Part shown: positions 1 to 64,000 of the stretch, piece after piece | Position numbering within the stretch: position 1 is the first letter of the stretch | Layout of the letters: each line of letters opens with the position of its first letter | Source: Carboxylicivirga linearis | GTDB lineage: Bacteria; Bacteroidota; Bacteroidia; Bacteroidales; Marinilabiliaceae | DNA length: 64,000 nucleotides | Assembly (NCBI RefSeq): GCF_018271995.1 | Contig: NZ_JAGUCO010000015.1 | Span: 62,001 to 126,000, forward strand | Reading direction: 5' to 3' | Position numbers and translations under genes: made by a program | Notes under the pieces: model-generated | What the model was told of the DNA's origin: nothing | Databases searched by the model: none | The model's input: only the letters and a program-made list of their open reading frames with translations

Positions 1-612
1 AGCCTGCGCATCTTTTGAACTAATTTCGATTAGCGCATATATATTATTGAGGGTATTAAAAAAGAAATGCGGACTAATCTGGTTTTTTAAAAAAGCCAAC
101 TCCGAATTGAGCTTTTCCTTTTCCAGTTCTTTTTGCTTTTTTTCAGTTGTAATATGTTCTTCAATCACACGTAATCCTAATGAAAATCCACTGATAATAA
201 CAGATGTTAGGGCAAAGAAATACACTTGCATTTGTCTTAGTGGCGGTTTGGGGATGATTTTGTCCTCGCTTAGTTTTTCAAATGCTTCTGCAATTTTTTG
301 ATCTCGTTCCGGATTATGAATAAAAGTTTCATTTAGCAGTTCGGACACAAAATAAAAAATACCAATGCATGCTATGCCAAGCAGAAAATAGACAAGTCTT
401 TGTTTCTTCAGGTAAAAACGAGGTACTAACCATAAATAGTTGATGTAAAAAATGATTCCGTAAATGGTGGCATTCAAATAAAAGCCCCAGGCAATAAAAT
501 TCTGATTTCCCCAGTAACGATTAATGATTAACTGAGGCAGAATTACCAGCCCTAACCACGCTAAAACATGCATTACAATTGTTAAAGCCTTTTTATGAGG
601 AGTGTTGATCAT
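1..612 (-). CDS. LytS-type sensor histidine kinase, 3' end beyond window (partial)
   Basis: The 204 visible codons form the N-terminal part of a membrane histidine kinase of the LytS/YehU type (His_kinase family). Starting at the ATG at 612, several hydrophobic segments are followed by a charged coiled stretch and then the family's H-box, FLKNQISPHFFFNTLNNIY, in which the His is the expected phosphorylation site. The ATPase domain lies beyond position 1. The gene follows the ABC permease gene by 68 bases on the same strand, so it is probably the regulatory end of the efflux operon, with a LytTR regulator expected next outside the window. The family is clear; the inducing signal is unknown. 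Confidence 0.85.
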   Translation of the reverse strand, partial: MINTPHKKALTIVMHVLAWLGLVILPQLIINRYWGNQNFIAWGFYLNATIYGIIFYINYLWLVPRFYLKKQRLVYFLLGIACIGIFYFVSELLNETFIHNPERDQKIAEAFEKLSEDKIIPKPPLRQMQVYFFALTSVIISGFSLGLRVIEEHITTEKKQKELEKEKLNSELAFLKNQISPHFFFNTLNNIYALIEISSKDAQA

Positions 613-680
613 TTTATCTTTCAAGTTTTAGGTATTGCCAAAATACACATTAAAAATAGTTTATCATACCTGGATTTACA

Positions 681-1901
681 TTACTCATGTCTGATAGCAT
701 CAATAGGATTCAGATTGGCTGCTTTGCGGGCTGGATACCACCCAAAGAATACCCCGATTGCCGTACAAACCAGGAATGAAAGAATAATGGCATTCTCCAT
801 AATCAGAAATGGAAGATTTAATGCATTGGTAGCTACTAGCGAAACCAATAAACCAAACACAATTCCAATAATTCCTCCGAAGATACTTAGGATAACCGCT
901 TCAATAAGGAATTGCATTAAGATATCGTTGCCACTTCCTCCAACCGACATACGTAAACCAATCTCTTTGGTGCGCTCGGTTACCGATACAAACATGATGT
1001 TCATAATGCCAATACCACCCACCAATAAAGAGATGCCGGCAATGGCTCCCAATAACATAGTAAGCATATCGCTTACCGAGGTAAAAGCCTGCACCATCTC
1101 GGCTTGAGAACGAACCTCAAAGTCATCATTAGCATCTGCTTTTAATTTATGCTGAGAACGTAGCATGGTTTCAATCTCTTCAATGGCCTGATCAGTGCTT
1201 TGTTCATCAATAGAGGAGGCATAAATAGCTTGAATATGTGTAATGGCTAACATACGTCGTTGAACCGTGGTGTACGGGGCCAGAATCAAATCATCCTGAT
1301 CCATACCCATACCATTCTGACCTTTTTCTTTTAGCACTCCAATAATTTTTAAAGGAATGCCTTCGAAACGAATGGTTTGGCCTACGGGATCAATGCTGGT
1401 ACCAAAGATGTTTTCAACAACTGTTTTACCTACCAGGCAAACCTTTCCAAGACTGTTGATTTCCTGTTCGGTGAAGATACGGCCATCTTCAATTTCGTAT
1501 TTTCTTATTTCCAAATATTCATCATTCACACCGTAAATACTGGTTGGCCAGTTTTTATTTCCTTTAATGGCTTGTCCACTGGTTGAAACTTGTGGTGAAA
1601 TGCGGCTTAAGTATTGAGTGCTTTTCTTCAATTGCTCAACGTCTTTGAGGGTTAATGATTTTGAATTGGAGTTACCCATCATCACACCGCCTCGATGTTG
1701 AGAGCCTGGCATTACAAATATCATGTTCGATCCCATGCTTGAAATCTCATCCTGAATGTTCTTTTTCGATCCTTCACCAATGGAAAGCATCCCAATTACC
1801 GAGCCTACTCCAATGATGATACCCAACATGGTTAAAATAGCCCTGAATTTATTTCGCTTCAATGCGTTGACTGCTATTTTAGTAAGATTTATATAATTCA
1901 T
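681..1901 (-). CDS. MacB-type ABC transporter permease
   Basis: A 406-residue inner-membrane permease of the MacB/FtsX family. The N-terminal transmembrane helix (NKFRAILTMLGIIIGVGSVI) is followed by a MacB-type periplasmic domain (about residues 45-245) and three C-terminal helices around LLGAIAGISLLVGGIGIMNI, ending in the typical GWYPARKAANLNPIDAIRHE. The start is placed at the ATG at 1901, the family-typical MNYIN start, rather than at an upstream in-frame ATG. The ATPase gene ends 10 bases upstream, so the two are co-transcribed. With the adaptor and TolC homologue it should form a tripartite efflux pump that moves substrates from the periplasm across the outer membrane. The substrate cannot be read from sequence. 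Confidence 0.93.
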   Translation of the reverse strand: MNYINLTKIAVNALKRNKFRAILTMLGIIIGVGSVIGMLSIGEGSKKNIQDEISSMGSNMIFVMPGSQHRGGVMMGNSNSKSLTLKDVEQLKKSTQYLSRISPQVSTSGQAIKGNKNWPTSIYGVNDEYLEIRKYEIEDGRIFTEQEINSLGKVCLVGKTVVENIFGTSIDPVGQTIRFEGIPLKIIGVLKEKGQNGMGMDQDDLILAPYTTVQRRMLAITHIQAIYASSIDEQSTDQAIEEIETMLRSQHKLKADANDDFEVRSQAEMVQAFTSVSDMLTMLLGAIAGISLLVGGIGIMNIMFVSVTERTKEIGLRMSVGGSGNDILMQFLIEAVILSIFGGIIGIVFGLLVSLVATNALNLPFLIMENAIILSFLVCTAIGVFFGWYPARKAANLNPIDAIRHE

Positions 1902-1911
1902 TGTTGATTGT

Positions 1912-2664
1912 TTAAAAGTCAATATCCGTTTCTGCAGGTAGCTCGGCAATCAGCTGCGTGGCATTGTGTCTTGCATCTACAGCCATTTCTTTCTTTATTA
2001 AACCATCGCGAAAAACAATGTTGCGTTTCATAAAACGGGCAATGTCTTCTTCGTGTGTTACAAATGCTATGGTTTTACCTTCATCGTTCAGTTTCTGAAA
2101 TAGCTCCATTATCTCGTATGAGGTGCGAGTGTCGAGGTTACCTGTTGCCTCATCAGCCAGAATCACAACCGGATCGTTAACCAGCGAACGGGCAATGGCT
2201 ACCCGTTGCTGCTGACCGCCAGAAAGCTGGTTGGGCATATGATGGAACCGATCGGCCAAACCAACCTGTTCCAATGCATGCATGGCTCTTTCGCGACGTT
2301 CTTTCGATTTAACCTTTGAGTTGTAGTACAATGGTAATTCAACGTTTTCGAGGGCTGTTGTGCGTGGCAAAAGGTTATATGATTGAAAGATGAAACCTAG
2401 TTTTGAATTTCGCAGTTGGGCCAGTTGATTCTTATTCATGTCAGCCATGTTAACCCCATCCAACAAGTAAGTACCATCGGTAGGTTTATCAAGGCATCCT
2501 AAAATATTTAGCATAGTTGATTTGCCCGAACCACTTGTGCCCATAATGGCTGCAAAGTCTCCTTCTTTAATTTCCATGTTGATTTTGCGAAGAGCATGAA
2601 CCGTCATCTCACCAACAGGATAGTCTTTTTTTAAGTCTTTGACTTCTATAATGGTTTTTTGCAT
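1912..2664 (-). CDS. MacB/LolD-type ABC transporter ATP-binding protein
   Basis: A 250-residue cytoplasmic ATPase with Walker A (GTSGSGKS), signature LSGGQQQRVAIARSL, Walker B (VILADEATGNLD) and the H-loop (FVTHEED). It is a stand-alone ATPase that pairs with the separate permease encoded next, as in many Bacteroidota, whereas E. coli MacB is a fused protein. The start at 2664 (MQKTIIEVKDLKKDYPVG) fits the family; the frame stays open another 41 codons upstream, but that extension runs into the structured repeat at 2.75-2.9 kb and has no family similarity. It powers the efflux pump by driving conformational change of the permease. Confidence 0.93.
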   Translation of the reverse strand: MQKTIIEVKDLKKDYPVGEMTVHALRKINMEIKEGDFAAIMGTSGSGKSTMLNILGCLDKPTDGTYLLDGVNMADMNKNQLAQLRNSKLGFIFQSYNLLPRTTALENVELPLYYNSKVKSKERRERAMHALEQVGLADRFHHMPNQLSGGQQQRVAIARSLVNDPVVILADEATGNLDTRTSYEIMELFQKLNDEGKTIAFVTHEEDIARFMKRNIVFRDGLIKKEMAVDARHNATQLIAELPAETDIDF

Positions 2665-2745
2665 GATATTTTTTTTAATGATGATTGTTGTCGTACCAGA
2701 ATAATCATTGAATTGATCTTTGCCGCTCAAGCCGCGGGGGCTTTT

Positions 2746-2912
2746 CATTTCTTGTCTTGATACAAGAAACGAAACAAAGAAAATCAAGGCTGCATTGGAA
2801 ATGACCCAAGTTTATTTGTTGAACCTAAGTGCGGCCGGGTGATTTTCGAGCGAAGCTCTCAACTTCCCGGTCTTACTAATGTTCAACTTCTTAACAATCC
2901 TCATTTCCAATG
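2746..2912. repeat. Structured intercistronic repeat R2, copy A
   Basis: About 160 bases inside the efflux operon match, in inverted orientation, a block at 23143-23310. Shared blocks are CTTGATxxAAGAAACG, CAAAGAAAATCAAGGCTGCA, CCTAAGTGCGGCCGGGTGA and TTCCCGGTCTTACTAATG. Paired arms in this copy are 2793-2804 with 2901-2912, 2818-2824 with 2881-2887, 2835-2839 with 2866-2870, and 2848-2851 with 2855-2858. Three of these stems have different sequences but intact pairing in copy B. It lies between the adaptor and ATPase genes and would be part of their mRNA. This is a structured RNA or DNA element of unknown function. Confidence 0.8.
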
Positions 2913-2958
2913 AGGCCGAACCGGTATAATTATGATTTACATGTCTTACTCCTTACGT

Positions 2959-4191
2959 TTACTTTTTATTTCGTTGCGGTGGCTTCGGCATAAATGGATT
3001 GCCTCCTGCAGCCTCAGGAGCCTGCTCTTGAGCGTTCTTCTGCTCCATTTTTAATACAACCATATCACCCTCTTTCAATCCATCCAATACTTCGGCATTA
3101 ATGTCATCGTCCATGCCCAGCTTTACTGGAACCGGTTGTATCATCGAATCTCTTTTTACCCAGATCATATCCTGATTTTGTCCTTCTCCATCCATCGGGG
3201 GCATGCCTTCTGTTGGCGCATCCTGTGGCATTGGAGGTTGCGGTGTGTTTTGCATATAACTCATCATCAATTGTTGATCGGGTTCGAAACGAGCGGCTTT
3301 ACTTGGAACGGTTAGAATATCTTTTTTCTCAACCACAAAAATGTTTGTCTCGGCAGTTAAGCCAGGCATCAGCTTATAATCGGGGTTGGGAGCAATAATA
3401 ATGATGGTGTAAGTCACTACATTATTGGTAACAGTTGGCTCCAAACGAACTTCTGTTACTTCACCTTCGAAAATCTCGTTCGGATAAGCATCAACTGTAA
3501 ACTCAACACGTTGACCTTTCTTTACCTGACCTATATCAGCTTCATCCACATTGGCCTCAACCTGCATTTGGGTTAAGTCTTTTACAATGGTGAAAAGGGT
3601 AGGGGTTTCGAAGCTGGCAGCTACGGTTTGTCCTTCCTCAACGGCTTTATTTAAAACCACTCCGTTGATGGGTGAATAAATCATTGCAAAATCGAGGTTG
3701 ATAAGGTTTTGGCGATGTTGAGCCAGGGCACTTTTGTAGTTAGCCTTGGCAACATTAAAATTGTAAACTGTTTCGTCGTATTCCGACTGTGCAATCAGCT
3801 CTTTTTCGAACAAAGGCTTTAATCGGTTGTAGTTAGCTTGTTGAAAATCCATTTGAGCTTTGGCATTATCGAGCGAAGCCTGACTTTGTTCAACAGCAGC
3901 TGCTAAGTTAGTGGTGTCGATACGAGCCAGTAACTGACCTTCTTTAACTGTTGAGTTAAAATCAACATAAATATTTTCGATGATACCCGATACCTGTGTA
4001 CCTACATCAACACTGGTAATGGCTTCAAGAGTGCCCGTTGCAGTAACGGTACTGCTAATGGTTCCGCGTTTTACTATGCCTGTTTCTATATCAATTTGAT
4101 CAGGACTGATAGTACTTGGTTTTAGCATGAAAAATGCTGTTATGATGGCTGCCAGAACCAACGCTGATATGATGATAATTTTACGTTTCAT
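2959..4191 (-). CDS. MacA-like periplasmic adaptor (HlyD/RND family)
   Basis: A 410-residue membrane-fusion protein. An N-terminal signal anchor (IIIISALVLAAIITAFFML) precedes the first half of a lipoyl domain (GTLEAITSVDVGTQVSGII, about 55-95), a coiled-coil hairpin (about 100-165), the second lipoyl half (YSPINGVVLNKAVEEGQTV) and beta-barrel and proximal domains. The C-terminus carries a Pro/Met/Gln-rich insertion (about 315-345) and a Lys/Pro tail. It should link the MacB-type permease to the TolC channel. The gene sits 75 bases downstream of the TolC gene and is separated from the ATPase gene by the R2 element. The family assignment is firm; the name macA is used only by analogy. Confidence 0.92.
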   Translation of the reverse strand: MKRKIIIISALVLAAIITAFFMLKPSTISPDQIDIETGIVKRGTISSTVTATGTLEAITSVDVGTQVSGIIENIYVDFNSTVKEGQLLARIDTTNLAAAVEQSQASLDNAKAQMDFQQANYNRLKPLFEKELIAQSEYDETVYNFNVAKANYKSALAQHRQNLINLDFAMIYSPINGVVLNKAVEEGQTVAASFETPTLFTIVKDLTQMQVEANVDEADIGQVKKGQRVEFTVDAYPNEIFEGEVTEVRLEPTVTNNVVTYTIIIIAPNPDYKLMPGLTAETNIFVVEKKDILTVPSKAARFEPDQQLMMSYMQNTPQPPMPQDAPTEGMPPMDGEGQNQDMIWVKRDSMIQPVPVKLGMDDDINAEVLDGLKEGDMVVLKMEQKNAQEQAPEAAGGNPFMPKPPQRNKK

Positions 4192-4266
4192 GATTTTTAA
4201 TTTTTTAGTCAGTAGTTGTCTTGATACTTTATAGAAGCTTCTGCCTGTGAACTTCTGCCTTAATAA

Positions 4267-5595
4267 CTACAATGTGATGTCTTGTCCTTTGTAAAAATCA
4301 AGGATTTTATAATTGAATAATAGTTTGTATTTAGCTTGAAGCAAGGTGCTCTGAGCCTGAATCAGGTTGTTTTTCTCAAAGATGAAATCAACCGAGTTCA
4401 TCAAACCGTTCTTGTATTTCTCTTCAGCCAGCGCATACGATTCTTCGTTGGATTCAAATACTTCCTGGTTGGCTTCATAGGAATATTGCGATGTAATCAC
4501 ATCCACACAAACCTGCTCAATGTTCATTCGAAGTGTGTTTTGCTCATCTTTCTGGGTAAGTTCTGCTGTTTGATAATTAATGCGAGCCTTTGCAACGCTT
4601 GATTTAACCTGCTTATTCTGAAAGATGGGAATTGATAGGGTTAATCCAATATTAGGAGTAAAACGGTCGTTCAACTGATTGGTAAAAGTTTCATCCAAAG
4701 CATTACTATATCCGGTTGATAAACCTGCATTGGCCGATAAAGTTGGCATGTAACCTGCTTTTGCTATTTTTTCATTAATCTCGGCACTCTTCATCTGGTA
4801 TTCTGCACTTTTTAGCGATGGACGAATCTCAGCCGAAATAGCATATACTTCAGTGGCATCAGGTATAATATTCTGGTTAATGTCTTCATTCAACTCAGGG
4901 TATGATATCTCAAAATCGTTACTGACAGGTAATAGCATCATTTGCATCAGATTTACTTTTGCAATGGCTAAATCACTTTTGGCTGTAATCAAATTTGATT
5001 TTTCTGTTGCCAACTGCGATTTTACCTGTAAATAATCCGATTTAGAAACTACGCCTGCGTTGTAACGTTCTTCGGCATATTGGGCTTGTTCCTGTGTAGC
5101 TTCCATTTGAAAACGGGCGTTTTCAACATTTTCCTGATTAAAAATAACCTGCATAAACGCATTCAATACATTTAAAGAGATGGTTTCTTTAACGGCCTCA
5201 GAGTCGTAAACACCGGCTTCTAAATCGGTCTTGGCCTGCTCAACCAAATTCTTCAATCTGCCACTGTTGAATAAAGTAACGTTCGAATTTAAACTGTAGT
5301 TGTTACTCTGCACATCGCGGTAATCGCTTTCCCAAGAGTTGGCATTGTCATTATTCGACCATGAAGCCGAGTAACTAACGGCAGCATTTAACGAAGGGAG
5401 TTTGTTAGCTTTAGCCTGTTCAACATCCACTTCGTTTGATAAGTTATTAAGCAGAGTCTGCTGTACCTGTATGTTTTGCGATAATGCATGATTAATGCAT
5501 TTTTCCAAGGTCCAGGTATTGGTTGTTTCTGTTTGTTGAGCCATTATGCTGCTCAAACTTAAAAACAGGATGAGAAGTGTGTTAGCTATTTTCAT
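4267..5595 (-). CDS. TolC family outer-membrane efflux protein
   Basis: A 442-residue outer-membrane channel protein. A signal peptide (LLILFLSLSSIMAQ) is followed by two outer_membrane_efflux repeats dominated by long helices, e.g. WTLEKCINHALSQNIQVQQT near the N-terminus and NKQVKSSVAKARINYQTAEL in the second half. The length and the QAKYKLLFNYKILDFYKG ending are typical of Bacteroidota TolC homologues. It is the first gene of the minus-strand operon TolC, adaptor, ATPase, permease, kinase, and should provide the exit duct. The upstream spacer (5596-5989) must hold the promoter, but I could not identify a convincing TAnnTTTG box. Confidence 0.93.
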   Translation of the reverse strand: MKIANTLLILFLSLSSIMAQQTETTNTWTLEKCINHALSQNIQVQQTLLNNLSNEVDVEQAKANKLPSLNAAVSYSASWSNNDNANSWESDYRDVQSNNYSLNSNVTLFNSGRLKNLVEQAKTDLEAGVYDSEAVKETISLNVLNAFMQVIFNQENVENARFQMEATQEQAQYAEERYNAGVVSKSDYLQVKSQLATEKSNLITAKSDLAIAKVNLMQMMLLPVSNDFEISYPELNEDINQNIIPDATEVYAISAEIRPSLKSAEYQMKSAEINEKIAKAGYMPTLSANAGLSTGYSNALDETFTNQLNDRFTPNIGLTLSIPIFQNKQVKSSVAKARINYQTAELTQKDEQNTLRMNIEQVCVDVITSQYSYEANQEVFESNEESYALAEEKYKNGLMNSVDFIFEKNNLIQAQSTLLQAKYKLLFNYKILDFYKGQDITL

Positions 5596-5927
5596 ATGAT
5601 AGTTTTTATTTTTCGTTGTTTGATGATTGAGTTGCTATTCATCTAACTATCAATCACACTTCGAAAGTAGATTCTATCATATAGAGTAGAAATTAAAATA
5701 GAAGAACCGGGTGTTTTTACCGACAAACAGGTGTTTTTTCAGAAGATGTTTTTATACAAATCTGATATGAATAGCAAACAATGCCAAGCAGATTGGATCC
5801 TTTCGTGTGATTAGCTACCAATAGTCTTAATTTTTAATTATGTCAAAATTTATAAGTAGTTTGCAATAGCCAAAACCCAAGTTTGTTAAGTAATTTATCG
5901 TATTCTCAGACTACTTTTTAGATGCGA

Positions 5928-5944
5928 CGAAGTTGCAAACTTCG
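5928..5944. repeat. Short hairpin of the dispersed AGTTGCAAACT type
   Basis: Perfect 7-base arms CGAAGTT and AACTTCG flank GCA. Related hairpins or decayed versions occur near 26066, 26380 and 27477, each in gene-poor sequence. It lies in the 510-base gap upstream of the TolC gene, where I see no other feature apart from the gene remnant at 5990-6100. Confidence 0.55.
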
Positions 5945-5989
5945 CCGGGCAGGGGTTTATTGGAGAGTGCAGAAGGATATTTAAAGTAA

Positions 5990-6100
5990 GCAGAAAGTTT
6001 TAAAAAACTAATCTGGCCATCCAAAACTGGAGCATACGGAATATCAGTTATTGGTCAAGGGGCTAAAAACGAAACAATAAATATAACCGTTAATAATTAA
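5990..6100 (+). pseudogene. Possible C-terminal remnant of a lost secreted or adhesin-like gene
   Basis: An in-frame stretch of 36 codons closes with a TAA just 5 bases before the ATG of the next gene. It reads like ordinary protein (PSKTGAYGISVIGQGAKNET) but has no start codon and follows a stop. The tight spacing to the next gene suggests the two were once an operon whose upstream gene was deleted, with repeat sequence now abutting the break. The parent family is not recognised. This is an inference from codon-like sequence and spacing only. Confidence 0.3.
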
Positions 6101-6105
6101 AAAGT

Positions 6106-6510
6106 ATGGGAATAGAAGAAGATGTCCTAAAGTGGAAAGGGATTGTTATATATATCATTGGTATTGGTGCAATTTTAGCTTTTATCTATGGGATGATAGA
6201 AGGATATTATTTTAGAAGGAGTATTGCTGAAAATCCACGATACACCATTGGAGTAACGACTCGTTTCATTTGGTTAAAAAGTGGAAGAAAAATTGAATAT
6301 AGTTATAACGTCAAAGAGCAAGAGTATAAATGGCTAGGTATTTATAAGGAAGATATAATTTATCCAAACGGTAGGTACATAGTAAAATTTTCATCAGAAT
6401 CACCTGAAAATAGTAAGATACTATTTAATTATACCGTTCCTGATACCATAATAGAAGCTCCTTCATTCGGTTGGGAAGAATGGCCGCTAGATAAACATGT
6501 TAAACCATAA
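6106..6510 (+). CDS. Small membrane protein of unknown function
   Basis: A 134-residue protein with one strong N-terminal transmembrane segment (IVIYIIGIGAILAFIYGMIE) and a soluble C-terminal domain of about 95 residues rich in Tyr and Trp (SYNVKEQEYKWLGIYKEDII). I do not recognise the family. Its ATG is preceded by the end of a remnant reading frame, and it is followed at once by repeat R1a, so it is stranded in a rearranged patch. One possibility is an orphan partner, for example an immunity-like protein of a lost toxin gene; nothing in the sequence proves this. Codon use looks normal, so it may still be expressed. Confidence 0.6.
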   Translation: MGIEEDVLKWKGIVIYIIGIGAILAFIYGMIEGYYFRRSIAENPRYTIGVTTRFIWLKSGRKIEYSYNVKEQEYKWLGIYKEDIIYPNGRYIVKFSSESPENSKILFNYTVPDTIIEAPSFGWEEWPLDKHVKP

Positions 6511-6522
6511 TTTCATACTAGT

Positions 6523-6664
6523 TTCCAAACGGCTCGGCGTAGATTGTATCTACGTCGAACTTAAAAGGTAGTTTTTAACTACCAATGCTCAAATTTATAA
6601 AGTTAGCTATTGTAGGCACACGCTAGTGTGCGATTGTATCGCGTTCCAACTAAGCACTAATTGC
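6523..6664. repeat. Multi-hairpin repeat R1, copy a
   Basis: About 142 bases repeated in direct orientation at 7062-7204, with a fragment inverted at 26271-26313. It is built of consecutive small palindromes: GTAGATTGTATCTAC (6539-6553), GGTAGTT/AACTACC (6567-6583), GCACA/TGTGC (6616-6631) and GCGAT/ATCGC (6630-6642). No coding potential. It resembles an extragenic palindromic repeat. Confidence 0.8.
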
Positions 6665-6710
6665 AGCTATAGGGAAGTCTAAGACTTTGCTTAGCATGTG
6701 CAGCAATAAT

Positions 6711-6759
6711 AAAGGATCCGATCTGAATTTCAATAAATGTTATTCAGATCGGATCCTTT
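6711..6759. terminator. Strong, probably bidirectional terminator
   Basis: Perfect 18-base arms (6711-6728 and 6742-6759, AAAGGATCCGATCTGAAT and its complement) flank a 13-base loop. A T-rich stretch follows on the plus strand, and T-rich sequence also follows on the minus strand. It lies 22 bases past the stop of the minus-strand remnant at 6781 and so would end that transcript. Confidence 0.75.
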
Positions 6760-6780
6760 TATTTAATTAACCTTGGCTAT

Positions 6781-7053
6781 TTAATTTTCTTCTTCTGCCT
6801 TACTGGCTTTGCGTTTGGTAATGCGAGTACGGGCCTGTGTTTCCATATCGCTTACGCTTTCCATTATGGCATTTAGCAACTCGCCATAGGTCGTTTTATT
6901 TCCAAATTCGCTTTGATAGGCCCAACCCGGCAGCACTTTTTCAAGTAGATCAACTCCCTGCTTACCCAGTGCTGTGGCCGCCGTAATATCTTCCTGAGCT
7001 GATTCAACCTCGGCTTTTTCTACATATAAACCATCCATAACCCCGCTAAGCAT
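6781..7053 (-). pseudogene. C-terminal remnant of an unrecognised gene between R1 repeats
   Basis: A 90-codon frame (from the ATG at 7053) encodes a hydrophilic, mostly helical sequence with a basic/acidic tail (RTRITKRKASKAEEEN). The frame begins 9 bases from repeat R1b and, if followed upstream, runs into R1b and stops there, so the natural N-terminal part seems to have been lost or replaced. It ends neatly before a strong terminator, as a real gene would. I do not recognise the family. It could be a short intact gene instead, but the junction with R1b and lack of promoter space argue for a remnant. Confidence 0.45.
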
Positions 7054-7061
7054 AGTATGCA

Positions 7062-7204
7062 CCAAACGGCTCGGCCTAGATTGTATCTACGTCGAACTTA
7101 AAAGGTAGTTTGCAACTACCAATGCTCAAGTATATAAAGTTTGCTTTTGTAGTACACAAGCTAGTGTGCGATTGTATCGCGTTCCAACTAAGCACTAATT
7201 GCAT
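7062..7204. repeat. Multi-hairpin repeat R1, copy b
   Basis: Direct copy of 6523-6664 with only scattered differences. The palindromes GTTTGCAAC-type and GCGAT/ATCGC are kept, while the GCACA hairpin is partly changed to ACACAAGCTAGTGTG. Together the two copies bracket the 6781-7053 remnant and its terminator. Confidence 0.8.
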
Positions 7205-7215
7205 ATAAGTTAGTA

Positions 7216-7442
7216 ATGCGAATCAACAGTTGAACCCACTTTGGGTTCCTTTATAATACGTTCATATTCCACGTGTTCCACCAGTAGCTATTCATATTAA
7301 ATACTTTCAGGATTTGAAAATGTCCGAAGGACATTAACAATAATAGCCTCGTGCGGAGCGCGAGGTGACTATTTGACTAATGATACAACCCCGAAAGTGG
7401 GTTGAACTTTCCTATAAAACAATTTGAACTATTGATTCGCAT
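7216..7442. repeat. Long imperfect palindromic element with internal hairpins
   Basis: Outer arms ATGCGAATCAA (7216-7226) and TTGATTCGCAT (7432-7442) are perfect. Second arms AACCCACTTT (7233-7242) and AAAGTGGGTT (7394-7403) also pair. Inside are AATGTCC/GGACATT (7319-7335), CCTCG/CGAGG (7347-7365) and a local GAACCCA/TGGGTTC hairpin (7232-7248). No open reading frame of note. It looks like a non-autonomous structured repeat. Confidence 0.6.
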
Positions 7443-7480
7443 ATATACTGAAGGTTGTAGATTTACCATTATTGTTAATA

Positions 7481-7503
7481 AATGATTAAGGATTATAATC
7501 ATT
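7481..7503. promoter_or_regulatory. Inverted repeat upstream of the DUF1275 gene, possible operator
   Basis: Perfect 8-base arms AATGATTA and TAATCATT are separated by 7 bases, and the site lies 31 bases upstream of a TAnnTTTG box. Position and symmetry suit a regulator binding site; no regulator can be assigned. Confidence 0.4.
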
Positions 7504-7534
7504 TAAATGAAAGAAGATATGTTTAAAATACATG

Positions 7535-7542
7535 TATCTTTG
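7535..7542 (+). promoter_or_regulatory. Bacteroidota -7 promoter box (TATCTTTG)
   Basis: TATCTTTG matches the TAnnTTTG -7 element of the Bacteroidota housekeeping sigma factor and is followed by GCAGCC, a frequent context. It lies 24 bases before the ATG at 7567. A clear -33 TTTG is not seen. Confidence 0.6.
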
Positions 7543-7566
7543 CAGCCTTAAAATTTTAGAGCTCAC

Positions 7567-8286
7567 ATGTTTCAACATCAAGGAAAAGCACGAAGTAATC
7601 GTCATAATGTGCACATTGCCATTTTTTTGTCTTTTATAGCTGGAATGGTTAATATGTGTGGAATATTTGAACTTCGAACTTTAATTACAAATGTTACAGG
7701 ACATTTTGCCTGGTTAACGAATGGTGCGTTAAATATGGATTATTCAATTGTAATAACCTTATTGGCCTACCTCCTGGCTTTCTTGTTGGGATCATTCACC
7801 TCAGGTGTGTTAATTGAGTGGATGATCTCGAAGAAAAAAATGAATATATATGTATTGCCTACATTGCTCGAAGCAGCAGTTTTGATGCTTGTACCCATAT
7901 TAAGTGTTACTTCTGATAGTGTTCCCAATGAATTGTTAGCTTCTTTATTGTTAATGGCTATGGGGGTTCAGAATGCATTTGTTACTAAAATATCAAATGC
8001 TGTTGTACGTACCACTCACCTCACTGGATTATTTACCGATTTAGGAATTGAGCTTTCACAATTATGTTTTAAGCAGAATATTGACACGCAAAGTAAAAAT
8101 ATATCGACCATTAAACTGCGTCTTAATATTATTACCTTTTTCTTTTTGGGAGGAATAGCGGGTGGATTTGTTTATTATTCGATTCAAATTTACACACTTA
8201 TAATGGCAGCTATCATTCTATTAAGCGGATTGATATTTGATGCTTTGCATTTTAGGTATGTCAAACGATTACTAAGAATTGGATAG
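7567..8286 (+). CDS. DUF1275 (YoaK-type) integral membrane protein
   Basis: A 239-residue protein with about six transmembrane helices and the DUF1275 N-terminal pattern (FLSFIAGMVNMCGIFELR, then TNVTGHFAWL). A middle block MGVQNAFVTKISNAVVRTTHLTG with the conserved Gln-Asn and Thr-His is also typical. The biochemical function of the family is not established. It is transcribed alone from a TATCTTTG promoter, with a perfect inverted repeat just upstream. The 226 bases after it hold no recognisable gene. Confidence 0.85.
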   Translation: MFQHQGKARSNRHNVHIAIFLSFIAGMVNMCGIFELRTLITNVTGHFAWLTNGALNMDYSIVITLLAYLLAFLLGSFTSGVLIEWMISKKKMNIYVLPTLLEAAVLMLVPILSVTSDSVPNELLASLLLMAMGVQNAFVTKISNAVVRTTHLTGLFTDLGIELSQLCFKQNIDTQSKNISTIKLRLNIITFFFLGGIAGGFVYYSIQIYTLIMAAIILLSGLIFDALHFRYVKRLLRIG

Positions 8287-8512
8287 TATTATTATCGCCT
8301 AAAAAATTTGATGAAATAGAGAGTAGGTTTTCTGATTTTCAAAACAAAGAATGAGGTGTGAATAATTATCTATATCCCTGAAAGAATATAGTTGGCTAGT
8401 CAAGCCAAAGAAAAAGTATTAGACAAAAGGTGAATCAGTAAAATAAGAAAATAAAACCCATAACCACGTTTATTCAACCTGATTACGGGTCATCCCGATT
8501 CAATACTAATTA

Positions 8513-9757
8513 CTATTTAAATACACTTTTTCTAAACCAACTTTCGTTAAAGGTTAATCCTAATTTCACCGAGTGAAAATTCTCTTTTATTAAGCCATTT
8601 TTTAAGCTTCCTCCCATTTTATATTCGTAACCAAGGTTTAATAACGAACGATTTTTTAAGGGAATAGTCAAACCAGCTGTAACTCCTTTTTCGTTTAGTT
8701 CAACGTCTTTAATTGTAAGGTATCTGTCGGCGTAAAATGCACCCAATCGATATTGCATTCGGTTAAATATTGATTGGTACATGTTTTTTTGCGGACTGTA
8801 TTGAATACCCACATTAAATTGTTGAGTGTCGCGTGTTTTGTGGGTTGTATTAGCCAGATTAATATTTGACCAGTTGCCAGCATGGTAATCAAATGCCAGA
8901 AGCCAGGTTTTTTCTTTTTGCAATGCCACACCACCGCCGTAGCTGGTAGGTAAAAATAAATTATCAGCATTCATCCTTTCGGAATAGTATTCGACATCAC
9001 CTGCTGTATAAACCCTTTGTTTAAACCAGGTGTTTAAACTCGTTTCAGACGAGTAAATACCTCCGAAGCTTAGTTTATATCTGTTTAAAGGAAGGGTATA
9101 TTGGAAGCTATATTCCAGGTTGAAATTATTGATATGGTAGGAGTGAGAGTTGTAAATAGTTTGTCCTAAAATATTAGGATACTCCGATGTTTCAATAACA
9201 TCAACGGTACCCCATAGCAAGGAAGTTTTTAGCCCAACGGAAAAATTGCGGAATACTTCAATACCGTTAGACCAACCTAATTCAATAACACCACCTTCCC
9301 CTTCGTAAGTAACCGGATATGTTCCGGTAGTTCCTATCAAATATTTTTCAGACTTAATTTTATATCCAACATTTGAATAAGGCGATAGTGAAAAGCCCAT
9401 ACCCCAGCGTGGGTTCACTTTAAAAGCCATTGAAAAGCCATTTATATTGGAATTAAAATTAGTTTGTTGCTCGCTGGAAGTTTCAAAGGTGCTTAAAGTT
9501 CCTCTTACCTGCAGGTTAAACAGCATGGTTAGACTATCCATAGAGCTAAGCGATGCCGGATTAATAGTATTTATATAGTTGGTTGCTGAAAGAGCCAACC
9601 CTGTATGCCCCATTCCCATGTTAATAGCATCTCCTTTGTTTTCAATGTTTCCAATACCATACATTGAGTATGGCGAAGCTGTGTTATTTTGGCTGTAGGC
9701 TGATATGGTGATAAGACTATGGCAAATAATAAAAAATAGTCTATTATTGAATATCAT
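8513..9757 (-). CDS. Outer-membrane beta-barrel protein
   Basis: A 414-residue secreted protein with a signal peptide (FIICHSLITISAYSQ) followed by SPYSMYGIGNIENKGDAINM and many short amphipathic strands with alternating aromatic residues, ending near FNESWFRKSVFK. This is the look of the FadL/OmpP1-like barrels common in Bacteroidota, often annotated only as hypothetical. The start codon overlaps the end of the DUF4270 gene by 14 bases, so the two are translationally coupled. I infer an outer-membrane partner for that lipoprotein; substrate or role is unknown. Confidence 0.75.
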   Translation of the reverse strand: MIFNNRLFFIICHSLITISAYSQNNTASPYSMYGIGNIENKGDAINMGMGHTGLALSATNYINTINPASLSSMDSLTMLFNLQVRGTLSTFETSSEQQTNFNSNINGFSMAFKVNPRWGMGFSLSPYSNVGYKIKSEKYLIGTTGTYPVTYEGEGGVIELGWSNGIEVFRNFSVGLKTSLLWGTVDVIETSEYPNILGQTIYNSHSYHINNFNLEYSFQYTLPLNRYKLSFGGIYSSETSLNTWFKQRVYTAGDVEYYSERMNADNLFLPTSYGGGVALQKEKTWLLAFDYHAGNWSNINLANTTHKTRDTQQFNVGIQYSPQKNMYQSIFNRMQYRLGAFYADRYLTIKDVELNEKGVTAGLTIPLKNRSLLNLGYEYKMGGSLKNGLIKENFHSVKLGLTFNESWFRKSVFK

Positions 9758-11084
9758 AGTAGTAGTAATAAATTTTTAATTCCGATTTGTAGTTTTGGTT
9801 ATAATAACCCCCCATAACCATATAATCTAGCTGGGTGCCTGCGTTCGAATCAGTAAATGAAATAGCAAGCCCTTGGTTTGTATCAACAATGGCTTCTTGT
9901 ATTCGGGTGTTGATGTAGTTAGTAATATCAAATGAATAATAAGTATTCTTGTTATTTATAACGTCTTTATAAAGCGTTGGAGTTAATGTTTCTCCACTCG
10001 TATTGTATAAGAAATCACCAAGACTGTTAATTTTATCAATCTCATTTATATAAATGGTTGAAGGCAGATCAGCATACTTAATATAGTCCATAACAGGTCT
10101 AAGAACCAGTTCCGCCTTTACAATCCTTCCTTGTTCTTTAATTTCTAAAAGGTTGTTCAGGTGTGGAAAGTCAATGCGTATGCGGTAGCCATTACCGTTC
10201 TGGATCAAACATTCACTATCAGTTTGGTTTTCGTTCAACCTGTCCTTCTCAGATGTTAACTGATCCCATGGACTTAGTAAATTACTTTCTTCAATTTCAG
10301 TAAAGTGACTAGTTGTCAGCAAGAGGTCAAAATCAGTGGTAATTTCTTGCTCTTCAAGTGTAGCTTTATGTGAGTATAGTCTTAAAAAACATTCTTCCGA
10401 ATCTATATCAATTCCAATTATTGCATTTGTTTGTAATGTGTCTGTTTGAATGGCAAAACCCTTAAAGTTTTCTCTAAAAAGTGTGGTATAGGTTGATAAA
10501 CCTTTGTTTTCATCAATAAAATCAATGATGTCTATTGCCAGCTGTTTATTTAATGTCAGAACAATGGATTTTTGTTCTCCGGGCCAGATAAGTAAACTTT
10601 TTGTGCCTAATGGTTCTTCTTCAAAGTCAATGTGATTGATGTTGTTTAGATAGCCTGAATTGTTTCTGACAATCTGTTCTTTTAACTGATGCACTTGAAA
10701 TGAAATCACCGACGATGTGTCACCAATGCTATAACCATTAGGTTTAATTATTAACGCAATGGAGTCAATTACCTGTTTTTCTTTGTCCCAGCTAAAGCCC
10801 TCTGGTGTGGTGATGCCAAAATAACTGGTTGCTTTTTGGCTCCCTATTAATGGGTTGTTGTAATATCCCACTAATCCGGATTCTCTTCCTGATGTTTGCA
10901 CCGAATCAGCTTTAATACTTGATAAGTTAATTGATACAGTATCAATTAAAGCTGTATATGTATCGGAACGCACAAAACCTTTAGCAACGTCTAAATCACC
11001 TTCGTCGCATGAAGTCATACAACAGGCAAATAAGGCAATGGATACAAGTAGCAATAGTTTAGATTGTATTGATATTATTGACAT
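9744..11084 (-). CDS. DUF4270 family lipoprotein
   Basis: A 446-residue lipoprotein. The start at 11084 (MSIISIQSK) gives a lipoprotein signal peptide with lipobox-like CMTSC and an acidic EGDLD after the Cys; an upstream in-frame ATG would add 37 residues with no signal. The sequence after about residue 45 (SVNLSS-like strands, SGLVGYYNNPLIGSQKATSY) matches my recollection of DUF4270, a Bacteroidota family of surface or periplasmic beta-rich proteins. It overlaps the outer-membrane protein gene and is divergent from the Kelch/DUF4907/LytS cluster across a 259-base spacer. Function unknown. Confidence 0.75.
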   Translation of the reverse strand: MSIISIQSKLLLLVSIALFACCMTSCDEGDLDVAKGFVRSDTYTALIDTVSINLSSIKADSVQTSGRESGLVGYYNNPLIGSQKATSYFGITTPEGFSWDKEKQVIDSIALIIKPNGYSIGDTSSVISFQVHQLKEQIVRNNSGYLNNINHIDFEEEPLGTKSLLIWPGEQKSIVLTLNKQLAIDIIDFIDENKGLSTYTTLFRENFKGFAIQTDTLQTNAIIGIDIDSEECFLRLYSHKATLEEQEITTDFDLLLTTSHFTEIEESNLLSPWDQLTSEKDRLNENQTDSECLIQNGNGYRIRIDFPHLNNLLEIKEQGRIVKAELVLRPVMDYIKYADLPSTIYINEIDKINSLGDFLYNTSGETLTPTLYKDVINNKNTYYSFDITNYINTRIQEAIVDTNQGLAISFTDSNAGTQLDYMVMGGYYNQNYKSELKIYYYYYDIQ

Positions 11085-11343
11085 AAAATGTGAATCTGTA
11101 TAAATGATGATGCAAATAAAACACCTTGGCGCATTGGCCTTAAATCTATTCAACCAAAAGTTGGAGTGTATATACCTAATGGTTGAAACATTCAATGAAC
11201 GGTAGTAAAATCTCTTTGAATGCTAAAAATGACTTTCGTTGAAAAATACGGGTATAATATGGGGGTAGTTGAACTCTTTGTTGATAAGTTTTTAAGAAGG
11301 TGTGTCAAGCATATAGATTTGAAGCAAATTCAAAACTATAACA

Positions 11344-12357
11344 ATGCGAAAAAATTTCTTTTATACATGGTTGATTGTCATTATGGCACTTTTAGTTGTA
11401 TCATGTAGCGATGATGAAGATGAAGATTTATGGGGTAACTGGATTAAACTAGGATCTTTTGAAGGTATTCCGCGTACTGGAGCGGTTGCTTTTACAGTTG
11501 GTGACTATGCTTATGTTGGAACCGGATATAATGGTGATGAAGATTTAAGATTAAAAGACTTTTGGAAATACGATCCTGTAAATGATTACTGGACACAAAT
11601 AGAAGACTTACCTGGAGTAGCCCGGAATTATGCGGTAGCATTTAATGCCGATGGGAAAGGATATGTAACAACTGGTTTTGATGGAAAAAATAAGCTGGAT
11701 GATTTGTGGGCATATGATCCATCAACCAATACCTGGGAGCAAAAAGCTGATTTTATTGGTTCAGGAAGATACGATGCCATTGCGTTTAGTATTTCTGATA
11801 AAGGTTATGTAGGTACCGGTTATGATAATAATTTGTTGAAAGATATGTATCAATATAATCCGTCTTCAGATACATGGACTAAAAAAGTAAGTGTTGGAGG
11901 TAGTAAAAGACGTAATGCTGTAGCTTTTGTAATTAAAGATAAGGCATATGTATGTACTGGTATGGATAATGGAGAGTATTTGGGCGATTTGTGGGAGTAC
12001 GATCCGGATGCAGACTCATGGACCGAAAAACGAAAAATAGAAAATGATGCCAATGAGGATGAAGGCTACGATGATGATTATGAAATTGTGGGAATCAGAT
12101 CTGTTGCTTTTGTAAAATCCGACTTAGGATATATAACTACCGGAGGTCCTGGATATCCTGGTGTTCGAACCTGGGAGTATGATCCAATTGAAGATTTATG
12201 GACTGAAAGAAGCGAGTTTGAAGGTTCAGCAAGATATTCAGCTGTTGCATTTACGCTTAACAATATACCATATGTAGGAACAGGTAATAGCTCAAGTGTA
12301 TATTTCGATGATTTGTATAAATTCGATCCAAATGCAGAGCAAGACGATGATGATTAA
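11344..12357 (+). CDS. Kelch-repeat lipoprotein
   Basis: A 337-residue exported protein with a lipoprotein signal peptide (LIVIMALLVVSCSDDEDED). About six Kelch-type blades follow, each with AVAF..GD.AYVGTG, a DLW.YDP motif and W..., for example KLDDLWAYDPSTNTWEQKAD. This predicts a six-bladed beta-propeller at the cell surface or in the periplasm, likely for protein binding. The acidic tail (PNAEQDDDD) overlaps the next gene's start. In Bacteroidota such genes often sit with DUF4270 and DUF4907 genes, as here. No enzymatic motif is seen. Confidence 0.85.
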   Translation: MRKNFFYTWLIVIMALLVVSCSDDEDEDLWGNWIKLGSFEGIPRTGAVAFTVGDYAYVGTGYNGDEDLRLKDFWKYDPVNDYWTQIEDLPGVARNYAVAFNADGKGYVTTGFDGKNKLDDLWAYDPSTNTWEQKADFIGSGRYDAIAFSISDKGYVGTGYDNNLLKDMYQYNPSSDTWTKKVSVGGSKRRNAVAFVIKDKAYVCTGMDNGEYLGDLWEYDPDADSWTEKRKIENDANEDEGYDDDYEIVGIRSVAFVKSDLGYITTGGPGYPGVRTWEYDPIEDLWTERSEFEGSARYSAVAFTLNNIPYVGTGNSSSVYFDDLYKFDPNAEQDDDD

Positions 12358-12685
12358 TGGGGTGCGAAAATATAAGTACTATCATTTTTTGGCAATTGCT
12401 TTAGTGATATTTCTGATTCCTGTCATCATGTACGGTTTAAATACGGATGGGACCGTTAAGAGTAAAATTATATCTCTGGATGAAGGTTATGGTTATGAAA
12501 TAGTGGTGAATGATAAGGTATTTATTCATCAGGAATATATGCCGGGAGTTAAAGGATATAAACTTTTTGAATCAAAAGAAGATGCTCAGAAAGTGGCAGA
12601 TATCGTAATAAAGAAATTAAACAATAACGAATCGCCAAAAGTATGTACTGAAGAATTAATAAAAGCAGGGCTTATTCAGCGGTAA
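12347..12685 (+). CDS. DUF4907 family membrane-anchored protein
   Basis: A 112-residue protein: an N-terminal hydrophobic segment (YHFLAIALVIFLIPVIMYGL) followed by a DUF4907-type domain (GYGYEIVVNDKVFIHQEYMP, then KLFESKEDAQKVADIVIKKL and TEELIKAGLI). Two adjacent ATG codons (12347 and 12350) overlap the stop of the Kelch gene; either is possible and both imply coupling. The frame is open further upstream but inside the Kelch gene. The domain's role is unknown. The gene is followed by a terminator-like hairpin just before the kinase gene. Confidence 0.75.
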   Translation: MMINGVRKYKYYHFLAIALVIFLIPVIMYGLNTDGTVKSKIISLDEGYGYEIVVNDKVFIHQEYMPGVKGYKLFESKEDAQKVADIVIKKLNNNESPKVCTEELIKAGLIQR

Positions 12686-12736
12686 CGGTAAACTGAAATA
12701 CCCTGTTTGGGTTTAGATTAAAAAGGTGTATTTTGT

Positions 12737-12767
12737 GGGGAATAAGTAAAATTATTCCCCATTTTTG
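12737..12767 (+). terminator. Terminator-like hairpin between DUF4907 and LytS genes
   Basis: Arms GGGGAATAA (12737-12745) and TTATTCCCC (12752-12760) with a 6-base loop, followed by ATTTTTG. It lies only 26 bases before the kinase ATG, so it may either end the Kelch/DUF4907 transcript or attenuate read-through into the two-component genes. Confidence 0.6.
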
Positions 12768-12785
12768 TTATTATTTCAGAGTAGA

Positions 12786-13982
12786 ATGCGATTTCCTAAT
12801 AAAATTTCAAGTATAAGCATCCATCTGGTAGTCTGGATTGGATATAGTTTTCTAATGTTTTATGGCCCTTCCGTGATGATGGATCATAAAACTGCTTTTT
12901 TGTTTTCCGGAAGAACTATCTTTATTCATATTCTGCTTTTTTATTTAAACTCATATGTGTTTTTGCCCAGGTTGTTGGGTAAAAGTAGATACCTGACATA
13001 TGTACTTTCTGTTGGGTTGATGATGATTTTATCATCTTTATTTTATTATTCAACAGATGATTTGATGGGATTTAATCCTGATCACCGGGAACGATTCGAG
13101 GAAAGATTAACAGAAGAAGGAGGTAAAGATTTTTTATCATTAGATGATAGTTTAGCCTGGGAACAAGGTTATGAAAAATGGCACATTCGACCACATGAGC
13201 AAATAACAGAAGGAGACGATCATACTCAAAATGATGGTTTCAGACCACGCTTTAAAGATAAGTTGGGATTTGCTATACCACCCGGTATACGCATGGGGGC
13301 ACTATCTTCAGTTGGAATATTGTTTATTAGCATACTATTTTGGGTAATCGGGCAATCAAGAGCGCAGCGTGAAAATGAAATGACATTGATGAATCAGAAT
13401 TTGAAAAATGAGATGAAATTTCTCAAATCTCAGATTAATCCTCACTTTTTATTTAATGCACTAAATAATATCTATTCATTATCTGTTCTTAATTCGGTGA
13501 AAACACCTGATATGATTCTTAAGTTATCTGAAATGTTACGATATGTATTGTACGACTCGGAGGATAGGAAAGTATCATTAGCAAAGGAGCTAACTTATAT
13601 CCGTAATTTTATCGAATTTCAACGTGTTAAAATTGAAGGAATTCCACAATTGCATGTAGATATCGATAGGGCTGATACGCAATTGCAGATTGAACCAATG
13701 TTATTAATTCCGTTTATTGAAAACGCATTTAAATATAGTAAGTTAGAAGATACCCAAAAGGGATGGGTGAAGATGATATTAACCACTGATAAAGGCATTC
13801 TTCGTTTTGAGTTGTGTAACAGTTTACTGGGAAAGAACGTAAATGGAGAGCCTGGTGGGATTGGGATAGAGAATACCAGACAACGGTTGAAGATGCTTTA
13901 TCCCGATAAACATGAGTTATATGTTGGGCAAACCGAAGATGAATTTAAGGTGTTATTAAAGATTGATTTAAATGAAGCTTAA
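12786..13982 (+). CDS. LytS-type sensor histidine kinase
   Basis: A 398-residue membrane kinase. Transmembrane helices (SIHLVVWIGYSFLMFYG and later segments to about residue 95) are interrupted by a long acidic soluble loop (about 100-170), followed by a helix (SVGILFISILFWVIG), a coiled-coil and the H-box MKFLKSQINPHFLFNALNNI, then an HATPase with N-box IPFIENAFKYS and GGIGIENTRQRL. The ATG at 12786 is preferred over an in-frame TTG 7 codons earlier. It overlaps the LytTR gene by 11 bases. It should autophosphorylate and pass phosphate to that regulator. The large extracytoplasmic-type loop is unusual and may be the sensor. Confidence 0.9.
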   Translation: MRFPNKISSISIHLVVWIGYSFLMFYGPSVMMDHKTAFLFSGRTIFIHILLFYLNSYVFLPRLLGKSRYLTYVLSVGLMMILSSLFYYSTDDLMGFNPDHRERFEERLTEEGGKDFLSLDDSLAWEQGYEKWHIRPHEQITEGDDHTQNDGFRPRFKDKLGFAIPPGIRMGALSSVGILFISILFWVIGQSRAQRENEMTLMNQNLKNEMKFLKSQINPHFLFNALNNIYSLSVLNSVKTPDMILKLSEMLRYVLYDSEDRKVSLAKELTYIRNFIEFQRVKIEGIPQLHVDIDRADTQLQIEPMLLIPFIENAFKYSKLEDTQKGWVKMILTTDKGILRFELCNSLLGKNVNGEPGGIGIENTRQRLKMLYPDKHELYVGQTEDEFKVLLKIDLNEA

Positions 13983-14703
13983 CTGTATAGTTATAGATGA
14001 TGAGTTTCCGGCAAGAGAGTTGTTAACTGACTTTATTAAGAAAGTTCCTAATCTTGAATTACTGGGGCGATTCGATTCTCCGTTAAAGGCTCTTGATGAG
14101 TTGCAATCAAATACAGTTGATTTAATGTTTATCGATATTCAAATGCCAGAGATATCTGGTATTGATTTTATAAAAACATTACGTCACAAGCCTATGGTTG
14201 TAATCACCTCAGCTTATCAGGAATATGCTCTGGAAGGATACAGTTTAGATGTGATGGATTATCTTTTAAAGCCTTTCTCATTCGATCGTTTTATGCAAAG
14301 TGTAAACAAAGCATTCGACAGAATGGCAGATCATACTCCATCTGTATTACCGGATTCCTTACCGACAGAACCAATTGAGCCTGCTAAGGATTATTTGTTG
14401 GTTAAAGCCGATTATAAAATTCACCGAATTAAGTTTAAATCTATTGTGTGCATTGAAGGCATGCGTGAATATGTTACCTATTTTTGCGATACCGATAAAG
14501 TTGTTGCGTTAGAATCTTTACGTAGTCTCGAATCTTTATTGCCAGAAAAGGACTTTCTCAGAGTTCATAAATCATACATTATCAATATTGATAAAATAAC
14601 TACTTTCTATGGCAATCAAATAAAGCTTGAAGGATTATCGAAGTATATACCTATTGGTAAGTCGTATAAAGATATCGTTCAGAAGCGTTTGATGGATCAA
14701 TAA
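13972..14703 (+). CDS. LytTR family response regulator
   Basis: A 243-residue regulator with an N-terminal receiver domain (acidic pocket DDEFPAREL, phospho-Asp in LMFIDIQMPEISG, Lys in YLLKPFS) and a C-terminal LytTR DNA-binding domain (about 135-240; YLLVKADYKIHRI, LEKDFLRVHKSYIINI-type core). It is translationally coupled to the upstream kinase gene. Likely targets, by position, are the Kelch/DUF4907 genes and the divergent DUF4270 operon, though I could not identify paired LytTR sites. The 293 bases that follow (14704-14996) hold no gene and no clear terminator. Confidence 0.92.
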   Translation: MKLNCIVIDDEFPARELLTDFIKKVPNLELLGRFDSPLKALDELQSNTVDLMFIDIQMPEISGIDFIKTLRHKPMVVITSAYQEYALEGYSLDVMDYLLKPFSFDRFMQSVNKAFDRMADHTPSVLPDSLPTEPIEPAKDYLLVKADYKIHRIKFKSIVCIEGMREYVTYFCDTDKVVALESLRSLESLLPEKDFLRVHKSYIINIDKITTFYGNQIKLEGLSKYIPIGKSYKDIVQKRLMDQ

Positions 14704-14996
14704 TATCTTCAATAAATTAATGGAAGTATTCAGTACTTTTATAAATGTCTTCCATTTGTTTTTAATCCCTTCCAACTTCCAGTAAGTTAACATTTATTCA
14801 AATAACTGTGCTTTATTGTTATTCTGCTCGATTAGAAATGAAAAAGCAAGATTGCTGTCGTGTAAGTGTCACATATATAGAGTGTAGTGTCTGGGTTTAT
14901 TCTTGTCATTATTTCTTATCCATAAGTAATTATCCGTATTTCCTTTTTCTGTTTTAATTAGAATTAATAAAAATAGTAAAAAAGTGTTCTTAGAAT

Positions 14997-15021
14997 TATA
15001 ATAGTACAAAATACTATTATA
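14997..15021. promoter_or_regulatory. Probable AraR operator upstream of araR
   Basis: A perfect palindrome with 10-base arms around 5 bases: core ATAATAGTA-CAAAA-TACTATTAT. The inner ATAGTA-N5-TACTAT is repeated exactly in front of araA at 15733. It overlaps the start of a TACATTTG box (15020-15027), so binding would block transcription of araR itself. Assignment to AraR is by position and by symmetry with the araA site. Confidence 0.7.
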
Positions 15022-15032
15022 CATTTGTTGCG

Positions 15033-15725
15033 ATGATGATTATGGGTGAAAAATATAACAAGTTTTCCAAATACTTTGTCGCTATCGACTGTGTAATTTT
15101 TGGTTACGAAGATGGCGATTTAAGATTGTTGCTTTATCATCGTGGGTTTGAACCGGCAAAAGGGCAATGGTCGTTATTAGGAGGATTTGTTGGAGATGAA
15201 GAGTCTTCTGATGATGCAGCGCATCGGATTTTGAAGGCTATTACGGGCTTAGAAGATATTTATCTTGAACAGGTGCAGGTATATACCAATCCAAAACGTG
15301 ATCCGGAGGGTAGGGTAATGAGTATTGGTTATTATGCACTTATTCGTGTTGACAAACATAACTCAGATAAGGTACGCGAGAACGGAGCGCACTGGTGGTC
15401 TGTGAAAGGATTGCCAAATCTTGTTTTTGACCATCAGGAGATGGTGGATAATGCGCTGCATAAGTTGCAACAAAAAGCAGGTTTGGAATTAGTTGGAAGT
15501 GAATTGCTACCCGATAAGTTTACACTGTTGCAGTTACGACGTTTATATGAAGCCATTTTTCAAAGAGAACTGGATACCGGTAATTTTAGAAAAAAGGTGT
15601 TGTCATTAAATGTGTTGGAACGATTAGAAGAGAAAAATACCACTGAATCAAGAAGAGGAGCGTATTATTTCCAATTCAAGAAAGGGGTGACAGATAAATC
15701 TTTTGATCGTTTAGGTAAGTTTTGA
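15033..15725 (+). CDS. araR: AraR, Nudix-domain transcriptional regulator of arabinose use
   Basis: A 230-residue regulator of the NrtR/AraR Nudix group described for Bacteroides L-arabinose control. A Nudix-like domain (about 10-150; KFSKYFVAIDCVIFGYEDG, GGFVGDEESSDDAAHRIL) is followed by a winged helix-turn-helix (about 160-225; LLQLRRLYEAIFQRELD). The Nudix box has lost its catalytic REUxEE glutamates (HRILKAITG), as expected for a sensor rather than a hydrolase. It probably binds arabinose and releases operator DNA. Starts at 15033, 15036 or 15042 are all possible; the last best fits the promoter box just upstream. Convergent evidence comes from the shared palindromes and the ara genes downstream. 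Confidence 0.88.
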   Translation: MMIMGEKYNKFSKYFVAIDCVIFGYEDGDLRLLLYHRGFEPAKGQWSLLGGFVGDEESSDDAAHRILKAITGLEDIYLEQVQVYTNPKRDPEGRVMSIGYYALIRVDKHNSDKVRENGAHWWSVKGLPNLVFDHQEMVDNALHKLQQKAGLELVGSELLPDKFTLLQLRRLYEAIFQRELDTGNFRKKVLSLNVLERLEEKNTTESRRGAYYFQFKKGVTDKSFDRLGKF

Positions 15726-15732
15726 ATAGATA

Positions 15733-15749
15733 ATAGTATAAAGTACTAT
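15733..15749. promoter_or_regulatory. Probable AraR operator upstream of araA
   Basis: ATAGTA-TAAAG-TACTAT, the same inner core and spacing as the site before araR. It ends 3 bases before a TAATTTTG -7 box, so AraR bound here would sit between the -33 and -7 regions and repress the ara operon. Confidence 0.7.
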
Positions 15750-15752
15750 AAC

Positions 15753-15760
15753 TAATTTTG
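15753..15760 (+). promoter_or_regulatory. -7 promoter box of the ara operon (TAATTTTG)
   Basis: TAATTTTG fits TAnnTTTG. Transcription would begin near 15767, leaving a leader of about 90 bases before araA. No good -33 TTTG at normal spacing is visible. Confidence 0.5.
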
Positions 15761-15787
15761 TATATTTAAAAGTTTTAGAAACTAATG

Positions 15788-15836
15788 ATCAGACTTTCAG
15801 TCGATTTTGAAATTGAAAAAGCGACTATAATCTGAT
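15788..15836 (+). promoter_or_regulatory. Stem-loop in the araA leader
   Basis: ATCAGA (15788-15793) pairs with TCTGAT (15831-15836), and AGTCG (15799-15803) pairs with CGACT (15822-15826), giving a two-part stem ending 18 bases before the araA ATG. It could protect the mRNA or affect translation; no known riboswitch pattern is recognised. Confidence 0.4.
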
Positions 15837-15854
15837 TTATAAAATCGAGTAAAA

Positions 15855-17363
15855 ATGGAAAAATTAACTCAATCAGAAGTTTGGTTTGTAACAGGTAGCC
15901 AGCATTTATATGGCCCTAAAACCTTAGAGCAAGTTGCAGAACACTCAAAAGAAATTGCTGCAGCATTCGATGCGTCTTCAGAGATTCCTGTGAAAGTAGT
16001 AGTTAAACCTACAGGTACAGGATCAAAAGAAATACATAAAATTTGTAAAGAAGCCAATAGTTCAGATAATTGTATTGGTATCATTACATGGATGCACACT
16101 TTCTCTCCTGCAAAGATGTGGATTCATGGTTTGCAAGAATTAAGAAAGCCTATTCTTCACTTGCACACACAATACAATAAAGAGATTCCATGGAACGATA
16201 TCGACATGGATTTCATGAACCTGAACCAAAGTGCACACGGTGACAGAGAATTCGGTCACATCATGGCTCGTATGCGTATGAACCGTAAGGTGGTTGTAGG
16301 TCACTGGCAAGATCCTAAAACAGTTGCTAAAATTGGTACCTGGACTCGTGTAGCTGCTGCATATGCTGATTCTCGTGATATGTTGATTATCCGTTTCGGT
16401 GATCAAATGAACAACGTTGCCGTAACAGATGGTGACAAAGTGGAAGCAGAAAGAGTATTTGGTTACCATGTTGATTATAGCCCAATTGCTGACTTAGTAG
16501 CTGTTCAGGATGAGGTTACTGACGCTGAGGTTGCAGAATTGGTTAAAGTATATGAGCAAGATTACGATTTAGCTGACAACTGTAAAGAAGGTGGTGAATT
16601 CCGCGATCAGGTTGTAAAAGCTGCTCGTATCGAAATTGCATTACGTCGTTTCTTAGATGCTAAAGGAGCTAAAGCCTTTACTTCTAACTTTGATGATTTA
16701 TCAGGTGTTGACCAATTACCAGGTTTAGCTTCTCAGCGTTTGATGGCTGATGGTTATGGATTTGGTGCTGAAGGAGACTGGAAAACAGCTGCTTTATGTC
16801 GTAATATGTGGTTCATGAGTCAAGGTCTTCCTGATTATAAAGGATGTTCTTTCTTAGAAGACTATACATTAAACTTCGATGGCGAAAACAGTTCTATTCT
16901 TCAGGCTCATATGTTAGAGGTTTCACCTTTAATTGCTGATCACAAGCCAAAATTAGAAGTTCACCCATTAGGAATTGGTGGTAAAAATGATCCTGCTCGT
17001 TTAGTATTTACAAGTAAAACAGGTCCTGGTGTAGCAGCTACTGTTATCGATATGGGCGATCGTTTCCGTATGATTGTAAATACCGTTGATTGTATTGAGT
17101 CAAAAGAGCTTCCAAAGCTTCCTGTAGCTAGTGCTCTTTGGATTCCACAACCAAACTTTGAAGTTGGTGCGGCAGCATGGATTTTAGCAGGTGGAACACA
17201 TCATACAAGCTTCTCTTATGATCTAACTGTAGAATACATGGAAGATTTTGCTGAAATGGCTGGTATTGAAATGGTATTAATTGATGAAAATACTACTATT
17301 CCTGCATTCAAAAACGAGCTTCGCTGGAACGACTTGTATTATCATTTAGCTAAAGGATTATAA
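15855..17363 (+). CDS. araA: L-arabinose isomerase
   Basis: A 502-residue isomerase that converts L-arabinose to L-ribulose in the cytoplasm. The N-terminus EVWFVTGSQHLYGP and the interior blocks HGDREFGHIMARMRMNRKVV and MFMSQGLPDYKGCSFLEDYT are diagnostic of AraA. Metal-site regions FGAEGDWKTAAL, AHMLEVSP and GGTHHTSFS supply the expected Glu/His ligands. Its length matches the family (about 500). It is the first gene after the AraR operator and heads the operon araA, symporter, araD, dehydrogenase, araB. Its substrate could be imported by the symporter encoded next. Confidence 0.97.
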   Translation: MEKLTQSEVWFVTGSQHLYGPKTLEQVAEHSKEIAAAFDASSEIPVKVVVKPTGTGSKEIHKICKEANSSDNCIGIITWMHTFSPAKMWIHGLQELRKPILHLHTQYNKEIPWNDIDMDFMNLNQSAHGDREFGHIMARMRMNRKVVVGHWQDPKTVAKIGTWTRVAAAYADSRDMLIIRFGDQMNNVAVTDGDKVEAERVFGYHVDYSPIADLVAVQDEVTDAEVAELVKVYEQDYDLADNCKEGGEFRDQVVKAARIEIALRRFLDAKGAKAFTSNFDDLSGVDQLPGLASQRLMADGYGFGAEGDWKTAALCRNMWFMSQGLPDYKGCSFLEDYTLNFDGENSSILQAHMLEVSPLIADHKPKLEVHPLGIGGKNDPARLVFTSKTGPGVAATVIDMGDRFRMIVNTVDCIESKELPKLPVASALWIPQPNFEVGAAAWILAGGTHHTSFSYDLTVEYMEDFAEMAGIEMVLIDENTTIPAFKNELRWNDLYYHLAKGL

Positions 17364-17378
17364 ACTCTTAAAACCCGA

Positions 17379-17408
17379 GGCGGAAGAACTCTGCAGTTCT
17401 CTTCCGCC
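17379..17408 (+). terminator. Intercistronic hairpin after araA
   Basis: GGCGGAAG-AACT and AGTT-CTCTTCCGCC pair with a 2-base bulge around a short loop, followed by TTTAAC. It lies 15 bases after araA and 25 bases before the symporter gene. It is likely to tune relative expression (processing or partial termination) rather than end the operon. Confidence 0.5.
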
Positions 17409-17432
17409 TTTAACAACTAAATACAAACTATT

Positions 17433-19115
17433 ATGATGGCAACTTTAGACTGGGTTGTGATTGGATTGTTTTTTCTTCTACTCATCGGAATCATCGTATG
17501 GGTAGTAAGTCAAAAATCAAACAACTCAGAAGATTACTTTTTAGGAGGACGTGATGCAACTTGGGTAGCAATCGGAGCCTCTATCTTTGCGTCCAATATT
17601 GGATCAGAACACTTAATTGGTTTGGCTGGTGCCGGTGCCTCATCGGGTATGGCAATGGCCCATTGGGAGATTCAAGGCTGGATGATACTTATATTAGGTT
17701 GGGTATTTGTTCCATTCTATTCGCGTAGTATGGTTTTAACTATGCCTGAATTCCTTGAAAAACGATTTAATCCGGAATCAAGAACCATTCTATCTGTTAT
17801 TTCATTGGTAAGTTATGTACTTACAAAAGTGGCTGTAACAGTATATGCCGGTGGTTTGGTATTCCAGCAAGTATTTGGCATTGAGGAAATGTGGGGGATT
17901 GACTTCTTCTGGATATCAGCAATCGGACTGGTACTTTTAACTGCTTTATATACCATTTTTGGTGGTATGAAATCGGTGCTCTATACATCGGTACTGCAAA
18001 CACCTATTCTTTTATTAGGATCTTTAATCATCCTGGTTTTAGGTTTGAAAGAAGTTGGTGGATGGCAAAATGTATTGGAAATTGCCGGAGCTACTGCTAC
18101 CAACGAATATGGTGACTCTATGGTAAACCTGATACGCGATAACCGCGATGCTGACTTCCCATGGTTGGGTGCTTTAATCGGATCTGCTGTTATTGGTTTC
18201 TGGTATTGGTGTACCGACCAGTTTATTGTACAACGTGTATTGTCAGGTAAAGATGAGAAACAATCAAGAAGAGGTACTATTTTTGGTGCTTACCTTAAAT
18301 TAACTCCTGTTTTCTTATTCCTTATTCCAGGTATGATTGCTTTTGCAATTCATCAACGTACAGGTGCCTTCTTACCATTGTTAGATAACGGTAATCCAAA
18401 TGCGGATGCTGCTTTCCCAACATTGGTAGCTAAGTTATTACCTGCTGGTGTAAAAGGTTTGGTGGTATCTGGTATTTTAGCTGCATTAATGAGTTCTTTA
18501 GCTTCGTTATTTAACTCATCAGCTATGTTATTTACGATCGATTTCTATAAGCGCTTTAAGCCAGAGACTCCTGAGAAGAAATTAGTGAAAATTGGTCAGA
18601 TTGCAACCGTAGTTATCGTATTGTTGGGTATTCTTTGGATTCCAATTATGCGTAGTGTTGGTGATGTGTTATACGAATATTTACAAGATGTTCAGTCAGT
18701 ATTAGCACCGGGTATTGCTGCTGCCTTCCTTATGGGTATTCTTTGGAAGCGTGCTTCTGCTAAAGGAGGTATGTGGGGATTATTATCCGGTTTTATCATC
18801 GGTATTACCCGATTAGGAGCTAAAGTATACTATTCTACTGTTGAAGGTGCTGCTGATACATTATTCAAATCTGTATTTTTCGATACCAACTGGTTATTCT
18901 TCTGTGGATGGATGCTTGTTGTATGTTTGATCGTTGTAATTGTGGTAAGTTTATTTACTGAAGCTCCAAGCGAAGAAAAAATTCAAGGATTGGTATTCGG
19001 TACATCAACACCTGAACAAGTTGCTGCAACACGTGCTAGCTGGGGAATGTGGGATGTTATTCATTCAGTAATTATCCTAGGTTTAACAGCTGCGTTCTAT
19101 ATTTATTTCTGGTAA
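17433..19115 (+). CDS. Sodium:solute symporter (SSS family), probable arabinose transporter
   Basis: A 560-residue inner-membrane carrier with about 14 hydrophobic segments. It carries the SSS hallmarks DYFLGGRDATWVAIGASIFA near the N-terminus, SNIGSEHLIGLAGAGASSG (sodium and sugar site region) and FIVQRVLSGKDEKQSRRG. It resembles the vSGLT-like group used for galactose, xylose and arabinose. Two start codons (17433, 17436) are adjacent. Its position between araA and araD supports Na+-driven L-arabinose uptake; the exact sugar specificity is inferred from context alone. Confidence 0.88.
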   Translation: MMATLDWVVIGLFFLLLIGIIVWVVSQKSNNSEDYFLGGRDATWVAIGASIFASNIGSEHLIGLAGAGASSGMAMAHWEIQGWMILILGWVFVPFYSRSMVLTMPEFLEKRFNPESRTILSVISLVSYVLTKVAVTVYAGGLVFQQVFGIEEMWGIDFFWISAIGLVLLTALYTIFGGMKSVLYTSVLQTPILLLGSLIILVLGLKEVGGWQNVLEIAGATATNEYGDSMVNLIRDNRDADFPWLGALIGSAVIGFWYWCTDQFIVQRVLSGKDEKQSRRGTIFGAYLKLTPVFLFLIPGMIAFAIHQRTGAFLPLLDNGNPNADAAFPTLVAKLLPAGVKGLVVSGILAALMSSLASLFNSSAMLFTIDFYKRFKPETPEKKLVKIGQIATVVIVLLGILWIPIMRSVGDVLYEYLQDVQSVLAPGIAAAFLMGILWKRASAKGGMWGLLSGFIIGITRLGAKVYYSTVEGAADTLFKSVFFDTNWLFFCGWMLVVCLIVVIVVSLFTEAPSEEKIQGLVFGTSTPEQVAATRASWGMWDVIHSVIILGLTAAFYIYFW

Positions 19116-19133
19116 TATTTAACAACTTAAGTG

Positions 19134-19820
19134 ATGTTAGAACAATTAAAAGAAGAAGTATTTAAAGCCAATCTGGAATTGGTGAAACATAACCTTGTGA
19201 TTTTTACCTGGGGAAACGTTAGTGCTATCGATCGCGAATCAGGATTGGTGGTGATTAAGCCTAGCGGTGTGGAGTATGATGTAATGAAAGCCTCTGATAT
19301 GGTGGTGGTTGATTTGGATGGTAATGTGGTTGACGGCAACCTAAAACCATCATCTGACACACCTACTCATATTGAGCTTTATAAAGCATTTCCTGAAATT
19401 GGTGGAGTGGTTCATACTCACTCTACATATGCTACTGCATGGGCTCATGCAGGTTGCGATATTCCAATTTTGGGTACCACACAAGCTGATTATTTTTACG
19501 GCGACATTCCATGTACCCGTGATATGACAGCTGAGGAAATTGCTGGTGCATACGAAAAAGAAACCGGAACGGTGATTGTGGATTCTTTCAAAGACAAAAA
19601 TCCAATGCATGTTCCTGGTGTAATCGTTAAAAACCATGCTCCTTTCTCATGGGGTAAAGATGCACATGATGCTGTTCATAACAGTGTAGTGATTGAGCAA
19701 GTGGCCAAAATGAATTTTGTGGCCCTTCAGGTTAATCCCGAAGCTACTATGAATAAGCATTTGACAGAAAAACACTTCAACCGTAAGCATGGCGCTAATG
19801 CCTATTATGGTCAAGGATAG
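19134..19820 (+). CDS. araD: L-ribulose-5-phosphate 4-epimerase
   Basis: A 228-residue class II aldolase/adducin-family enzyme that converts L-ribulose-5-phosphate to D-xylulose-5-phosphate. It shows the substrate loop [17 protein letters not shown], the zinc ligands in [12 protein letters not shown] and the third His in [15 protein letters not shown], and the C-terminal AYYGQG with the tyrosine typical of AraD. The ATG at 19134 is chosen over a GTG one codon earlier. It follows the symporter gene by 18 bases. Fuculose-phosphate aldolase shares the fold, but the C-terminal signature and operon identify AraD. Confidence 0.93.
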
Positions 19821-19831
19821 ATGATGAAATT

Positions 19832-19906
19832 AGTATCAAGACATAAGTATCAAGACAATTAGTCTTGGATCTTAGTCTTGATACTTATTACTCTGTACTT
19901 GATACT
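19832..19906. repeat. Nested inverted repeats between araD and the dehydrogenase gene
   Basis: Inner arms ATAAGTATCAAGAC (19843-19856) and GTCTTGATACTTAT (19875-19888) are perfect over 14 bases. Outer arms AGTATCAAG (19832-19840) and CTTGATACT (19898-19906) repeat the same motif. The four copies of one motif make a large cruciform or mRNA stem in the middle of the ara operon. A TCTTGATACTT copy also occurs near 4219. Confidence 0.65.
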
Positions 19907-19914
19907 GAGAAAAT

Positions 19915-20943
19915 ATGAAAGCAGTTAAAATTTCCGGAATTCGCAAAATTGGTGTTTACGATGTAGCCGAAAGCAACATTGTAAAAGATGATGAAGTGAA
20001 GGTTGCTATACAATCAGTGGGAGTTTGTGGTTCTGATATTCATTATTACAATGAAGGAAACATAGGCTCGCAGGTAGTGGAATATCCATGGGGCGTCGGT
20101 CACGAAGCCGCAGGAAGGGTTTTAGCTGTTGGATCAGAAGTAAAAGATGTAAAGCCGGGTGATAAAGTGGCTATTGAACCCACTGTTTATTGTGGTGAGT
20201 GTTCAGAATGCTTAAACGACAGACGTCATACCTGCTTAAATCAAAAATTTTTAGGTTGTCCGGGGCAAATGGAAGGTTGTATGAGTGAAACCTTCGTAAT
20301 TCCACAAATTTGTTGTGTAAAAGTGCCCGATCATTTATCTCCGCAATTGGCAGCATTTGCAGAACCCCTATCCATAGGATTATATGCATACAAGCTATCA
20401 GCAATGCATCAAAAAGATTTTAAAGTTGCCATATTAGGAGCGGGACCCATCGGTTTAACTGTGTTAGCCTCTTGTCTGCATGGAGAGCAAAAGCACATAA
20501 CCGTTATTGAGCCGCTGGACTATCGAAAAAACTTTGCTAAAGAATGTGGAGCTGCAGCTTCTTTCACTCCTGATGAGGAGGAAGAAATTAAGCAACAAGC
20601 ATCTTTAGGCTACGATGTAGTATACGAATGTTGTGGAAAACAGGAAGCTCTTGATCAGGCTTTGCGTATTTTAAAGCCGGGGGGTAAATTAATGTTTGTA
20701 GGAATTCCTGAAACCCAATCGTTGAGTTACAACATGGATTTGATGCGACGAAAAGAAATCTGTGTACAGAATGTTCGTCGTCAGAACAACAGCTTTGAGG
20801 AAGCAATTGATATGATCGCTCAGAATCCGGATTATTATCAAAAGATGATTACCCACAATTACACCGTGGATGAATCCGGACAGGCTTTCGAAAATGTAGC
20901 TGGCTATAGAGATAATGTAATTAAAGCAATGGTTAATTTCTAG
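19915..20943 (+). CDS. Zinc-dependent polyol/sugar dehydrogenase (MDR family)
   Basis: A 342-residue medium-chain dehydrogenase. The catalytic zinc site is present (GVCGSDIHYY, GVGHEAAG, and the distal EP), the structural zinc lobe has its four Cys (CGECSECLNDRRHTC), and the nucleotide fold has AILGAGPIGLTVLAS. It resembles sorbitol, xylitol and L-arabinitol dehydrogenases. It is placed inside the ara operon, 22 bases before araB, so a role in oxidising a pentitol or a related sugar into the same pathway is plausible. The actual substrate and the NAD or NADP preference cannot be read with confidence. Confidence 0.8.
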   Translation: MKAVKISGIRKIGVYDVAESNIVKDDEVKVAIQSVGVCGSDIHYYNEGNIGSQVVEYPWGVGHEAAGRVLAVGSEVKDVKPGDKVAIEPTVYCGECSECLNDRRHTCLNQKFLGCPGQMEGCMSETFVIPQICCVKVPDHLSPQLAAFAEPLSIGLYAYKLSAMHQKDFKVAILGAGPIGLTVLASCLHGEQKHITVIEPLDYRKNFAKECGAAASFTPDEEEEIKQQASLGYDVVYECCGKQEALDQALRILKPGGKLMFVGIPETQSLSYNMDLMRRKEICVQNVRRQNNSFEEAIDMIAQNPDYYQKMITHNYTVDESGQAFENVAGYRDNVIKAMVNF

Positions 20944-20965
20944 TTAACTAATCAAATAAGATAAA

Positions 20966-22603
20966 ATGAAAAAGCAATATGTAATCGGGTTAGATTATGG
21001 TTCTGACTCAGCAAGAGCGTTAATAGTTGACGCGAATACTGGTGAAGAAATGGCTTCATCGGTTAAGTATTATCCTCGTTGGATGGAAGGTAAATATTGT
21101 GTGCCTGCACAAAACCAATACCGTCAACATCCTAAAGATTATTTAGAGGTAATGGAAGGTACCATTACTGAAGCATTAAGCAAATGCGACGCTTCAGTAG
21201 CTGAAAACGTAGTGGGTATTTCATTCGATACAACCGGTAGTACTCCAGCTTTAACAGATGGAAACGGTACTCCGTTAGCAATGCTGCCTGAGTTTGAAGA
21301 GAACCCGAATGCAATGTTTATTTTGTGGAAGGACCACATGGCTGTTAAAGAAGCTGATGAAATTAATGAGTTGGCTCGCAAATGGGATGTAGACTTTACT
21401 AAATACGAAGGTGGAATTTACTCTTCGGAGTGGGTATGGGCTAAAGCATTGCATGTTTTACGTAAAGATGATGCCGTAAAAGCTGCTACTAAATCATGGA
21501 TTGAGTATTGCGACTGGTTGCCAGCTGTATTAACAGGTAAAACGGCTATTAATGAAGTAAAACGTAGCCGTTGTGCTGCGGGTCATAAAGCATTGTGGCA
21601 TCCAGACTGGAAAGGCCTTCCACCAGAAGAATTTTTGGTTGAATTAGGTCCTGAATTAAAAGGATTACGCGAGAATTTATTTGAAGAAACATATACAAGT
21701 GACGAAGCATTCGGTAACCTTACTGCTGAGTGGGCTGAAAAATTAGGTCTTTCAACCGACGTAGTAGTGGGTGTAAGTGCTTTTGATGCTCATATGGGTG
21801 CTGTAGGTGCCGAAATTGAAGCAAACACTTTCGTACGTATCATGGGTACATCAACTTGTGATATCATGGTATCTCCTGAAACTGAATTAGGCGATAAATT
21901 AATCCCGGGTATCTGTGGTCAGGTTGACGGTTCTGTAATCCCTGGAATGGTAGGATTAGAGGCTGGTCAGTCGGCTTTTGGTGATGTTTACGCATGGTTC
22001 AAACGTGTATTGGAATGGCCACTTCAATTCGTGTCAAGTGAAGAGGAGAAAAAAGCTATCATGGATAAAATTATCCCTGCTTTGGCTGATGAGGCTGCTC
22101 AAATTCCAATGGAAGAGTCAACTATTTTGGCAACCGACTGGTTCAACGGTCGTCGTACACCAGATGCTGACCAAAATGTAAAAGGTACTATCACTGGTTT
22201 GAATTTAGGTTCAACAGCTCCACGCATCTTTCGTGCTCTAGTTGAAGCTACAGCTTACGGATCTAAAGCTATTGTAGACCGTTTCCTTGATAACGGTGTG
22301 AAAGTAGACCAGGTGGTTGCTATTGGTGGTGTAGCTAAAAAATCAGACTTTGTAATGCAAACATTGGCTGATGTATTAGGAATGCCAATTAAAGTAGCTC
22401 GCTCAGAGCAGAGTGTTGCTTTAGGTGCTGCTATGTTTGCTGCAGTTGCTTCTGGTGCGCATGCTACAATTGCTGATGCTCAAAAAGCAATGGGACAAGG
22501 ATTCGAGAAAGAATACAACCCAATTGCTGCAAATGTAGAAGCTTACAAAGCACTTTACGAAAAGTATATCAAATTAGGAAAACTTACTGAAGCAGGTATT
22601 TAA
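20966..22603 (+). CDS. araB: Ribulokinase
   Basis: A 545-residue FGGY-family kinase that phosphorylates L-ribulose. The N-terminal ATPase domain begins YVIGLDYGSDSARALIVDAN, with FDTTGSTPALTDGNGTPL and the AraB-like ENPNAMFILWKDH. The second domain carries IMGTSTCDIMVSPE, the FNGRRTP block and VAIGGVAKKSDFVMQTLADV. Length agrees with AraB (about 540-570). It follows the dehydrogenase gene by 22 bases and is closed by a clear terminator, so it is the last gene of the main ara transcript. Confidence 0.95.
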   Translation: MKKQYVIGLDYGSDSARALIVDANTGEEMASSVKYYPRWMEGKYCVPAQNQYRQHPKDYLEVMEGTITEALSKCDASVAENVVGISFDTTGSTPALTDGNGTPLAMLPEFEENPNAMFILWKDHMAVKEADEINELARKWDVDFTKYEGGIYSSEWVWAKALHVLRKDDAVKAATKSWIEYCDWLPAVLTGKTAINEVKRSRCAAGHKALWHPDWKGLPPEEFLVELGPELKGLRENLFEETYTSDEAFGNLTAEWAEKLGLSTDVVVGVSAFDAHMGAVGAEIEANTFVRIMGTSTCDIMVSPETELGDKLIPGICGQVDGSVIPGMVGLEAGQSAFGDVYAWFKRVLEWPLQFVSSEEEKKAIMDKIIPALADEAAQIPMEESTILATDWFNGRRTPDADQNVKGTITGLNLGSTAPRIFRALVEATAYGSKAIVDRFLDNGVKVDQVVAIGGVAKKSDFVMQTLADVLGMPIKVARSEQSVALGAAMFAAVASGAHATIADAQKAMGQGFEKEYNPIAANVEAYKALYEKYIKLGKLTEAGI

Positions 22604-22627
22604 TCCTGCACTCGCTTGATTCATAAT

Positions 22628-22657
22628 ACCGGGAGCCGTTAACTTCTCCCGGTTTTT
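22628..22657 (+). terminator. Rho-independent terminator after araB
   Basis: Perfect 8-base arms ACCGGGAG (22628-22635) and CTCCCGGT (22646-22653) with a 10-base loop, followed by TTTTC. It separates the ara operon from the rpiB-like gene, though the short distance (19 bases) allows read-through. Confidence 0.8.
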
Positions 22658-22675
22658 CAAAATTAGATATACAAG

Positions 22676-23107
22676 ATGGTGTTAGGATTAGCCTCTGATC
22701 ACGCCGGATATGAGATGAAGGAATTCATCAAACAATATCTTTTGGGGAAAGGGTATTCGGTGAACGATTATGGAACAAACAGCGGAGATAGTTGCGATTA
22801 TGCCGACTATGCTCATCCCTTGGCGGAAGCTGTAGAAAAAGGCGAAAATCAATTTGGTTTAGCTTTTTGCGGAAGTGGTAACGGTATTAATATAAGCTTG
22901 AATCGCCATAAAGGTATTCGATCAGCTTATTGTTGGAAAACAGAAATAGCAGAATTAGCCCGCCTTCATAACGACGCTAATATTTGCACTGTTCCGGCCC
23001 GTTTTATCGAAAAAGATCTTTGCATTGAAATTATTGAAAAGTTTTTGGCCACAGCTTTTGAAGGTGGAAGACATCAATGCAGAATTGAAAAAATTGAAAT
23101 AGAATAG
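22676..23107 (+). CDS. rpiB: Ribose-5-phosphate isomerase B family protein
   Basis: A 143-residue sugar-phosphate isomerase of the RpiB/LacAB family. It shows the opening GLASDHAGYEMKEFIKQYL, catalytic-loop FGLAFCGSGNGINISLNRHKGIR with the active Cys and the GSGNG anion hole, and ARLHNDANICTVPARFI. In the cytoplasm it should interconvert ribose-5-phosphate and ribulose-5-phosphate. Lying between araB and transketolase, it completes a block that feeds arabinose carbon into the non-oxidative pentose phosphate pathway. A related aldose-phosphate substrate cannot be excluded. Confidence 0.88.
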   Translation: MVLGLASDHAGYEMKEFIKQYLLGKGYSVNDYGTNSGDSCDYADYAHPLAEAVEKGENQFGLAFCGSGNGINISLNRHKGIRSAYCWKTEIAELARLHNDANICTVPARFIEKDLCIEIIEKFLATAFEGGRHQCRIEKIEIE

Positions 23108-23130
23108 CATATTTTAATTGTACTGATTGG

Positions 23131-23310
23131 CCTCAAGAGGGATGATGATTTTTGGAAGATAAACATTAGTAAGACCGGGAAGCTGATCCGGCAACTGCCG
23201 GAGTAGATCACCCGGCCGCACTTAGGTTTATCAAATAAAAAGAAATCATCACTATTGCAGCCTTGATTTTCTTTGTTTCGTTTCTTTTATCAAGAAAAGA
23301 AATGGATAAA
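23131..23310. repeat. Structured intercistronic repeat R2, copy B
   Basis: Inverted relative to copy A at 2.75-2.91 kb but in the same sense relative to its neighbouring genes. Pairing arms are 23143-23151 with 23243-23251, 23158-23164 with 23226-23232, 23175-23179 with 23211-23215, and TCCGGC/GCCGGA (23187-23202). A tail with CAGCCTTGATTTTCTTTG ends in AAGAAAAGAAATGG-type sequence. The element lies between rpiB and transketolase genes and ends about 97 bases before the latter. Confidence 0.8.
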
Positions 23311-23406
23311 AAATAGAAGTCAAAGTGTTGAGTGGCTTAATGAAGTGTACAATTAGAGTTATGAGTAAGAGATACAATAAATATAACTATAACTAAGAAT
23401 CAAATT

Positions 23407-25434
23407 ATGGCAAGTGCTGCACAAAAAGGTGCTGATAACATTCGTATTTTATCAGCGGCAATGGTTGAAAAAGCCAAATCAGGTCACCCAGGCGGAGCAA
23501 TGGGTGGAGCTGACTTTGTAAACATTTTATACTCTGAATTCTTAAACTACGATCCAGCGAACATGACTAATCCGTTCCGCGATCGTTTCTTCCTGGATCC
23601 TGGTCACATGTCACCAATGTTGTATAGCGTTTTGGCGTTGTCAGGATTTTACTCAACTGACGATTTAGCACAATTCCGTCAGTGGGATAGCGTAACACCG
23701 GGTCACCCTGAGGTGGACGTGTTACGTGGTGTTGAAAATACATCTGGTCCTCTTGGACAAGGTCATACAATGGCAGTTGGTGCTGCTATCACTGAGCGTT
23801 TCTTAGCGGCTCGTTTCGGTGAGTGGACTGCTCATAAAACTTATGCATTCATTTCTGACGGTGGTGTTCAGGAAGAGATCAGCCAGGGTGCTGGTCGTAT
23901 TGCAGGTTTCTTAGGTTTGAGTAACCTGATTATGTATTACGATTCAAACGACATCCAGTTGTCAACTACAACTGCTGAAGTGACTGCTGAAGATGTTGCT
24001 AAAAAATATGAAGCATGGGGATGGAGTGTTGTGACTATCGATGGTCATGACGAAGCTCAAATCCGCAAAGCTATTGTTGATGCTCAGGCTGAAACAGAAA
24101 AACCAACTCTTATCATTGGTAAAACAATTATGGGTAAAGGTGCTGTTACTGCTGCTGGCGAAAGCTTCGAGCGTAAAACATCAACTCACGGACAGCCTCT
24201 TTCTGCTGCTGGTGCCGATTTCAAAGCTACTATTAATAACTTAGGTGGCGACGGTGAGAATCCTTTCGTTATCTTCCCTGAAGTTGCTGACACATACGCA
24301 AAACGTAAAGAAGAGTTGAAAGCATGGGCTACTGAGCAAGCGGCTACTCAAAAAGAATGGGCTGCTGCTAATCCTGAATTAGCTGCTAAATTAGACCAAT
24401 TCTTCTCAGGTAAATTACCTGAAATTGATTGGGCTGGTATTGAGCAAAAAGCTAACTCAGCTACTCGTGGTGCTTCTGCAACTGTATTATCTGTATTGGC
24501 TGATAAAGTAGAAAACATGATTGTTGCTTCTGCTGACTTGGCTAACTCTGATAAAACAGACGGTTTCTTAAAGAAAACAACTGCTTTCACTAAAGGTGAT
24601 TTCTCAGGAGCATTCTTCCAGGCTGGTGTTTGTGAGTTAACAATGGCTGTTATCATGAATGGTATGGCATTGCACGGTGGTGTGATTCCTGCTTGTGGTA
24701 CTTTCTTTGTATTCTCTGACTACATGAAACCAGCGGTTCGTTTGGCTGCTTTAATGCAATTACCAGTTAAATATATCTGGACACATGATGCTTTCCGCGT
24801 AGGAGAAGATGGTCCTACTCACCAGCCGGTTGAGCAAGAAGCTCAAATCCGTTTGATGGAGAAATTGAAAAACCATCACGGCGAGAACTCTACATTGGTT
24901 CTTCGTCCTGCTGATGCTGTCGAGGCTACTGTTGCCTGGAAAATGGCGTTGGAAAACACAAAAACTCCAACTGCAATGATTTTCTCTCGTCAGAATATCA
25001 CTGATCTTCCAGCTGCATCGGGTAATCGTTACGAAGAAGCATTACAAGCTGCAAAAGGAGCTTACATTGTTGACGATTGCGAAGGTACTCCTGATGTAAT
25101 CTTGTTGGCTAGTGGTTCTGAGGTAGCTACTTTGGTTGAAGGTTCGGTTAAATTAAAAGCCGACGGTGTAAAAGTACGTATTGTATCTGTTCCTTCTGAA
25201 GGATTATTTACATCTCAACCAAAAGAGTACCGTCAATCAGTATTGCCTGCTGGTGTTGCTAAATTTGGTTTAACTGCCGGTTTACCTGTAACCTTAGAAG
25301 GTTTAGTAGGTGCCGACGGTATTGTAGCTGGTTTAGATCATTTTGGTTATTCAGCACCTTACACTGTGTTGGATGAAAAATTTGGTTTTACAGCTGATGC
25401 TGTATACAAAAACGTAAAGACGTTATTGGGTTAA
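23407..25434 (+). CDS. tkt: Transketolase
   Basis: A 675-residue full-length transketolase. The thiamine-diphosphate domain contains KSGHPGGAMGGADF, LGQGHTMAVGAAITERF and FISDGGVQEEISQGAGRIAG; the pyrimidine domain contains AGVCELTMAVIMNGMALHGG and THDAFRVGEDGPTHQPVEQE; the C-terminal domain follows from about residue 545. It transfers two-carbon units between xylulose-5-phosphate and aldose phosphates. Codon use is strongly biased, suggesting high expression. It stands downstream of the ara locus and the R2 element and upstream of a strong terminator. Confidence 0.97.
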   Translation: MASAAQKGADNIRILSAAMVEKAKSGHPGGAMGGADFVNILYSEFLNYDPANMTNPFRDRFFLDPGHMSPMLYSVLALSGFYSTDDLAQFRQWDSVTPGHPEVDVLRGVENTSGPLGQGHTMAVGAAITERFLAARFGEWTAHKTYAFISDGGVQEEISQGAGRIAGFLGLSNLIMYYDSNDIQLSTTTAEVTAEDVAKKYEAWGWSVVTIDGHDEAQIRKAIVDAQAETEKPTLIIGKTIMGKGAVTAAGESFERKTSTHGQPLSAAGADFKATINNLGGDGENPFVIFPEVADTYAKRKEELKAWATEQAATQKEWAAANPELAAKLDQFFSGKLPEIDWAGIEQKANSATRGASATVLSVLADKVENMIVASADLANSDKTDGFLKKTTAFTKGDFSGAFFQAGVCELTMAVIMNGMALHGGVIPACGTFFVFSDYMKPAVRLAALMQLPVKYIWTHDAFRVGEDGPTHQPVEQEAQIRLMEKLKNHHGENSTLVLRPADAVEATVAWKMALENTKTPTAMIFSRQNITDLPAASGNRYEEALQAAKGAYIVDDCEGTPDVILLASGSEVATLVEGSVKLKADGVKVRIVSVPSEGLFTSQPKEYRQSVLPAGVAKFGLTAGLPVTLEGLVGADGIVAGLDHFGYSAPYTVLDEKFGFTADAVYKNVKTLLG

Positions 25435-25456
25435 TTTAGATAAACATGTTTAGGAA

Positions 25457-25487
25457 AGGTCGATAGGTTTCTATCGGCCTTTTTTTG
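25457..25487 (+). terminator. Rho-independent terminator after tkt
   Basis: AGGTCGATAG and CTATCGGCCT pair (one G-T) around GTTT and are followed by seven T. It is located 22 bases past the tkt stop codon. Confidence 0.85.
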
Positions 25488-25547
25488 TGCCAAAATGCCA
25501 AGGCATTTGTAAGGAAGTACAGCTAAGCGAAGTGTTTGATGTATTTA

Positions 25548-25572
25548 GTAGTCTGTGACGACTATAGACTAC
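25548..25572. repeat. Short inverted repeat in the gene-poor block
   Basis: GTAGTCT (25548-25554) and AGACTAC (25566-25572), followed by GGTTCGGCGTT, recall a decayed R1 unit. A similar GTAGT/ACTAC hairpin occurs at 27453-27467. Confidence 0.4.
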
Positions 25573-25675
25573 TTATAAGGTTCGGCGTTATTACAATTTA
25601 CGCTGATTGAGGTTTTGTTAATTTAATGTTTTATTAGTTTTAAGGCAGATGACAACAGTTTATTTAAATATAAAA

Positions 25676-25951
25676 ATATCGAACATTGATAATAAAACGC
25701 CAAACCATGATCGGAGAATATCGAACTGTCATGTCAAGATTACAAACCACGACCTTTTGCTATATAAATGCTATCTCTGGATAGCAAACTGCCTTCTTAG
25801 CGTATCAAACCGAGTACTTAAAGTATCGAACTGTCATCTCGAGATTACAAACCGTGAACTGTTTTCATATAAATGCTATCTCGAGATTGCAAACCGCCTT
25901 CTTACACAATCGAGCCGGGTATTTCAATTGAAGAACCAACTATTTAGCTTC
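25676..25951 (+). repeat. Degenerate 21-base (7-codon) tandem repeat array
   Basis: The frame from 25649 to 25954 (101 codons) translates as 13 consecutive heptads of the form [IV][STA]N-x-x-L-x, such as ITNRELF and IANRLLT. A higher-order 105-base unit (five heptads) is repeated at 25718-25822 and 25823-25927 with about 80 percent identity by eye. No convincing promoter or ribosome-binding site. I treat it as a repeat array rather than a gene; the open frame follows from the 21-base period, which keeps the phase. Confidence 0.65.
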
Positions 25952-26008
25952 TAAACCTCCCCAATGCGAAACGAAATCTTTGACTCCGCTTAATTTATAA
26001 ATTAGTCT

Positions 26009-26102
26009 GTGAATACAGCTACTTAGATTGTACTTGTTCATTATTAGTTACCAACTGCTTATTTAAGCGAAGAAGTTGCAAACTTGGGCGGGGTAAGAGT
26101 AT
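26009..26102. repeat. Dispersed repeat R3, copy a
   Basis: A 94-base unit repeated at the same length at 26316-26409 with about seven differences. It includes ACTTAGATTGTACTTGTT, AGTTACCAACTGCTTATT and the AGTTGCAAACTTGGGCGG end that is also seen, altered, at 5930-5950 and 27477. No coding potential. Confidence 0.75.
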
Positions 26103-26133
26103 CCCAATTATTCTACAGGTAACCCTACTGCTA

Positions 26134-26154
26134 CCTCGCGAATCTTTCGCGAGG
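26134..26154. repeat. Perfect 9-base hairpin between R3 copies
   Basis: CCTCGCGAA and TTCGCGAGG flank TCT. It lies in the 200-base spacer between the two R3 copies, which otherwise holds nothing recognisable except the R1c fragment. Confidence 0.5.
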
Positions 26155-26270
26155 TTACGCTAATAATAAAAAGCCATTCCAAAGGTACGTGACTTAATTA
26201 TTTATTATCAGTATTGCTGGTTAACTGCCTGCTGCAGTTAGTAAACTGCGTTTTACTTGCAATATAAATA

Positions 26271-26313
26271 CAATTAGTGCTTAGTTGGAACGCGATGCAA
26301 TCGCGCACTAGCG
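26271..26313. repeat. Fragment of repeat R1 in inverted orientation (R1c)
   Basis: CAATTAGTGCTTAGTTGGAA followed by CGCGAT-GCA-ATCGCG and CACTAGCG is the reverse complement of the right third of R1a and R1b. The central hairpin has gained a base pair relative to those copies. It directly abuts R3b. Confidence 0.7.
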
Positions 26314-26315
26314 GG

Positions 26316-26409
26316 GTGAATACAGCTACTTAGATTGTACTTGTTTATTATTAGTTACCAACTGCTTATTTAAGAGACGAAGTTGCTAACTTGGGCGGTG
26401 TAAGAGTAT
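26316..26409. repeat. Dispersed repeat R3, copy b
   Basis: Second 94-base copy, directly repeated with 26009-26102. It ends 9 bases from the stop of the lipoprotein gene at 26418. Confidence 0.75.
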
Positions 26410-26417
26410 GTTACAAT

Positions 26418-27377
26418 CTACTTAGTAGGGAGTACAATAAAATCTTCAAATAATAAATTCGTCATTATTAATATATCATCTTTCTCCAATTGTACATATC
26501 CCGTAATTAAATTATAACCAACTTCATAGTTGTCAATAGGTAATTCGACTTCCAAACTGTTTTTTTCAAAAGTATATTCATTATAACCGGCCTCAAGACT
26601 TAAGTCATTTTTTAACTCTCCAACTTTCAACTTCATAATACACTCATTTATATTTGGAATTGGTATTTTAATTTTGGCAATCAAAGTGTCTCCAAAATAA
26701 ATTGTGTCAGGCATGTCAACATAGTGATATGCATTATGGATGCTAGTAGTATCTATTGTATTATCTATAATATCTAAATTGCCAACAGGAACTTTTTTAG
26801 TAATATGCCCACTATCGTTAATTTCTAGCAAGTTGTAAAACTCCATTGTTTTGTTTTGGTCGATCACAATTTCAATTTGTTGCATTGCTTTTCTATTCTC
26901 AAAAGCAGTACAATACAACTTGTCACCTCTTGATAGATAAGTAATTTCCTTTTCAAGAATTGGTTTACCCATTATCCAAAAAATTTCTGAGTCTATATTG
27001 CCTGAGGAATTGTAAAAATATTCAACACCATGTACTTCTCCATGATTAAAAGGCTGAACAATACGACTTCCATCATCAAACATAACATGAACGTTTCCAT
27101 GTTTTTGGCCGTGTATATAATTCGTTTCCTTATAATAACCTTCACCTAGATTCTTTTTATAACAGATGCCATGCTTTTCATTTTTTTTATCTAAATGAAT
27201 AACTTCTATAATAGTGTCATTTTGGAATTTAATAATTTTTGAAGGGAGTGAATCTGTAAAGTAAGTACTCTTAATTAAAACTCCATTACTATCATATTCA
27301 TGCAGAGGCTTTCCTTTTTCTGTGCAGGAAAAGAAAATAATACCTATTAATACGACGCAAAAAAGGGCTAGCTTCAT
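26418..27377 (-). CDS. Lipoprotein with YwqK/MORN-type repeats
   Basis: A 319-residue lipoprotein: signal peptide LALFCVVLIGIIFFSC with the lipobox Cys, then repeats of the MORN_2/YwqK kind in the first 140 residues (HEYDSNGVLIKSTYF, EKHGICYKKNLGEGYYKE, GEVHGVEYFYNSSGNIDSE). The C-terminal half (about 150-319) is a beta-rich domain I do not recognise. Such proteins are often labelled toxin-antitoxin YwqK family antitoxin, but nothing here supports a toxin pair. It is monocistronic and divergent from the TPR-MORN operon, which uses the same repeat type on a larger scale. Confidence 0.75.
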   Translation of the reverse strand: MKLALFCVVLIGIIFFSCTEKGKPLHEYDSNGVLIKSTYFTDSLPSKIIKFQNDTIIEVIHLDKKNEKHGICYKKNLGEGYYKETNYIHGQKHGNVHVMFDDGSRIVQPFNHGEVHGVEYFYNSSGNIDSEIFWIMGKPILEKEITYLSRGDKLYCTAFENRKAMQQIEIVIDQNKTMEFYNLLEINDSGHITKKVPVGNLDIIDNTIDTTSIHNAYHYVDMPDTIYFGDTLIAKIKIPIPNINECIMKLKVGELKNDLSLEAGYNEYTFEKNSLEVELPIDNYEVGYNLITGYVQLEKDDILIMTNLLFEDFIVLPTK

Positions 27378-27714
27378 GGTTATTATCTTTGAATTTTTAT
27401 TGAGTATGGTCTTATAGCAAAACCAAGTTATTGACTTCGTTTGATTTATAAAGTAGTAAGTGACTACAATAACTTACGAAGTTGCAGACTTAACCGATCT
27501 AAGATAATATTGTTTATCGTATTTTGATTGAATTCAAATAGAGTTTTAGATTTTTAATTTAACCAAATTAATGTATTTTCAACTTACATTAATAGTAAGG
27601 TACAATAGCAATCAGATCAAATTTCTGTTGAGGGGAAGTAGCTTTATATATGTTTAAGTGTTGTGGAAGGTGTTTGATGTAAATTGTTATCCATTACGAA
27701 TGATTTACTTATAT
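27378..27714. other. Divergent intergenic region
   Basis: It holds the promoters for the minus-strand lipoprotein and the plus-strand TPR-MORN gene. I see a GTAGT/ACTAC hairpin (27453-27467) and an ACGAAGTTGCAGACTTAA stretch (27475-27492) related to the R3 end, and otherwise nothing recognisable. Confidence 0.4.
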
Positions 27715-30700
27715 ATGAAACAAATACCTGTTATCCTAAGAGTCTCAACTGTTCTTCTTTTTTCTTTCATTTCATCTGTACTTTTTGCTCAGCAGATTCC
27801 GTCTCAACAAATAATTGAAGAAGCAATGGAATCGTACGACGAAGGAAAGTATGATTTAGCTATCGAGCAGTATAGAACCATCCACGAAAACGATTCAAAT
27901 TACCAATGGATGTTAGCCGAATTAGCCATGGCTTATATGGCAAAAGGAGAAAATGATAGTGCCATTATGGTTGCTGATAATGGGCTGAAGTTAAAAGGTA
28001 GTAATACCATGCATTTATTGCGAACAAAAGGTAGCGCCTATGATAATAAAGGTGAATCGGACAAAGCTATTGCTATATATAAAGAGGCTATTGAAAAATT
28101 TCCATACGTGCCCTTGCTATATTTTAACTTAGGTATAACCTATTATAAGCTCGAAAAATATGAACAGGCCTTACAATGTTTTCAGCAGTCGGCAACAGGT
28201 AATCCTTTTCATGCATCAAGTCATAGGATGTTGGCTTTTTTAGCTGCCCGTCAGAAAATGTATACGCGAGCCTTACTTTCTTTGGAAACCTATTTGGCTT
28301 TGGAGCCCAACAGCAACAGAAGTAATGCCATGTTGGTGTATCTCGAGAATTTTTCAGGAAACTATCTCGATACAGCAAAAGGTCAGTTTATAGAACCTTT
28401 TATCGATAACTCTTTATTCGAAGAAGTAGATCATTACCTGAAAGCAAAAATTGTTTTAACCGACAGATATAATTCACCCATTGATTTTAATGCTAATCTG
28501 GTGAAACAAACTCAAATGGTATTTGATGTTTTGCCTTTGGATCAAATGAAAGATGATTTTTGGGTGAAGATGTACTATCCATTTTTTAGAGCTATAAAGC
28601 AAGAGGGGCATATCGTTCCTTTCCTTTATACGTTGCTGTTATCAACCGATGCAGAGCCGGTTCAAAAATATTTCTCAAAAAATGAGAAAGACTTAAAGGC
28701 ATTTTATTCAACCGGATCGAATCTTTCATATGTTAAGCAAGAGCGCCCGGCTAATTTAGATGGTGAAGAGAAGCTATATACCTTTGATTATTTCGATAGC
28801 GGAAATTTATATTCCATTGGAAATTCAAATGAGAACGACGAAGAAACAGGGCCGTGGGAATATTACTTTTCTAACGGACAGTTGCAGGCAAGAGGAAGCT
28901 TTGAAAAGGGTGAGAAGGTAGGCGATTGGGAGTATTACCTGGATAACGGATTGCTAAAATCAACGGAAAGTTATAATGCAGGTGAGCTTATTGGCGATTA
29001 TATCGGATATTACGATAATGGTAAGAAAAGCATACAAATACCATATGATCATGGAGAGATTAAAGGTATGGTAACCTGGTATAATTATTTTGGTGATGTT
29101 AGTAATGAAGTGGAATTTGTTGACTCCAAGCGAAATGGAAAAGGGGTTTCGTATCATTTAAATGGTAAAGTAAAAGAGCTATATAATAATAAAGATAGCG
29201 AATTAACAGGTGTATCATATGATTTCTTTAGTACGGGCGATACTTCGTTGGTTGAAAGTTATATAGGTGGTAAGCTGGATGGCGTATCGCGAGAATATTT
29301 TATGAACGGACAGCTTTATGCCATTGGTAATTATAAAGAAGGAAATAAGGTTGGAGAGTGGCTTGTTTATTACAGCAATGGGAACCTACATTCAAAAGCA
29401 AATTATTCCGATGAAGGAAAACTTATTGGGGAATATCTCTCCTATTATCATAATGGCCTGTTAGAATCAAAGCGAACCTATACCAGCGAAGGAAAGTTAG
29501 ATGGTAAGTTGGTTTATTACAATAGGTATGGTCAGCCTTATCTCGAAGAGACTTATTCGAATGATTTGCTGATTGAGGTAGCTTCTATAAATCGCAATGG
29601 ACAGCGCTATGCTGTTACCGGAAGTGAAGATGGAACATTTAGTTTTGTGAGCTACGATATTAATGGACGTAAAATTAACGAAGGTTCGTTTATAAAAGGT
29701 CAGTCAGCAGGCAAATGGAAGAGTTATTATAAACTGGGACAACTGCAACGCGAATATGAATATGTGGATGGTAAAGTTAACGGACAGATGATTTACTATC
29801 ATCCAAACGGGCAGAAAAGTGCTGAGTACTCATATGAAAATGGCGTTTTAAAAGGTAAATACGCAGCCTATGAGAAAAACGGAAAAATAAAAGTTGAGGG
29901 GTATTATAAAAATGATCAAGCTGATGATAATTGGAAATATTACAACTCGGCCGGCGAATTAGAAAGCATGATTTACTACCTGAATGGTTCTCCTTATGGT
30001 TTCGATTATACTTTTGATGTGGACGGTAACTTGTATGAAAAAAGAAAGGTTCGCGAAGGGATGGTTTTAGGCTATACCGAGTTTGACGATAAAGGAGAGC
30101 TTTTGTATCATGCAGATCTTACTAAACAATCTACCTATTATCTGAAGGGAAGAGGGGAGCTGAAAAATTGTGAGATCAATACCTTATCAGGAATGTATCA
30201 TGGCGATTTAACTTGGTATTACCCAAATGGTAAGGTTTTATCGGTTAAAAAAATGGAGATTGGCAGAGCGCATGGCAAATACAAATATTTCCATGAGAAT
30301 GGAAAACTTCGCATACAAGGAAATTATTTTAATGGCGATCATGATGGTATGTGGGAGTATTTCTATGAAGATGGGAGTAAGAAAAATATGTATTCGTATT
30401 ATGCCGATGAAAAAGATTCCATCTGCCTTACCTGGCACAAAAACGGTCAGCTCAAAGAGAGGGAAAGTTACTTTATAGGAGAACTTCAGGGTGATGCCTA
30501 TCAATATGACGAGTATGGTGAGCTGATGATTAAATTAATTTATGATGAGAATGAATTAGTAGCTTATCAGTATAATAAAGGTGGCGACTTATGTGATACC
30601 ATATTTGTTAAAGGGCCTGATTATAAAATAGAGGCTTATTTTAATAATGGACAGAAAAGTTATGAGGTAGACTACAAAGACTTTGTGCGCAACGGTACAC

Positions 30701-30999
30701 TTTTAAAATATGATAGTAAAGGACAATTGAAGGTAAAAAGGGAATTAAAAGATGGTTTGTATAATGGGCTTTGCGAAAATTATTATGCAAATGGTCAGTT
30801 GCAATCGGAGTATAAATACAAAGATAATTTGCAGGAAGGTGAAGAGAGAATTTATTACGAAACGGGCAAGTTAAAAAAGATTATTAATTGGAAAGGTGAT
30901 AAGCAACATGGGCTTACCCAATATTATAATGAAGCTGGCAAACTAACCCAAGAGGTAATGTATGACAATGGCTGCTTTGTAGATGTGAAAAATAAGTGA
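27715..30999 (+). CDS. Large secreted TPR and MORN-repeat protein
   Basis: A 1094-residue exported protein. The ATG at 27715 gives a clean signal peptide (ILRVSTVLLFSFISSVLFAQ); the frame is open 19 codons further up without one. About residues 25-200 are TPR repeats (ESYDEGKYDLAIEQYRTIHE, LGITYYKLEKYEQALQCFQQ). After a linker, about residues 350-1090 hold more than 20 MORN_2-type repeats with YY.NG.......Y..G...G (EYFMNGQLYAIGNYKEGNKV). A periplasmic or surface scaffold is likely. The stop codon lies 2 bases before the start of the transglutaminase gene, so the two proteins are probably made together. Confidence 0.85.
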   Translation: MKQIPVILRVSTVLLFSFISSVLFAQQIPSQQIIEEAMESYDEGKYDLAIEQYRTIHENDSNYQWMLAELAMAYMAKGENDSAIMVADNGLKLKGSNTMHLLRTKGSAYDNKGESDKAIAIYKEAIEKFPYVPLLYFNLGITYYKLEKYEQALQCFQQSATGNPFHASSHRMLAFLAARQKMYTRALLSLETYLALEPNSNRSNAMLVYLENFSGNYLDTAKGQFIEPFIDNSLFEEVDHYLKAKIVLTDRYNSPIDFNANLVKQTQMVFDVLPLDQMKDDFWVKMYYPFFRAIKQEGHIVPFLYTLLLSTDAEPVQKYFSKNEKDLKAFYSTGSNLSYVKQERPANLDGEEKLYTFDYFDSGNLYSIGNSNENDEETGPWEYYFSNGQLQARGSFEKGEKVGDWEYYLDNGLLKSTESYNAGELIGDYIGYYDNGKKSIQIPYDHGEIKGMVTWYNYFGDVSNEVEFVDSKRNGKGVSYHLNGKVKELYNNKDSELTGVSYDFFSTGDTSLVESYIGGKLDGVSREYFMNGQLYAIGNYKEGNKVGEWLVYYSNGNLHSKANYSDEGKLIGEYLSYYHNGLLESKRTYTSEGKLDGKLVYYNRYGQPYLEETYSNDLLIEVASINRNGQRYAVTGSEDGTFSFVSYDINGRKINEGSFIKGQSAGKWKSYYKLGQLQREYEYVDGKVNGQMIYYHPNGQKSAEYSYENGVLKGKYAAYEKNGKIKVEGYYKNDQADDNWKYYNSAGELESMIYYLNGSPYGFDYTFDVDGNLYEKRKVREGMVLGYTEFDDKGELLYHADLTKQSTYYLKGRGELKNCEINTLSGMYHGDLTWYYPNGKVLSVKKMEIGRAHGKYKYFHENGKLRIQGNYFNGDHDGMWEYFYEDGSKKNMYSYYADEKDSICLTWHKNGQLKERESYFIGELQGDAYQYDEYGELMIKLIYDENELVAYQYNKGGDLCDTIFVKGPDYKIEAYFNNGQKSYEVDYKDFVRNGTLLKYDSKGQLKVKRELKDGLYNGLCENYYANGQLQSEYKYKDNLQEGEERIYYETGKLKKIINWKGDKQHGLTQYYNEAGKLTQEVMYDNGCFVDVKNK

Positions 31000-31001
31000 C
31001 T

Positions 31002-32924
31002 ATGAGAAAATTATTAGCGGCTATAGGTCTTGTTATTCCTTTTTTATCGATTTGTGCAAAAGAGCAGTTTAATCTGGATGAACTGAAAAAAGAATATTCG
31101 AAATACAATGCGGTTATTACATCTAAGGAGGAAGTATATGTTTTTGATATTGTTGATGATACCTTAAATGTAAGTCAGACGGTAAAGAGAAAAGTGATGA
31201 TTCTGAATGAGTTCTCAAAAGCTTTTACCAATGATCTTATTAGTCATAGTTCATTTTGCCGATTAGAAGAAAAAGAGGCGTATACCCTGGTGCCCAATGG
31301 TAAAAAATATCAAAAGGTATCTGTAGATAATTTTCAGGAATCGCATAATAGAGATGGAAGTGTGTTTTACGATGATTCGAAGATAGTGCAATTCTCATAC
31401 CCTTCATTGCAGGAAGGAGCCGTTACTTCACTGGAATATAAGTTCGTTTATAATGATCCTCATTTTATTCGAAGCGCCTTTTTGCAATCCTATATACCTA
31501 TAATTAAGTCAAAGGTGCTTATTAAATATCATCGAGCCATTGATTTGGGTTATTTTTTGCAGAATACAGAACAGTTGAATCTTGATGTAAAAACTTACTC
31601 AAAAGGAAAATATAACTACATAGAATTCGAAGCCGATAAGGTGGATCGATTCAAATATTTTGGTGGGAATTATTATTCAATTCGTCACTTCAGTCCACAT
31701 TTAATGATTTACCTGAAAGAAGTTAATCTGGACGGGCAGAAAGAAAAGTATTTTGGAAGTGTTGATGATTTGTATCATTACATGGTTCAATACATCGAAG
31801 AAGCTAATGCTGATGATTCTGATGATTTAACACAACTGGTTCAACAATTAACAAAAGGATTAAGCGAGGATGAGAAGGTGAAGCAGATTTATTATTGGGT
31901 GCAAAAAAATATCAAATACATTGCCTATGAAGATGGATATGATGGTTTTCGACCTATGAAAGCTGTTGATGTTTATAAAAAGCGATTTGGTGATTGTAAA
32001 GGTATGTCGAGCTTAATTCGTAAGATGATGTTGATTGCCGGTGTAGATGGGCATTTTACATGGGTGGGCACCCGGCATTTGCCTTATAAATATACCGAAA
32101 CACCATTGCCATCGGTCGATAATCATATGATAGCCGCCTACTTAAAAGGAAACTCGGTTATTGTATTGGACGGAACCTTTAAATACCTTGATTTTGGTAT
32201 TGTGCCTTATCATATTCAGGGAAAAGAAATTTTGGTTGAGATGGGGAGTAGCAATTACCAAATACATCAAATGCCTGTTTCGCCTGCCCAATATAGTATC
32301 GTCAAAGATTCTGTTGTGATTAGTCTGGATAATGACACGGTGAAAGGGAAAGCGACCAGGATTCAAACCGGTTTTAACAAGCTAGAATTGGCTCATGCCA
32401 TGGATGGTGTAAAAACAGATAAATATGACAAAAGCTTTACGCGACTGTTTAATAAAGGAAATAACAAGTTTAATGTAACTGATTACCATGTTCATAATTT
32501 GTTTCAGCACGACCAGCCGGCAGTGGTGGATTATGAGTTTACATTACAGGATTACTACAAGCATTTTGAGGATGAAATATACGTGAATCTGAATCTGGAT
32601 AAGTCGTATATGGATATGGAGGTGGATACCAGCAGTATCACCGGACCGATTGAAAATGATTTTTACTGCATCGAAAATTATATTACCGTTTTTGAAATTC
32701 CGGACGGTTATGAAGTGACCTATATTCCTGAGAATGGTGAGTATTCCTCAGATAAGTTTGGTTTTAGTATTAATTATCAAAAAGATGGAGATAAAGTGGT
32801 GATGAATAATAATATACAATTTGACTTCTTCTATCTGATAGGTGATGATTTGCTGGAATGGAATAAGATGGTGGCGCAATTAAGAAAGCATTATCGATCA
32901 ACAATAGTTTTAAAAAAGATATAA
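31002..32924 (+). CDS. DUF3857 transglutaminase-like protein, catalytic residues intact
   Basis: A 640-residue exported protein: signal peptide (LLAAIGLVIPFLSICA), DUF3857 domain (about 40-250), then a transglutaminase-like domain. The triad is visible: Cys in RFGDCKGMSSLIRKMM (about 332), His in SVDNHMIAAYL (about 375) and Asp in VLDGTFKYLDFG (about 390). A C-terminal beta-rich region follows. The family is common in Bacteroidota; the reaction (crosslinking, or cysteine-protease-like cleavage) is not established. The ATG at 31002 is used. It sits between the TPR-MORN gene and a paralogue that has lost the triad. Confidence 0.88.
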   Translation: MRKLLAAIGLVIPFLSICAKEQFNLDELKKEYSKYNAVITSKEEVYVFDIVDDTLNVSQTVKRKVMILNEFSKAFTNDLISHSSFCRLEEKEAYTLVPNGKKYQKVSVDNFQESHNRDGSVFYDDSKIVQFSYPSLQEGAVTSLEYKFVYNDPHFIRSAFLQSYIPIIKSKVLIKYHRAIDLGYFLQNTEQLNLDVKTYSKGKYNYIEFEADKVDRFKYFGGNYYSIRHFSPHLMIYLKEVNLDGQKEKYFGSVDDLYHYMVQYIEEANADDSDDLTQLVQQLTKGLSEDEKVKQIYYWVQKNIKYIAYEDGYDGFRPMKAVDVYKKRFGDCKGMSSLIRKMMLIAGVDGHFTWVGTRHLPYKYTETPLPSVDNHMIAAYLKGNSVIVLDGTFKYLDFGIVPYHIQGKEILVEMGSSNYQIHQMPVSPAQYSIVKDSVVISLDNDTVKGKATRIQTGFNKLELAHAMDGVKTDKYDKSFTRLFNKGNNKFNVTDYHVHNLFQHDQPAVVDYEFTLQDYYKHFEDEIYVNLNLDKSYMDMEVDTSSITGPIENDFYCIENYITVFEIPDGYEVTYIPENGEYSSDKFGFSINYQKDGDKVVMNNNIQFDFFYLIGDDLLEWNKMVAQLRKHYRSTIVLKKI

Positions 32925-32945
32925 ACCCGGATAATAACAATTTAT

Positions 32946-34901
32946 ATGAGATACCTGATTTTACTAGCCTTCAACTTTTCAGTATTGTTTGTTTCGGCTG
33001 TTAATAAAGAGAAGAGTGAGCCATTTTGGGAAACAAGTCCTGAATATTCTGAGATTTCTTCGGAATATACCGGTGAAAATGTGGTGGGCTTGCTGCTCGA
33101 TGAGAGAAGAGATTATTATCATGATGAGGAAGGTGATATGATTGGAACGCACACCATGCATCGAAAATATAGGTTAAACAACGAAGAATCGATTAATAAT
33201 TTTAATAAGATATCAGTTTCGTTGAGTGATGTGATAGAGGTGCTTGAGATAAGAGCGCGCGTGGTAAAACCTGATGGTAAAATAGTAGAGTTTGATGAAA
33301 ATAATATCAAAGAAATAAAAGAAGAAGGAAGCGGAAATGCATATAAAATTTTTGCGATTGATGGTATTGAAGTGGGTGATGATGTTGAATATTACGTGAT
33401 TAATAAGGTGAGTTATGAGAATTTCGGACGCTTATTTGTCCAGTACGATTACCCTTTTCAGGAGGTCAACTTTGAAATGATTACTCCCAAAACAATACTT
33501 TATGATTTTAAAGGATATAATGGAATAGGTGCGGTTGAGCATACTACACTGGATGATGAGCGAAATTGCTATACATTCAAAAGAAGTAATGTGGATGCTA
33601 TAAAAGGAGAGAAGTTTGCATATAAAACACCGCGTCGTCAGCGCATTGAATATCGTTTAGATTACAATCTGGGAAGAAAGTTAAGTCAATCGTTAACATG
33701 GGATGATGCAGCGCAGCGCATATATGAAATGCTATATCTCAATAACGATGAAAAAGTACTTAAGAAATGGATTAGTGAAATTGGTCAGTTGCCTGCCGAT
33801 GATGTTGAAAAGGTTATTCAAATTGAAGATTTTTTAAAGAGAAATATTTTTATTCGAGAGTTTCATTCGCCTGAATTTGATGATATCAATTTTGTGTATG
33901 AGAACAAAGTAACCAGTAGCAGAGGAATGGCTGGATTAATGGCAAAGCTGTTTAATTATTATGGAATCGATCATCAGGTGGTGCTTACCTCAGAAAGAGA
34001 CAATGTTAAATTCGATCCCGACTTTCAATCATGGAACTACCTGGAGGAATATCTTATCTATATACCAGAGGCAAATAAATATATCGATCCATCGAACTAT
34101 GCATTGCGTTTAGGCTGTTTTAACGGAATGTGCTCTGCCAATTACGGTTTGTTTGTTGAGTTGGTTAATATTGGTGATTTTCAATCGGCCATTGGCAAAA
34201 CAAAGTACATTAAAGCAACCGGAGCCGAAGAAAACTACCATAACATGTATATAAATGTGGTGGTGGAAGTTGATAATGCAATTTCAAAGGTAAATACCTG
34301 GACAGGCTTTAAAGGTTTGAGCGGAGGATTTATTGGCTTGATCTATCAAATGGCCGATGAAGAGCAGAAAAAGAATATGCTTAAAAGCTTGATGACCATT
34401 GAGGCGCCAGAAACTGATATTACTTTGTTGGAGAGGAATGAGCCTCAGGAAGGGCAGGATATGATGGCTGATGCAGAAATGGTGATTCATTCGGAGGTGG
34501 AAACCAACACATTTGTAGAAGAGGCTGGAAACAAATTATTACTTCATATAGGTAATACTATCGGACCGCAGGTAGAAATGTATTTCGAAGATGAACGAAA
34601 TCCCGTTGCCGAAAATCAGTTTAACCGCTCTTATTATCGCGAAATAGAGTTTAGAGTACCGGATGGTTATAAAATAAAAAATCCAGAAGCATCTGTTATT
34701 TCAGTGGTGGAGAAAGAAGGAGAAGAACCAATCTTTATATTTGATTCAAAATACACGTATGAAGGTCAGCAATATAAAGTTATAATTGACGAATACTACA
34801 AAGAGATATACGTACCAGAGGAACATTTTGAAGGTTTTAAAAACGTAGTAAACGCCGCTGCCGATTTTAATAAAGTGGTGCTGGTGTTGGAACCCATCTA
34901 G
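32946..34901 (+). CDS. DUF3857 transglutaminase-like paralogue, catalytic site lost
   Basis: A 651-residue exported protein (signal peptide LILLAFNFSVLFVSA) with the same DUF3857 plus transglutaminase-like layout as its upstream neighbour, 21 bases away. At the position of the catalytic Cys it reads VTSSRGMAGLMAKLF (Ser for Cys, about residue 323), and the His position falls in SWNYLEEYLIYI with no His; the Asp region IDPSNYALRLG is kept. It is therefore probably a non-enzymatic partner, for example a substrate binder or a regulator of the active copy. A strong terminator follows, closing a three-gene operon. Confidence 0.85.
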   Translation: MRYLILLAFNFSVLFVSAVNKEKSEPFWETSPEYSEISSEYTGENVVGLLLDERRDYYHDEEGDMIGTHTMHRKYRLNNEESINNFNKISVSLSDVIEVLEIRARVVKPDGKIVEFDENNIKEIKEEGSGNAYKIFAIDGIEVGDDVEYYVINKVSYENFGRLFVQYDYPFQEVNFEMITPKTILYDFKGYNGIGAVEHTTLDDERNCYTFKRSNVDAIKGEKFAYKTPRRQRIEYRLDYNLGRKLSQSLTWDDAAQRIYEMLYLNNDEKVLKKWISEIGQLPADDVEKVIQIEDFLKRNIFIREFHSPEFDDINFVYENKVTSSRGMAGLMAKLFNYYGIDHQVVLTSERDNVKFDPDFQSWNYLEEYLIYIPEANKYIDPSNYALRLGCFNGMCSANYGLFVELVNIGDFQSAIGKTKYIKATGAEENYHNMYINVVVEVDNAISKVNTWTGFKGLSGGFIGLIYQMADEEQKKNMLKSLMTIEAPETDITLLERNEPQEGQDMMADAEMVIHSEVETNTFVEEAGNKLLLHIGNTIGPQVEMYFEDERNPVAENQFNRSYYREIEFRVPDGYKIKNPEASVISVVEKEGEEPIFIFDSKYTYEGQQYKVIIDEYYKEIYVPEEHFEGFKNVVNAAADFNKVVLVLEPI

Positions 34902-34955
34902 GAAATCTGTTGAAGTATTAATGTCTTTCGTTTTTTCTGAAATAAAAATCTATAG

Positions 34956-34992
34956 AACCACCCGTACTGAAATATTGATGGGTGGTTTTTTA
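34956..34992 (+). terminator. Rho-independent terminator after the transglutaminase operon
   Basis: AACCACCC (34956-34963) and GGGTGGTT (34980-34987) form a perfect stem and are followed by TTTTTATT. Confidence 0.85.
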
Positions 34993-35135
34993 TTATAAAT
35001 ATATTGATATACAAAATAAAAAGAGTAAATGATACAATATAGTTTACATTATTAGGTTATTATTGTTAAAGTATATCTGCCTATGAACTAATTCTACATC
35101 ATTTTTCAATTAATTAAGTTTAACCTAAAATTAAA

Positions 35136-35792
35136 ATGATGAGAAAATTAATTCTAATGTTTACACTGCTAATAATAGCCTTGTGTTCATGCGAAAAGGA
35201 TGATCATAGTGTAAATAATTTAAAGTCTGATTACATACCTATGGCTGTTGGTAATTATTGGATCTATGAGACATATAACACAAATACTTTAGGAGAAGAG
35301 AGAAAACAATCTTATGTTGATAGTGTTGTAATTGTTAAGGATACATTAGTTAATGGTGATATTTTTTATAAGTATGAGTATTTTAAAATACACAACCAAC
35401 AGTCAACTCTAGAAAGAACTTTATACTATAGAGATTCATGTAAGTATTTAATAGATATCCAAGGTAGGAAATTGTTCTCTGAAAATAATTTTAACGATAC
35501 GTTGAGGTATCATAATTATGTAGGTGAAGTTGATACTATATATACTTCAAGTTATAAAATGGAAGCTTTTAATGATATAGTTGATATTCCTGCAGGGACT
35601 TTTAGCGATGTATTGAATTTTAAAGGTACTGTATATTGTAATCCAAGATACACTGAAATTCCAAATCCCAGGTATACACATAATTATTATGCAAGGAATG
35701 TAGGACTTATATTTGAATCCTATTCTTATGTGTTTTCAGGTGAGAGGCTAGAGAAGAAGTTAGTCCGATATGAATTAGTTGGTGATAAGTAG
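35136..35792 (+). CDS. Lipoprotein of unknown function
   Basis: A 218-residue lipoprotein with signal peptide LILMFTLLIIALCSC and an acidic-basic linker (EKDDHSVNN). The mature part begins YIPMAVGNYWIYETYNTNTL, a beginning shared by many small Bacteroidota lipoproteins, and is beta-rich with several Tyr/Asp motifs (VDSVVIVKDTLVNGDIFYKY). I recognise no enzyme motif. Starts at 35136 and 35139 are adjacent. It is monocistronic between two terminators. Envelope location is likely; its function is not known. Confidence 0.65.
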   Translation: MMRKLILMFTLLIIALCSCEKDDHSVNNLKSDYIPMAVGNYWIYETYNTNTLGEERKQSYVDSVVIVKDTLVNGDIFYKYEYFKIHNQQSTLERTLYYRDSCKYLIDIQGRKLFSENNFNDTLRYHNYVGEVDTIYTSSYKMEAFNDIVDIPAGTFSDVLNFKGTVYCNPRYTEIPNPRYTHNYYARNVGLIFESYSYVFSGERLEKKLVRYELVGDK

Positions 35793-35828
35793 GATTTGTT
35801 TTTTGGGAAACACATTGGTAAAATAACT

Positions 35829-35868
35829 ATCGCCCCTCAGTTAAATAAAACGAGGGGCGATTGATTTT
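35829..35868 (+). terminator. Rho-independent terminator
   Basis: Perfect 10-base arms ATCGCCCCTC (35829-35838) and GAGGGGCGAT (35852-35861) are followed by TGATTTTTA. It ends the lipoprotein transcript. The remaining sequence up to the AraC gene at 36144 shows nothing recognisable. Confidence 0.85.
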
Positions 35869-36143
35869 TATAGGTTTATGATCTCGATATTCTAAATCCC
35901 AAACCGAACATTCATAGGCTTCAGATAAAAAGCTAATGCTTAAAGTAAAAGATCAATAAGTCAGGGCAGAAATTAAAAGTAACCAACAAAAAATCATTAT
36001 AGTAATTATAATATTTATTGTCTGATAGAAAGTTTGCCTGTATTTACTAAACGTTAGTCTTATTCAAGGGGGTATTGCTGTAAAATCACAGTTAATTTAT
36101 CTTGTAGATAATTAAAAAAGCAGGGGTGTTGTTACTTTTGGGT

Positions 36144-36893
36144 ATGTTTTGGGATTATAAGGAAAGATATCCAAAAGGGATTTTAAGTGATTTTGTGCAT
36201 TGTTTCTGGCAATATAAAAATGTTGATTCAGAAATACAATATAGCATATTACCTGATGGTTTCTTTGAAGTAATAGCTGAATTTGATACAAATGGTTTAA
36301 TGGGTGTTAAACTTAAAGGTTTATGGACAAAACCTAAACCAGTTACTATTTCTTCTTCAATCATCGTTTTTGGTGTACGACTAAAACTGTCGGCAGCTGA
36401 ATATTTGATGGATGAATCCATTCGTACGTTGTTGAATACAACTAGAAGCTTACCATTTGACTTTTGGAATATAGATACCTATTTAGATAAAGGATTTGAT
36501 ATGTTTATTGAGGATTTATCTAATCTGTTGACAGAAAAATTAAAAAATGGTAAGGAGGTAGATGCCAGAAAAGTAAAACTGTTTAATCTTGTTTACGAAA
36601 ATATTTCTCAAAGTGTAGAAGAAATTTCTGATTATGTGGGGTGGAGCAGTAGGCAAATTAACAGATACTTCAATAATCAGTTAGGATGTCAGCTTAAAGA
36701 AGTATTAAATATAGTTCGGTGTCAGACAACATTTAAATATATTGCTGACGGCATTTATACTGCCCAAAAAGGTTTCTACGACCAGTCGCATTTTATAAAA
36801 GAAATTAAAAGATACTGCGGAGTGACTCCCAAAGAACTCAATAAAAACGAAAACGACCGATTTTTACAATTGTCAACCATTTCTGATAAATAA
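36144..36893 (+). CDS. AraC family transcriptional regulator
   Basis: A 249-residue regulator with a C-terminal AraC-type double helix-turn-helix (SVEEISDYVGWSSRQINRYF and FYDQSHFIKEIKRYCGVTPK). The N-terminal domain (FVHCFWQYKNVDSEIQYSIL, PDGFFEVIAEF) resembles the DUF6597-type sensor module common in this phylum. The start at 36144 (MFWDYKERYPKG) fits the family; an earlier GTG in the same frame adds only hydrophobic residues. It lies between a lipoprotein gene and a T9SS cargo gene, with no obvious operon partner. Its ligand and targets are unknown. Confidence 0.82.
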   Translation: MFWDYKERYPKGILSDFVHCFWQYKNVDSEIQYSILPDGFFEVIAEFDTNGLMGVKLKGLWTKPKPVTISSSIIVFGVRLKLSAAEYLMDESIRTLLNTTRSLPFDFWNIDTYLDKGFDMFIEDLSNLLTEKLKNGKEVDARKVKLFNLVYENISQSVEEISDYVGWSSRQINRYFNNQLGCQLKEVLNIVRCQTTFKYIADGIYTAQKGFYDQSHFIKEIKRYCGVTPKELNKNENDRFLQLSTISDK

Positions 36894-36999
36894 ATTTACC
36901 GAGTCAAAAATAGGTGTAAATACCTTTTGAAAATTGGATGATTAACCAATCTATATACACCTGTTTGCCTGTAGATTATTGACTCTAAATTTATATAAT

Positions 37000-38343
37000 A
37001 TGAAACAAACATTTACTTTATCTATCTTATTGTTGGTGGTGTCATTGTCCTTTGGGCAAAGTAACACGCAAAGGAGTTTTAAAAACATATTCAGAAAAGA
37101 AAAACAACACTGTAAAGCATTTGCTCGTCTGGGATCTAATGTAAAAGTTCATTCATTAAAATCAACCCAGGCATTTCAGCAAAAGTTGGATTATAGTATT
37201 GAAGATGGTAAATATCAAGATGATGACTGGACCGTTTATACTAGAAGTGATTATTATTATAATGATGATAATCAGGTGTCTGAAGTTATCGGATATAGAG
37301 AATTAGATAATGGAGAAAAGGACTATAATTACAAATACACCTACACTTATGATGATAATAAGATGTATTATCTGGAGTTCTGGTGGGATAATGAAACAAA
37401 TGGTTGGAGCACCTCGGCCTATTACCGAGAAGAATATACCTATGATACAGATGGTAAATTAACTAACTATCTTGGGAAATATAGAGAAAATGGAGCCTGG
37501 TTAGATGATTATCGAATCACATATAATCATAATGTCAATGGTTATCTGATATCTGAAGTATATGAGTACTACGAATACGATGCTAATTTAGAGAAAGGAG
37601 AATGGTTGGTGGATGAATCATTGGATATTGCCCGAAATGCAGATGGAAAAATTACTTCTATTACGGCAGAAATGATAGAGGATGATTCAGATGAGTATGT
37701 AACTTTAACAACTAAAGCTGAAGGTGGAGTTACTTATAATGCCAATGGTGATTTAATACAACTAATTATTGGGTTTACCGATAATGGAGTGTGGGTTAAT
37801 ACTCTAAAGTTAGTGATGGAATTTGATGATAATGGCAATTGCTTAAGCGATAAGAGTTATAACTATGGCGATACTGATTGGGAAGAAGAAATGGCCGAAG
37901 GTACTGAATTTACATATTACTTAAATTATGATTTCTCTGAAGTAATGGGTATTCCCAAATCGATGTATTATGATTCTTTTTACTTTACGATGAATAATAT
38001 AATGCATACGGATACTGAGTATTGGAGTGATGATGATGATACATATGGAATTGATCGAACAACCTATTATTATTCAGATATTGTTTCAACAGGAGTAGAA
38101 AATATTGAAAGTGCTGATATAATATTATATCCAAATCCGGTTGAATCAAATCTACAAGTTAGCTTTTCGTCAAACTCAAATACAGCAGGTTTAATGTTGT
38201 ATAATATTAGTGGTGAATTGATTTTTTCAAAAGAAGTAGCAGGTGAAGAATCTATTAATATCGAAGCATTAAGTAGTGGTATTTATATCTATAAGATTAC
38301 TGTTGATGGTGATTCAAAAAACGGTAAACTGATTAAAAAATAA
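37000..38343 (+). CDS. Secreted protein with T9SS C-terminal sorting domain
   Basis: A 447-residue protein: signal peptide (LSILLLVVSLSFGQ), a Tyr/Asp/Glu-rich central region built from YD-like strands (YNYKYTYTYDDNKMYYLEFW), and a type A T9SS sorting domain at the C-terminus (IILYPNPVESNLQV to SGIYIYKITVDGDSKNGKLI). It should be exported across the outer membrane and attached to or released from the cell surface. The YD-like stretches recall Rhs-type repeats but lack the canonical GxxRYxYDxxGRL core. Its start at 37000 is set by the signal peptide. Function unknown. Confidence 0.78.
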   Translation: MKQTFTLSILLLVVSLSFGQSNTQRSFKNIFRKEKQHCKAFARLGSNVKVHSLKSTQAFQQKLDYSIEDGKYQDDDWTVYTRSDYYYNDDNQVSEVIGYRELDNGEKDYNYKYTYTYDDNKMYYLEFWWDNETNGWSTSAYYREEYTYDTDGKLTNYLGKYRENGAWLDDYRITYNHNVNGYLISEVYEYYEYDANLEKGEWLVDESLDIARNADGKITSITAEMIEDDSDEYVTLTTKAEGGVTYNANGDLIQLIIGFTDNGVWVNTLKLVMEFDDNGNCLSDKSYNYGDTDWEEEMAEGTEFTYYLNYDFSEVMGIPKSMYYDSFYFTMNNIMHTDTEYWSDDDDTYGIDRTTYYYSDIVSTGVENIESADIILYPNPVESNLQVSFSSNSNTAGLMLYNISGELIFSKEVAGEESINIEALSSGIYIYKITVDGDSKNGKLIKK

Positions 38344-38380
38344 AATTGTGTAGTACTAGAATCAAGCTTTAATTTGATAG

Positions 38381-38418
38381 CCTCCCGCAATTTATTTCTA
38401 ATTGCGGGAGGTTTTTTT
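38381..38418. terminator. Bidirectional terminator between the T9SS cargo gene and fkp
   Basis: Perfect 12-base arms CCTCCCGCAATT (38381-38392) and AATTGCGGGAGG (38400-38411), with seven T after on the plus strand and A-rich sequence on the other side. It separates convergent genes ending at 38343 and 38420. Confidence 0.85.
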
Positions 38419-38419
38419 A

Positions 38420-41278
38420 TTACGATCTTGAAATCCTAAAACCAGATTGACTGATATCCATTTTTACAAAGCGGGCACGGTCGTTAATTGGATTGTTTGT
38501 AAGCGTATTTTTAATGCGGGCTGCAGCTTCAGGATCTTTGGCACAAATTACCATAAAGCCTCCGCCGCCGGCACCCAGGAGTTTATGTCCTAAGGCCAAA
38601 TCATCAATTTGGTCAACAATCTTTTGCACTTCTGCAGTATTTACTCCTGAATCAAGCATCTGATTCAATTTCCACGAGTGGCGAACCATCTTACCGGTTG
38701 CTTCAAAATCATAACGCTGAATGGCATCGGCAGTGCGATAAGCGTGCTGTTTAATCTCCTGCAAAGTACGCAAGCGTTGCCCTTCATTTAAAAACATTCC
38801 ACTTACGATATCCTGTAATACATTCTTTGCAACGCGAGTGATTCCGGTATAATACAACAACCAGTTTTCTTTATAATCGGTTCCGGTAAATACCTGGTCA
38901 GGCAGCCAGCGAACATTCATCTTTTCCTGTGTTCCGGGTTCTGATTCCAATAATTTCACTCCCGGTAGAATTCCGCCATACTGATCCTGCCATCCGCCAC
39001 CGGTTGTTAATAATTGCTCTAGTATTAATGTTCGATGACAGATTGTTTGGTGATCCCAACTCAGACTTGCAAAATCGGCTAAAGTACCTAAAAGTGTTGC
39101 AGCCAGTATCGAACTTGTTCCCAAGCCCGATCCTTTCGGTATGGCTGCCAGCATTGATATTTCAAAACCGCCTCCGAATTCGTTTAATTGTTGTTCGAGC
39201 GAGCTGAATTGTAATCCGCAAAAATCGGGATGAAATCCCGCCAGACACAATGCTGCTTTAGGTATCGAAAAGGCTGATCCTACTTTATTATAATTGGCTA
39301 ATTCTTCGTATGATGTAATCACTTCTGAAACTCCATTGTCGATTGATCGAAGCGTAATCTTTTTCTCGGATGATAAACGAATATAAGCCTGAATAGGAGG
39401 CTGCTCATTAAGTTCAACTGCCAAATTCATTACACTTCCTCCATACTGCATACAGAACGGAGGTGTATCAGCCCAACCTCCAGCTAAATCCAGACGGGCA
39501 GGACTGCGTCCCCAGATAATCTGATCGGAATAAATGTTTAATTGTGGAACAACTTTATGTTCTGATGATTCAGATATAATATTCTGAAGCAATGAAAAAG
39601 CCTTTTGTTCTTCTACTGTTCCGTCCTGTCCCTTGTTTTTATTCACCTCGGAGCGAAACATATAATCACGGAAGCGAATCATCGGCGATACAGTCTCAGG
39701 AATCGGAGCAGGTATCTCCAAGTTGTTTTGAGCAAACTCTTTAGCTGTTTTCTTCAGGTCAGCCTGGTAAAAAACGCTTCGTGAATAGTTGTTGGCTAAG
39801 AAGGTGAGATTTATTTTTCTGAATTGTTTACGTTGTTGATTAGCTCGAGCCAGATTTGCGCGGGCACTGATCTGATCAGCAGATATTCTTTCTGAATTCA
39901 GCCATAATGCTTTTGCTGTTTCGTCATTGGAAGAATTAATCAACCAGTTGATTAGATCCTGATTTAAGTTTTCTGGTTTAATCAACGGAAAAATGTTGGC
40001 AGCCTGCAGATCAGATGTATTTCCAAAATCTACATCGTCGAAAAGTATACCTCTATCCTTGAGCCAGCTGTTAAAAGGTTGCCCCATCCATAAGGTTGAG
40101 TCATCAGATAAATCACCTCTGAAAGCATCGTCAATTCCATAGGGGCGGATGCATATTAAATCATCACCAACAGGAACAATATCAATACATATGCCCGCCG
40201 GAATATCAAGATTCCAATTGTTCTCTGGAATTCCGGTCAGAACATGGTTGTGATGTAAACACCAGCCTGACGGAATATGACTGTTTTCGATCCAGATATT
40301 TTTATGGTTGCTGTTCCAACTAATTTCTGTCAAGGCATTTTGCACAAACAGCGAAGGATGTGCTTTTACTTTATTATGCCAGATGTTCCTCTGATCTTGA
40401 ACCCGATTCTGAATTTTTTCGGTTGAGGTAATCAATTCGCGGGATGTTCCAAAGTGGTAGAATTCACCTTTTTCAAGTGGAAGAATAGCAACTGATAATT
40501 CATTTATCTCATCGTCGTTTTGTTTTGGATGATCGCCGAGGCAAGTGCCAAACGAACTGTATAAATCGTAAAAATCAGGAATCTCTTTACTGAATTTGTT
40601 ATCGGTCCAGCCACTCTTTTTCATCAGTAATTCAATAGCACGGTCGCTCAAAATCCATACGCCGATATCCATCATAAACAAATGGCTTCCTGTTAACTCT
40701 TCAATTTCCTGATGTGACGGTTTCTGCAACATAAAATCCAATAGTTGTGGATTATGACGAGGCGTAAAAAACACCCCGTGACGCGATGCCAGATGTTGAT
40801 CAACCCAAATACCCAAACAAACCACATCGGCTTTTGGCAATTCAAACGGAAGATCATCAGCTAAAATCATCACATCGCCACTGGCAATTAAAGTATTCTG
40901 ATTTTCATTGGAAGCTTCCATCAACTTATCCAGAAGTGGAGTTTGCAAATCTAATAAAGTCTGATCCAGACTCTGCCCGCGACTCCATCTGAAAACAGGT
41001 ATTGGAGATAGCACCTTACCTGCAGGTGCATATGCGGGTAAACGTCGGCTTTGTCCTCCTGCATGTATAATTATTTTCTTTTCGATGCCCAGATAATCCT
41101 CAATGCTTGGTTGCGTTTGAGTTCTAAAATGTTCAGCCAAAAGGTGTGCTGTTCCGCCACCTGAACCAATCTTAGTGCCGGCAGGATCGGAGGCTACAAA
41201 CCATTCTTCAGTTGAATGTTTTGTAATGTCATGAAAAACAGAAACCAAATTTTCCGGTAAGGAAAGAAGATATTTCAT
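38420..41278 (-). CDS. fkp: Bifunctional fucokinase / GDP-fucose pyrophosphorylase (Fkp)
   Basis: A 952-residue cytoplasmic enzyme that converts L-fucose to fucose-1-phosphate and then GDP-fucose, allowing fucose to be placed on surface glycans. The N-terminal half is the nucleotidyltransferase (IIHAGGQSRRLPAYAPAGKV, about 70-95); the C-terminal half is a GHMP kinase with the substrate motif PARLDLAGGWADTPP, the ATP loop PKGSGLGTSSILAATLLG and LLGAGGGGFMVIC. The length is close to the Bacteroides fragilis enzyme. It is transcribed away from fucI, next to an AraC-family gene, tying salvage and catabolism of fucose together. Confidence 0.95.
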   Translation of the reverse strand: MKYLLSLPENLVSVFHDITKHSTEEWFVASDPAGTKIGSGGGTAHLLAEHFRTQTQPSIEDYLGIEKKIIIHAGGQSRRLPAYAPAGKVLSPIPVFRWSRGQSLDQTLLDLQTPLLDKLMEASNENQNTLIASGDVMILADDLPFELPKADVVCLGIWVDQHLASRHGVFFTPRHNPQLLDFMLQKPSHQEIEELTGSHLFMMDIGVWILSDRAIELLMKKSGWTDNKFSKEIPDFYDLYSSFGTCLGDHPKQNDDEINELSVAILPLEKGEFYHFGTSRELITSTEKIQNRVQDQRNIWHNKVKAHPSLFVQNALTEISWNSNHKNIWIENSHIPSGWCLHHNHVLTGIPENNWNLDIPAGICIDIVPVGDDLICIRPYGIDDAFRGDLSDDSTLWMGQPFNSWLKDRGILFDDVDFGNTSDLQAANIFPLIKPENLNQDLINWLINSSNDETAKALWLNSERISADQISARANLARANQQRKQFRKINLTFLANNYSRSVFYQADLKKTAKEFAQNNLEIPAPIPETVSPMIRFRDYMFRSEVNKNKGQDGTVEEQKAFSLLQNIISESSEHKVVPQLNIYSDQIIWGRSPARLDLAGGWADTPPFCMQYGGSVMNLAVELNEQPPIQAYIRLSSEKKITLRSIDNGVSEVITSYEELANYNKVGSAFSIPKAALCLAGFHPDFCGLQFSSLEQQLNEFGGGFEISMLAAIPKGSGLGTSSILAATLLGTLADFASLSWDHQTICHRTLILEQLLTTGGGWQDQYGGILPGVKLLESEPGTQEKMNVRWLPDQVFTGTDYKENWLLYYTGITRVAKNVLQDIVSGMFLNEGQRLRTLQEIKQHAYRTADAIQRYDFEATGKMVRHSWKLNQMLDSGVNTAEVQKIVDQIDDLALGHKLLGAGGGGFMVICAKDPEAAARIKNTLTNNPINDRARFVKMDISQSGFRISRS

Positions 41279-41368
41279 TATTGATAGGATCTAAAAATTA
41301 AAACTATAGAGTCGGGATAAACGGAATGCTAAGATAGGTAAATATTGAAAATTAAGATTGGCTTTGTT

Positions 41369-42274
41369 TTAGCTAATCTTAAATTCATTTCTGTATTTAG
41401 CTGGCGACATAGCTGTTACTTGTTTAAATATTCTTGTGAAATGATAGCGGTTGGCAAATCCCGTTTTTGTGGCAATTTCATCAATACTGTCATTGGAGTG
41501 ATGCAATTGTACACATGCATTATTAATGCGTTTTTGCCTTACGTAGGTTTGCGGCGATATACCTGTCTCCTGTTTAAATAATCGGGTAAACGTATTAGTT
41601 GCTAACCTGCATTTTTCAGCCAGAATGCTGTTTGATAGTTCTGAACTAAGATTGCTTTCGATGTAATTTAGTGCTTTCAATATATGATAATTACTTGTAA
41701 GTAATTCCCAGTTTTGCTCCTTAATCTCCGACAGTAAATCAATAATTAAAGATTGAATAGTAAGCAGTGTGTAAAAACTAAACTGTGTATTATCCACACT
41801 CAAATGCTTTGTTATTATATTTATTTTCTCTTTTATATGATAGGTTAGATCAAAAGTGAAAATACCGGCCGATACATTGTCATAAGGGGTGCCTATATTA
41901 AAATGAATGTATAGGTGCTCAATAAAGTCTTTATGCAGGTTTAAAAATGAATACTCAGAATTAATTCTTCCTCCTTTTAAATTGTATCCTTTTAATGGAA
42001 TTTTATGATCAAACAAATGGGTGGAATAGGAGGTGTTAGGTGCAATCAGATAAATTTTATCTGGAAGTAATTCCGTGGTGATATCTCCGGATTTAATGAA
42101 GGCGCCTTTTTTATTATTGTAATAAATTCTCCAGTACGGAAACGATAATTCCTTGTATTCCCATCTTTCAAGCCACCAGTAACGACAGCAAAGTATCTGC
42201 AGGTTATATTTAGGAAAGTGCTGTAATATATCCGAAGGATCGCCTTTGTAGGGTAGCTGATTTGGGGCTTTCAT
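41369..42274 (-). CDS. AraC family regulator, probable fucose regulator
   Basis: A 301-residue regulator with an N-terminal cupin-like sensor (about 1-180) and a C-terminal AraC helix-turn-helix pair (NSILAEKCRLATNTFTRLFK and SIDEIATKTGFANRYHFTRI). The start at 42274 (MKAPNQLPYKGDPSD) is close behind a TATATTTG box on this strand; an ATG nine codons earlier is possible. It is divergent from fucI and followed by fkp, so control of fucose genes is likely. It is not a GntR-type FucR like the one known from Bacteroides thetaiotaomicron, so I do not give it a symbol. Confidence 0.82.
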   Translation of the reverse strand: MKAPNQLPYKGDPSDILQHFPKYNLQILCCRYWWLERWEYKELSFPYWRIYYNNKKGAFIKSGDITTELLPDKIYLIAPNTSYSTHLFDHKIPLKGYNLKGGRINSEYSFLNLHKDFIEHLYIHFNIGTPYDNVSAGIFTFDLTYHIKEKINIITKHLSVDNTQFSFYTLLTIQSLIIDLLSEIKEQNWELLTSNYHILKALNYIESNLSSELSNSILAEKCRLATNTFTRLFKQETGISPQTYVRQKRINNACVQLHHSNDSIDEIATKTGFANRYHFTRIFKQVTAMSPAKYRNEFKIS

Positions 42275-42298
42275 TTTGTATGTTGTTTCAAATAGATA

Positions 42299-42306
42299 CA
42301 AATATA
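42299..42306 (-). promoter_or_regulatory. -7 promoter box for the AraC-type regulator (TATATTTG on minus strand)
   Basis: The plus strand reads CAAATATA, which is TATATTTG on the minus strand and fits TAnnTTTG. It lies 25 bases before the chosen ATG at 42274. Confidence 0.45.
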
Positions 42307-42383
42307 CAAATATTGGATATTTTATTTTATCCAGTTAAATATCATTTTTGAATGAATCAGTTACAACTAAATTTCAAGTAAAA

Positions 42384-44168
42384 ATGGCAAACAGATTAAT
42401 AGGCGAAGTGCCCATGGTGGGTATACGTCCCGTTATTGATGGAAGAGAGCGAGGGGTAAGAGAATCATTAGAGCAGCAGGTTATGGATTTGGCAAAAGCT
42501 GCCGCAACTTTCATAGAATCCAATTTACGATTACCAGGAGGAGAAAAAGTAGAATGTGTTATTGCAGATACTTGTATTGGTGGTGTTGCCGAGGCTGCTA
42601 TGTGTGCGGCTAAATTTAAAAAAGAAGGAGTAGGAGTGTCGTTAACCGTAACTCCGTGTTGGTGTTACGGAACAGAAGTAATGGATACAGATCCGTTAAT
42701 TCCTAAAGCTGTTTGGGGATTTAACGGAACTGAGCGTCCGGGTGCTGTATATCTGGCTGCAGCTTTGGCTGGTTATACTCAAAAAGGATTACCGGCTTTC
42801 GGTATCTATGGGCGTGATGTGCAGGATGCTGGTGACACAACCATTCCGGATGATGTTCAAGAAAAGATACTACGTTTTATAAAAGCTGCTTTGGCTGTGG
42901 CACAAATGAGCGGTAAGTCGTATTTATCTATTGGTTACAGTTCGATGGGTATAGCAGGATCGATGGTTAACTCAGACTTCTTTCAGGATTATCTCGGAAT
43001 CAGAACTGAGTTTGTTGATAGTACCGAAATTCTTCGTCGGATTGATGAAGGAATCTATGATAAAGATGAGTTTGAGAAAGCGCTAAAGTGGACGAAAGAA
43101 AATTGTAAGGAAGGACTCGACAGAAACAAACCGGAGGTGCAGGTTGATCATACGCGTAAAGAGCACGAGTGGGAAACAGTGGTGAAGATGACATTAATTT
43201 GTCGTGATATGATGATAGGTAATCCTAAACTGATTGATATGGGTTACCGTGAAGAAGGATTGGGGCGCAACGCAATTCTCGGTGGTTTTCAGGGGCAACG
43301 TCAGTGGACCGATTATCAACCCAATGCTGATTATACAGAAGCTATTTTGAACTCTTCGTTCGATTGGAATGGTATACGCGAAGCATTTGTTTTAGCTACT
43401 GAAAACGATAGTTTGAATGGAGTAGTAATGTTATTCGGACATTTATTAACCAATACATCTCAAATATTCTCGGATGTTCGCACATACTGGAGTCCTGATG
43501 CTGTAAAACGCGTTACCGGTAAAGAGCTAACCGGAAAAACCAAAGACGGAATTATTCATTTGATTAATTCGGGTTCAACTACTTTAGATGCAACTGCCCA
43601 ACAAAGAGATATCGAAGGTAATCCTGTAATGAAACCATTCTGGGAGATATCTGAAGATGAGATGCAAGCATGTTTAAAGAATACTGTTTGGCCTCCAGCT
43701 GACCGCGAATACTTTAGAGGAGGAGGTTTTTCGTCTCTTTTTAAAACTGCTGGAGAAATGCCAGTTACCATGAGTCGGATTAATCTAGTAAAAGGGCAGG
43801 GGCCGGTACTTCAAATTGCTGAAGGATGGACCGTTGAATTACCGGATGATATTCATGAAATATTGGATGAGCGAACTAATCCTACCTGGCCTACAACTTG
43901 GTTTGTACCTCGGACAAACGGAACAGGTGCTTTTAAAGATGTGTATTCGGTGATGGCTAATTGGGGTGCCAATCATGGAGCTATTAGTTACGGGCATATT
44001 GGAGCTGATTTGATAACGCTAGCTTCAATGCTTCGAATACCGGTTTGTATGCATAATGTCGACAATGATGATATTTTCAGGCCAAGTGCATGGGCTTCTT
44101 TCGGCGAAGATAAGGAAGGAGCCGACTATAGGGCTTGTAATACTTATGGACCATTATACGGAATATAA
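42384..44168 (+). CDS. fucI: L-fucose isomerase
   Basis: A 594-residue isomerase, close to the 591 residues of E. coli FucI, converting L-fucose to L-fuculose. Diagnostic blocks are [20 protein letters not shown] at the N-terminus, [36 protein letters not shown] and the C-terminal [20 protein letters not shown] and [20 protein letters not shown] with likely metal-site residues. The ATG at 42384 ([10 protein letters not shown]) is chosen; an in-frame TTG 12 codons up is less likely. It heads the order fucI, fucK, fucU, fucP. Confidence 0.96.
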
Positions 44169-44185
44169 TCTATCTCTCAGTTATT

Positions 44186-44220
44186 CCCCGGGTCTGATGT
44201 TAATCTGAAGGCTCGGGGTA
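44186..44220 (+). other. Weak hairpin after fucI
   Basis: CCCCG (44186-44190) and CGGGG (44214-44218) flank a long loop, with a weak extension on both sides and no T-run. It may modulate expression between fucI and fucK. The rest of the 183-base gap shows nothing clear. Confidence 0.3.
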
Positions 44221-44351
44221 ACATACACTTTTATGATAGTTTTATTAATTTGTATGTAATTGATTGATATTTTCAAATCAAGTTGTATGAGTCAGATATT
44301 AAGCAAGATATAAGTAAGTCTTATGTCTAGGATCTAATAGTCTATTAATGT

Positions 44352-45830
44352 ATGGAAAGAAAAGATATAGCCATTGTATTTGACTGCGGAGCTACCAATG
44401 TGCGAGTGATTGCCATGAATATTTCAGGTACAATTGTAGCTTCCGAATCAATGCCAAACGAAACCGATGGAGATCCTCATTTTCCCGGTGGAAGAATTTG
44501 GGATGTAGATAAGTTGTGGGATAAATTATGTGGTTGTTCTCGAAAAGTCTTGAATCAGATAGATTCGGGCAGGATTGCAGGTGTTACGTTTACCACTTTT
44601 GGTGTTGACGGAGCTTTGGTTGATAATACGGGAGAGCTGTTATATCCTGTTATTTCGTGGCAGTGCGATCGAACAAAGCCAATAATGGATAATATTGATA
44701 AATATTGTTCCTTAAATCGTTTGTACCAATTGAGTGGTGTCTATCCATATGCTTTTAATACCATCAATAAAATGATTTGGCTGAAAGAGAATCAACCAGA
44801 TCTAATAGAAAAAGCGTTTCGATTCTTGTTTATGCCATCATTGCTGATTCATCGATTAACTGGAACAATGCAGAATGATGCCACTATGATGGGCACTTCC
44901 ATGATGACGGATTTAAAGAATCGATGTTTTTCGGATGAAATATTATCCTCTTTAAATATTAATAAAGATTTGTTTGGCGAGATGGCGGAACCGGGAGACA
45001 TAGCCGGTGCTGTTCATGTTGAAGGGAGTTTATCAACCGGAATCCCCGAAAATACTTCCGTATTTTTTGCCGGACACGATACTCAGTTTGCCGTTTTCGG
45101 TTCAGGAGCCAAATTGAACCAACCCGTTTTAAGTTCAGGTACCTGGGAGGTATTGATGGTGCGCACAGATAGTTTTGCCGCAACGCAATCAGAACTGGAT
45201 GAAAACCTTACTACCGAGGCAGATGCCATCAAAGGTTTTTTCAACATCGGACAGAATTGGTTGGGATCGGGAGTGTTGGAATGGTTCTCCTCCAACTTCT
45301 ATCCCGAATTAAAAGGGAATCAGTTGTATGAAACCATGATTTCTGAAGCTTCCGATATCAAAACAGGCGAGCACGGACTTTGTATTTCTCCTGCCTTTTA
45401 TGATGACGGAACAGGCAAAGGCGGAGGCATTATTTCGGGATTAACTATAAGTTCCAAACGAGAGGAAATTTACAGGGCTTTGTTGGAGAGCATGGCACTT
45501 CGATTGCGCGAAGGATTATTTGCAATAGAAAAAGCCGGTGATTTTAAAGCCGAAAGTATTATTTGTGTTGGTGGTGGCTCTAAAAACGGCCTTTGGAACC
45601 AACTGAGAGCAGATGCCATTCAACGCCCCCTTCATGTAATCGATCAAAAAGAAACCACGGTTTTAGGCGCTGCTCTTTTTGTTTTTCAAGGAGCCGGTTT
45701 GTATTCTTCCGCAGAAGAAGCTTTGAATGCAATAAAAAATAATTCAGAAATAATTTTACCGAAAAAAGACGATTCTTCTTTGTGGGATCGTTTATTTATG
45801 GAATATTTAAAGTTGAAAATTAAAGATTAA
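44352..45830 (+). CDS. fucK: L-fuculokinase (FGGY family)
   Basis: A 492-residue kinase that phosphorylates L-fuculose. The FGGY N-terminal domain starts [20 protein letters not shown] and carries [11 protein letters not shown] and SWQCDRT; the second domain has [29 protein letters not shown] and [20 protein letters not shown]. The FDCGATNVR beginning and length match FucK rather than rhamnulokinase, but the two are close and the assignment leans on fucI, fucU and fucP around it. It ends 4 bases before fucU. Confidence 0.88.
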
Positions 45831-45834
45831 TCCA

Positions 45835-46269
45835 ATGCTAAAAGGAATATCCCCAATTATAAGTCCTGATTTATTATCTGTTTTAGCCCGAATGGGGCAC
45901 GGCGATGAAATTGTTTTGGCAGATGCTCATTTCCCAGGCGAGACATTTAACTCAAATGTACTAAGAGCTGATGGCATTCGAATTTCAGATTTATTAGAAG
46001 CCATTCTGCCATTGTTTGAGTTGGATGCTTATGTGCCTTCGCCACTTATTATGATGGCAGCTGTGCAAGGAGATGAATTGGATCCAAAAGTGGAAGAAGC
46101 TTATTTAAAATCTATTCATAAAACGAATCCAAATGCAGCACCCATTATACGAATCGATCGTTTTGCTTTTTACGAACAAGCTAAATCGGCTTTTGCTGTG
46201 GTAATGACAGGCGAAACTGCCAAATATGGAAATATAATCCTGAAAAAAGGAGTAACACCTTTAATCTAA
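45835..46269 (+). CDS. fucU: L-fucose mutarotase
   Basis: A 144-residue member of the RbsD/FucU family that interconverts alpha- and beta-L-fucose, speeding supply of the isomerase. It shows [20 protein letters not shown] with the active-site His, [12 protein letters not shown], and [20 protein letters not shown], all typical of FucU. The gene follows fucK by 4 bases. It occupies the place where the fuculose-1-phosphate aldolase gene might be expected. Confidence 0.93.
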
Positions 46270-46329
46270 ATTCTAGTTTCTACCCCATAAAATCTATAGT
46301 ATCCTTAAATCCAATAAAAAAATCCCTTT

Positions 46330-47610
46330 ATGAATACATCCAAAGCTAAGGTTGTTGAACGAAAATACCTGCTTACATTTATAATTATAACCACACTATT
46401 TGCTCTTTGGGGCTTTGCTAATGATATAACTAATCCGTTGGTAGCAGCATTCCGAACCATCATGGAGATATCTAATTCAAAAGCTGCACTAATACAATTT
46501 GCTTTTTATGGCGGATATGCGACCATGGCAATTCCGGCTGCTTTGTTTGTTCAAAAATATAGTTATAAACAGGCAATATTACTTGGTTTGGCATTATATG
46601 CAACAGGCGCATTGTTATTCTGGCCGGCTGCTCAGTACGAGGCATTCACCTTTTTCTTGTTGTCGTTATATATTTTAACCTTTGGCCTGGCATTTTTAGA
46701 AACTACCGCTAATCCTTATATTCTTTCGTTGGGAGATGAAAGAACCGCCACCCGACGATTAAATTTGGCTCAGTCTTTTAATCCACTGGGTTCAATACTA
46801 GGAATGACGGTAGCATCCGAAGTTATTTTATCGTCATTACAATCGGAGCAAAATGGAGTTGAATTCTCTACTTTAGATGCAGCTACCAAAGCCATCCAAC
46901 GCACCCATGACTTAATGGTAATTCGTAATCCATATGTGGTGCTTGGTTTGGTGGTAATTCTAATGTTTATGGTTATTCTCATAACCAAAATGCCGAAGAT
47001 CGGACATCAGAATGAAATTCACCCGATGCAATCGTTTAAACGTTTGATAAAGAATAAGGTGTATCGAGAAGGTGTGATTGCACAGGTGTTTTATGTGGGA
47101 GTGCAAATTATGTGCTGGACATTTATCATTCATTATGCCGAAAATCTGGGAATTGATAAGGCTACCGCTCAACGATACAATATGATTGCAATGGGTATCT
47201 TTATTGCCAGTCGTTTTTTAAGTACAATGTTAATGAAGTATATCAGTAGTCAGCGATTGTTGTTTTTATTTGCTGTTGGCGGAATGATATCAATATCGGG
47301 AGTAATATTTATTGGAGGAATGATCGGATTAGCGTGTTTAGTCGTAACTTCTGCTTTTATGTCGTTAATGTTTCCAACTATTTACGGAATTGCCCTGGAA
47401 GACGTAAAAGAAGATACGACATTGGGAGCTGCCGGTTTGGTAATGGCTATTGTTGGCGGTGCTTTAATGCCACCTTTACAAGGATTAATTATTGATTGTG
47501 GAACTGTAGGATGGTTGCCATCTGTAAATGCTTCGTTTATTTTGCCTCTGATTAGTTTTATGGTGATAGCCATTTATGGTTATAGAGTGATGAAAGTTCA
47601 TAGGGTATAA
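46330..47610 (+). CDS. fucP: L-fucose:H+ symporter
   Basis: A 426-residue major-facilitator carrier with about 12 helices. The FucP-type motif TTLFALWGFANDITNPLVAA is at residues 17-36, followed by GYATMAIPAALFVQKYSYKQ and TFGLAFLETTANPYILSLGD, which are typical of the FucP/GluP group. It should import L-fucose with protons. It ends the fucI-K-U-P order. The 197 bases up to the HTCS gene show no strong terminator. Confidence 0.93.
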   Translation: MNTSKAKVVERKYLLTFIIITTLFALWGFANDITNPLVAAFRTIMEISNSKAALIQFAFYGGYATMAIPAALFVQKYSYKQAILLGLALYATGALLFWPAAQYEAFTFFLLSLYILTFGLAFLETTANPYILSLGDERTATRRLNLAQSFNPLGSILGMTVASEVILSSLQSEQNGVEFSTLDAATKAIQRTHDLMVIRNPYVVLGLVVILMFMVILITKMPKIGHQNEIHPMQSFKRLIKNKVYREGVIAQVFYVGVQIMCWTFIIHYAENLGIDKATAQRYNMIAMGIFIASRFLSTMLMKYISSQRLLFLFAVGGMISISGVIFIGGMIGLACLVVTSAFMSLMFPTIYGIALEDVKEDTTLGAAGLVMAIVGGALMPPLQGLIIDCGTVGWLPSVNASFILPLISFMVIAIYGYRVMKVHRV

Positions 47611-47807
47611 ATGAAGTTCTGCCAGATTTTTGAGTTTTCATCTATTAGTTTTGTGCAATCGAATGAATTTTAGTTTCGAATTTGTTATTGAAACGTTCAA
47701 TTTTTTGGAATTTGTTTTTATTACAAGTTACGAATCTATATCTTCGGAGCTTGAACCTCCCATATGGCAACTTGAAAATTTTAGATTAAAGGCAAACTTC
47801 ATTAGGT

Positions 47808-50800
47808 ATGTATCGTTATCACTTAGCATTAATTCTTTCACTATTAAGTATTAGCCTTAAGGCTCAGCGAATTCTGGAATTCGATAAGCTGTCTTTACAA
47901 GATGGCTTTTCATCAAGCAGAGCAAATGCAATCATTCAAGATAAGAATGGATATATATGGATAGGTACCTGGAATGGGCTGAATAGGTATGACGGATACG
48001 AGGTTAAAGAATATATTCCTGATTTTCGTGATTCAACAACATTAAGTAATCGAGAGGTGGTTTCTTTGCTTGAAGGTAGCAACGATAATATTTGGATTGG
48101 TACTACATCCGGATTGAATTGTCTTAATCTTCGAACCAATCAAATGCGCTCATTTCCTTTTCAAAACAGGATAATATCATTACTTGAAGATGGTGAGGGT
48201 TTGATATGGGTTGGAACCAGCAATGGAGGATTGCATATACTTAATCCTAAGACAGGGGAGAAAAAAAATTATTTTAACGGTTACACAGTAACCGATATAT
48301 GTTATGACTCTCGAGGGATATTTTGGTTGGCTACTTACAATGGTTTAATTCAGTTTGATAAGGTTAATCAAAATAATCGCTTTTACTATCATAATGAGAA
48401 TGACCCTAATTCTATTAGTAATAATACAGTAACTCAGATAAAAGAAAGTGCTGATGGAAAACTATGGGTTGGTACCTGGGGAGGAGGATTGAACCGTATT
48501 GAGGTATTTCCGGAAGTGGATAGTTTGCATATTTCGCATTTTAATACTTCAGCAGAAAATGGTAGCCTGACTTCAAATGTTATATATCGAATATTTATTG
48601 ATGAGTTTGAGAACGTTTGGTGTGGAACCTGGGATAAGGGAGTAATGCTGTTAGAAGGCAGGGAACAATCTAAAGATCCGTCTGAAGCCATTGTATACAG
48701 TTATAAGAGTAACGCCAACGATATAAATAGTCTGTCAGGCAATAATATTTCTTCTCTTTTTGTTGATCGTACTGGCATATTATGGGTTGGTGCAGCAAAA
48801 CTTGACAGAACATCTATTGTTAACAATGGAATTAAACGTTATAAGATCCATGGAGAAGCTGATGGTAAGTTTAGCTTTAGAAATGTTCGCTCTTTTACCC
48901 AACAGGATAGTTTTATATGGGTTGGCACTTCCTTCGAACTAAAATTATACCAACAGGATGAAGATTCTTATACTGAGGTAAAAGATTTGCATGATTTTGC
49001 ATATACTCATAATAGATATTCTTATGCAGCCAGTTCTATTATTTCGTTAGAATGCAATAAGCATGGCTTATGGGTGGGAACAGATGATGCCGGTTTGCTT
49101 TTTTACCCTGGATATAGTGCAATAGAGAAGAGAAATCCGAAGTTTGAGTATTTTAATACCAATACATCAGCAGCTTTACCTGGTAATAAAATTAATGTTA
49201 TTAAAAGCTCAGATAAATATGATAATGTTGTTTGGGTGGGAACCCAACAAAGAGGCATTGCCAAATTAACATACACAAAAGGGGATGTAAAAACCAGAAT
49301 AATTACAGGTGGAAGTGATGACAATCATCTATCGGATAATAACACCCGCACTATTTATGAAGATCACGATGGTTTAGTATGGGTAGGTACTCAAAACGGA
49401 TTAAATTGTCTGAATCCTGAAACAATGGAGATCAAGAAGTTTTATCATTCTTTTAAAGATGATAAAAGTATTAATGACAATGTAATCAATGTTATTTATG
49501 AAGATACAAGTGGTAATTTATGGATAGGAACTAACTCTGGCATAAACAGAAAGTATGTTGAAAGGTTGCCTGATGGTACAGAAAAGATAGTTTTTGAAAG
49601 TTATCCGCACGTTGAAGATGTGGGAAATGGAATTATTACCAATATACTTGAAGATGAAAGCGGTACTTTATGGATTAAGCCTTACCGAGGGATTGTGAAA
49701 TTTAATCCTCAGAAAGAACGAGTAATAAAAAGTTATGTAACCAAAGAGTATCTGACTCTTTCGGTAGAAACGAATGCCGCTTTAAAAACAACTGATGGTA
49801 AGATATTTCTAGGGGAGGACAAAGGATTTATCTATTTCTATCCCGATAGTTTATTTAAAAATACATTAGCACCTAAAGTTTGTATTACTGATTGTATAGT
49901 TTTAAATAAAAGTGTAGTTGAAAATGAGAAGAGAGATAAGATAATAGGTGATACCATAACCAATTCTATTCCTTTTGTTGATAAACTGAATTTTTCGTTT
50001 AAAGATCAGGTTATTACATTCATGTTTTCAGCGATGGATTATAAAGATCCAAATAGAAATGAGTATGCCTATTTCCTTGAAGGATACGATAATATATGGA
50101 ATGAAGTTGGAGTCAGAAATTCAGCGACATATACAAATATTCCTCCCGGAGACTATGTGTTTCATGTAAAGGCTGCCAATAGCGATGGCAGATGGAGCGA
50201 AAACTCTGCATCCATACAATTTACAGTAAGTCCACCTTGGTGGAAGACTATTTGGGCTCTTATTGCTTATGCAGTTGGTATTATTTCTACTTTGTATTTC
50301 TTTAAAGAATACTCATTAATACAGGTAAGAGAAAAGAGTAGAATAAAGCTTGAATTGATGCAGAACGAAAAAGAACAGCATCTTAATGAGCTGAAAACTC
50401 AATTTTTTACCGATATAACACATGAGTTCAGAACTCCGCTAACTCTTATTCAAGGGCCTGCAGAAGAATTAAAGAAACTTGGAAAAGAATCGCCGTACAT
50501 GGTGAAACAGGCTGATCTGATATTGAAAAATACGAATAGACTCTTAAGATTAATCAACCAGTTGATGGATTTCAGAAAGGTTGACAGGGGTAAAATGGCA
50601 CTGCAGCTTCAGTCGTATAGTGTTACTCAATTAATGAAAGAATTATTCGAATCATTTAAAGGAGTAGCTGATTCTCGCGATATTGATTTTAACCTTGAAA
50701 TGGCTCAGGAAAAGATAATGGCATATGTTGATGGCGATAAGCTTGAAAAAATAATGTTTAATCTTGTTTCTAATGCATTTAAGTATTCTGATGATAATGG

Positions 50801-51959
50801 AATGATTACCATACGTGCTGCAATTGAAGAATCTGACGAAAAAGAAGTTTTAGCCATAGAAGTAGAGGATGATGGGATTGGTATTGGTTTAGACAATAAA
50901 AAGAGGATTTTTGAACGATTCTTTCAAACGCATGAAAAACGCACGCATAGTACCGGAGGAATTGGTTTGTATCTTTCTAAAACATTTGTTGAGCAACATG
51001 GCGGTACCATACAAGTTGATAGCGATTACGGGCAGGGTAGCTGTTTTAGGGTGGTTATTCCAACAAGAAATAATGAAGTAGATGAAAATGCTCCTACATC
51101 TGAATTAGTCTCGGAAAATATAGAAGATAACAATGCTAATGTTGAAGAGGAATCTTCGCAAGTGGTAATGCCACATGAGAGTGGAAAAGTATTTGACGTA
51201 TTAATAGTAGAAGATGATTCAGATCTGAATGATTTTATTGTATCCGGTTTGTCGCACGAATTTAATGTGGTGGGAGTGTTTAACGGAAACGAAGGCTTTG
51301 AACAAGCCAAAGCATTAAATCCTGATATTATTGTTACTGACGTTATGATGCCGGGTATGGATGGATTTGAGATGTGCCGAAAAATTAGGAAAGATGTATC
51401 CACGTCGCATATTCCTGTTATATTCCTAACGGCCAAAACCATGATGGATGACGAGATTAAAGGCCTTGAATTGGGTGCTATTGATTACATCTATAAGCCT
51501 TTTAACATAAATGCACTTCAGTTGAAGGTTCATAACGTGTTGAATGGTCGTAAGAAAATACATGACCAGATGCGTAAGGAAAAAATTCTAGAACCAGAAA
51601 AAATAGAACTTACATCTCTGGATGAGAAATTACTAAAAGATGCGGTGGATGCTGTAAACAAATATTTGGATGATCCAACCTTTGATGTAGTGAAGTTTAG
51701 CGAAGTAATTGGTTTAAGTGCCAATCAGGCGTATCGTAAAATAAAAGCTTTAACTGGTCAAACGGTAAAAGAATTTATACGAAATCAGCGATTAAAAACG
51801 GCTGCTTCACTATTATTACAGAAGAAGAGATCTATATCAGAAATTATTTACATGGTTGGCTTTTCAAGTCCGTCGTATTTTACCAGATGCTTTAAAGAGT
51901 TTTATAAATGTACGCCTAAGGAGTATATAGCCAAGGATGGAAAAATTGATCAGGCTTAA
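47808..51959 (+). CDS. Hybrid two-component system sensor/regulator (HTCS)
   Basis: A 1383-residue single-chain signalling protein of the Bacteroidota HTCS type. In order: signal peptide (LALILSLLSISLKA), two Reg_prop propellers (about 25-700, with repeats such as GYIWIGTWNGLNRYDGYEV), a Y_Y_Y domain (about 735-800), one transmembrane helix (WALIAYAVGIISTLYFF), HisKA with the His in DITHEFRTPLTLIQGP (about 871), HATPase, a receiver with Asp in DIIVTDVMMPGMDG (about 1177) and an AraC-type helix-turn-helix. It binds a glycan breakdown product in the periplasm and activates nearby genes, probably the GH43 and GH105 genes directly downstream. Confidence 0.95.
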   Translation: MYRYHLALILSLLSISLKAQRILEFDKLSLQDGFSSSRANAIIQDKNGYIWIGTWNGLNRYDGYEVKEYIPDFRDSTTLSNREVVSLLEGSNDNIWIGTTSGLNCLNLRTNQMRSFPFQNRIISLLEDGEGLIWVGTSNGGLHILNPKTGEKKNYFNGYTVTDICYDSRGIFWLATYNGLIQFDKVNQNNRFYYHNENDPNSISNNTVTQIKESADGKLWVGTWGGGLNRIEVFPEVDSLHISHFNTSAENGSLTSNVIYRIFIDEFENVWCGTWDKGVMLLEGREQSKDPSEAIVYSYKSNANDINSLSGNNISSLFVDRTGILWVGAAKLDRTSIVNNGIKRYKIHGEADGKFSFRNVRSFTQQDSFIWVGTSFELKLYQQDEDSYTEVKDLHDFAYTHNRYSYAASSIISLECNKHGLWVGTDDAGLLFYPGYSAIEKRNPKFEYFNTNTSAALPGNKINVIKSSDKYDNVVWVGTQQRGIAKLTYTKGDVKTRIITGGSDDNHLSDNNTRTIYEDHDGLVWVGTQNGLNCLNPETMEIKKFYHSFKDDKSINDNVINVIYEDTSGNLWIGTNSGINRKYVERLPDGTEKIVFESYPHVEDVGNGIITNILEDESGTLWIKPYRGIVKFNPQKERVIKSYVTKEYLTLSVETNAALKTTDGKIFLGEDKGFIYFYPDSLFKNTLAPKVCITDCIVLNKSVVENEKRDKIIGDTITNSIPFVDKLNFSFKDQVITFMFSAMDYKDPNRNEYAYFLEGYDNIWNEVGVRNSATYTNIPPGDYVFHVKAANSDGRWSENSASIQFTVSPPWWKTIWALIAYAVGIISTLYFFKEYSLIQVREKSRIKLELMQNEKEQHLNELKTQFFTDITHEFRTPLTLIQGPAEELKKLGKESPYMVKQADLILKNTNRLLRLINQLMDFRKVDRGKMALQLQSYSVTQLMKELFESFKGVADSRDIDFNLEMAQEKIMAYVDGDKLEKIMFNLVSNAFKYSDDNGMITIRAAIEESDEKEVLAIEVEDDGIGIGLDNKKRIFERFFQTHEKRTHSTGGIGLYLSKTFVEQHGGTIQVDSDYGQGSCFRVVIPTRNNEVDENAPTSELVSENIEDNNANVEEESSQVVMPHESGKVFDVLIVEDDSDLNDFIVSGLSHEFNVVGVFNGNEGFEQAKALNPDIIVTDVMMPGMDGFEMCRKIRKDVSTSHIPVIFLTAKTMMDDEIKGLELGAIDYIYKPFNINALQLKVHNVLNGRKKIHDQMRKEKILEPEKIELTSLDEKLLKDAVDAVNKYLDDPTFDVVKFSEVIGLSANQAYRKIKALTGQTVKEFIRNQRLKTAASLLLQKKRSISEIIYMVGFSSPSYFTRCFKEFYKCTPKEYIAKDGKIDQA

Positions 51960-52146
51960 TCGAAAAATAGTCCTGATTAAGAGAGTGCAGAATTGAACAA
52001 AGGATTGCCAGATGTGTGCAATTATTCTCGATTCTGTGCTATTTTATCTGTAGTTTTCTTACATTAATTAGAATGCTATTTCAATACTTTTATATTTCAG
52101 AAAATATTGTTTGAACCAATTAATTGGTTGATATAAAATTATTGAG

Positions 52147-53313
52147 ATGAGTTTAAAGTTTAAGGTAATTGCCGGTTTTTTTATGAGCTTCTCTATTGTT
52201 TTAGGAGCTTGTTCTGGTAATGCCAAATCAGAAAAAACAGCAATGAATGAAAGTTTCGTGCCTGGGGAGTTGTGGTACGATGCTGATAGTGTTCATATTA
52301 ACGCTCATGGTGGAGGCGTTCTGTATCACGAAGGAACCTATTATTGGTTTGGAGAACATAAAACATCAGGAAGAGGAGGAAATACCAGCCTGTTAGGTTT
52401 ACGTTGTTATTCTTCAGATGACCTATATAACTGGAAAAACGAAGGAATTGCTTTGGCTTCGGTTGATGATCCGGAATCAGAAATAACACATGGATGTGTG
52501 ATGGAGCGCCCAAAGGTTATTTATAATGAAACAACCAAACAGTTTGTTATGTGGTTTCATTTAGAGCTGAAAGGGCAAGGTTATGCTGCAGCACGCACAG
52601 GACTTGCTGTTAGTGATAAGGTAACCGGCCCCTATACTTTTGTTAAAAGTTCACGTGTTAATGCCAATGTTTGGCCTATAGAAGCAACTACCGAAATGAA
52701 AAACTGTTCAGGAGAAACCAAACATGATTGGTGGACTCAGGAATGGAGAAAAGAGGTTAACAAAGGATTGTTTGTCGCTCGTGATCTTGATAGTGGTCAA
52801 ATGTCGCGTGATATGACTTTGTTTGTTGATGATGATGGAACAGCCTATCATATTCATTCAGCTGAAGAAAATCTTACCTTGCATATTGCAGAATTAACCC
52901 CCGATTATAAAGATTTTACCGGTAAATGGACTCGTGTTGCTCCCGGGGGACATAACGAGGCGCCTGCCCTATTTAAATATAAAGGTAAATATTATATGAT
53001 TGCATCGGGGTGCACAGGATGGGATCCTAATGAAGCCCGTATTTTGGTCGCTGATTCAATCTGGGGACCTTGGGAGTATAAAGGAAATCCGTGTAAAGGA
53101 AAAGATGCCAATCTAACTTTCCATTCGCAAAGTACATTTGTTCTTCCTGTGGCTGGTAAAGAAAATGCTTTTATCTTTATGGGCGATAGATGGAGACCAC
53201 GAAATCCAATTGATGGACGTTATGTGTGGTTGCCAATTACTTTTGAAGATGATCAACCGGCAATAGAATGGCATAAGCAATGGGATCTATCTGTGTTTAA
53301 TAGCGAAATTTAG
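52147..53313 (+). CDS. GH43-type glycoside hydrolase, lipoprotein
   Basis: A 388-residue enzyme with a lipoprotein signal peptide (FFMSFSIVLGAC). The body is a five-bladed propeller of the glycoside hydrolase 43 kind, close in look to subfamilies acting on galactans: WYDADSVHINAHGGGVLYHE (catalytic base region), YWFGEHKTSG, SRDMTLFVDDDGTAYHI and GHNEAPALFKYKGKYYMIAS with the probable acid Glu. An exo-acting beta-galactosidase/galactanase or arabinofuranosidase role is plausible, not proven. It starts 187 bases after the HTCS gene and ends 11 bases before the GH105 gene. Confidence 0.83.
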   Translation: MSLKFKVIAGFFMSFSIVLGACSGNAKSEKTAMNESFVPGELWYDADSVHINAHGGGVLYHEGTYYWFGEHKTSGRGGNTSLLGLRCYSSDDLYNWKNEGIALASVDDPESEITHGCVMERPKVIYNETTKQFVMWFHLELKGQGYAAARTGLAVSDKVTGPYTFVKSSRVNANVWPIEATTEMKNCSGETKHDWWTQEWRKEVNKGLFVARDLDSGQMSRDMTLFVDDDGTAYHIHSAEENLTLHIAELTPDYKDFTGKWTRVAPGGHNEAPALFKYKGKYYMIASGCTGWDPNEARILVADSIWGPWEYKGNPCKGKDANLTFHSQSTFVLPVAGKENAFIFMGDRWRPRNPIDGRYVWLPITFEDDQPAIEWHKQWDLSVFNSEI

Positions 53314-53324
53314 AAAAAAGTTAT

Positions 53325-54623
53325 ATGAAAAGATTAATGTTTTTTGTTTCCATAGTTTTATCATCATGTAGCCTGGTATCGCAGGATTTACCTACAAAGA
53401 GTGAAATTATTGGCGACATGAAGAAAGCCAACGACTATTGGCAAAAGAATAATTCAACCAATGTAAGATCATTTTGGGATCATGCTGCATACCATACTGG
53501 TAACATGGCAGCATATGAGCTAACCGGAATCAACCGTTATAAACAATATTCGATTGACTGGGCTGAGCATAATGAGTGGAAAGGTGCTAAGTCGGATAAT
53601 AAAGAAAACTGGAAATACTCTTACGGAGAGTCAAACGATTATGTATTGTTTGGTGACTGGCAAATTTGTTTTCAGACTTACATTGATTTGTACAATTTTT
53701 CTGAAGACAAAGATGAAAATATGATTGCCCGTGCCCGTGAGGTAATGGAGTATGAAATGAGTACCGAAAATATTGATTATTGGTGGTGGGCCGATGGATT
53801 ATACATGGTTATGCCGGTAATGACTAAATTATACAATGTTACCGGTAATGATTTATACCTGACTAAATTATACGAGTATTTTAAGTATGCACAAAGCATC
53901 ATGTATGATGAAGAAACAGGTTTATTCTTTAGAGATGCTAAATATGTATATCCGGATCATACATCTGTAAATGGATTAAAAGATTTTTGGGCGCGTGGTG
54001 ATGGATGGGTGTTTGCCGGTTTAGCAAAGATTATTGAAGATATGCCAGCAGATTATGAGCATCGCCAAGAATTTAACTCTATCTACCAAAAAATGGCAGT
54101 TAGCTTAAAAGATTGTCAGCAAGAAGAAGGTTACTGGACGCGTAGTATGTTGGATCCAGAACATGCTCCTGGACCAGAAACCAGCGGAACAGCCTTCTTT
54201 ACATTTGGTTTTGCATGGGGTATCAATAATGGTTTATTGGACGCTGATACTTATTTGCCAACGGTTAAAAAATCGTGGTCTTATCTTCATAACACAGCAT
54301 TACAAGCTGATGGTCGTGTAGGCTATGTTCAACCAATTGGAGAAAAAGCGATCCCAGGCCAGATAGTGGATGAGAATTCAACAGCTAACTTTGGAGTTGG
54401 AGCTTTCTTATTAGCTGCTTCACAAATGGTACATTTGGCTGAAGGCGAACTACCTGAAACGCCAATGGTATATATGGACTCAGTAAAAGTAGTTGATGAA
54501 AACACGCTAATGGTGTATTTTAACGAAGATTTAGATGAATCTTCTGCAGAAATAGCATCTAATTATTCAGTTGATAAGGTGGCAGTATTAGCTGCTAACC
54601 TTGATGCTCAAAAAAAAAAGTAG
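53325..54623 (+). CDS. GH105-type unsaturated glycuronyl hydrolase, N-terminal part before frameshift
   Basis: A 432-codon frame. Residues about 25-385 are an (alpha/alpha)6 barrel of the GH88/GH105 class (SFWDHAAYHTGNMAAYELTG, WWWADGLYMVMPVMTKLYN with the catalytic-type Asp, DFWARGDGWVFAGLAKII), which removes unsaturated uronic acids left by polysaccharide lyases. An SbsA-type Ig domain begins at about 390 and is cut when the frame hits a stop right after a run of ten A (54610-54619). Sequence from 54620 continues in another frame. The N-terminus has both a signal peptide and a lipobox-like LSSC. The catalytic domain itself is complete. Confidence 0.85.
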   Translation: MKRLMFFVSIVLSSCSLVSQDLPTKSEIIGDMKKANDYWQKNNSTNVRSFWDHAAYHTGNMAAYELTGINRYKQYSIDWAEHNEWKGAKSDNKENWKYSYGESNDYVLFGDWQICFQTYIDLYNFSEDKDENMIARAREVMEYEMSTENIDYWWWADGLYMVMPVMTKLYNVTGNDLYLTKLYEYFKYAQSIMYDEETGLFFRDAKYVYPDHTSVNGLKDFWARGDGWVFAGLAKIIEDMPADYEHRQEFNSIYQKMAVSLKDCQQEEGYWTRSMLDPEHAPGPETSGTAFFTFGFAWGINNGLLDADTYLPTVKKSWSYLHNTALQADGRVGYVQPIGEKAIPGQIVDENSTANFGVGAFLLAASQMVHLAEGELPETPMVYMDSVKVVDENTLMVYFNEDLDESSAEIASNYSVDKVAVLAANLDAQKKK

Positions 54624-55408
54624 TTACATTAACTGTAAATAGTCTATCCCTTGGTGATCATTATTTATCAATAGAAAATATCAAAGGGATTTCAGGAAGT
54701 AAAGTAGAAGCCGGTGAATACATCGGCTTTTCTTATTCCGGAACTTATACAATTACAGCCAGTAGTTACGAACCAGGTTCAGATAATTACCCGGAAAGAG
54801 CCATGGATGGCAATTTAAATACCCGATGGTCGACATTTGGTGAAGGTGAGTGGTTGTTGTTTGATATGGGAAAAGAAAAGACAGTAACATCTGTTGATAT
54901 GGCTTTTTTCAAGGGGAATGAACGACAAGGACATTTTTCTATTGAGTTATCAATGGATGGTGAGAATTTTAACTCTGTTTATAGTGGTTCATCAAGTGGT
55001 ACAACTTTGGATTTGGAAAACTATGATTTTGTTGATCAAAGCGCCCGATTTGTAAGAATAATAGGAATGGGGAATAGTTCTAATGAGTGGAATAGTATTA
55101 CAGAGGTTAAGATAAATACTGAAATAGCAACCACTATTGTTAGTGAAAACTATAGTGAAGGATGGAATTTGTATCCAAATCCATATCGTTCAGGTGTTTT
55201 AACCATTAATACACCCTTTTCTGAAATGCTTGCATGTAATTTATTGATTGTTGATATGGGAGGAAAAGAGGTTTATAAAAAAAGTGATTTTCCTGCAAAT
55301 AATGGAGTAATTACACTTGCTGATTTGGACCTGATTAAGGGAATGTATCATCTGCAGATAAAGAATAAGCAATCAACCAAAGTTTTGCCTTTTGTGGTAA
55401 CTATGTAA
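54620..55408 (+). pseudogene. Out-of-frame C-terminal part of the GH105 gene: Ig, discoidin and T9SS domains
   Basis: Open from 54620 to the stop at 55408 (262 codons), one base out of phase with the upstream frame. It begins with the second half of the SbsA-type Ig domain (VVTLTVNSLSLGDHYLSIEN), then an F5/8 type C (discoidin) domain (NYPERAMDGNLNTRWSTFGE, ARFVRIIGMGN) and a T9SS sorting domain (WNLYPNPYRSGVLTINTPF to KGMYHLQIKN). It has no start codon or ribosome site of its own near the junction. It would be joined to the catalytic part by one extra A, or two fewer, in the homopolymer. Confidence 0.8.
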
Positions 55409-55418
55409 AATACCATTA

Positions 55419-55447
55419 AAAAGGGTAGTGTTTATTCTACCCTTTTA
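55419..55447 (+). terminator. Rho-independent terminator after the GH105 locus
   Basis: AAAAGGGTAG (55419-55428) and CTACCCTTTT (55437-55446) with an 8-base loop; the stem ends in a T-run. Confidence 0.8.
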
Positions 55448-55541
55448 AATATTTGCTTAAATATTAACTGCCCCATTGTAGGTTAATTGCAGTTTTCTTT
55501 TTTTTATCCCAAGATCGATTCTTTCTGGAAATATAAAATGC

Positions 55542-55970
55542 TTATTGATTTACCTTAGAAATAATTGTAACATTATAACAGTAACCTAAATCATCGTAAT
55601 AAGATTGTAAAGAATAATTTCCCGTTTTGGTGCACAGAAACTCAAAACTAAGAATTTCACCAACCTTAACTTTTACAACTTTTATTAATTGATTATTCTC
55701 TTTAAATGTTAGTTTTTCTTTAAGAATCCCTGAGGATTTTTTAGAGTTTCCACAGGTAAAACGATATAAGACATCTTTATTCAAAGTCACCGAACAAGAA
55801 CCTGTATGAGATTGATTCTCGGTTTTTGATCCACTGCAAGCGCTTATTTCTGTTGCATCATCACCAATTTTTAATTTAACTTCGTCGTAAAGTCGCTCGT
55901 CCATTGGATTTTGAGCATGTGACAATATAGAGCCTGTTATAAAGACTATTAAAATTATTATTTTTTTCAT
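55542..55970 (-). CDS. Small cysteine-rich secreted protein
   Basis: A 142-residue exported protein with a signal peptide (IIILIVFITGSILSHAQ). The mature part has five Cys (SACSGSKTENQSHTGSCSV, FTCGNSKKSSG, FLCTKTGNYS, LGYCYNV) in a short beta-rich sequence, ending KVNQ. I do not recognise the family. It is the third gene after the ECF sigma and FecR genes on the same strand, 69 bases behind FecR, in the place where a TonB-dependent receptor gene is usually found. I infer it belongs to that regulon or operon. Confidence 0.65.
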   Translation of the reverse strand: MKKIIILIVFITGSILSHAQNPMDERLYDEVKLKIGDDATEISACSGSKTENQSHTGSCSVTLNKDVLYRFTCGNSKKSSGILKEKLTFKENNQLIKVVKVKVGEILSFEFLCTKTGNYSLQSYYDDLGYCYNVTIISKVNQ

Positions 55971-56039
55971 TGTGTTAATTTTTTAAAGTTAAAATTGACT
56001 TTATAAAATGTATCGATACTATTTTTTCTATAATTTTAT

Positions 56040-56888
56040 TTAGGAGCATCCATCACCTTCGATGTATACCTGATGATCGTTAATATTTAATTTGAAATTT
56101 AAAGACTTTGATAATTCGGTTAATATTTCATTTGGTGAAAGTGTATGAAAGTTTTCATTTACCCTGCAATATCTTAGTTCGTTTGTTGATAGATTGATTT
56201 TGATTTTATTTAAATCCTCTAATTTATCGACCACATAGTAGAAAGGAGTGTTTTCAAAATGTAATTCTTCAGTTTTCCAAGCAAGGTAATTTCGGTCTTC
56301 TAGCGGTCTTTGTATAATAGCTATTTCAGGTAAGATGCAAGCTTCAAATCCATTAGGAACAGTTGTTTTTAAACTAATATCAGATTTCCATAAGATATCA
56401 ACAGTCCCCATTGAAACAGTTAAAATAGCTTTTTTTGATATTTTTCTTGCTTTTATATTGAAGTATGAATGTTCAGCGAATAAGTCGCCTTGAGGTGTTT
56501 GTATTTTGTATTGATTATCACCTTTTAATTCAAAATAAGCTTCACCATTTAGTTTAATCTTTTTCCCAGCAATTTTAATTTCAGAGTTAATATTCAACCA
56601 TATTATGCTCCCATCACTTAAGAGAATATCTTTTTTATGGTCCGTTGTATTGATGTAAATATTGTTTTGCTTAGATATAATTGAAATTGCAATTCCGATA
56701 GATACAATTGCAATAATAACTGCTGCAGCAATCGATAAGCTGTTAAGTCTAAAAGTATGTCTTCTATTTGAATATTTCTTTTGGTAATCTTCCCATCCAT
56801 TATTAACATCCCAAGTAATGTCCTCAGGAAAATTATCCATATTAGCTAATTTCTTCCTAATCTCAATATCGTTTTTATTTAAGTTCAT
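56040..56888 (-). CDS. FecR-type anti-sigma factor
   Basis: A 282-residue membrane protein with an N-terminal cytoplasmic part (about 1-50), one transmembrane helix (IAAAVIIAIVSIGIAISII), a FecR domain (about 80-190; ILLSDGSIIWLNINSEIKIA, FELKGDNQYKIQTPQGDL) and a DUF4974-like C-terminal domain (ENTPFYYVVDKLEDLNKIKI). It should hold or activate the neighbouring sigma factor in response to an envelope signal. It overlaps the sigma gene by 14 bases. The C-terminus ends unusually in GDGCS, near the end of the DUF4974-like domain. Confidence 0.85.
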   Translation of the reverse strand: MNLNKNDIEIRKKLANMDNFPEDITWDVNNGWEDYQKKYSNRRHTFRLNSLSIAAAVIIAIVSIGIAISIISKQNNIYINTTDHKKDILLSDGSIIWLNINSEIKIAGKKIKLNGEAYFELKGDNQYKIQTPQGDLFAEHSYFNIKARKISKKAILTVSMGTVDILWKSDISLKTTVPNGFEACILPEIAIIQRPLEDRNYLAWKTEELHFENTPFYYVVDKLEDLNKIKINLSTNELRYCRVNENFHTLSPNEILTELSKSLNFKLNINDHQVYIEGDGCS

Positions 56889-57414
56889 GATTGTAAGTGT
56901 ATTTAATGATTTCTTGAAGTTTTAATCTTGCCCTTAGTACGTAGGATCTTGAAGTGCTTTCAGAGATATTCATCATTTCTGATATATCTTTGTGGTTATA
57001 GCCTTCTACCACATATAAATTAAATACGATACGATATTTTGATGGTAGCTTTGTGATTAGGTTGAATAATTCCTTTGTTTCCAAATCTATGTTACAATCG
57101 ATAGTTGTATTCTTAATTTCATTTCCATTTAGCTCAACCAATTTAAGCTCTTTTCTTCTTCTTAGTAGTTGCAAGCTTTCATTGATCATTATTCTTTTTG
57201 TCCATGATAATAATTCAGTTATACCCCCCTTCTTGAATTTATCCAACTGACTAAATACTTTATAAAAACCATCATTTAGAACTTCAGCTGCATCTTCTTC
57301 ATTATTTAAATAACGATATATTGTATAGAACATTGATTTTGCATATGTCTTATAAAAGTACTCTTGAACCTTGTGGTCCTTTTTTCTTAACTTATTTATT
57401 ATGTCTTGTTCCAA
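56875..57414 (-). CDS. ECF sigma factor
   Basis: A 179-residue sigma-70 family protein. Region 2 is in YRYLNNEEDAAEVLNDGFYK and the following DKFKKGGITELLSWTKRIMI, and region 4 in LPSKYRIVFNLYVVEGYNHK plus DISEMMNISESTSRSYVLRA. It is the first gene of the operon with the FecR-type regulator. The upstream region is about 1 kb long and carries a structured non-coding block, so its own promoter could not be picked out. Target promoters are unknown; autoregulation is usual in the family. Confidence 0.9.
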   Translation of the reverse strand: MEQDIINKLRKKDHKVQEYFYKTYAKSMFYTIYRYLNNEEDAAEVLNDGFYKVFSQLDKFKKGGITELLSWTKRIMINESLQLLRRRKELKLVELNGNEIKNTTIDCNIDLETKELFNLITKLPSKYRIVFNLYVVEGYNHKDISEMMNISESTSRSYVLRARLKLQEIIKYTYNHELK

Positions 57415-57772
57415 TTTATACCAAATCTTATATTATAGACTTCTTACTTTTATAAATGCAAATTCGTAAGTTTTCGTTGCAATAAAATCATTTTTTATTG
57501 ATCTATAATATGTCAGTTTTGTTAGCCTGATATTTGAGTTTATTTATGAATTTTTCTAATATGTAACTACAAGGCTTTAGAAAATGGTTTTATAACCCAA
57601 TAATGCGTTGTTTTTGCATTTGAGATGTGTCTATAATTTTACAGACACTTAATTTTTGGTACAATAATCTTATATAAACGCATAGAACCGTAATGGGGAT
57701 CACTTTAAAAGGTTGTGGAGAATCTGAAAGTTAATGTTAACCCTATTTATATTCGAATAATTTTAAGAACCA

Positions 57773-57931
57773 GAATCACCCCACTCGAAACAAAGTTTCG
57801 AACTTCGGATTGTCAGCGATAGTTGCGAACATGGCGGAATGGTGGCTTCGAGGAACGAAAAGTTGTACCTGAAGCCAATAAGTTCGTCATCGTTGCGCAG
57901 CAATCGCCTCAATCCGAAAGACTTTTGATTC
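57773..57931. other. GC-richer block with nested complementary arms, possible structured RNA or repeat
   Basis: Nested pairs: GAATCA (57773) with TGATTC (57926), TTCGGATTG (57804) with CAATCCGAA (57910), GCGAT (57816) with ATCGC (57903), CGAAC (57826) with GTTCG (57882), and GGCTTC (57844) with GAAGCC (57871); plus a CGAAAC/GTTTCG hairpin (57786-57800). No coding frame. The surrounding spacer 57415-58442 otherwise holds nothing I recognise except the interleaved pairs at 58118-58218 and a terminator. Confidence 0.5.
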
Positions 57932-58117
57932 CCTTGGCTGACGACAGGCAGGTTTTTCTAAAAAAGGAATAATAGAATTCTTCGTTCAAGCCGATATGGC
58001 TTCAACTTTTTGTTCATATATATTTATAATTAAAAGGTATTCACGATTTTCGTTTCACTACAATTGCCTCCAGCTCAAAAAGTTGACAAAAAAGCCGCCG
58101 ACAACAGCACTCACTTA

Positions 58118-58218
58118 CCCACTAGAGCAACGCTTCGGGAAAAATTTAAAAATTTACAGAATGTATCTAAAATTTTTCTGTCCTCCACTTTTGCTAGTGG
58201 GTCCCAAGCTGCGTTGCT
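58118..58218. other. Interleaved complementary 8-mers
   Basis: CCCACTAG (58118-58125) and AGCAACGC (58126-58133) are adjacent; their complements CTAGTGGG (58194-58201) and GCGTTGCT (58211-58218) follow in the same order. The a-b-a'-b' order is that of a pseudoknot, or of two overlapping inverted repeats. Confidence 0.35.
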
Positions 58219-58389
58219 GAGGTCGGAGTGACGAGATAACAATATTTGTTGAAAGTTTATTACAGCATTCTGTATCCATTTTTAAAACTCAAACTTGAAT
58301 TATAGAATAAAATTTCTTTTGGTGAATCTGTGACTGATCCACATGAATGTAAATTAATCCCATAATGGGCTGTAGAAAAGTAAAAAAAT

Positions 58390-58422
58390 ACCCGATGACC
58401 ACTGCGGTCACCGGGTGTTTTT
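58390..58422. terminator. Terminator downstream of the large T9SS cargo gene
   Basis: ACCCGATGACC (58390-58400) and GGTCACCGGGT (58406-58416) pair with one mismatch around ACTGC. T-runs follow on both strands, so it can act both ways; on the minus strand it lies 27 bases past the stop at 58443. Confidence 0.8.
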
Positions 58423-58442
58423 ATAATAATAAAATGGTGAAG

Positions 58443-61400
58443 TTACTTCTTCACAACTTTAACCGTTGTTTCGGTTTTATCGTTCATTATTTTTAGGAAA
58501 TAGATACCTGAAGTCAGGCTACTACCTAATGTTCCCACATTTTCAAATTCTCCACTCTCCATTAATGATCCTGCAGCATTGAACAGTTGATATTGGTTAA
58601 TACCATCTGCTTTAACCGTGAAAGATGAATGGAACGGATTAGGAATGGTTTCTACCTTAATGGTTTTAATTGCATCGTTAATATTGGTAGAATAATCCTT
58701 TAATTCACCATATAAAGATGCGATAGGTACAATTTCTCTTGCCTGACTATCGCTTTGCCATTCCAGCTTTGTAGATACATTCCCGGTTGAATAGGTTGCT
58801 TCAATTCGTAAACGGTATGTATGATAAGGAACCAAATCAAGTGTAGTCTGAAATTCAGTTTCAGTTGTTAACGAACCTGTTTCTATCGCCAATTCATCAT
58901 TGATATAAACATTAACACTACCTGTAGTGGTTAAATAAAGCGTATAAGGTTCTGTGTATTTAGTCTCCAAATCACCTTCGAAGATGATTCCTACTTCTTC
59001 GCTTCCTGTGGCAATGTCATTATTAGTGATATTGATGTTATTCAATTGCTGATTATTTAGTGTTTCAAACTGAATATCATCAAATACGGAAACGTTTACA
59101 CCGTTGCCATTACCATCTGTATTCTCCAGTAAGTAATAAGGAACAATAATTTTTCCATCCATATCGCTATGAGCAAAACAAAATGAAAGTACGTTTTCTT
59201 GCAATAGAAGTTCTCTATCGATTAAGCCTTCAGCTGTAGCTGTAGAGGCTTCAGAGAAGTCGAATTCAGTCCATGTTTTCCATTTTTCAGCTGCTGAAGC
59301 AAAGAATACACGATAACCTGGAGCTATTACATAAAGATTGTTGAATTTGTCAACCGCAATGTCACTACGATCAGTGTTAGACATTCCAATAACATCGGCC
59401 TGCCATACACCATTATCATCTTTATAGATGTGACGCAGGTAGGCATTTGCTCTTCGGCTTCCCCAAGAACTTTGACTATCACCATCAAGTATCCATGAGT
59501 TTAAAATGTGAATATCACCATTACTATCTACAGCCTGTCCTTCCTGGTTAATTAATCCAAGGTTGGTGCTTAGAGATTTAATAATAAATCCTTCAGAGGT
59601 AATATTTAGCCTTTGATCGGTTCCGGTAGTTGCAATGAGTGTACCGGCATCATTGTACCATGTACGTCCATCATCATCACTATAAGCATAGCCAATATCA
59701 TGGTTGCTATTAGCGTCAAATTCATCACGCCATACCAGCGATACGTGTAAGCGAGTACCACCCGGAGTATAATGTAAACCATTAATGTATCCACAGTTAT
59801 CGATGTAACCTGCAGGAGCAGATCCTCCCGGGAATTTTTCGTCTCTTCCGTGAAGGTACTCACCTATAAAGGTCCATTCACCTTCGCTGTATTCAAATAA
59901 ATAAGAGTCACCATTACCACTGTATGCCGATCGGAATTCGAAAAGCATATCACCATTAGGCTTAGTAATAAAACGAGGATAAGTAACCCCTCCGTACCAT
60001 TGGTCATTTACATTGCTCGAGAACAAGATGCTTTGACCGCTAATCAGGTAATTTCTATTTGAAGTAAATGAAGTTTTACTCCATTCAGCATTATCCGGAT
60101 CGTTAAGTAAATCAACTGTTGATCGGCTGTAGTTTAGATCGTCGTTGTGGTGATCATATGCAAGGTGTATTGTACCATCTTTTGGAGACAAACCAAAAGA
60201 AATGTTGTAGTGGTTATCAGAAACATCATAGTTTGATTTATAATCAAATTTTATTTCTTCCCATTCGCCTTTTGGTAATTTTTTACGAGCTAAACATACA
60301 TAACTATCGCTGCTCCAATAAGTGATGTATTGATATCCGTTGTATGTAGCTAAAGCGTTTTGTTGGAAACTTACAAAGTTAGATCCTGTAGCTGTAGTAA
60401 ATGCGTTATTACTAACAATATCATAAGGAAATTTGATGTTGTGGATGAAAATATCAGAATTTAATTCAAGCTGACCTTCCGGTGAGGTGATATTAGGTGT
60501 TTCAATAACTCCATTAACAGTAACCTGATTACAAACAATGTCTAAATAGTTGCCGTTAGCAGCTTCTCTGCTCACATCATACATCACAAAGAAATAGTTT
60601 TTACCACCCTCTAAAGTGTAATCACAATCTATCGTAAAGTCTTCTGATGACAATGCAGTTCCTGTTTCAGCAATTAGATTGTTGGTTGAGAACAATGAAT
60701 CTGTTCCGGCAGCATATATCATCACATTTTTAATGTCTGACAAATTGGTTGTTCCGGTAGCTGATAAATCAAATTGAGTGATTGAAATAGCATCTTGCAT
60801 ATGCACGGTTTCCACTTCAATACACATTACCACGCTTTCGCCAGTGTTAACATAGCCCGATGGCTGTGATGTAGTTGATTGTACGTATTCCATTGAGGTG
60901 TGGATATTGGACAGTACATACATACCTCCACTAATTGTACCATGATTGGCATTACTGCTTAGGTCAGTTGCCTGTGTAAGGTCTCGGTCATCGAAGTTGT
61001 AATAGGCAATTAAACCATCTTCATCGCCATTGTAAATGGTAAATTTGTTATCCTCTATTTCCTGAGCAGTACGGGCACTACTCCATATTTTGATATCTTC
61101 AATAATGCCTTTGAATGCCCTTTCTGCTGCGTCACTGTCCCAACCGATGTAAAGGTCTCCGTTTGAATAATCAACGGCCGTAAAATTGGCCAATTCTTCG
61201 CTTGGTCTACCATCAAGGTATACGGTACGAGAACTACCAGTCATAACCACGGCTAAATGATGCCAAACATCAGGAGTAACGGTTCCGGTTAATGAGTTAC
61301 TGCCGTATTGTTCACCTCCGCCACCAGAGTGCATATATCGAATTAAGTTTAGCCCTTGCCAGCTGGAAGCATATTCAATTCCAATGTTTCCTGGACGATT

Positions 61401-63416
61401 GTATAATAAACCTGCATTATATGCTTGGTCACCTTCCGGTTTAATCCACATCTCAATAGTAAAAGGAAGGGAGCTAAGGTTTAATCCTGAGATATTAATA
61501 TTACTTTGGCTGCCGTCAGATCCACCAGGTAATTTCATTGCAAAATTTAAATCAGAAGGTAATTCAGGATCACATACATCCCCAATACCATCTTCATCTA
61601 AATCTTCCTGATCAGGGTTAGGAACGTCTGGGCAATTATCAATATCGTTGGGTATTCCGTCGCCATCACGATCGTCGTCGCAAACATCACCAATACCGTC
61701 TCCATCCATATCAGCCTGGTCGGGATTTGCTACCATTGGGCAGTTATCATCAAAATCAGCTATACCATCCTGATCGGTATCCTGCATAACAAAAGAAGAA
61801 ACGTAGCTACCTCCGTTAATAACTCCATGATTAGCATCGGATGTTAAGTCGGTTGCTGTTTCAGCCTGATCGTCGAAATTCCAATAACCTGCCAGGCCTG
61901 TTTCATCGCCATTCAGTTTAATGTATTTACTATTGGCAATTTCTTCAGCTGATCTTTCAACTGTCCAAACACGAATCTCATCCACCATCCCTTTTAAGGT
62001 TCTGGATTTATCGGTTGAAGTAAAACTGATATCATCATACCCAATTAGCATAACTTGACTAAAAGGAAAAGGAGTGAAGCTACCTGTTTCTTCAGTTGGT
62101 ACCCCATTCAAGTAAAAGGTTTTTGAAGTTTCGGTTACGACCATGGCAACATGGTTCCATTTCTCAGGAGTTGGCTCAACATCAGGTAAAGTTGAATTGC
62201 CTTGCCAAATAGCCTTTATTTTGGCTTCATTTCCACCCCAACGTTCATACTGAAGTCCTATGTCAGGAGATCCACCTGATTCTCTACTGTACATCAGTGT
62301 GGTTCTTTTTAGACCATCTTCGCCAGCAGCTGGGTTATACCACATTTCGATGGTAATAGGTAATGAGTTTAAGTTTAAGGCAGGTATTTCTATGTTACTA
62401 ACAGTACCGTCTGTACCACCAGGTAAATACATGGCATAATTACCCTCAACTACAAAGTTAACGGTGTAAGTTTTAATGGTTGATCCGTCAATAGCTGTTA
62501 CTTCAAGAGTGGCAGTAGCACTACCAAGCGATGTGTTAATGATACCCTCACCGTTTACCTTTGCTGCGTTAATTTCTTTTTGAGCTTCAAGTGTAACAAA
62601 TGAAGTTCCTTCTGGCAATGTAACTGTATAATCAGTAACATCCGGATCGAATGCAGGAGAAAGAGCACCTGCACTAAGCGTAATGTCGGTTAAGTTAGCA
62701 CTGCTGTAATTGTAAGCTACCGAGTCAGCAGAAAATTCTCCGCTATAAATATTGAATTCATGAATTGAACCTAACCAGGTAGGGTCGTTGCTGTAACCAC
62801 TTTTACACAAATAAGCAAAATTGTTACTTAACGACTCAATGTTGTTAGTGGCAGATAAAGGTGTGGTTTGTGATAGCTGGCCATCTATATATAAAGTAAT
62901 AGCGTCATTTGTTAAGGTGCTAACGATATAATGCGTTTGACCATCGTCTAACTCAACCCCATCAGCACCAGTTTCGTAATCCCATGGAGACGAGTCGGAG
63001 CATGAAATAGCTGCGCGACTTTTATTATCAGCCCGGGCAATGGCTGTGAAGTAGTTGAAAGTTCCGTAGCCTGAAGCATTGGTGTTTCCGAAGTAATAGG
63101 TCATGGTATTACCCGGGTTAGTTCCATCACCAGCAGTTACTACTGTTTCTATTGTTATAGCAGAGTAATTATTGATGCCAATTTCCGAAGCCGGAAGAGA
63201 AATATATTCACCTTCAGTTGAGGCTGTGTATATTCCATTTGCTATTGTTCCTCCATGCAATGTGCCATCTGCTCCACTTACAATATCCTTGGCTGTTCCA
63301 TCCTCAAAAGTATAGGAATGATTAAGTGTGATATCGGATTGTGCCGTAATTGAATTGGAAGAATAGACTCCTATTAAGATAAGGAGTAATTTAATGGTTT
63401 TTGTAAACGTTCTCAT
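58443..63416 (-). CDS. Giant multidomain T9SS cargo with LamG, TSP3, BNR-4 and PA14 modules
   Basis: A 1657-residue secreted protein. In order: signal peptide (LLLILIGVYSSNSITAQ), LamG-like lectin domain (about 30-235), cadherin-like beta-sandwich (about 245-320), second LamG (about 335-545), calcium-binding thrombospondin type 3 repeats (about 545-618; DMDGDGIGDVCDDDRDGDG), third LamG (about 630-835), a neuraminidase-associated-like domain (about 840-965), BNR-4 propeller (about 1000-1440; LSPKDGTIHLAYDHHNDDLN), PA14 (about 1455-1570) and a T9SS sorting domain. BNR-4 propellers include ulvan lyases, so a carbohydrate-active role is plausible. It is transcribed alone. Confidence 0.85.
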   Translation of the reverse strand: MRTFTKTIKLLLILIGVYSSNSITAQSDITLNHSYTFEDGTAKDIVSGADGTLHGGTIANGIYTASTEGEYISLPASEIGINNYSAITIETVVTAGDGTNPGNTMTYYFGNTNASGYGTFNYFTAIARADNKSRAAISCSDSSPWDYETGADGVELDDGQTHYIVSTLTNDAITLYIDGQLSQTTPLSATNNIESLSNNFAYLCKSGYSNDPTWLGSIHEFNIYSGEFSADSVAYNYSSANLTDITLSAGALSPAFDPDVTDYTVTLPEGTSFVTLEAQKEINAAKVNGEGIINTSLGSATATLEVTAIDGSTIKTYTVNFVVEGNYAMYLPGGTDGTVSNIEIPALNLNSLPITIEMWYNPAAGEDGLKRTTLMYSRESGGSPDIGLQYERWGGNEAKIKAIWQGNSTLPDVEPTPEKWNHVAMVVTETSKTFYLNGVPTEETGSFTPFPFSQVMLIGYDDISFTSTDKSRTLKGMVDEIRVWTVERSAEEIANSKYIKLNGDETGLAGYWNFDDQAETATDLTSDANHGVINGGSYVSSFVMQDTDQDGIADFDDNCPMVANPDQADMDGDGIGDVCDDDRDGDGIPNDIDNCPDVPNPDQEDLDEDGIGDVCDPELPSDLNFAMKLPGGSDGSQSNINISGLNLSSLPFTIEMWIKPEGDQAYNAGLLYNRPGNIGIEYASSWQGLNLIRYMHSGGGGEQYGSNSLTGTVTPDVWHHLAVVMTGSSRTVYLDGRPSEELANFTAVDYSNGDLYIGWDSDAAERAFKGIIEDIKIWSSARTAQEIEDNKFTIYNGDEDGLIAYYNFDDRDLTQATDLSSNANHGTISGGMYVLSNIHTSMEYVQSTTSQPSGYVNTGESVVMCIEVETVHMQDAISITQFDLSATGTTNLSDIKNVMIYAAGTDSLFSTNNLIAETGTALSSEDFTIDCDYTLEGGKNYFFVMYDVSREAANGNYLDIVCNQVTVNGVIETPNITSPEGQLELNSDIFIHNIKFPYDIVSNNAFTTATGSNFVSFQQNALATYNGYQYITYWSSDSYVCLARKKLPKGEWEEIKFDYKSNYDVSDNHYNISFGLSPKDGTIHLAYDHHNDDLNYSRSTVDLLNDPDNAEWSKTSFTSNRNYLISGQSILFSSNVNDQWYGGVTYPRFITKPNGDMLFEFRSAYSGNGDSYLFEYSEGEWTFIGEYLHGRDEKFPGGSAPAGYIDNCGYINGLHYTPGGTRLHVSLVWRDEFDANSNHDIGYAYSDDDGRTWYNDAGTLIATTGTDQRLNITSEGFIIKSLSTNLGLINQEGQAVDSNGDIHILNSWILDGDSQSSWGSRRANAYLRHIYKDDNGVWQADVIGMSNTDRSDIAVDKFNNLYVIAPGYRVFFASAAEKWKTWTEFDFSEASTATAEGLIDRELLLQENVLSFCFAHSDMDGKIIVPYYLLENTDGNGNGVNVSVFDDIQFETLNNQQLNNINITNNDIATGSEEVGIIFEGDLETKYTEPYTLYLTTTGSVNVYINDELAIETGSLTTETEFQTTLDLVPYHTYRLRIEATYSTGNVSTKLEWQSDSQAREIVPIASLYGELKDYSTNINDAIKTIKVETIPNPFHSSFTVKADGINQYQLFNAAGSLMESGEFENVGTLGSSLTSGIYFLKIMNDKTETTVKVVKK

Positions 63417-63588
63417 AAATATGAATAATGTAAATAATGTAATTCGAATTGATTTAATAACAGGTAATATAGGAGCGTAAAACTATGTGAACGTTTGTAG
63501 AATGGAATTAATAAAATTTAAAAAGACTAATACATATTCGCCAATATTATTATAAGAGAATCTTGTTTCAAGGGTTAGAAGCAATAAA

Positions 63589-63617
63589 AAAGGGCTATCT
63601 AATTTAGATAGCCCTTT
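63589..63617 (-). terminator. Terminator after the partial T9SS cargo gene
   Basis: Perfect 12-base arms AAAGGGCTATCT (63589-63600) and AGATAGCCCTTT (63606-63617) with a 5-base loop. On the minus strand the stem is followed by a T-run. Confidence 0.85.
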
Positions 63618-63636
63618 AAAATTAGAGGTTTACAGT

Positions 63637-64000
63637 TTATTTTTTAATAACTTTTAATATGGTTGTTACACCGTTGCTTTCAACTTCAACTAAATAGATT
63701 CCGTTAGTTGTTAATTGAATTGTTTCGGTTGAAGAAGTTGCTTTAACTGTTTTTATTAATTGACCAGATAAGCTGTAAACTTTAATCATACCTGGGTTTT
63801 CGCTAAACTCAACATTGAAAACTGAAGATGTTACGGTTGGGAATACTTTAACAGATGACTTATCTGTTTTTGAAATACCAGTGCTGGTTTCTTCAAAAAT
63901 TTCCCAATTGTCTATGTAACCAGTTAAACCAGTTGCACCTTCGCAATTGTTAAAATAGCTTAGTCCTGTAATAGCAGTTTCGCTGGTTGTAAATACGCTG
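63637..64000 (-). CDS. C-terminal end of another T9SS cargo protein (5' end beyond window)
   Basis: About 121 codons at the right edge encode the end of a secreted protein. The visible part closes a lectin-like domain (ATGLTGYIDNWEIFEETSTG), followed by a type A T9SS sorting domain (SSVKVFPTVTSSVFNVEFSE to NGIYLVEVESNGVTTILKVI, ending KK). The stop is at 63637-63639 and a terminator follows. It lies 221 bases upstream of the start of the giant cargo gene on the same strand, and both may belong to one polysaccharide-related group. The function of the missing part cannot be judged. Confidence 0.8.
   Translation of the reverse strand, partial: SVFTTSETAITGLSYFNNCEGATGLTGYIDNWEIFEETSTGISKTDKSSVKVFPTVTSSVFNVEFSENPGMIKVYSLSGQLIKTVKATSSTETIQLTTNGIYLVEVESNGVTTILKVIKK

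Follow-up and report, generated by a model that had tools for sequence, protein, structure and literature searches.

Two stretches of the window, by which we mean the whole 64,000 nucleotides of Carboxylicivirga linearis DNA that were analysed, share conserved blocks set among stems that differ in sequence and still pair, and they raise the question of what kind of element this is and why its pairing is kept. The earlier note had described a two-copy element. Both copies are indeed found at 2793-2912 (+) and 23143-23251 (-), with the stems that were quoted. However, the true unit is larger than 2793-2912, since a leader hairpin with a pseudoknot at 2746-2793 of copy 1 had been overlooked, and its own genome (G000) has 26 BLAST matches and 30 covariance-model matches rather than two copies. 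Table 1 gives the features of both window copies. Each copy likely sits within an operon (HlyD to ABC ATPase, and rpiB to transketolase), with its folding strand in sense with the neighbours, and both are kept in the complete genome of a relative (G001). On either strand, both copies have a significantly more stable fold than dinucleotide-shuffled sequence, with z scores of -5.8 for copy 1 and -5.3 for copy 2 on the strand read, and -3.9 and -5.4 on its complement. No target duplication is visible around either window copy.

Table 1. Features of the two window copies and their neighbouring genes.
Feature	Position in window	Strand	Basis
Copy 1, whole putative mobile unit	about 2675..2943	folding strand -, that of the flanking genes	ends placed by eye against homologous copies of the own genome, among them the young L005/L006
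Copy 1, 5' GC element, possible small pseudoknot N4-3nt-AGCC-N'4-GGCT	2724..2743		terminator-like hairpin on + strand
Copy 1, leader hairpin TTTCTTG/CAAGAAA, loop CTTGAT pairing with ATCAAG (H-type pseudoknot)	2746..2793	-	two-sided changes over 72 copies
Copy 1, long hairpin: conserved core within variable stems (outer, small, middle, apical)	2788..2917	-	the 2793-2912 of the earlier note; folding z, arm swap, covariation
Copy 1, conserved core AAGTGCGGCCGGGTGAT ... CTTCCCGGTCTTACTAA (as read on +)	2827..2879	-	alignment of copies
Copy 2, whole putative mobile unit	about 23107..23380	folding strand +, that of the flanking genes	ends by eye, with less support than those of copy 1
Copy 2, structured module comprising leader pseudoknot plus long hairpin	23129..23304	+	covariance-model match, 165.6 bits (G000:C66:85129-85304, -)
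HlyD-type membrane-fusion protein, upstream of copy 1	2959..4191	-	Pfam HlyD_D23, 1.4e-26
ABC transporter ATPase, downstream of copy 1	1912..2664	-	Pfam ABC_tran, 8.6e-33; start codon picked by eye
RpiB-type sugar-phosphate isomerase, upstream of copy 2	22676..23107	+	Pfam LacAB_rpiB, 9.2e-53
Transketolase, downstream of copy 2	23407..25434	+	Pfam Transketolase_N, 3.9e-88

A covariance model (R1) built from 24 own-genome copies has matches in 20 of 40 genomes, the own genome included. Our comparison set consists of 127 distinct copies from the own genome and its relatives, 123 of them above 75 bits. It derives from 140 matches in a first set, less 41 (for the most part true copies matched on their opposite strand, with some partial matches and a single locus present twice), and 51 matches in a second set, less 19 (copies already in the set, one cut off, and opposite-strand or weak matches), after removal of four identical copies. 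Across the phylum, R1 has matches in 16 of 296 genomes (own included), the others being weak at 37-66 bits. The exact core pattern, a search biased toward the core, is present in 38 stretches of named records, mostly Marinilabiliaceae, Marinifilum/Labilibaculum/Ancylomarina and Prolixibacteraceae; two of the contigs bear the label Flavobacteriaceae and two Crocinitomicaceae. The plasmid and phage collections, searched in blastn mode, held no match to the element. For 14 of the 26 own loci, the loci fetched from G001 include an orthologue with a long match. At two loci (L142:1501-2380 and L118:1501-2133), copies in the same orientation lie about 400-460 bp apart, as if the unit had been tandemly amplified.

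Every copy has a leader hairpin with a loop that pairs downstream to form a pseudoknot, followed by a hairpin of about 125 nt that holds a conserved core among variable yet complementary stems. The 5' hairpin of the aligned copies reads TTTCTTG-tCTTGATa-CAAGAAA, and its loop is complementary to ATCAAG just 5' of the long hairpin. Over 72 copies, in alignments fitted to the model structure and thus leaning towards the model (as do those behind the wobble counts below), two-sided changes occurred in 45 of the 53 pairs, 90.2% of cells were paired, and the covariation score was 0.418, against 0.125 when shuffled and at most 0.093 with partners slid. All seven pairs of leader helix 1 and all five of helix 2, the pseudoknot, had two-sided changes; the small stem was weakest (63.7% paired), and the asymmetric core was retained in nearly all copies. 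An arm-swap test, which is independent of the alignment, was run on the copies above 75 bits, 123 in all, of which 119 could be parsed and 4 could not: own arms gave -8.97 kcal/mol versus -2.68 swapped for the outer stem, -5.40 versus -1.67 for the middle stem and -7.57 versus -4.33 for the apical stem. The two-sided pairs and the arm swap together bear out the claim of covarying stems around a constant CCGGG/CCCGG core. A small GC element (N4-3nt-AGCC-N'4-GGC) lies upstream of the leader in 67 of 123 copies, and its arms form 2.89 of 4 pairs, compared with 1.94 when swapped and 2.37 in the best of 200 shuffles (27 distinct arm pairs, 7 of them perfect). In one own-genome copy (L005:1470-1520), the leader linker contains 19 nt of hairpin-like inserted sequence (CCTGCCAGCAGCAGGCTGG), which the near-identical copy L006 lacks.

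The same leader also occurs with a different core. By eye, about 14 of the 19 weak R1 loci that were printed share the leader and closing pairs and have a core like AACTCGCTNCGCTCAAACAG between complementary arms. The earlier description stands for the main stems; it missed both the leader pseudoknot and this sister family. The exact core-2 motif is present in 9 of 395 genomes (own included), and core-2 units have no match in Rfam; their stems align poorly. The sister-family loci L268-L285 (e.g. L268, L271, L275, L278 and L283), from Bacteroidota genomes, have complementary stems of their own. Core-2 units were also found between IS4-type ends; such ends are not visible by eye around the core-2 elements of genome G312, where a stop codon precedes four of the six elements by 14-91 nt, the complement being in sense, and the other two do not fit. 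Within 11 kb of that genome (G312:C1:597201-608454, L296) there are four sister elements in one orientation, each 14-91 nt after a stop codon.

How did the copies come to be dispersed? The ends CAATNNNGTCCTAA..TTAGGACNNNATTG delimit copies of the G007/Labilibaculum/Ancylomarina type, a pattern seen 31 times in G007 and 27 times in G005, against 6 and 5 for the reversed control; in G040 (6 versus 5) and G041 (2 versus 5) it is only at the level of that control. Eleven fetched units measure 281-331 bp, three having the window's core at more than 115 bits and the rest mostly the second core. Among 20 end-bounded units with the leader, a 9-bp target duplication was found at no more than one mismatch in 15 and exactly in 10; among the eight with the window's core, the respective numbers are 6 and 3. 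End-bounded units are 281-384 bp long, with no transposase gene inside. Their ends are shared, over 14-20 bp, with a transposon at L213 (G007:C109:72694-75524), and L262 is an intact 1341-bp transposon of the IS4 family (4.6e-80) with matching ends, a 402-codon open frame and the 9-bp duplication ATTTTACAC on both sides. By their IS-shared terminal inverted repeats, 9-bp duplication and lack of an internal transposase, the sister-type units (G005, G007, Ancylomarina and Labilibaculum) look like MITEs of an IS4-family transposon. In the L213 transposon, the DUF4372/DDE_Tnp_1 transposase is in two pieces and a DDE_5 transposase gene is nested within.

Presumably, units of this part of the family are moved in trans by an IS4-family transposase (DUF4372 plus DDE_Tnp_1). 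When ten DUF4372-type loci were fetched, L262 had the MITE ends, L258, L260, L264 and L266 had other ends with 9-bp duplications, and the remaining five had no supported ends. Counting against this source, the own genome (G000) as well as G004, G010 and G011 have copies and lack a DUF4372 gene. The ends of the window-type copies of the own genome differ from the IS4-type ends. Two of these copies, L005 and L006, have other ends, with 9-bp duplications TAAATTATT and TTATTTATT recognised by eye. A search for the corresponding transposon yielded, apart from known copies, end patterns at or below the reversed control and no full-length transposon. Comparison of G000 with G001 revealed empty sites, in that L019 and the first copy of L109 have counterpart loci without the element; at L101, the counterpart holds other sequence at the element's place. 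The family is mobile; its transposon nature has good support in the sister type, and for the window's own type we infer it. The earlier note would have yielded to evidence that the element is merely the end of a known transposon. A transposon link does exist, in sister copies at least, which are MITEs with terminal repeats and target duplications, but the fold is interior cargo and not an end.

Several known systems invite comparison. ERIC and the Bacillus bcr1 element are intergenic repeats of 100-200 nt, imperfect palindromes that can fold as RNA, and the structure of bcr1 is reportedly conserved. The present element differs from them in its phylum, its sequence and ends, and the extent to which its stem sequence is free to vary. 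An integron attC site was set aside, as the genes between neighbouring copies look, by eye, like ordinary chromosomal genes. The earlier statement that no named RNA family has this pattern holds, in that no Rfam 15 family reaches its gathering cut-off in the window plus seven further loci; permissive searches, including those around copy 1, gave sub-threshold matches only. Flavo-1 (RF01705) resembles the element in belonging to Bacteroidota and in having dozens of copies per genome. It was rejected, with a best E of 0.86 in the own genome and matches above cut-off in 2 of 12 genomes, neither of the own genus; its model has 94-100 matches in each of two other genomes. G109 and G380, of the same class, carry about 100 Flavo-1 (RF01705) matches each, another dispersed structured element. 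One paper places Flavo-1 on either side of transcripts in Flavobacterium (PMC9723704). Bacterial IS-mobilised MITEs such as that of Porphyromonas gingivalis (PMC4596501) are likewise short and geneless, with terminal inverted repeats, target duplications and many intergenic copies; in contrast to these, the interior of our element has extensive covariation, a pseudoknot, and a conserved core shared by types that have different terminal repeats. The mobile/repeat sequence candidates of PMC11109978 are structured multi-copy motifs thought to be selfish, for which it is likewise in doubt whether the RNA or the DNA form matters; its passages name no Bacteroidota motif, and the word Bacteroid is absent from the main text. 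In the open-licence literature searched, no description was recognised as this element. The family is real, mobile and structured, and no earlier account of it came to light in these resources.

We next consider which strand folds. Among 99 copies with less than 90% identity, the variable stems on the strand read comprise 1748 Watson-Crick cells, 31 G.T, 111 A.C and 271 others, and A.C exceeds G.T in 63 copies with the reverse in 10 (p = 1.6e-10). With gene contexts taken from simple longest-ORF calls, where (-,-) denotes both genes on the complement strand, (+,-) convergent and (-,+) divergent genes, the ratio of A.C to G.T is 56 to 11 in (-,-) and 21 to 5 in (+,+); the small classes are nearer even, e.g. 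9 to 9 in (.,-). An excess of A.C on the strand read is an excess of G.U on its complement, and therefore the complement is probably the folding strand, a correction to the earlier note. Two observations count against this: three core pairs are near-fixed G.T on the strand read, and thus A.C on the complement, which we take as conserved for their sequence, and copy 1 folds better as read (-54.6 versus -50.7 on the complement). GC skew is -0.108 in the elements and -0.074 in their flanks, in our judgement too small to yield a 3.6-fold excess of A.C.

The manner in which stems change bears on how pairing is kept. Between copies that are 5-10% diverged outside the variable stems, single stem changes leave A.C 222 times and G.T 28 times; paired double changes number 562 against 646 single at this divergence, and 9 against 50 below 5%, although the pairs in these counts are not independent. 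The pattern fits a stepwise route through wobble on the complement. Without any RNA function, the element could instead be a DNA palindrome in a MITE whose arms are matched by template switching during replication (quasi-palindrome correction). Indeed, changes in three orthologous pairs look as expected from template switching: in L003/L109 (L109:3209-3381 versus L003:1466-1638) the loop TCTTGATA is inverted to TATCAAGA, a signature of the process that would break the pseudoknot; in L025/L113 one arm has been re-made as the complement of the other; and in L026/L103 the apical palindrome has become perfect, erasing the usual internal loop. There is precedent in two papers, which report that template switching creates and maintains RNA hairpins (PMC8794818) and inverts spacers (PMC8604942). 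An opposite trend is seen in L023/L121, where 12 changes, all of them 5', make the fold less stable (-36.4 instead of -50.1 kcal/mol). However, template switching would not be expected to give strand-asymmetric mismatches (111 A.C to 31 G.T) or single changes (222 to 28), the GC skew being small, and it is also disfavoured by the asymmetric core, kept in nearly all of the 72 copies. As the whole explanation, we consider it unlikely. Across 13 orthologous pairs, 76 of 2230 sites differ in the element (3.4%), 44 of 1284 in the 3' flank (3.4%) and 93 of 1236 in the 5' flank (7.5%). With the element diverging no less than its 3' flank, though less than its 5' flank, settled copies give no clear sign of strong selection, and the structure may be maintained mainly in the copies that spread. 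The earlier view that compensatory change is hard to explain without selection was thus right about the covariation, which is real, but selection is not proven, as several orthologue changes resemble hairpin template switching.

Genomic position points to a place of action. Of 123 copies, 63 are in a (-,-) context, 20 in (+,+), 10 in (+,-) and 6 in (-,+), and 24 have a neighbour uncalled within 500 nt; most lie just 3' of genes with the folding strand in sense. On the complement, the long hairpin is followed by a T-rich tract, where T makes up 0.58 of the 10 nt on average over 117 copies; the other side of the hairpin has 0.23 and a control stretch 0.28. The tract is interrupted, which counts against a terminator, and a scan limited to short loops found no terminator at the long hairpin of either window copy; in copy 1 it gave a terminator-like site at 2729-2743 (+). 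Terminator and promoter scans of the window copies were little above shuffles, the promoter consensus being that of sigma-70, which may not suit this phylum. Moreover, the window copies are in likely operons kept in G001, where strong termination would shut off the gene that follows, if this gene had no promoter of its own. The 11 recent units with enough flank (5 in (-,-), 3 in (+,+), 3 other) are too few to reveal a bias. In G001, (-,-) outnumbers (+,+) by 21 to 4, and, with fork direction inferred from GC skew, 24 of the 31 copies run against replication. Replication orientation was set aside as a driver and regarded as secondary: six of the seven with-fork copies are still (-,-), and therefore gene orientation seems primary.

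Our best guess is an RNA role at gene 3' ends, the module most likely serving within the mRNA as a terminator or 3'-end structure that is portable, as judged from sequence and position. A structured module of about 170-200 nt would ride inside small non-autonomous transposons (MITEs), moved in part of the family by an IS4-family transposase supplied in trans. The complement strand would fold into the long hairpin, then the T-rich tract, then the pseudoknotted hairpin. Since most copies follow a stop codon and have the folding strand in sense, the mRNA of the upstream gene would carry this fold close to its 3' end. There it would most likely terminate or attenuate transcription or protect that end, making the insertion tolerable. 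Pairing would be maintained stepwise through G.U on the complement, with occasional template switching. We assign this combined explanation, a MITE-borne module that folds on the complement and acts near mRNA 3' ends, a probability of about 0.5.

Alternatively, the module could be a standing RNA device, a small RNA or protein-binding RNA in which the core is the binding or active site and the MITE only a vehicle. The core is the best-conserved part, including in the contigs labelled Flavobacteriaceae and Crocinitomicaceae (found by the exact-core search, with its bias), a different core is found in the same leader and ends, and the same module occurs with different terminal repeats. Against such a device, the promoter scan was at shuffle level (with the same caveat about the sigma-70 consensus), and a genome-wide search for a partner gene, covering Y1_Tnp and DUF4372, found none; we think it rather improbable. 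REP elements with their RAYT enzymes are also hairpins near gene 3' ends, but our element is much longer and has 9-bp duplications, DDE-type ends and no consistent Y1 neighbour, the Y1/RAYT association being weak. That one strand's fold serves a Y1/HUH (RAYT-like) enzyme as single-stranded DNA, as for REP elements, is very improbable: the mismatch asymmetry does prefer one strand, 24 of 31 G001 copies oppose the inferred fork and one G000 Y1_Tnp gene is about 0.4 kb from a copy, but of the Y1_Tnp genes in the two genomes where distances were checked, one of four in G000 and none of four in G001 is close to a listed copy, G012 has six Y1_Tnp matches yet no copy, the terminal inverted repeats with their 9-bp duplications speak for a DDE transposase, and gene orientation accounts for the fork bias.

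Returning to the proposed MITE-borne module acting near mRNA 3' ends, we tentatively raise a broader possibility, doubtful as it is: a Bacteroidota-wide class of transposable RNA modules with a constant pseudoknotted leader, at least two interchangeable cores within freely evolving stems and borrowed transposon ends by which they would spread and settle behind genes, each perhaps a portable 3'-end regulator recognised by a core-specific factor.

MITEs are usually regarded as passive leftovers. The interior of this element seems better kept than its ends, one fold being found with different terminal repeats. If the RNA does work at gene 3' ends, transposition of such elements would supply genomes with ready-made terminators or 3' structures. 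Moreover, the orthologous, fast-changing copies allow template switching to be separated from selection as a cause of RNA covariation, a question raised in PMC8794818.
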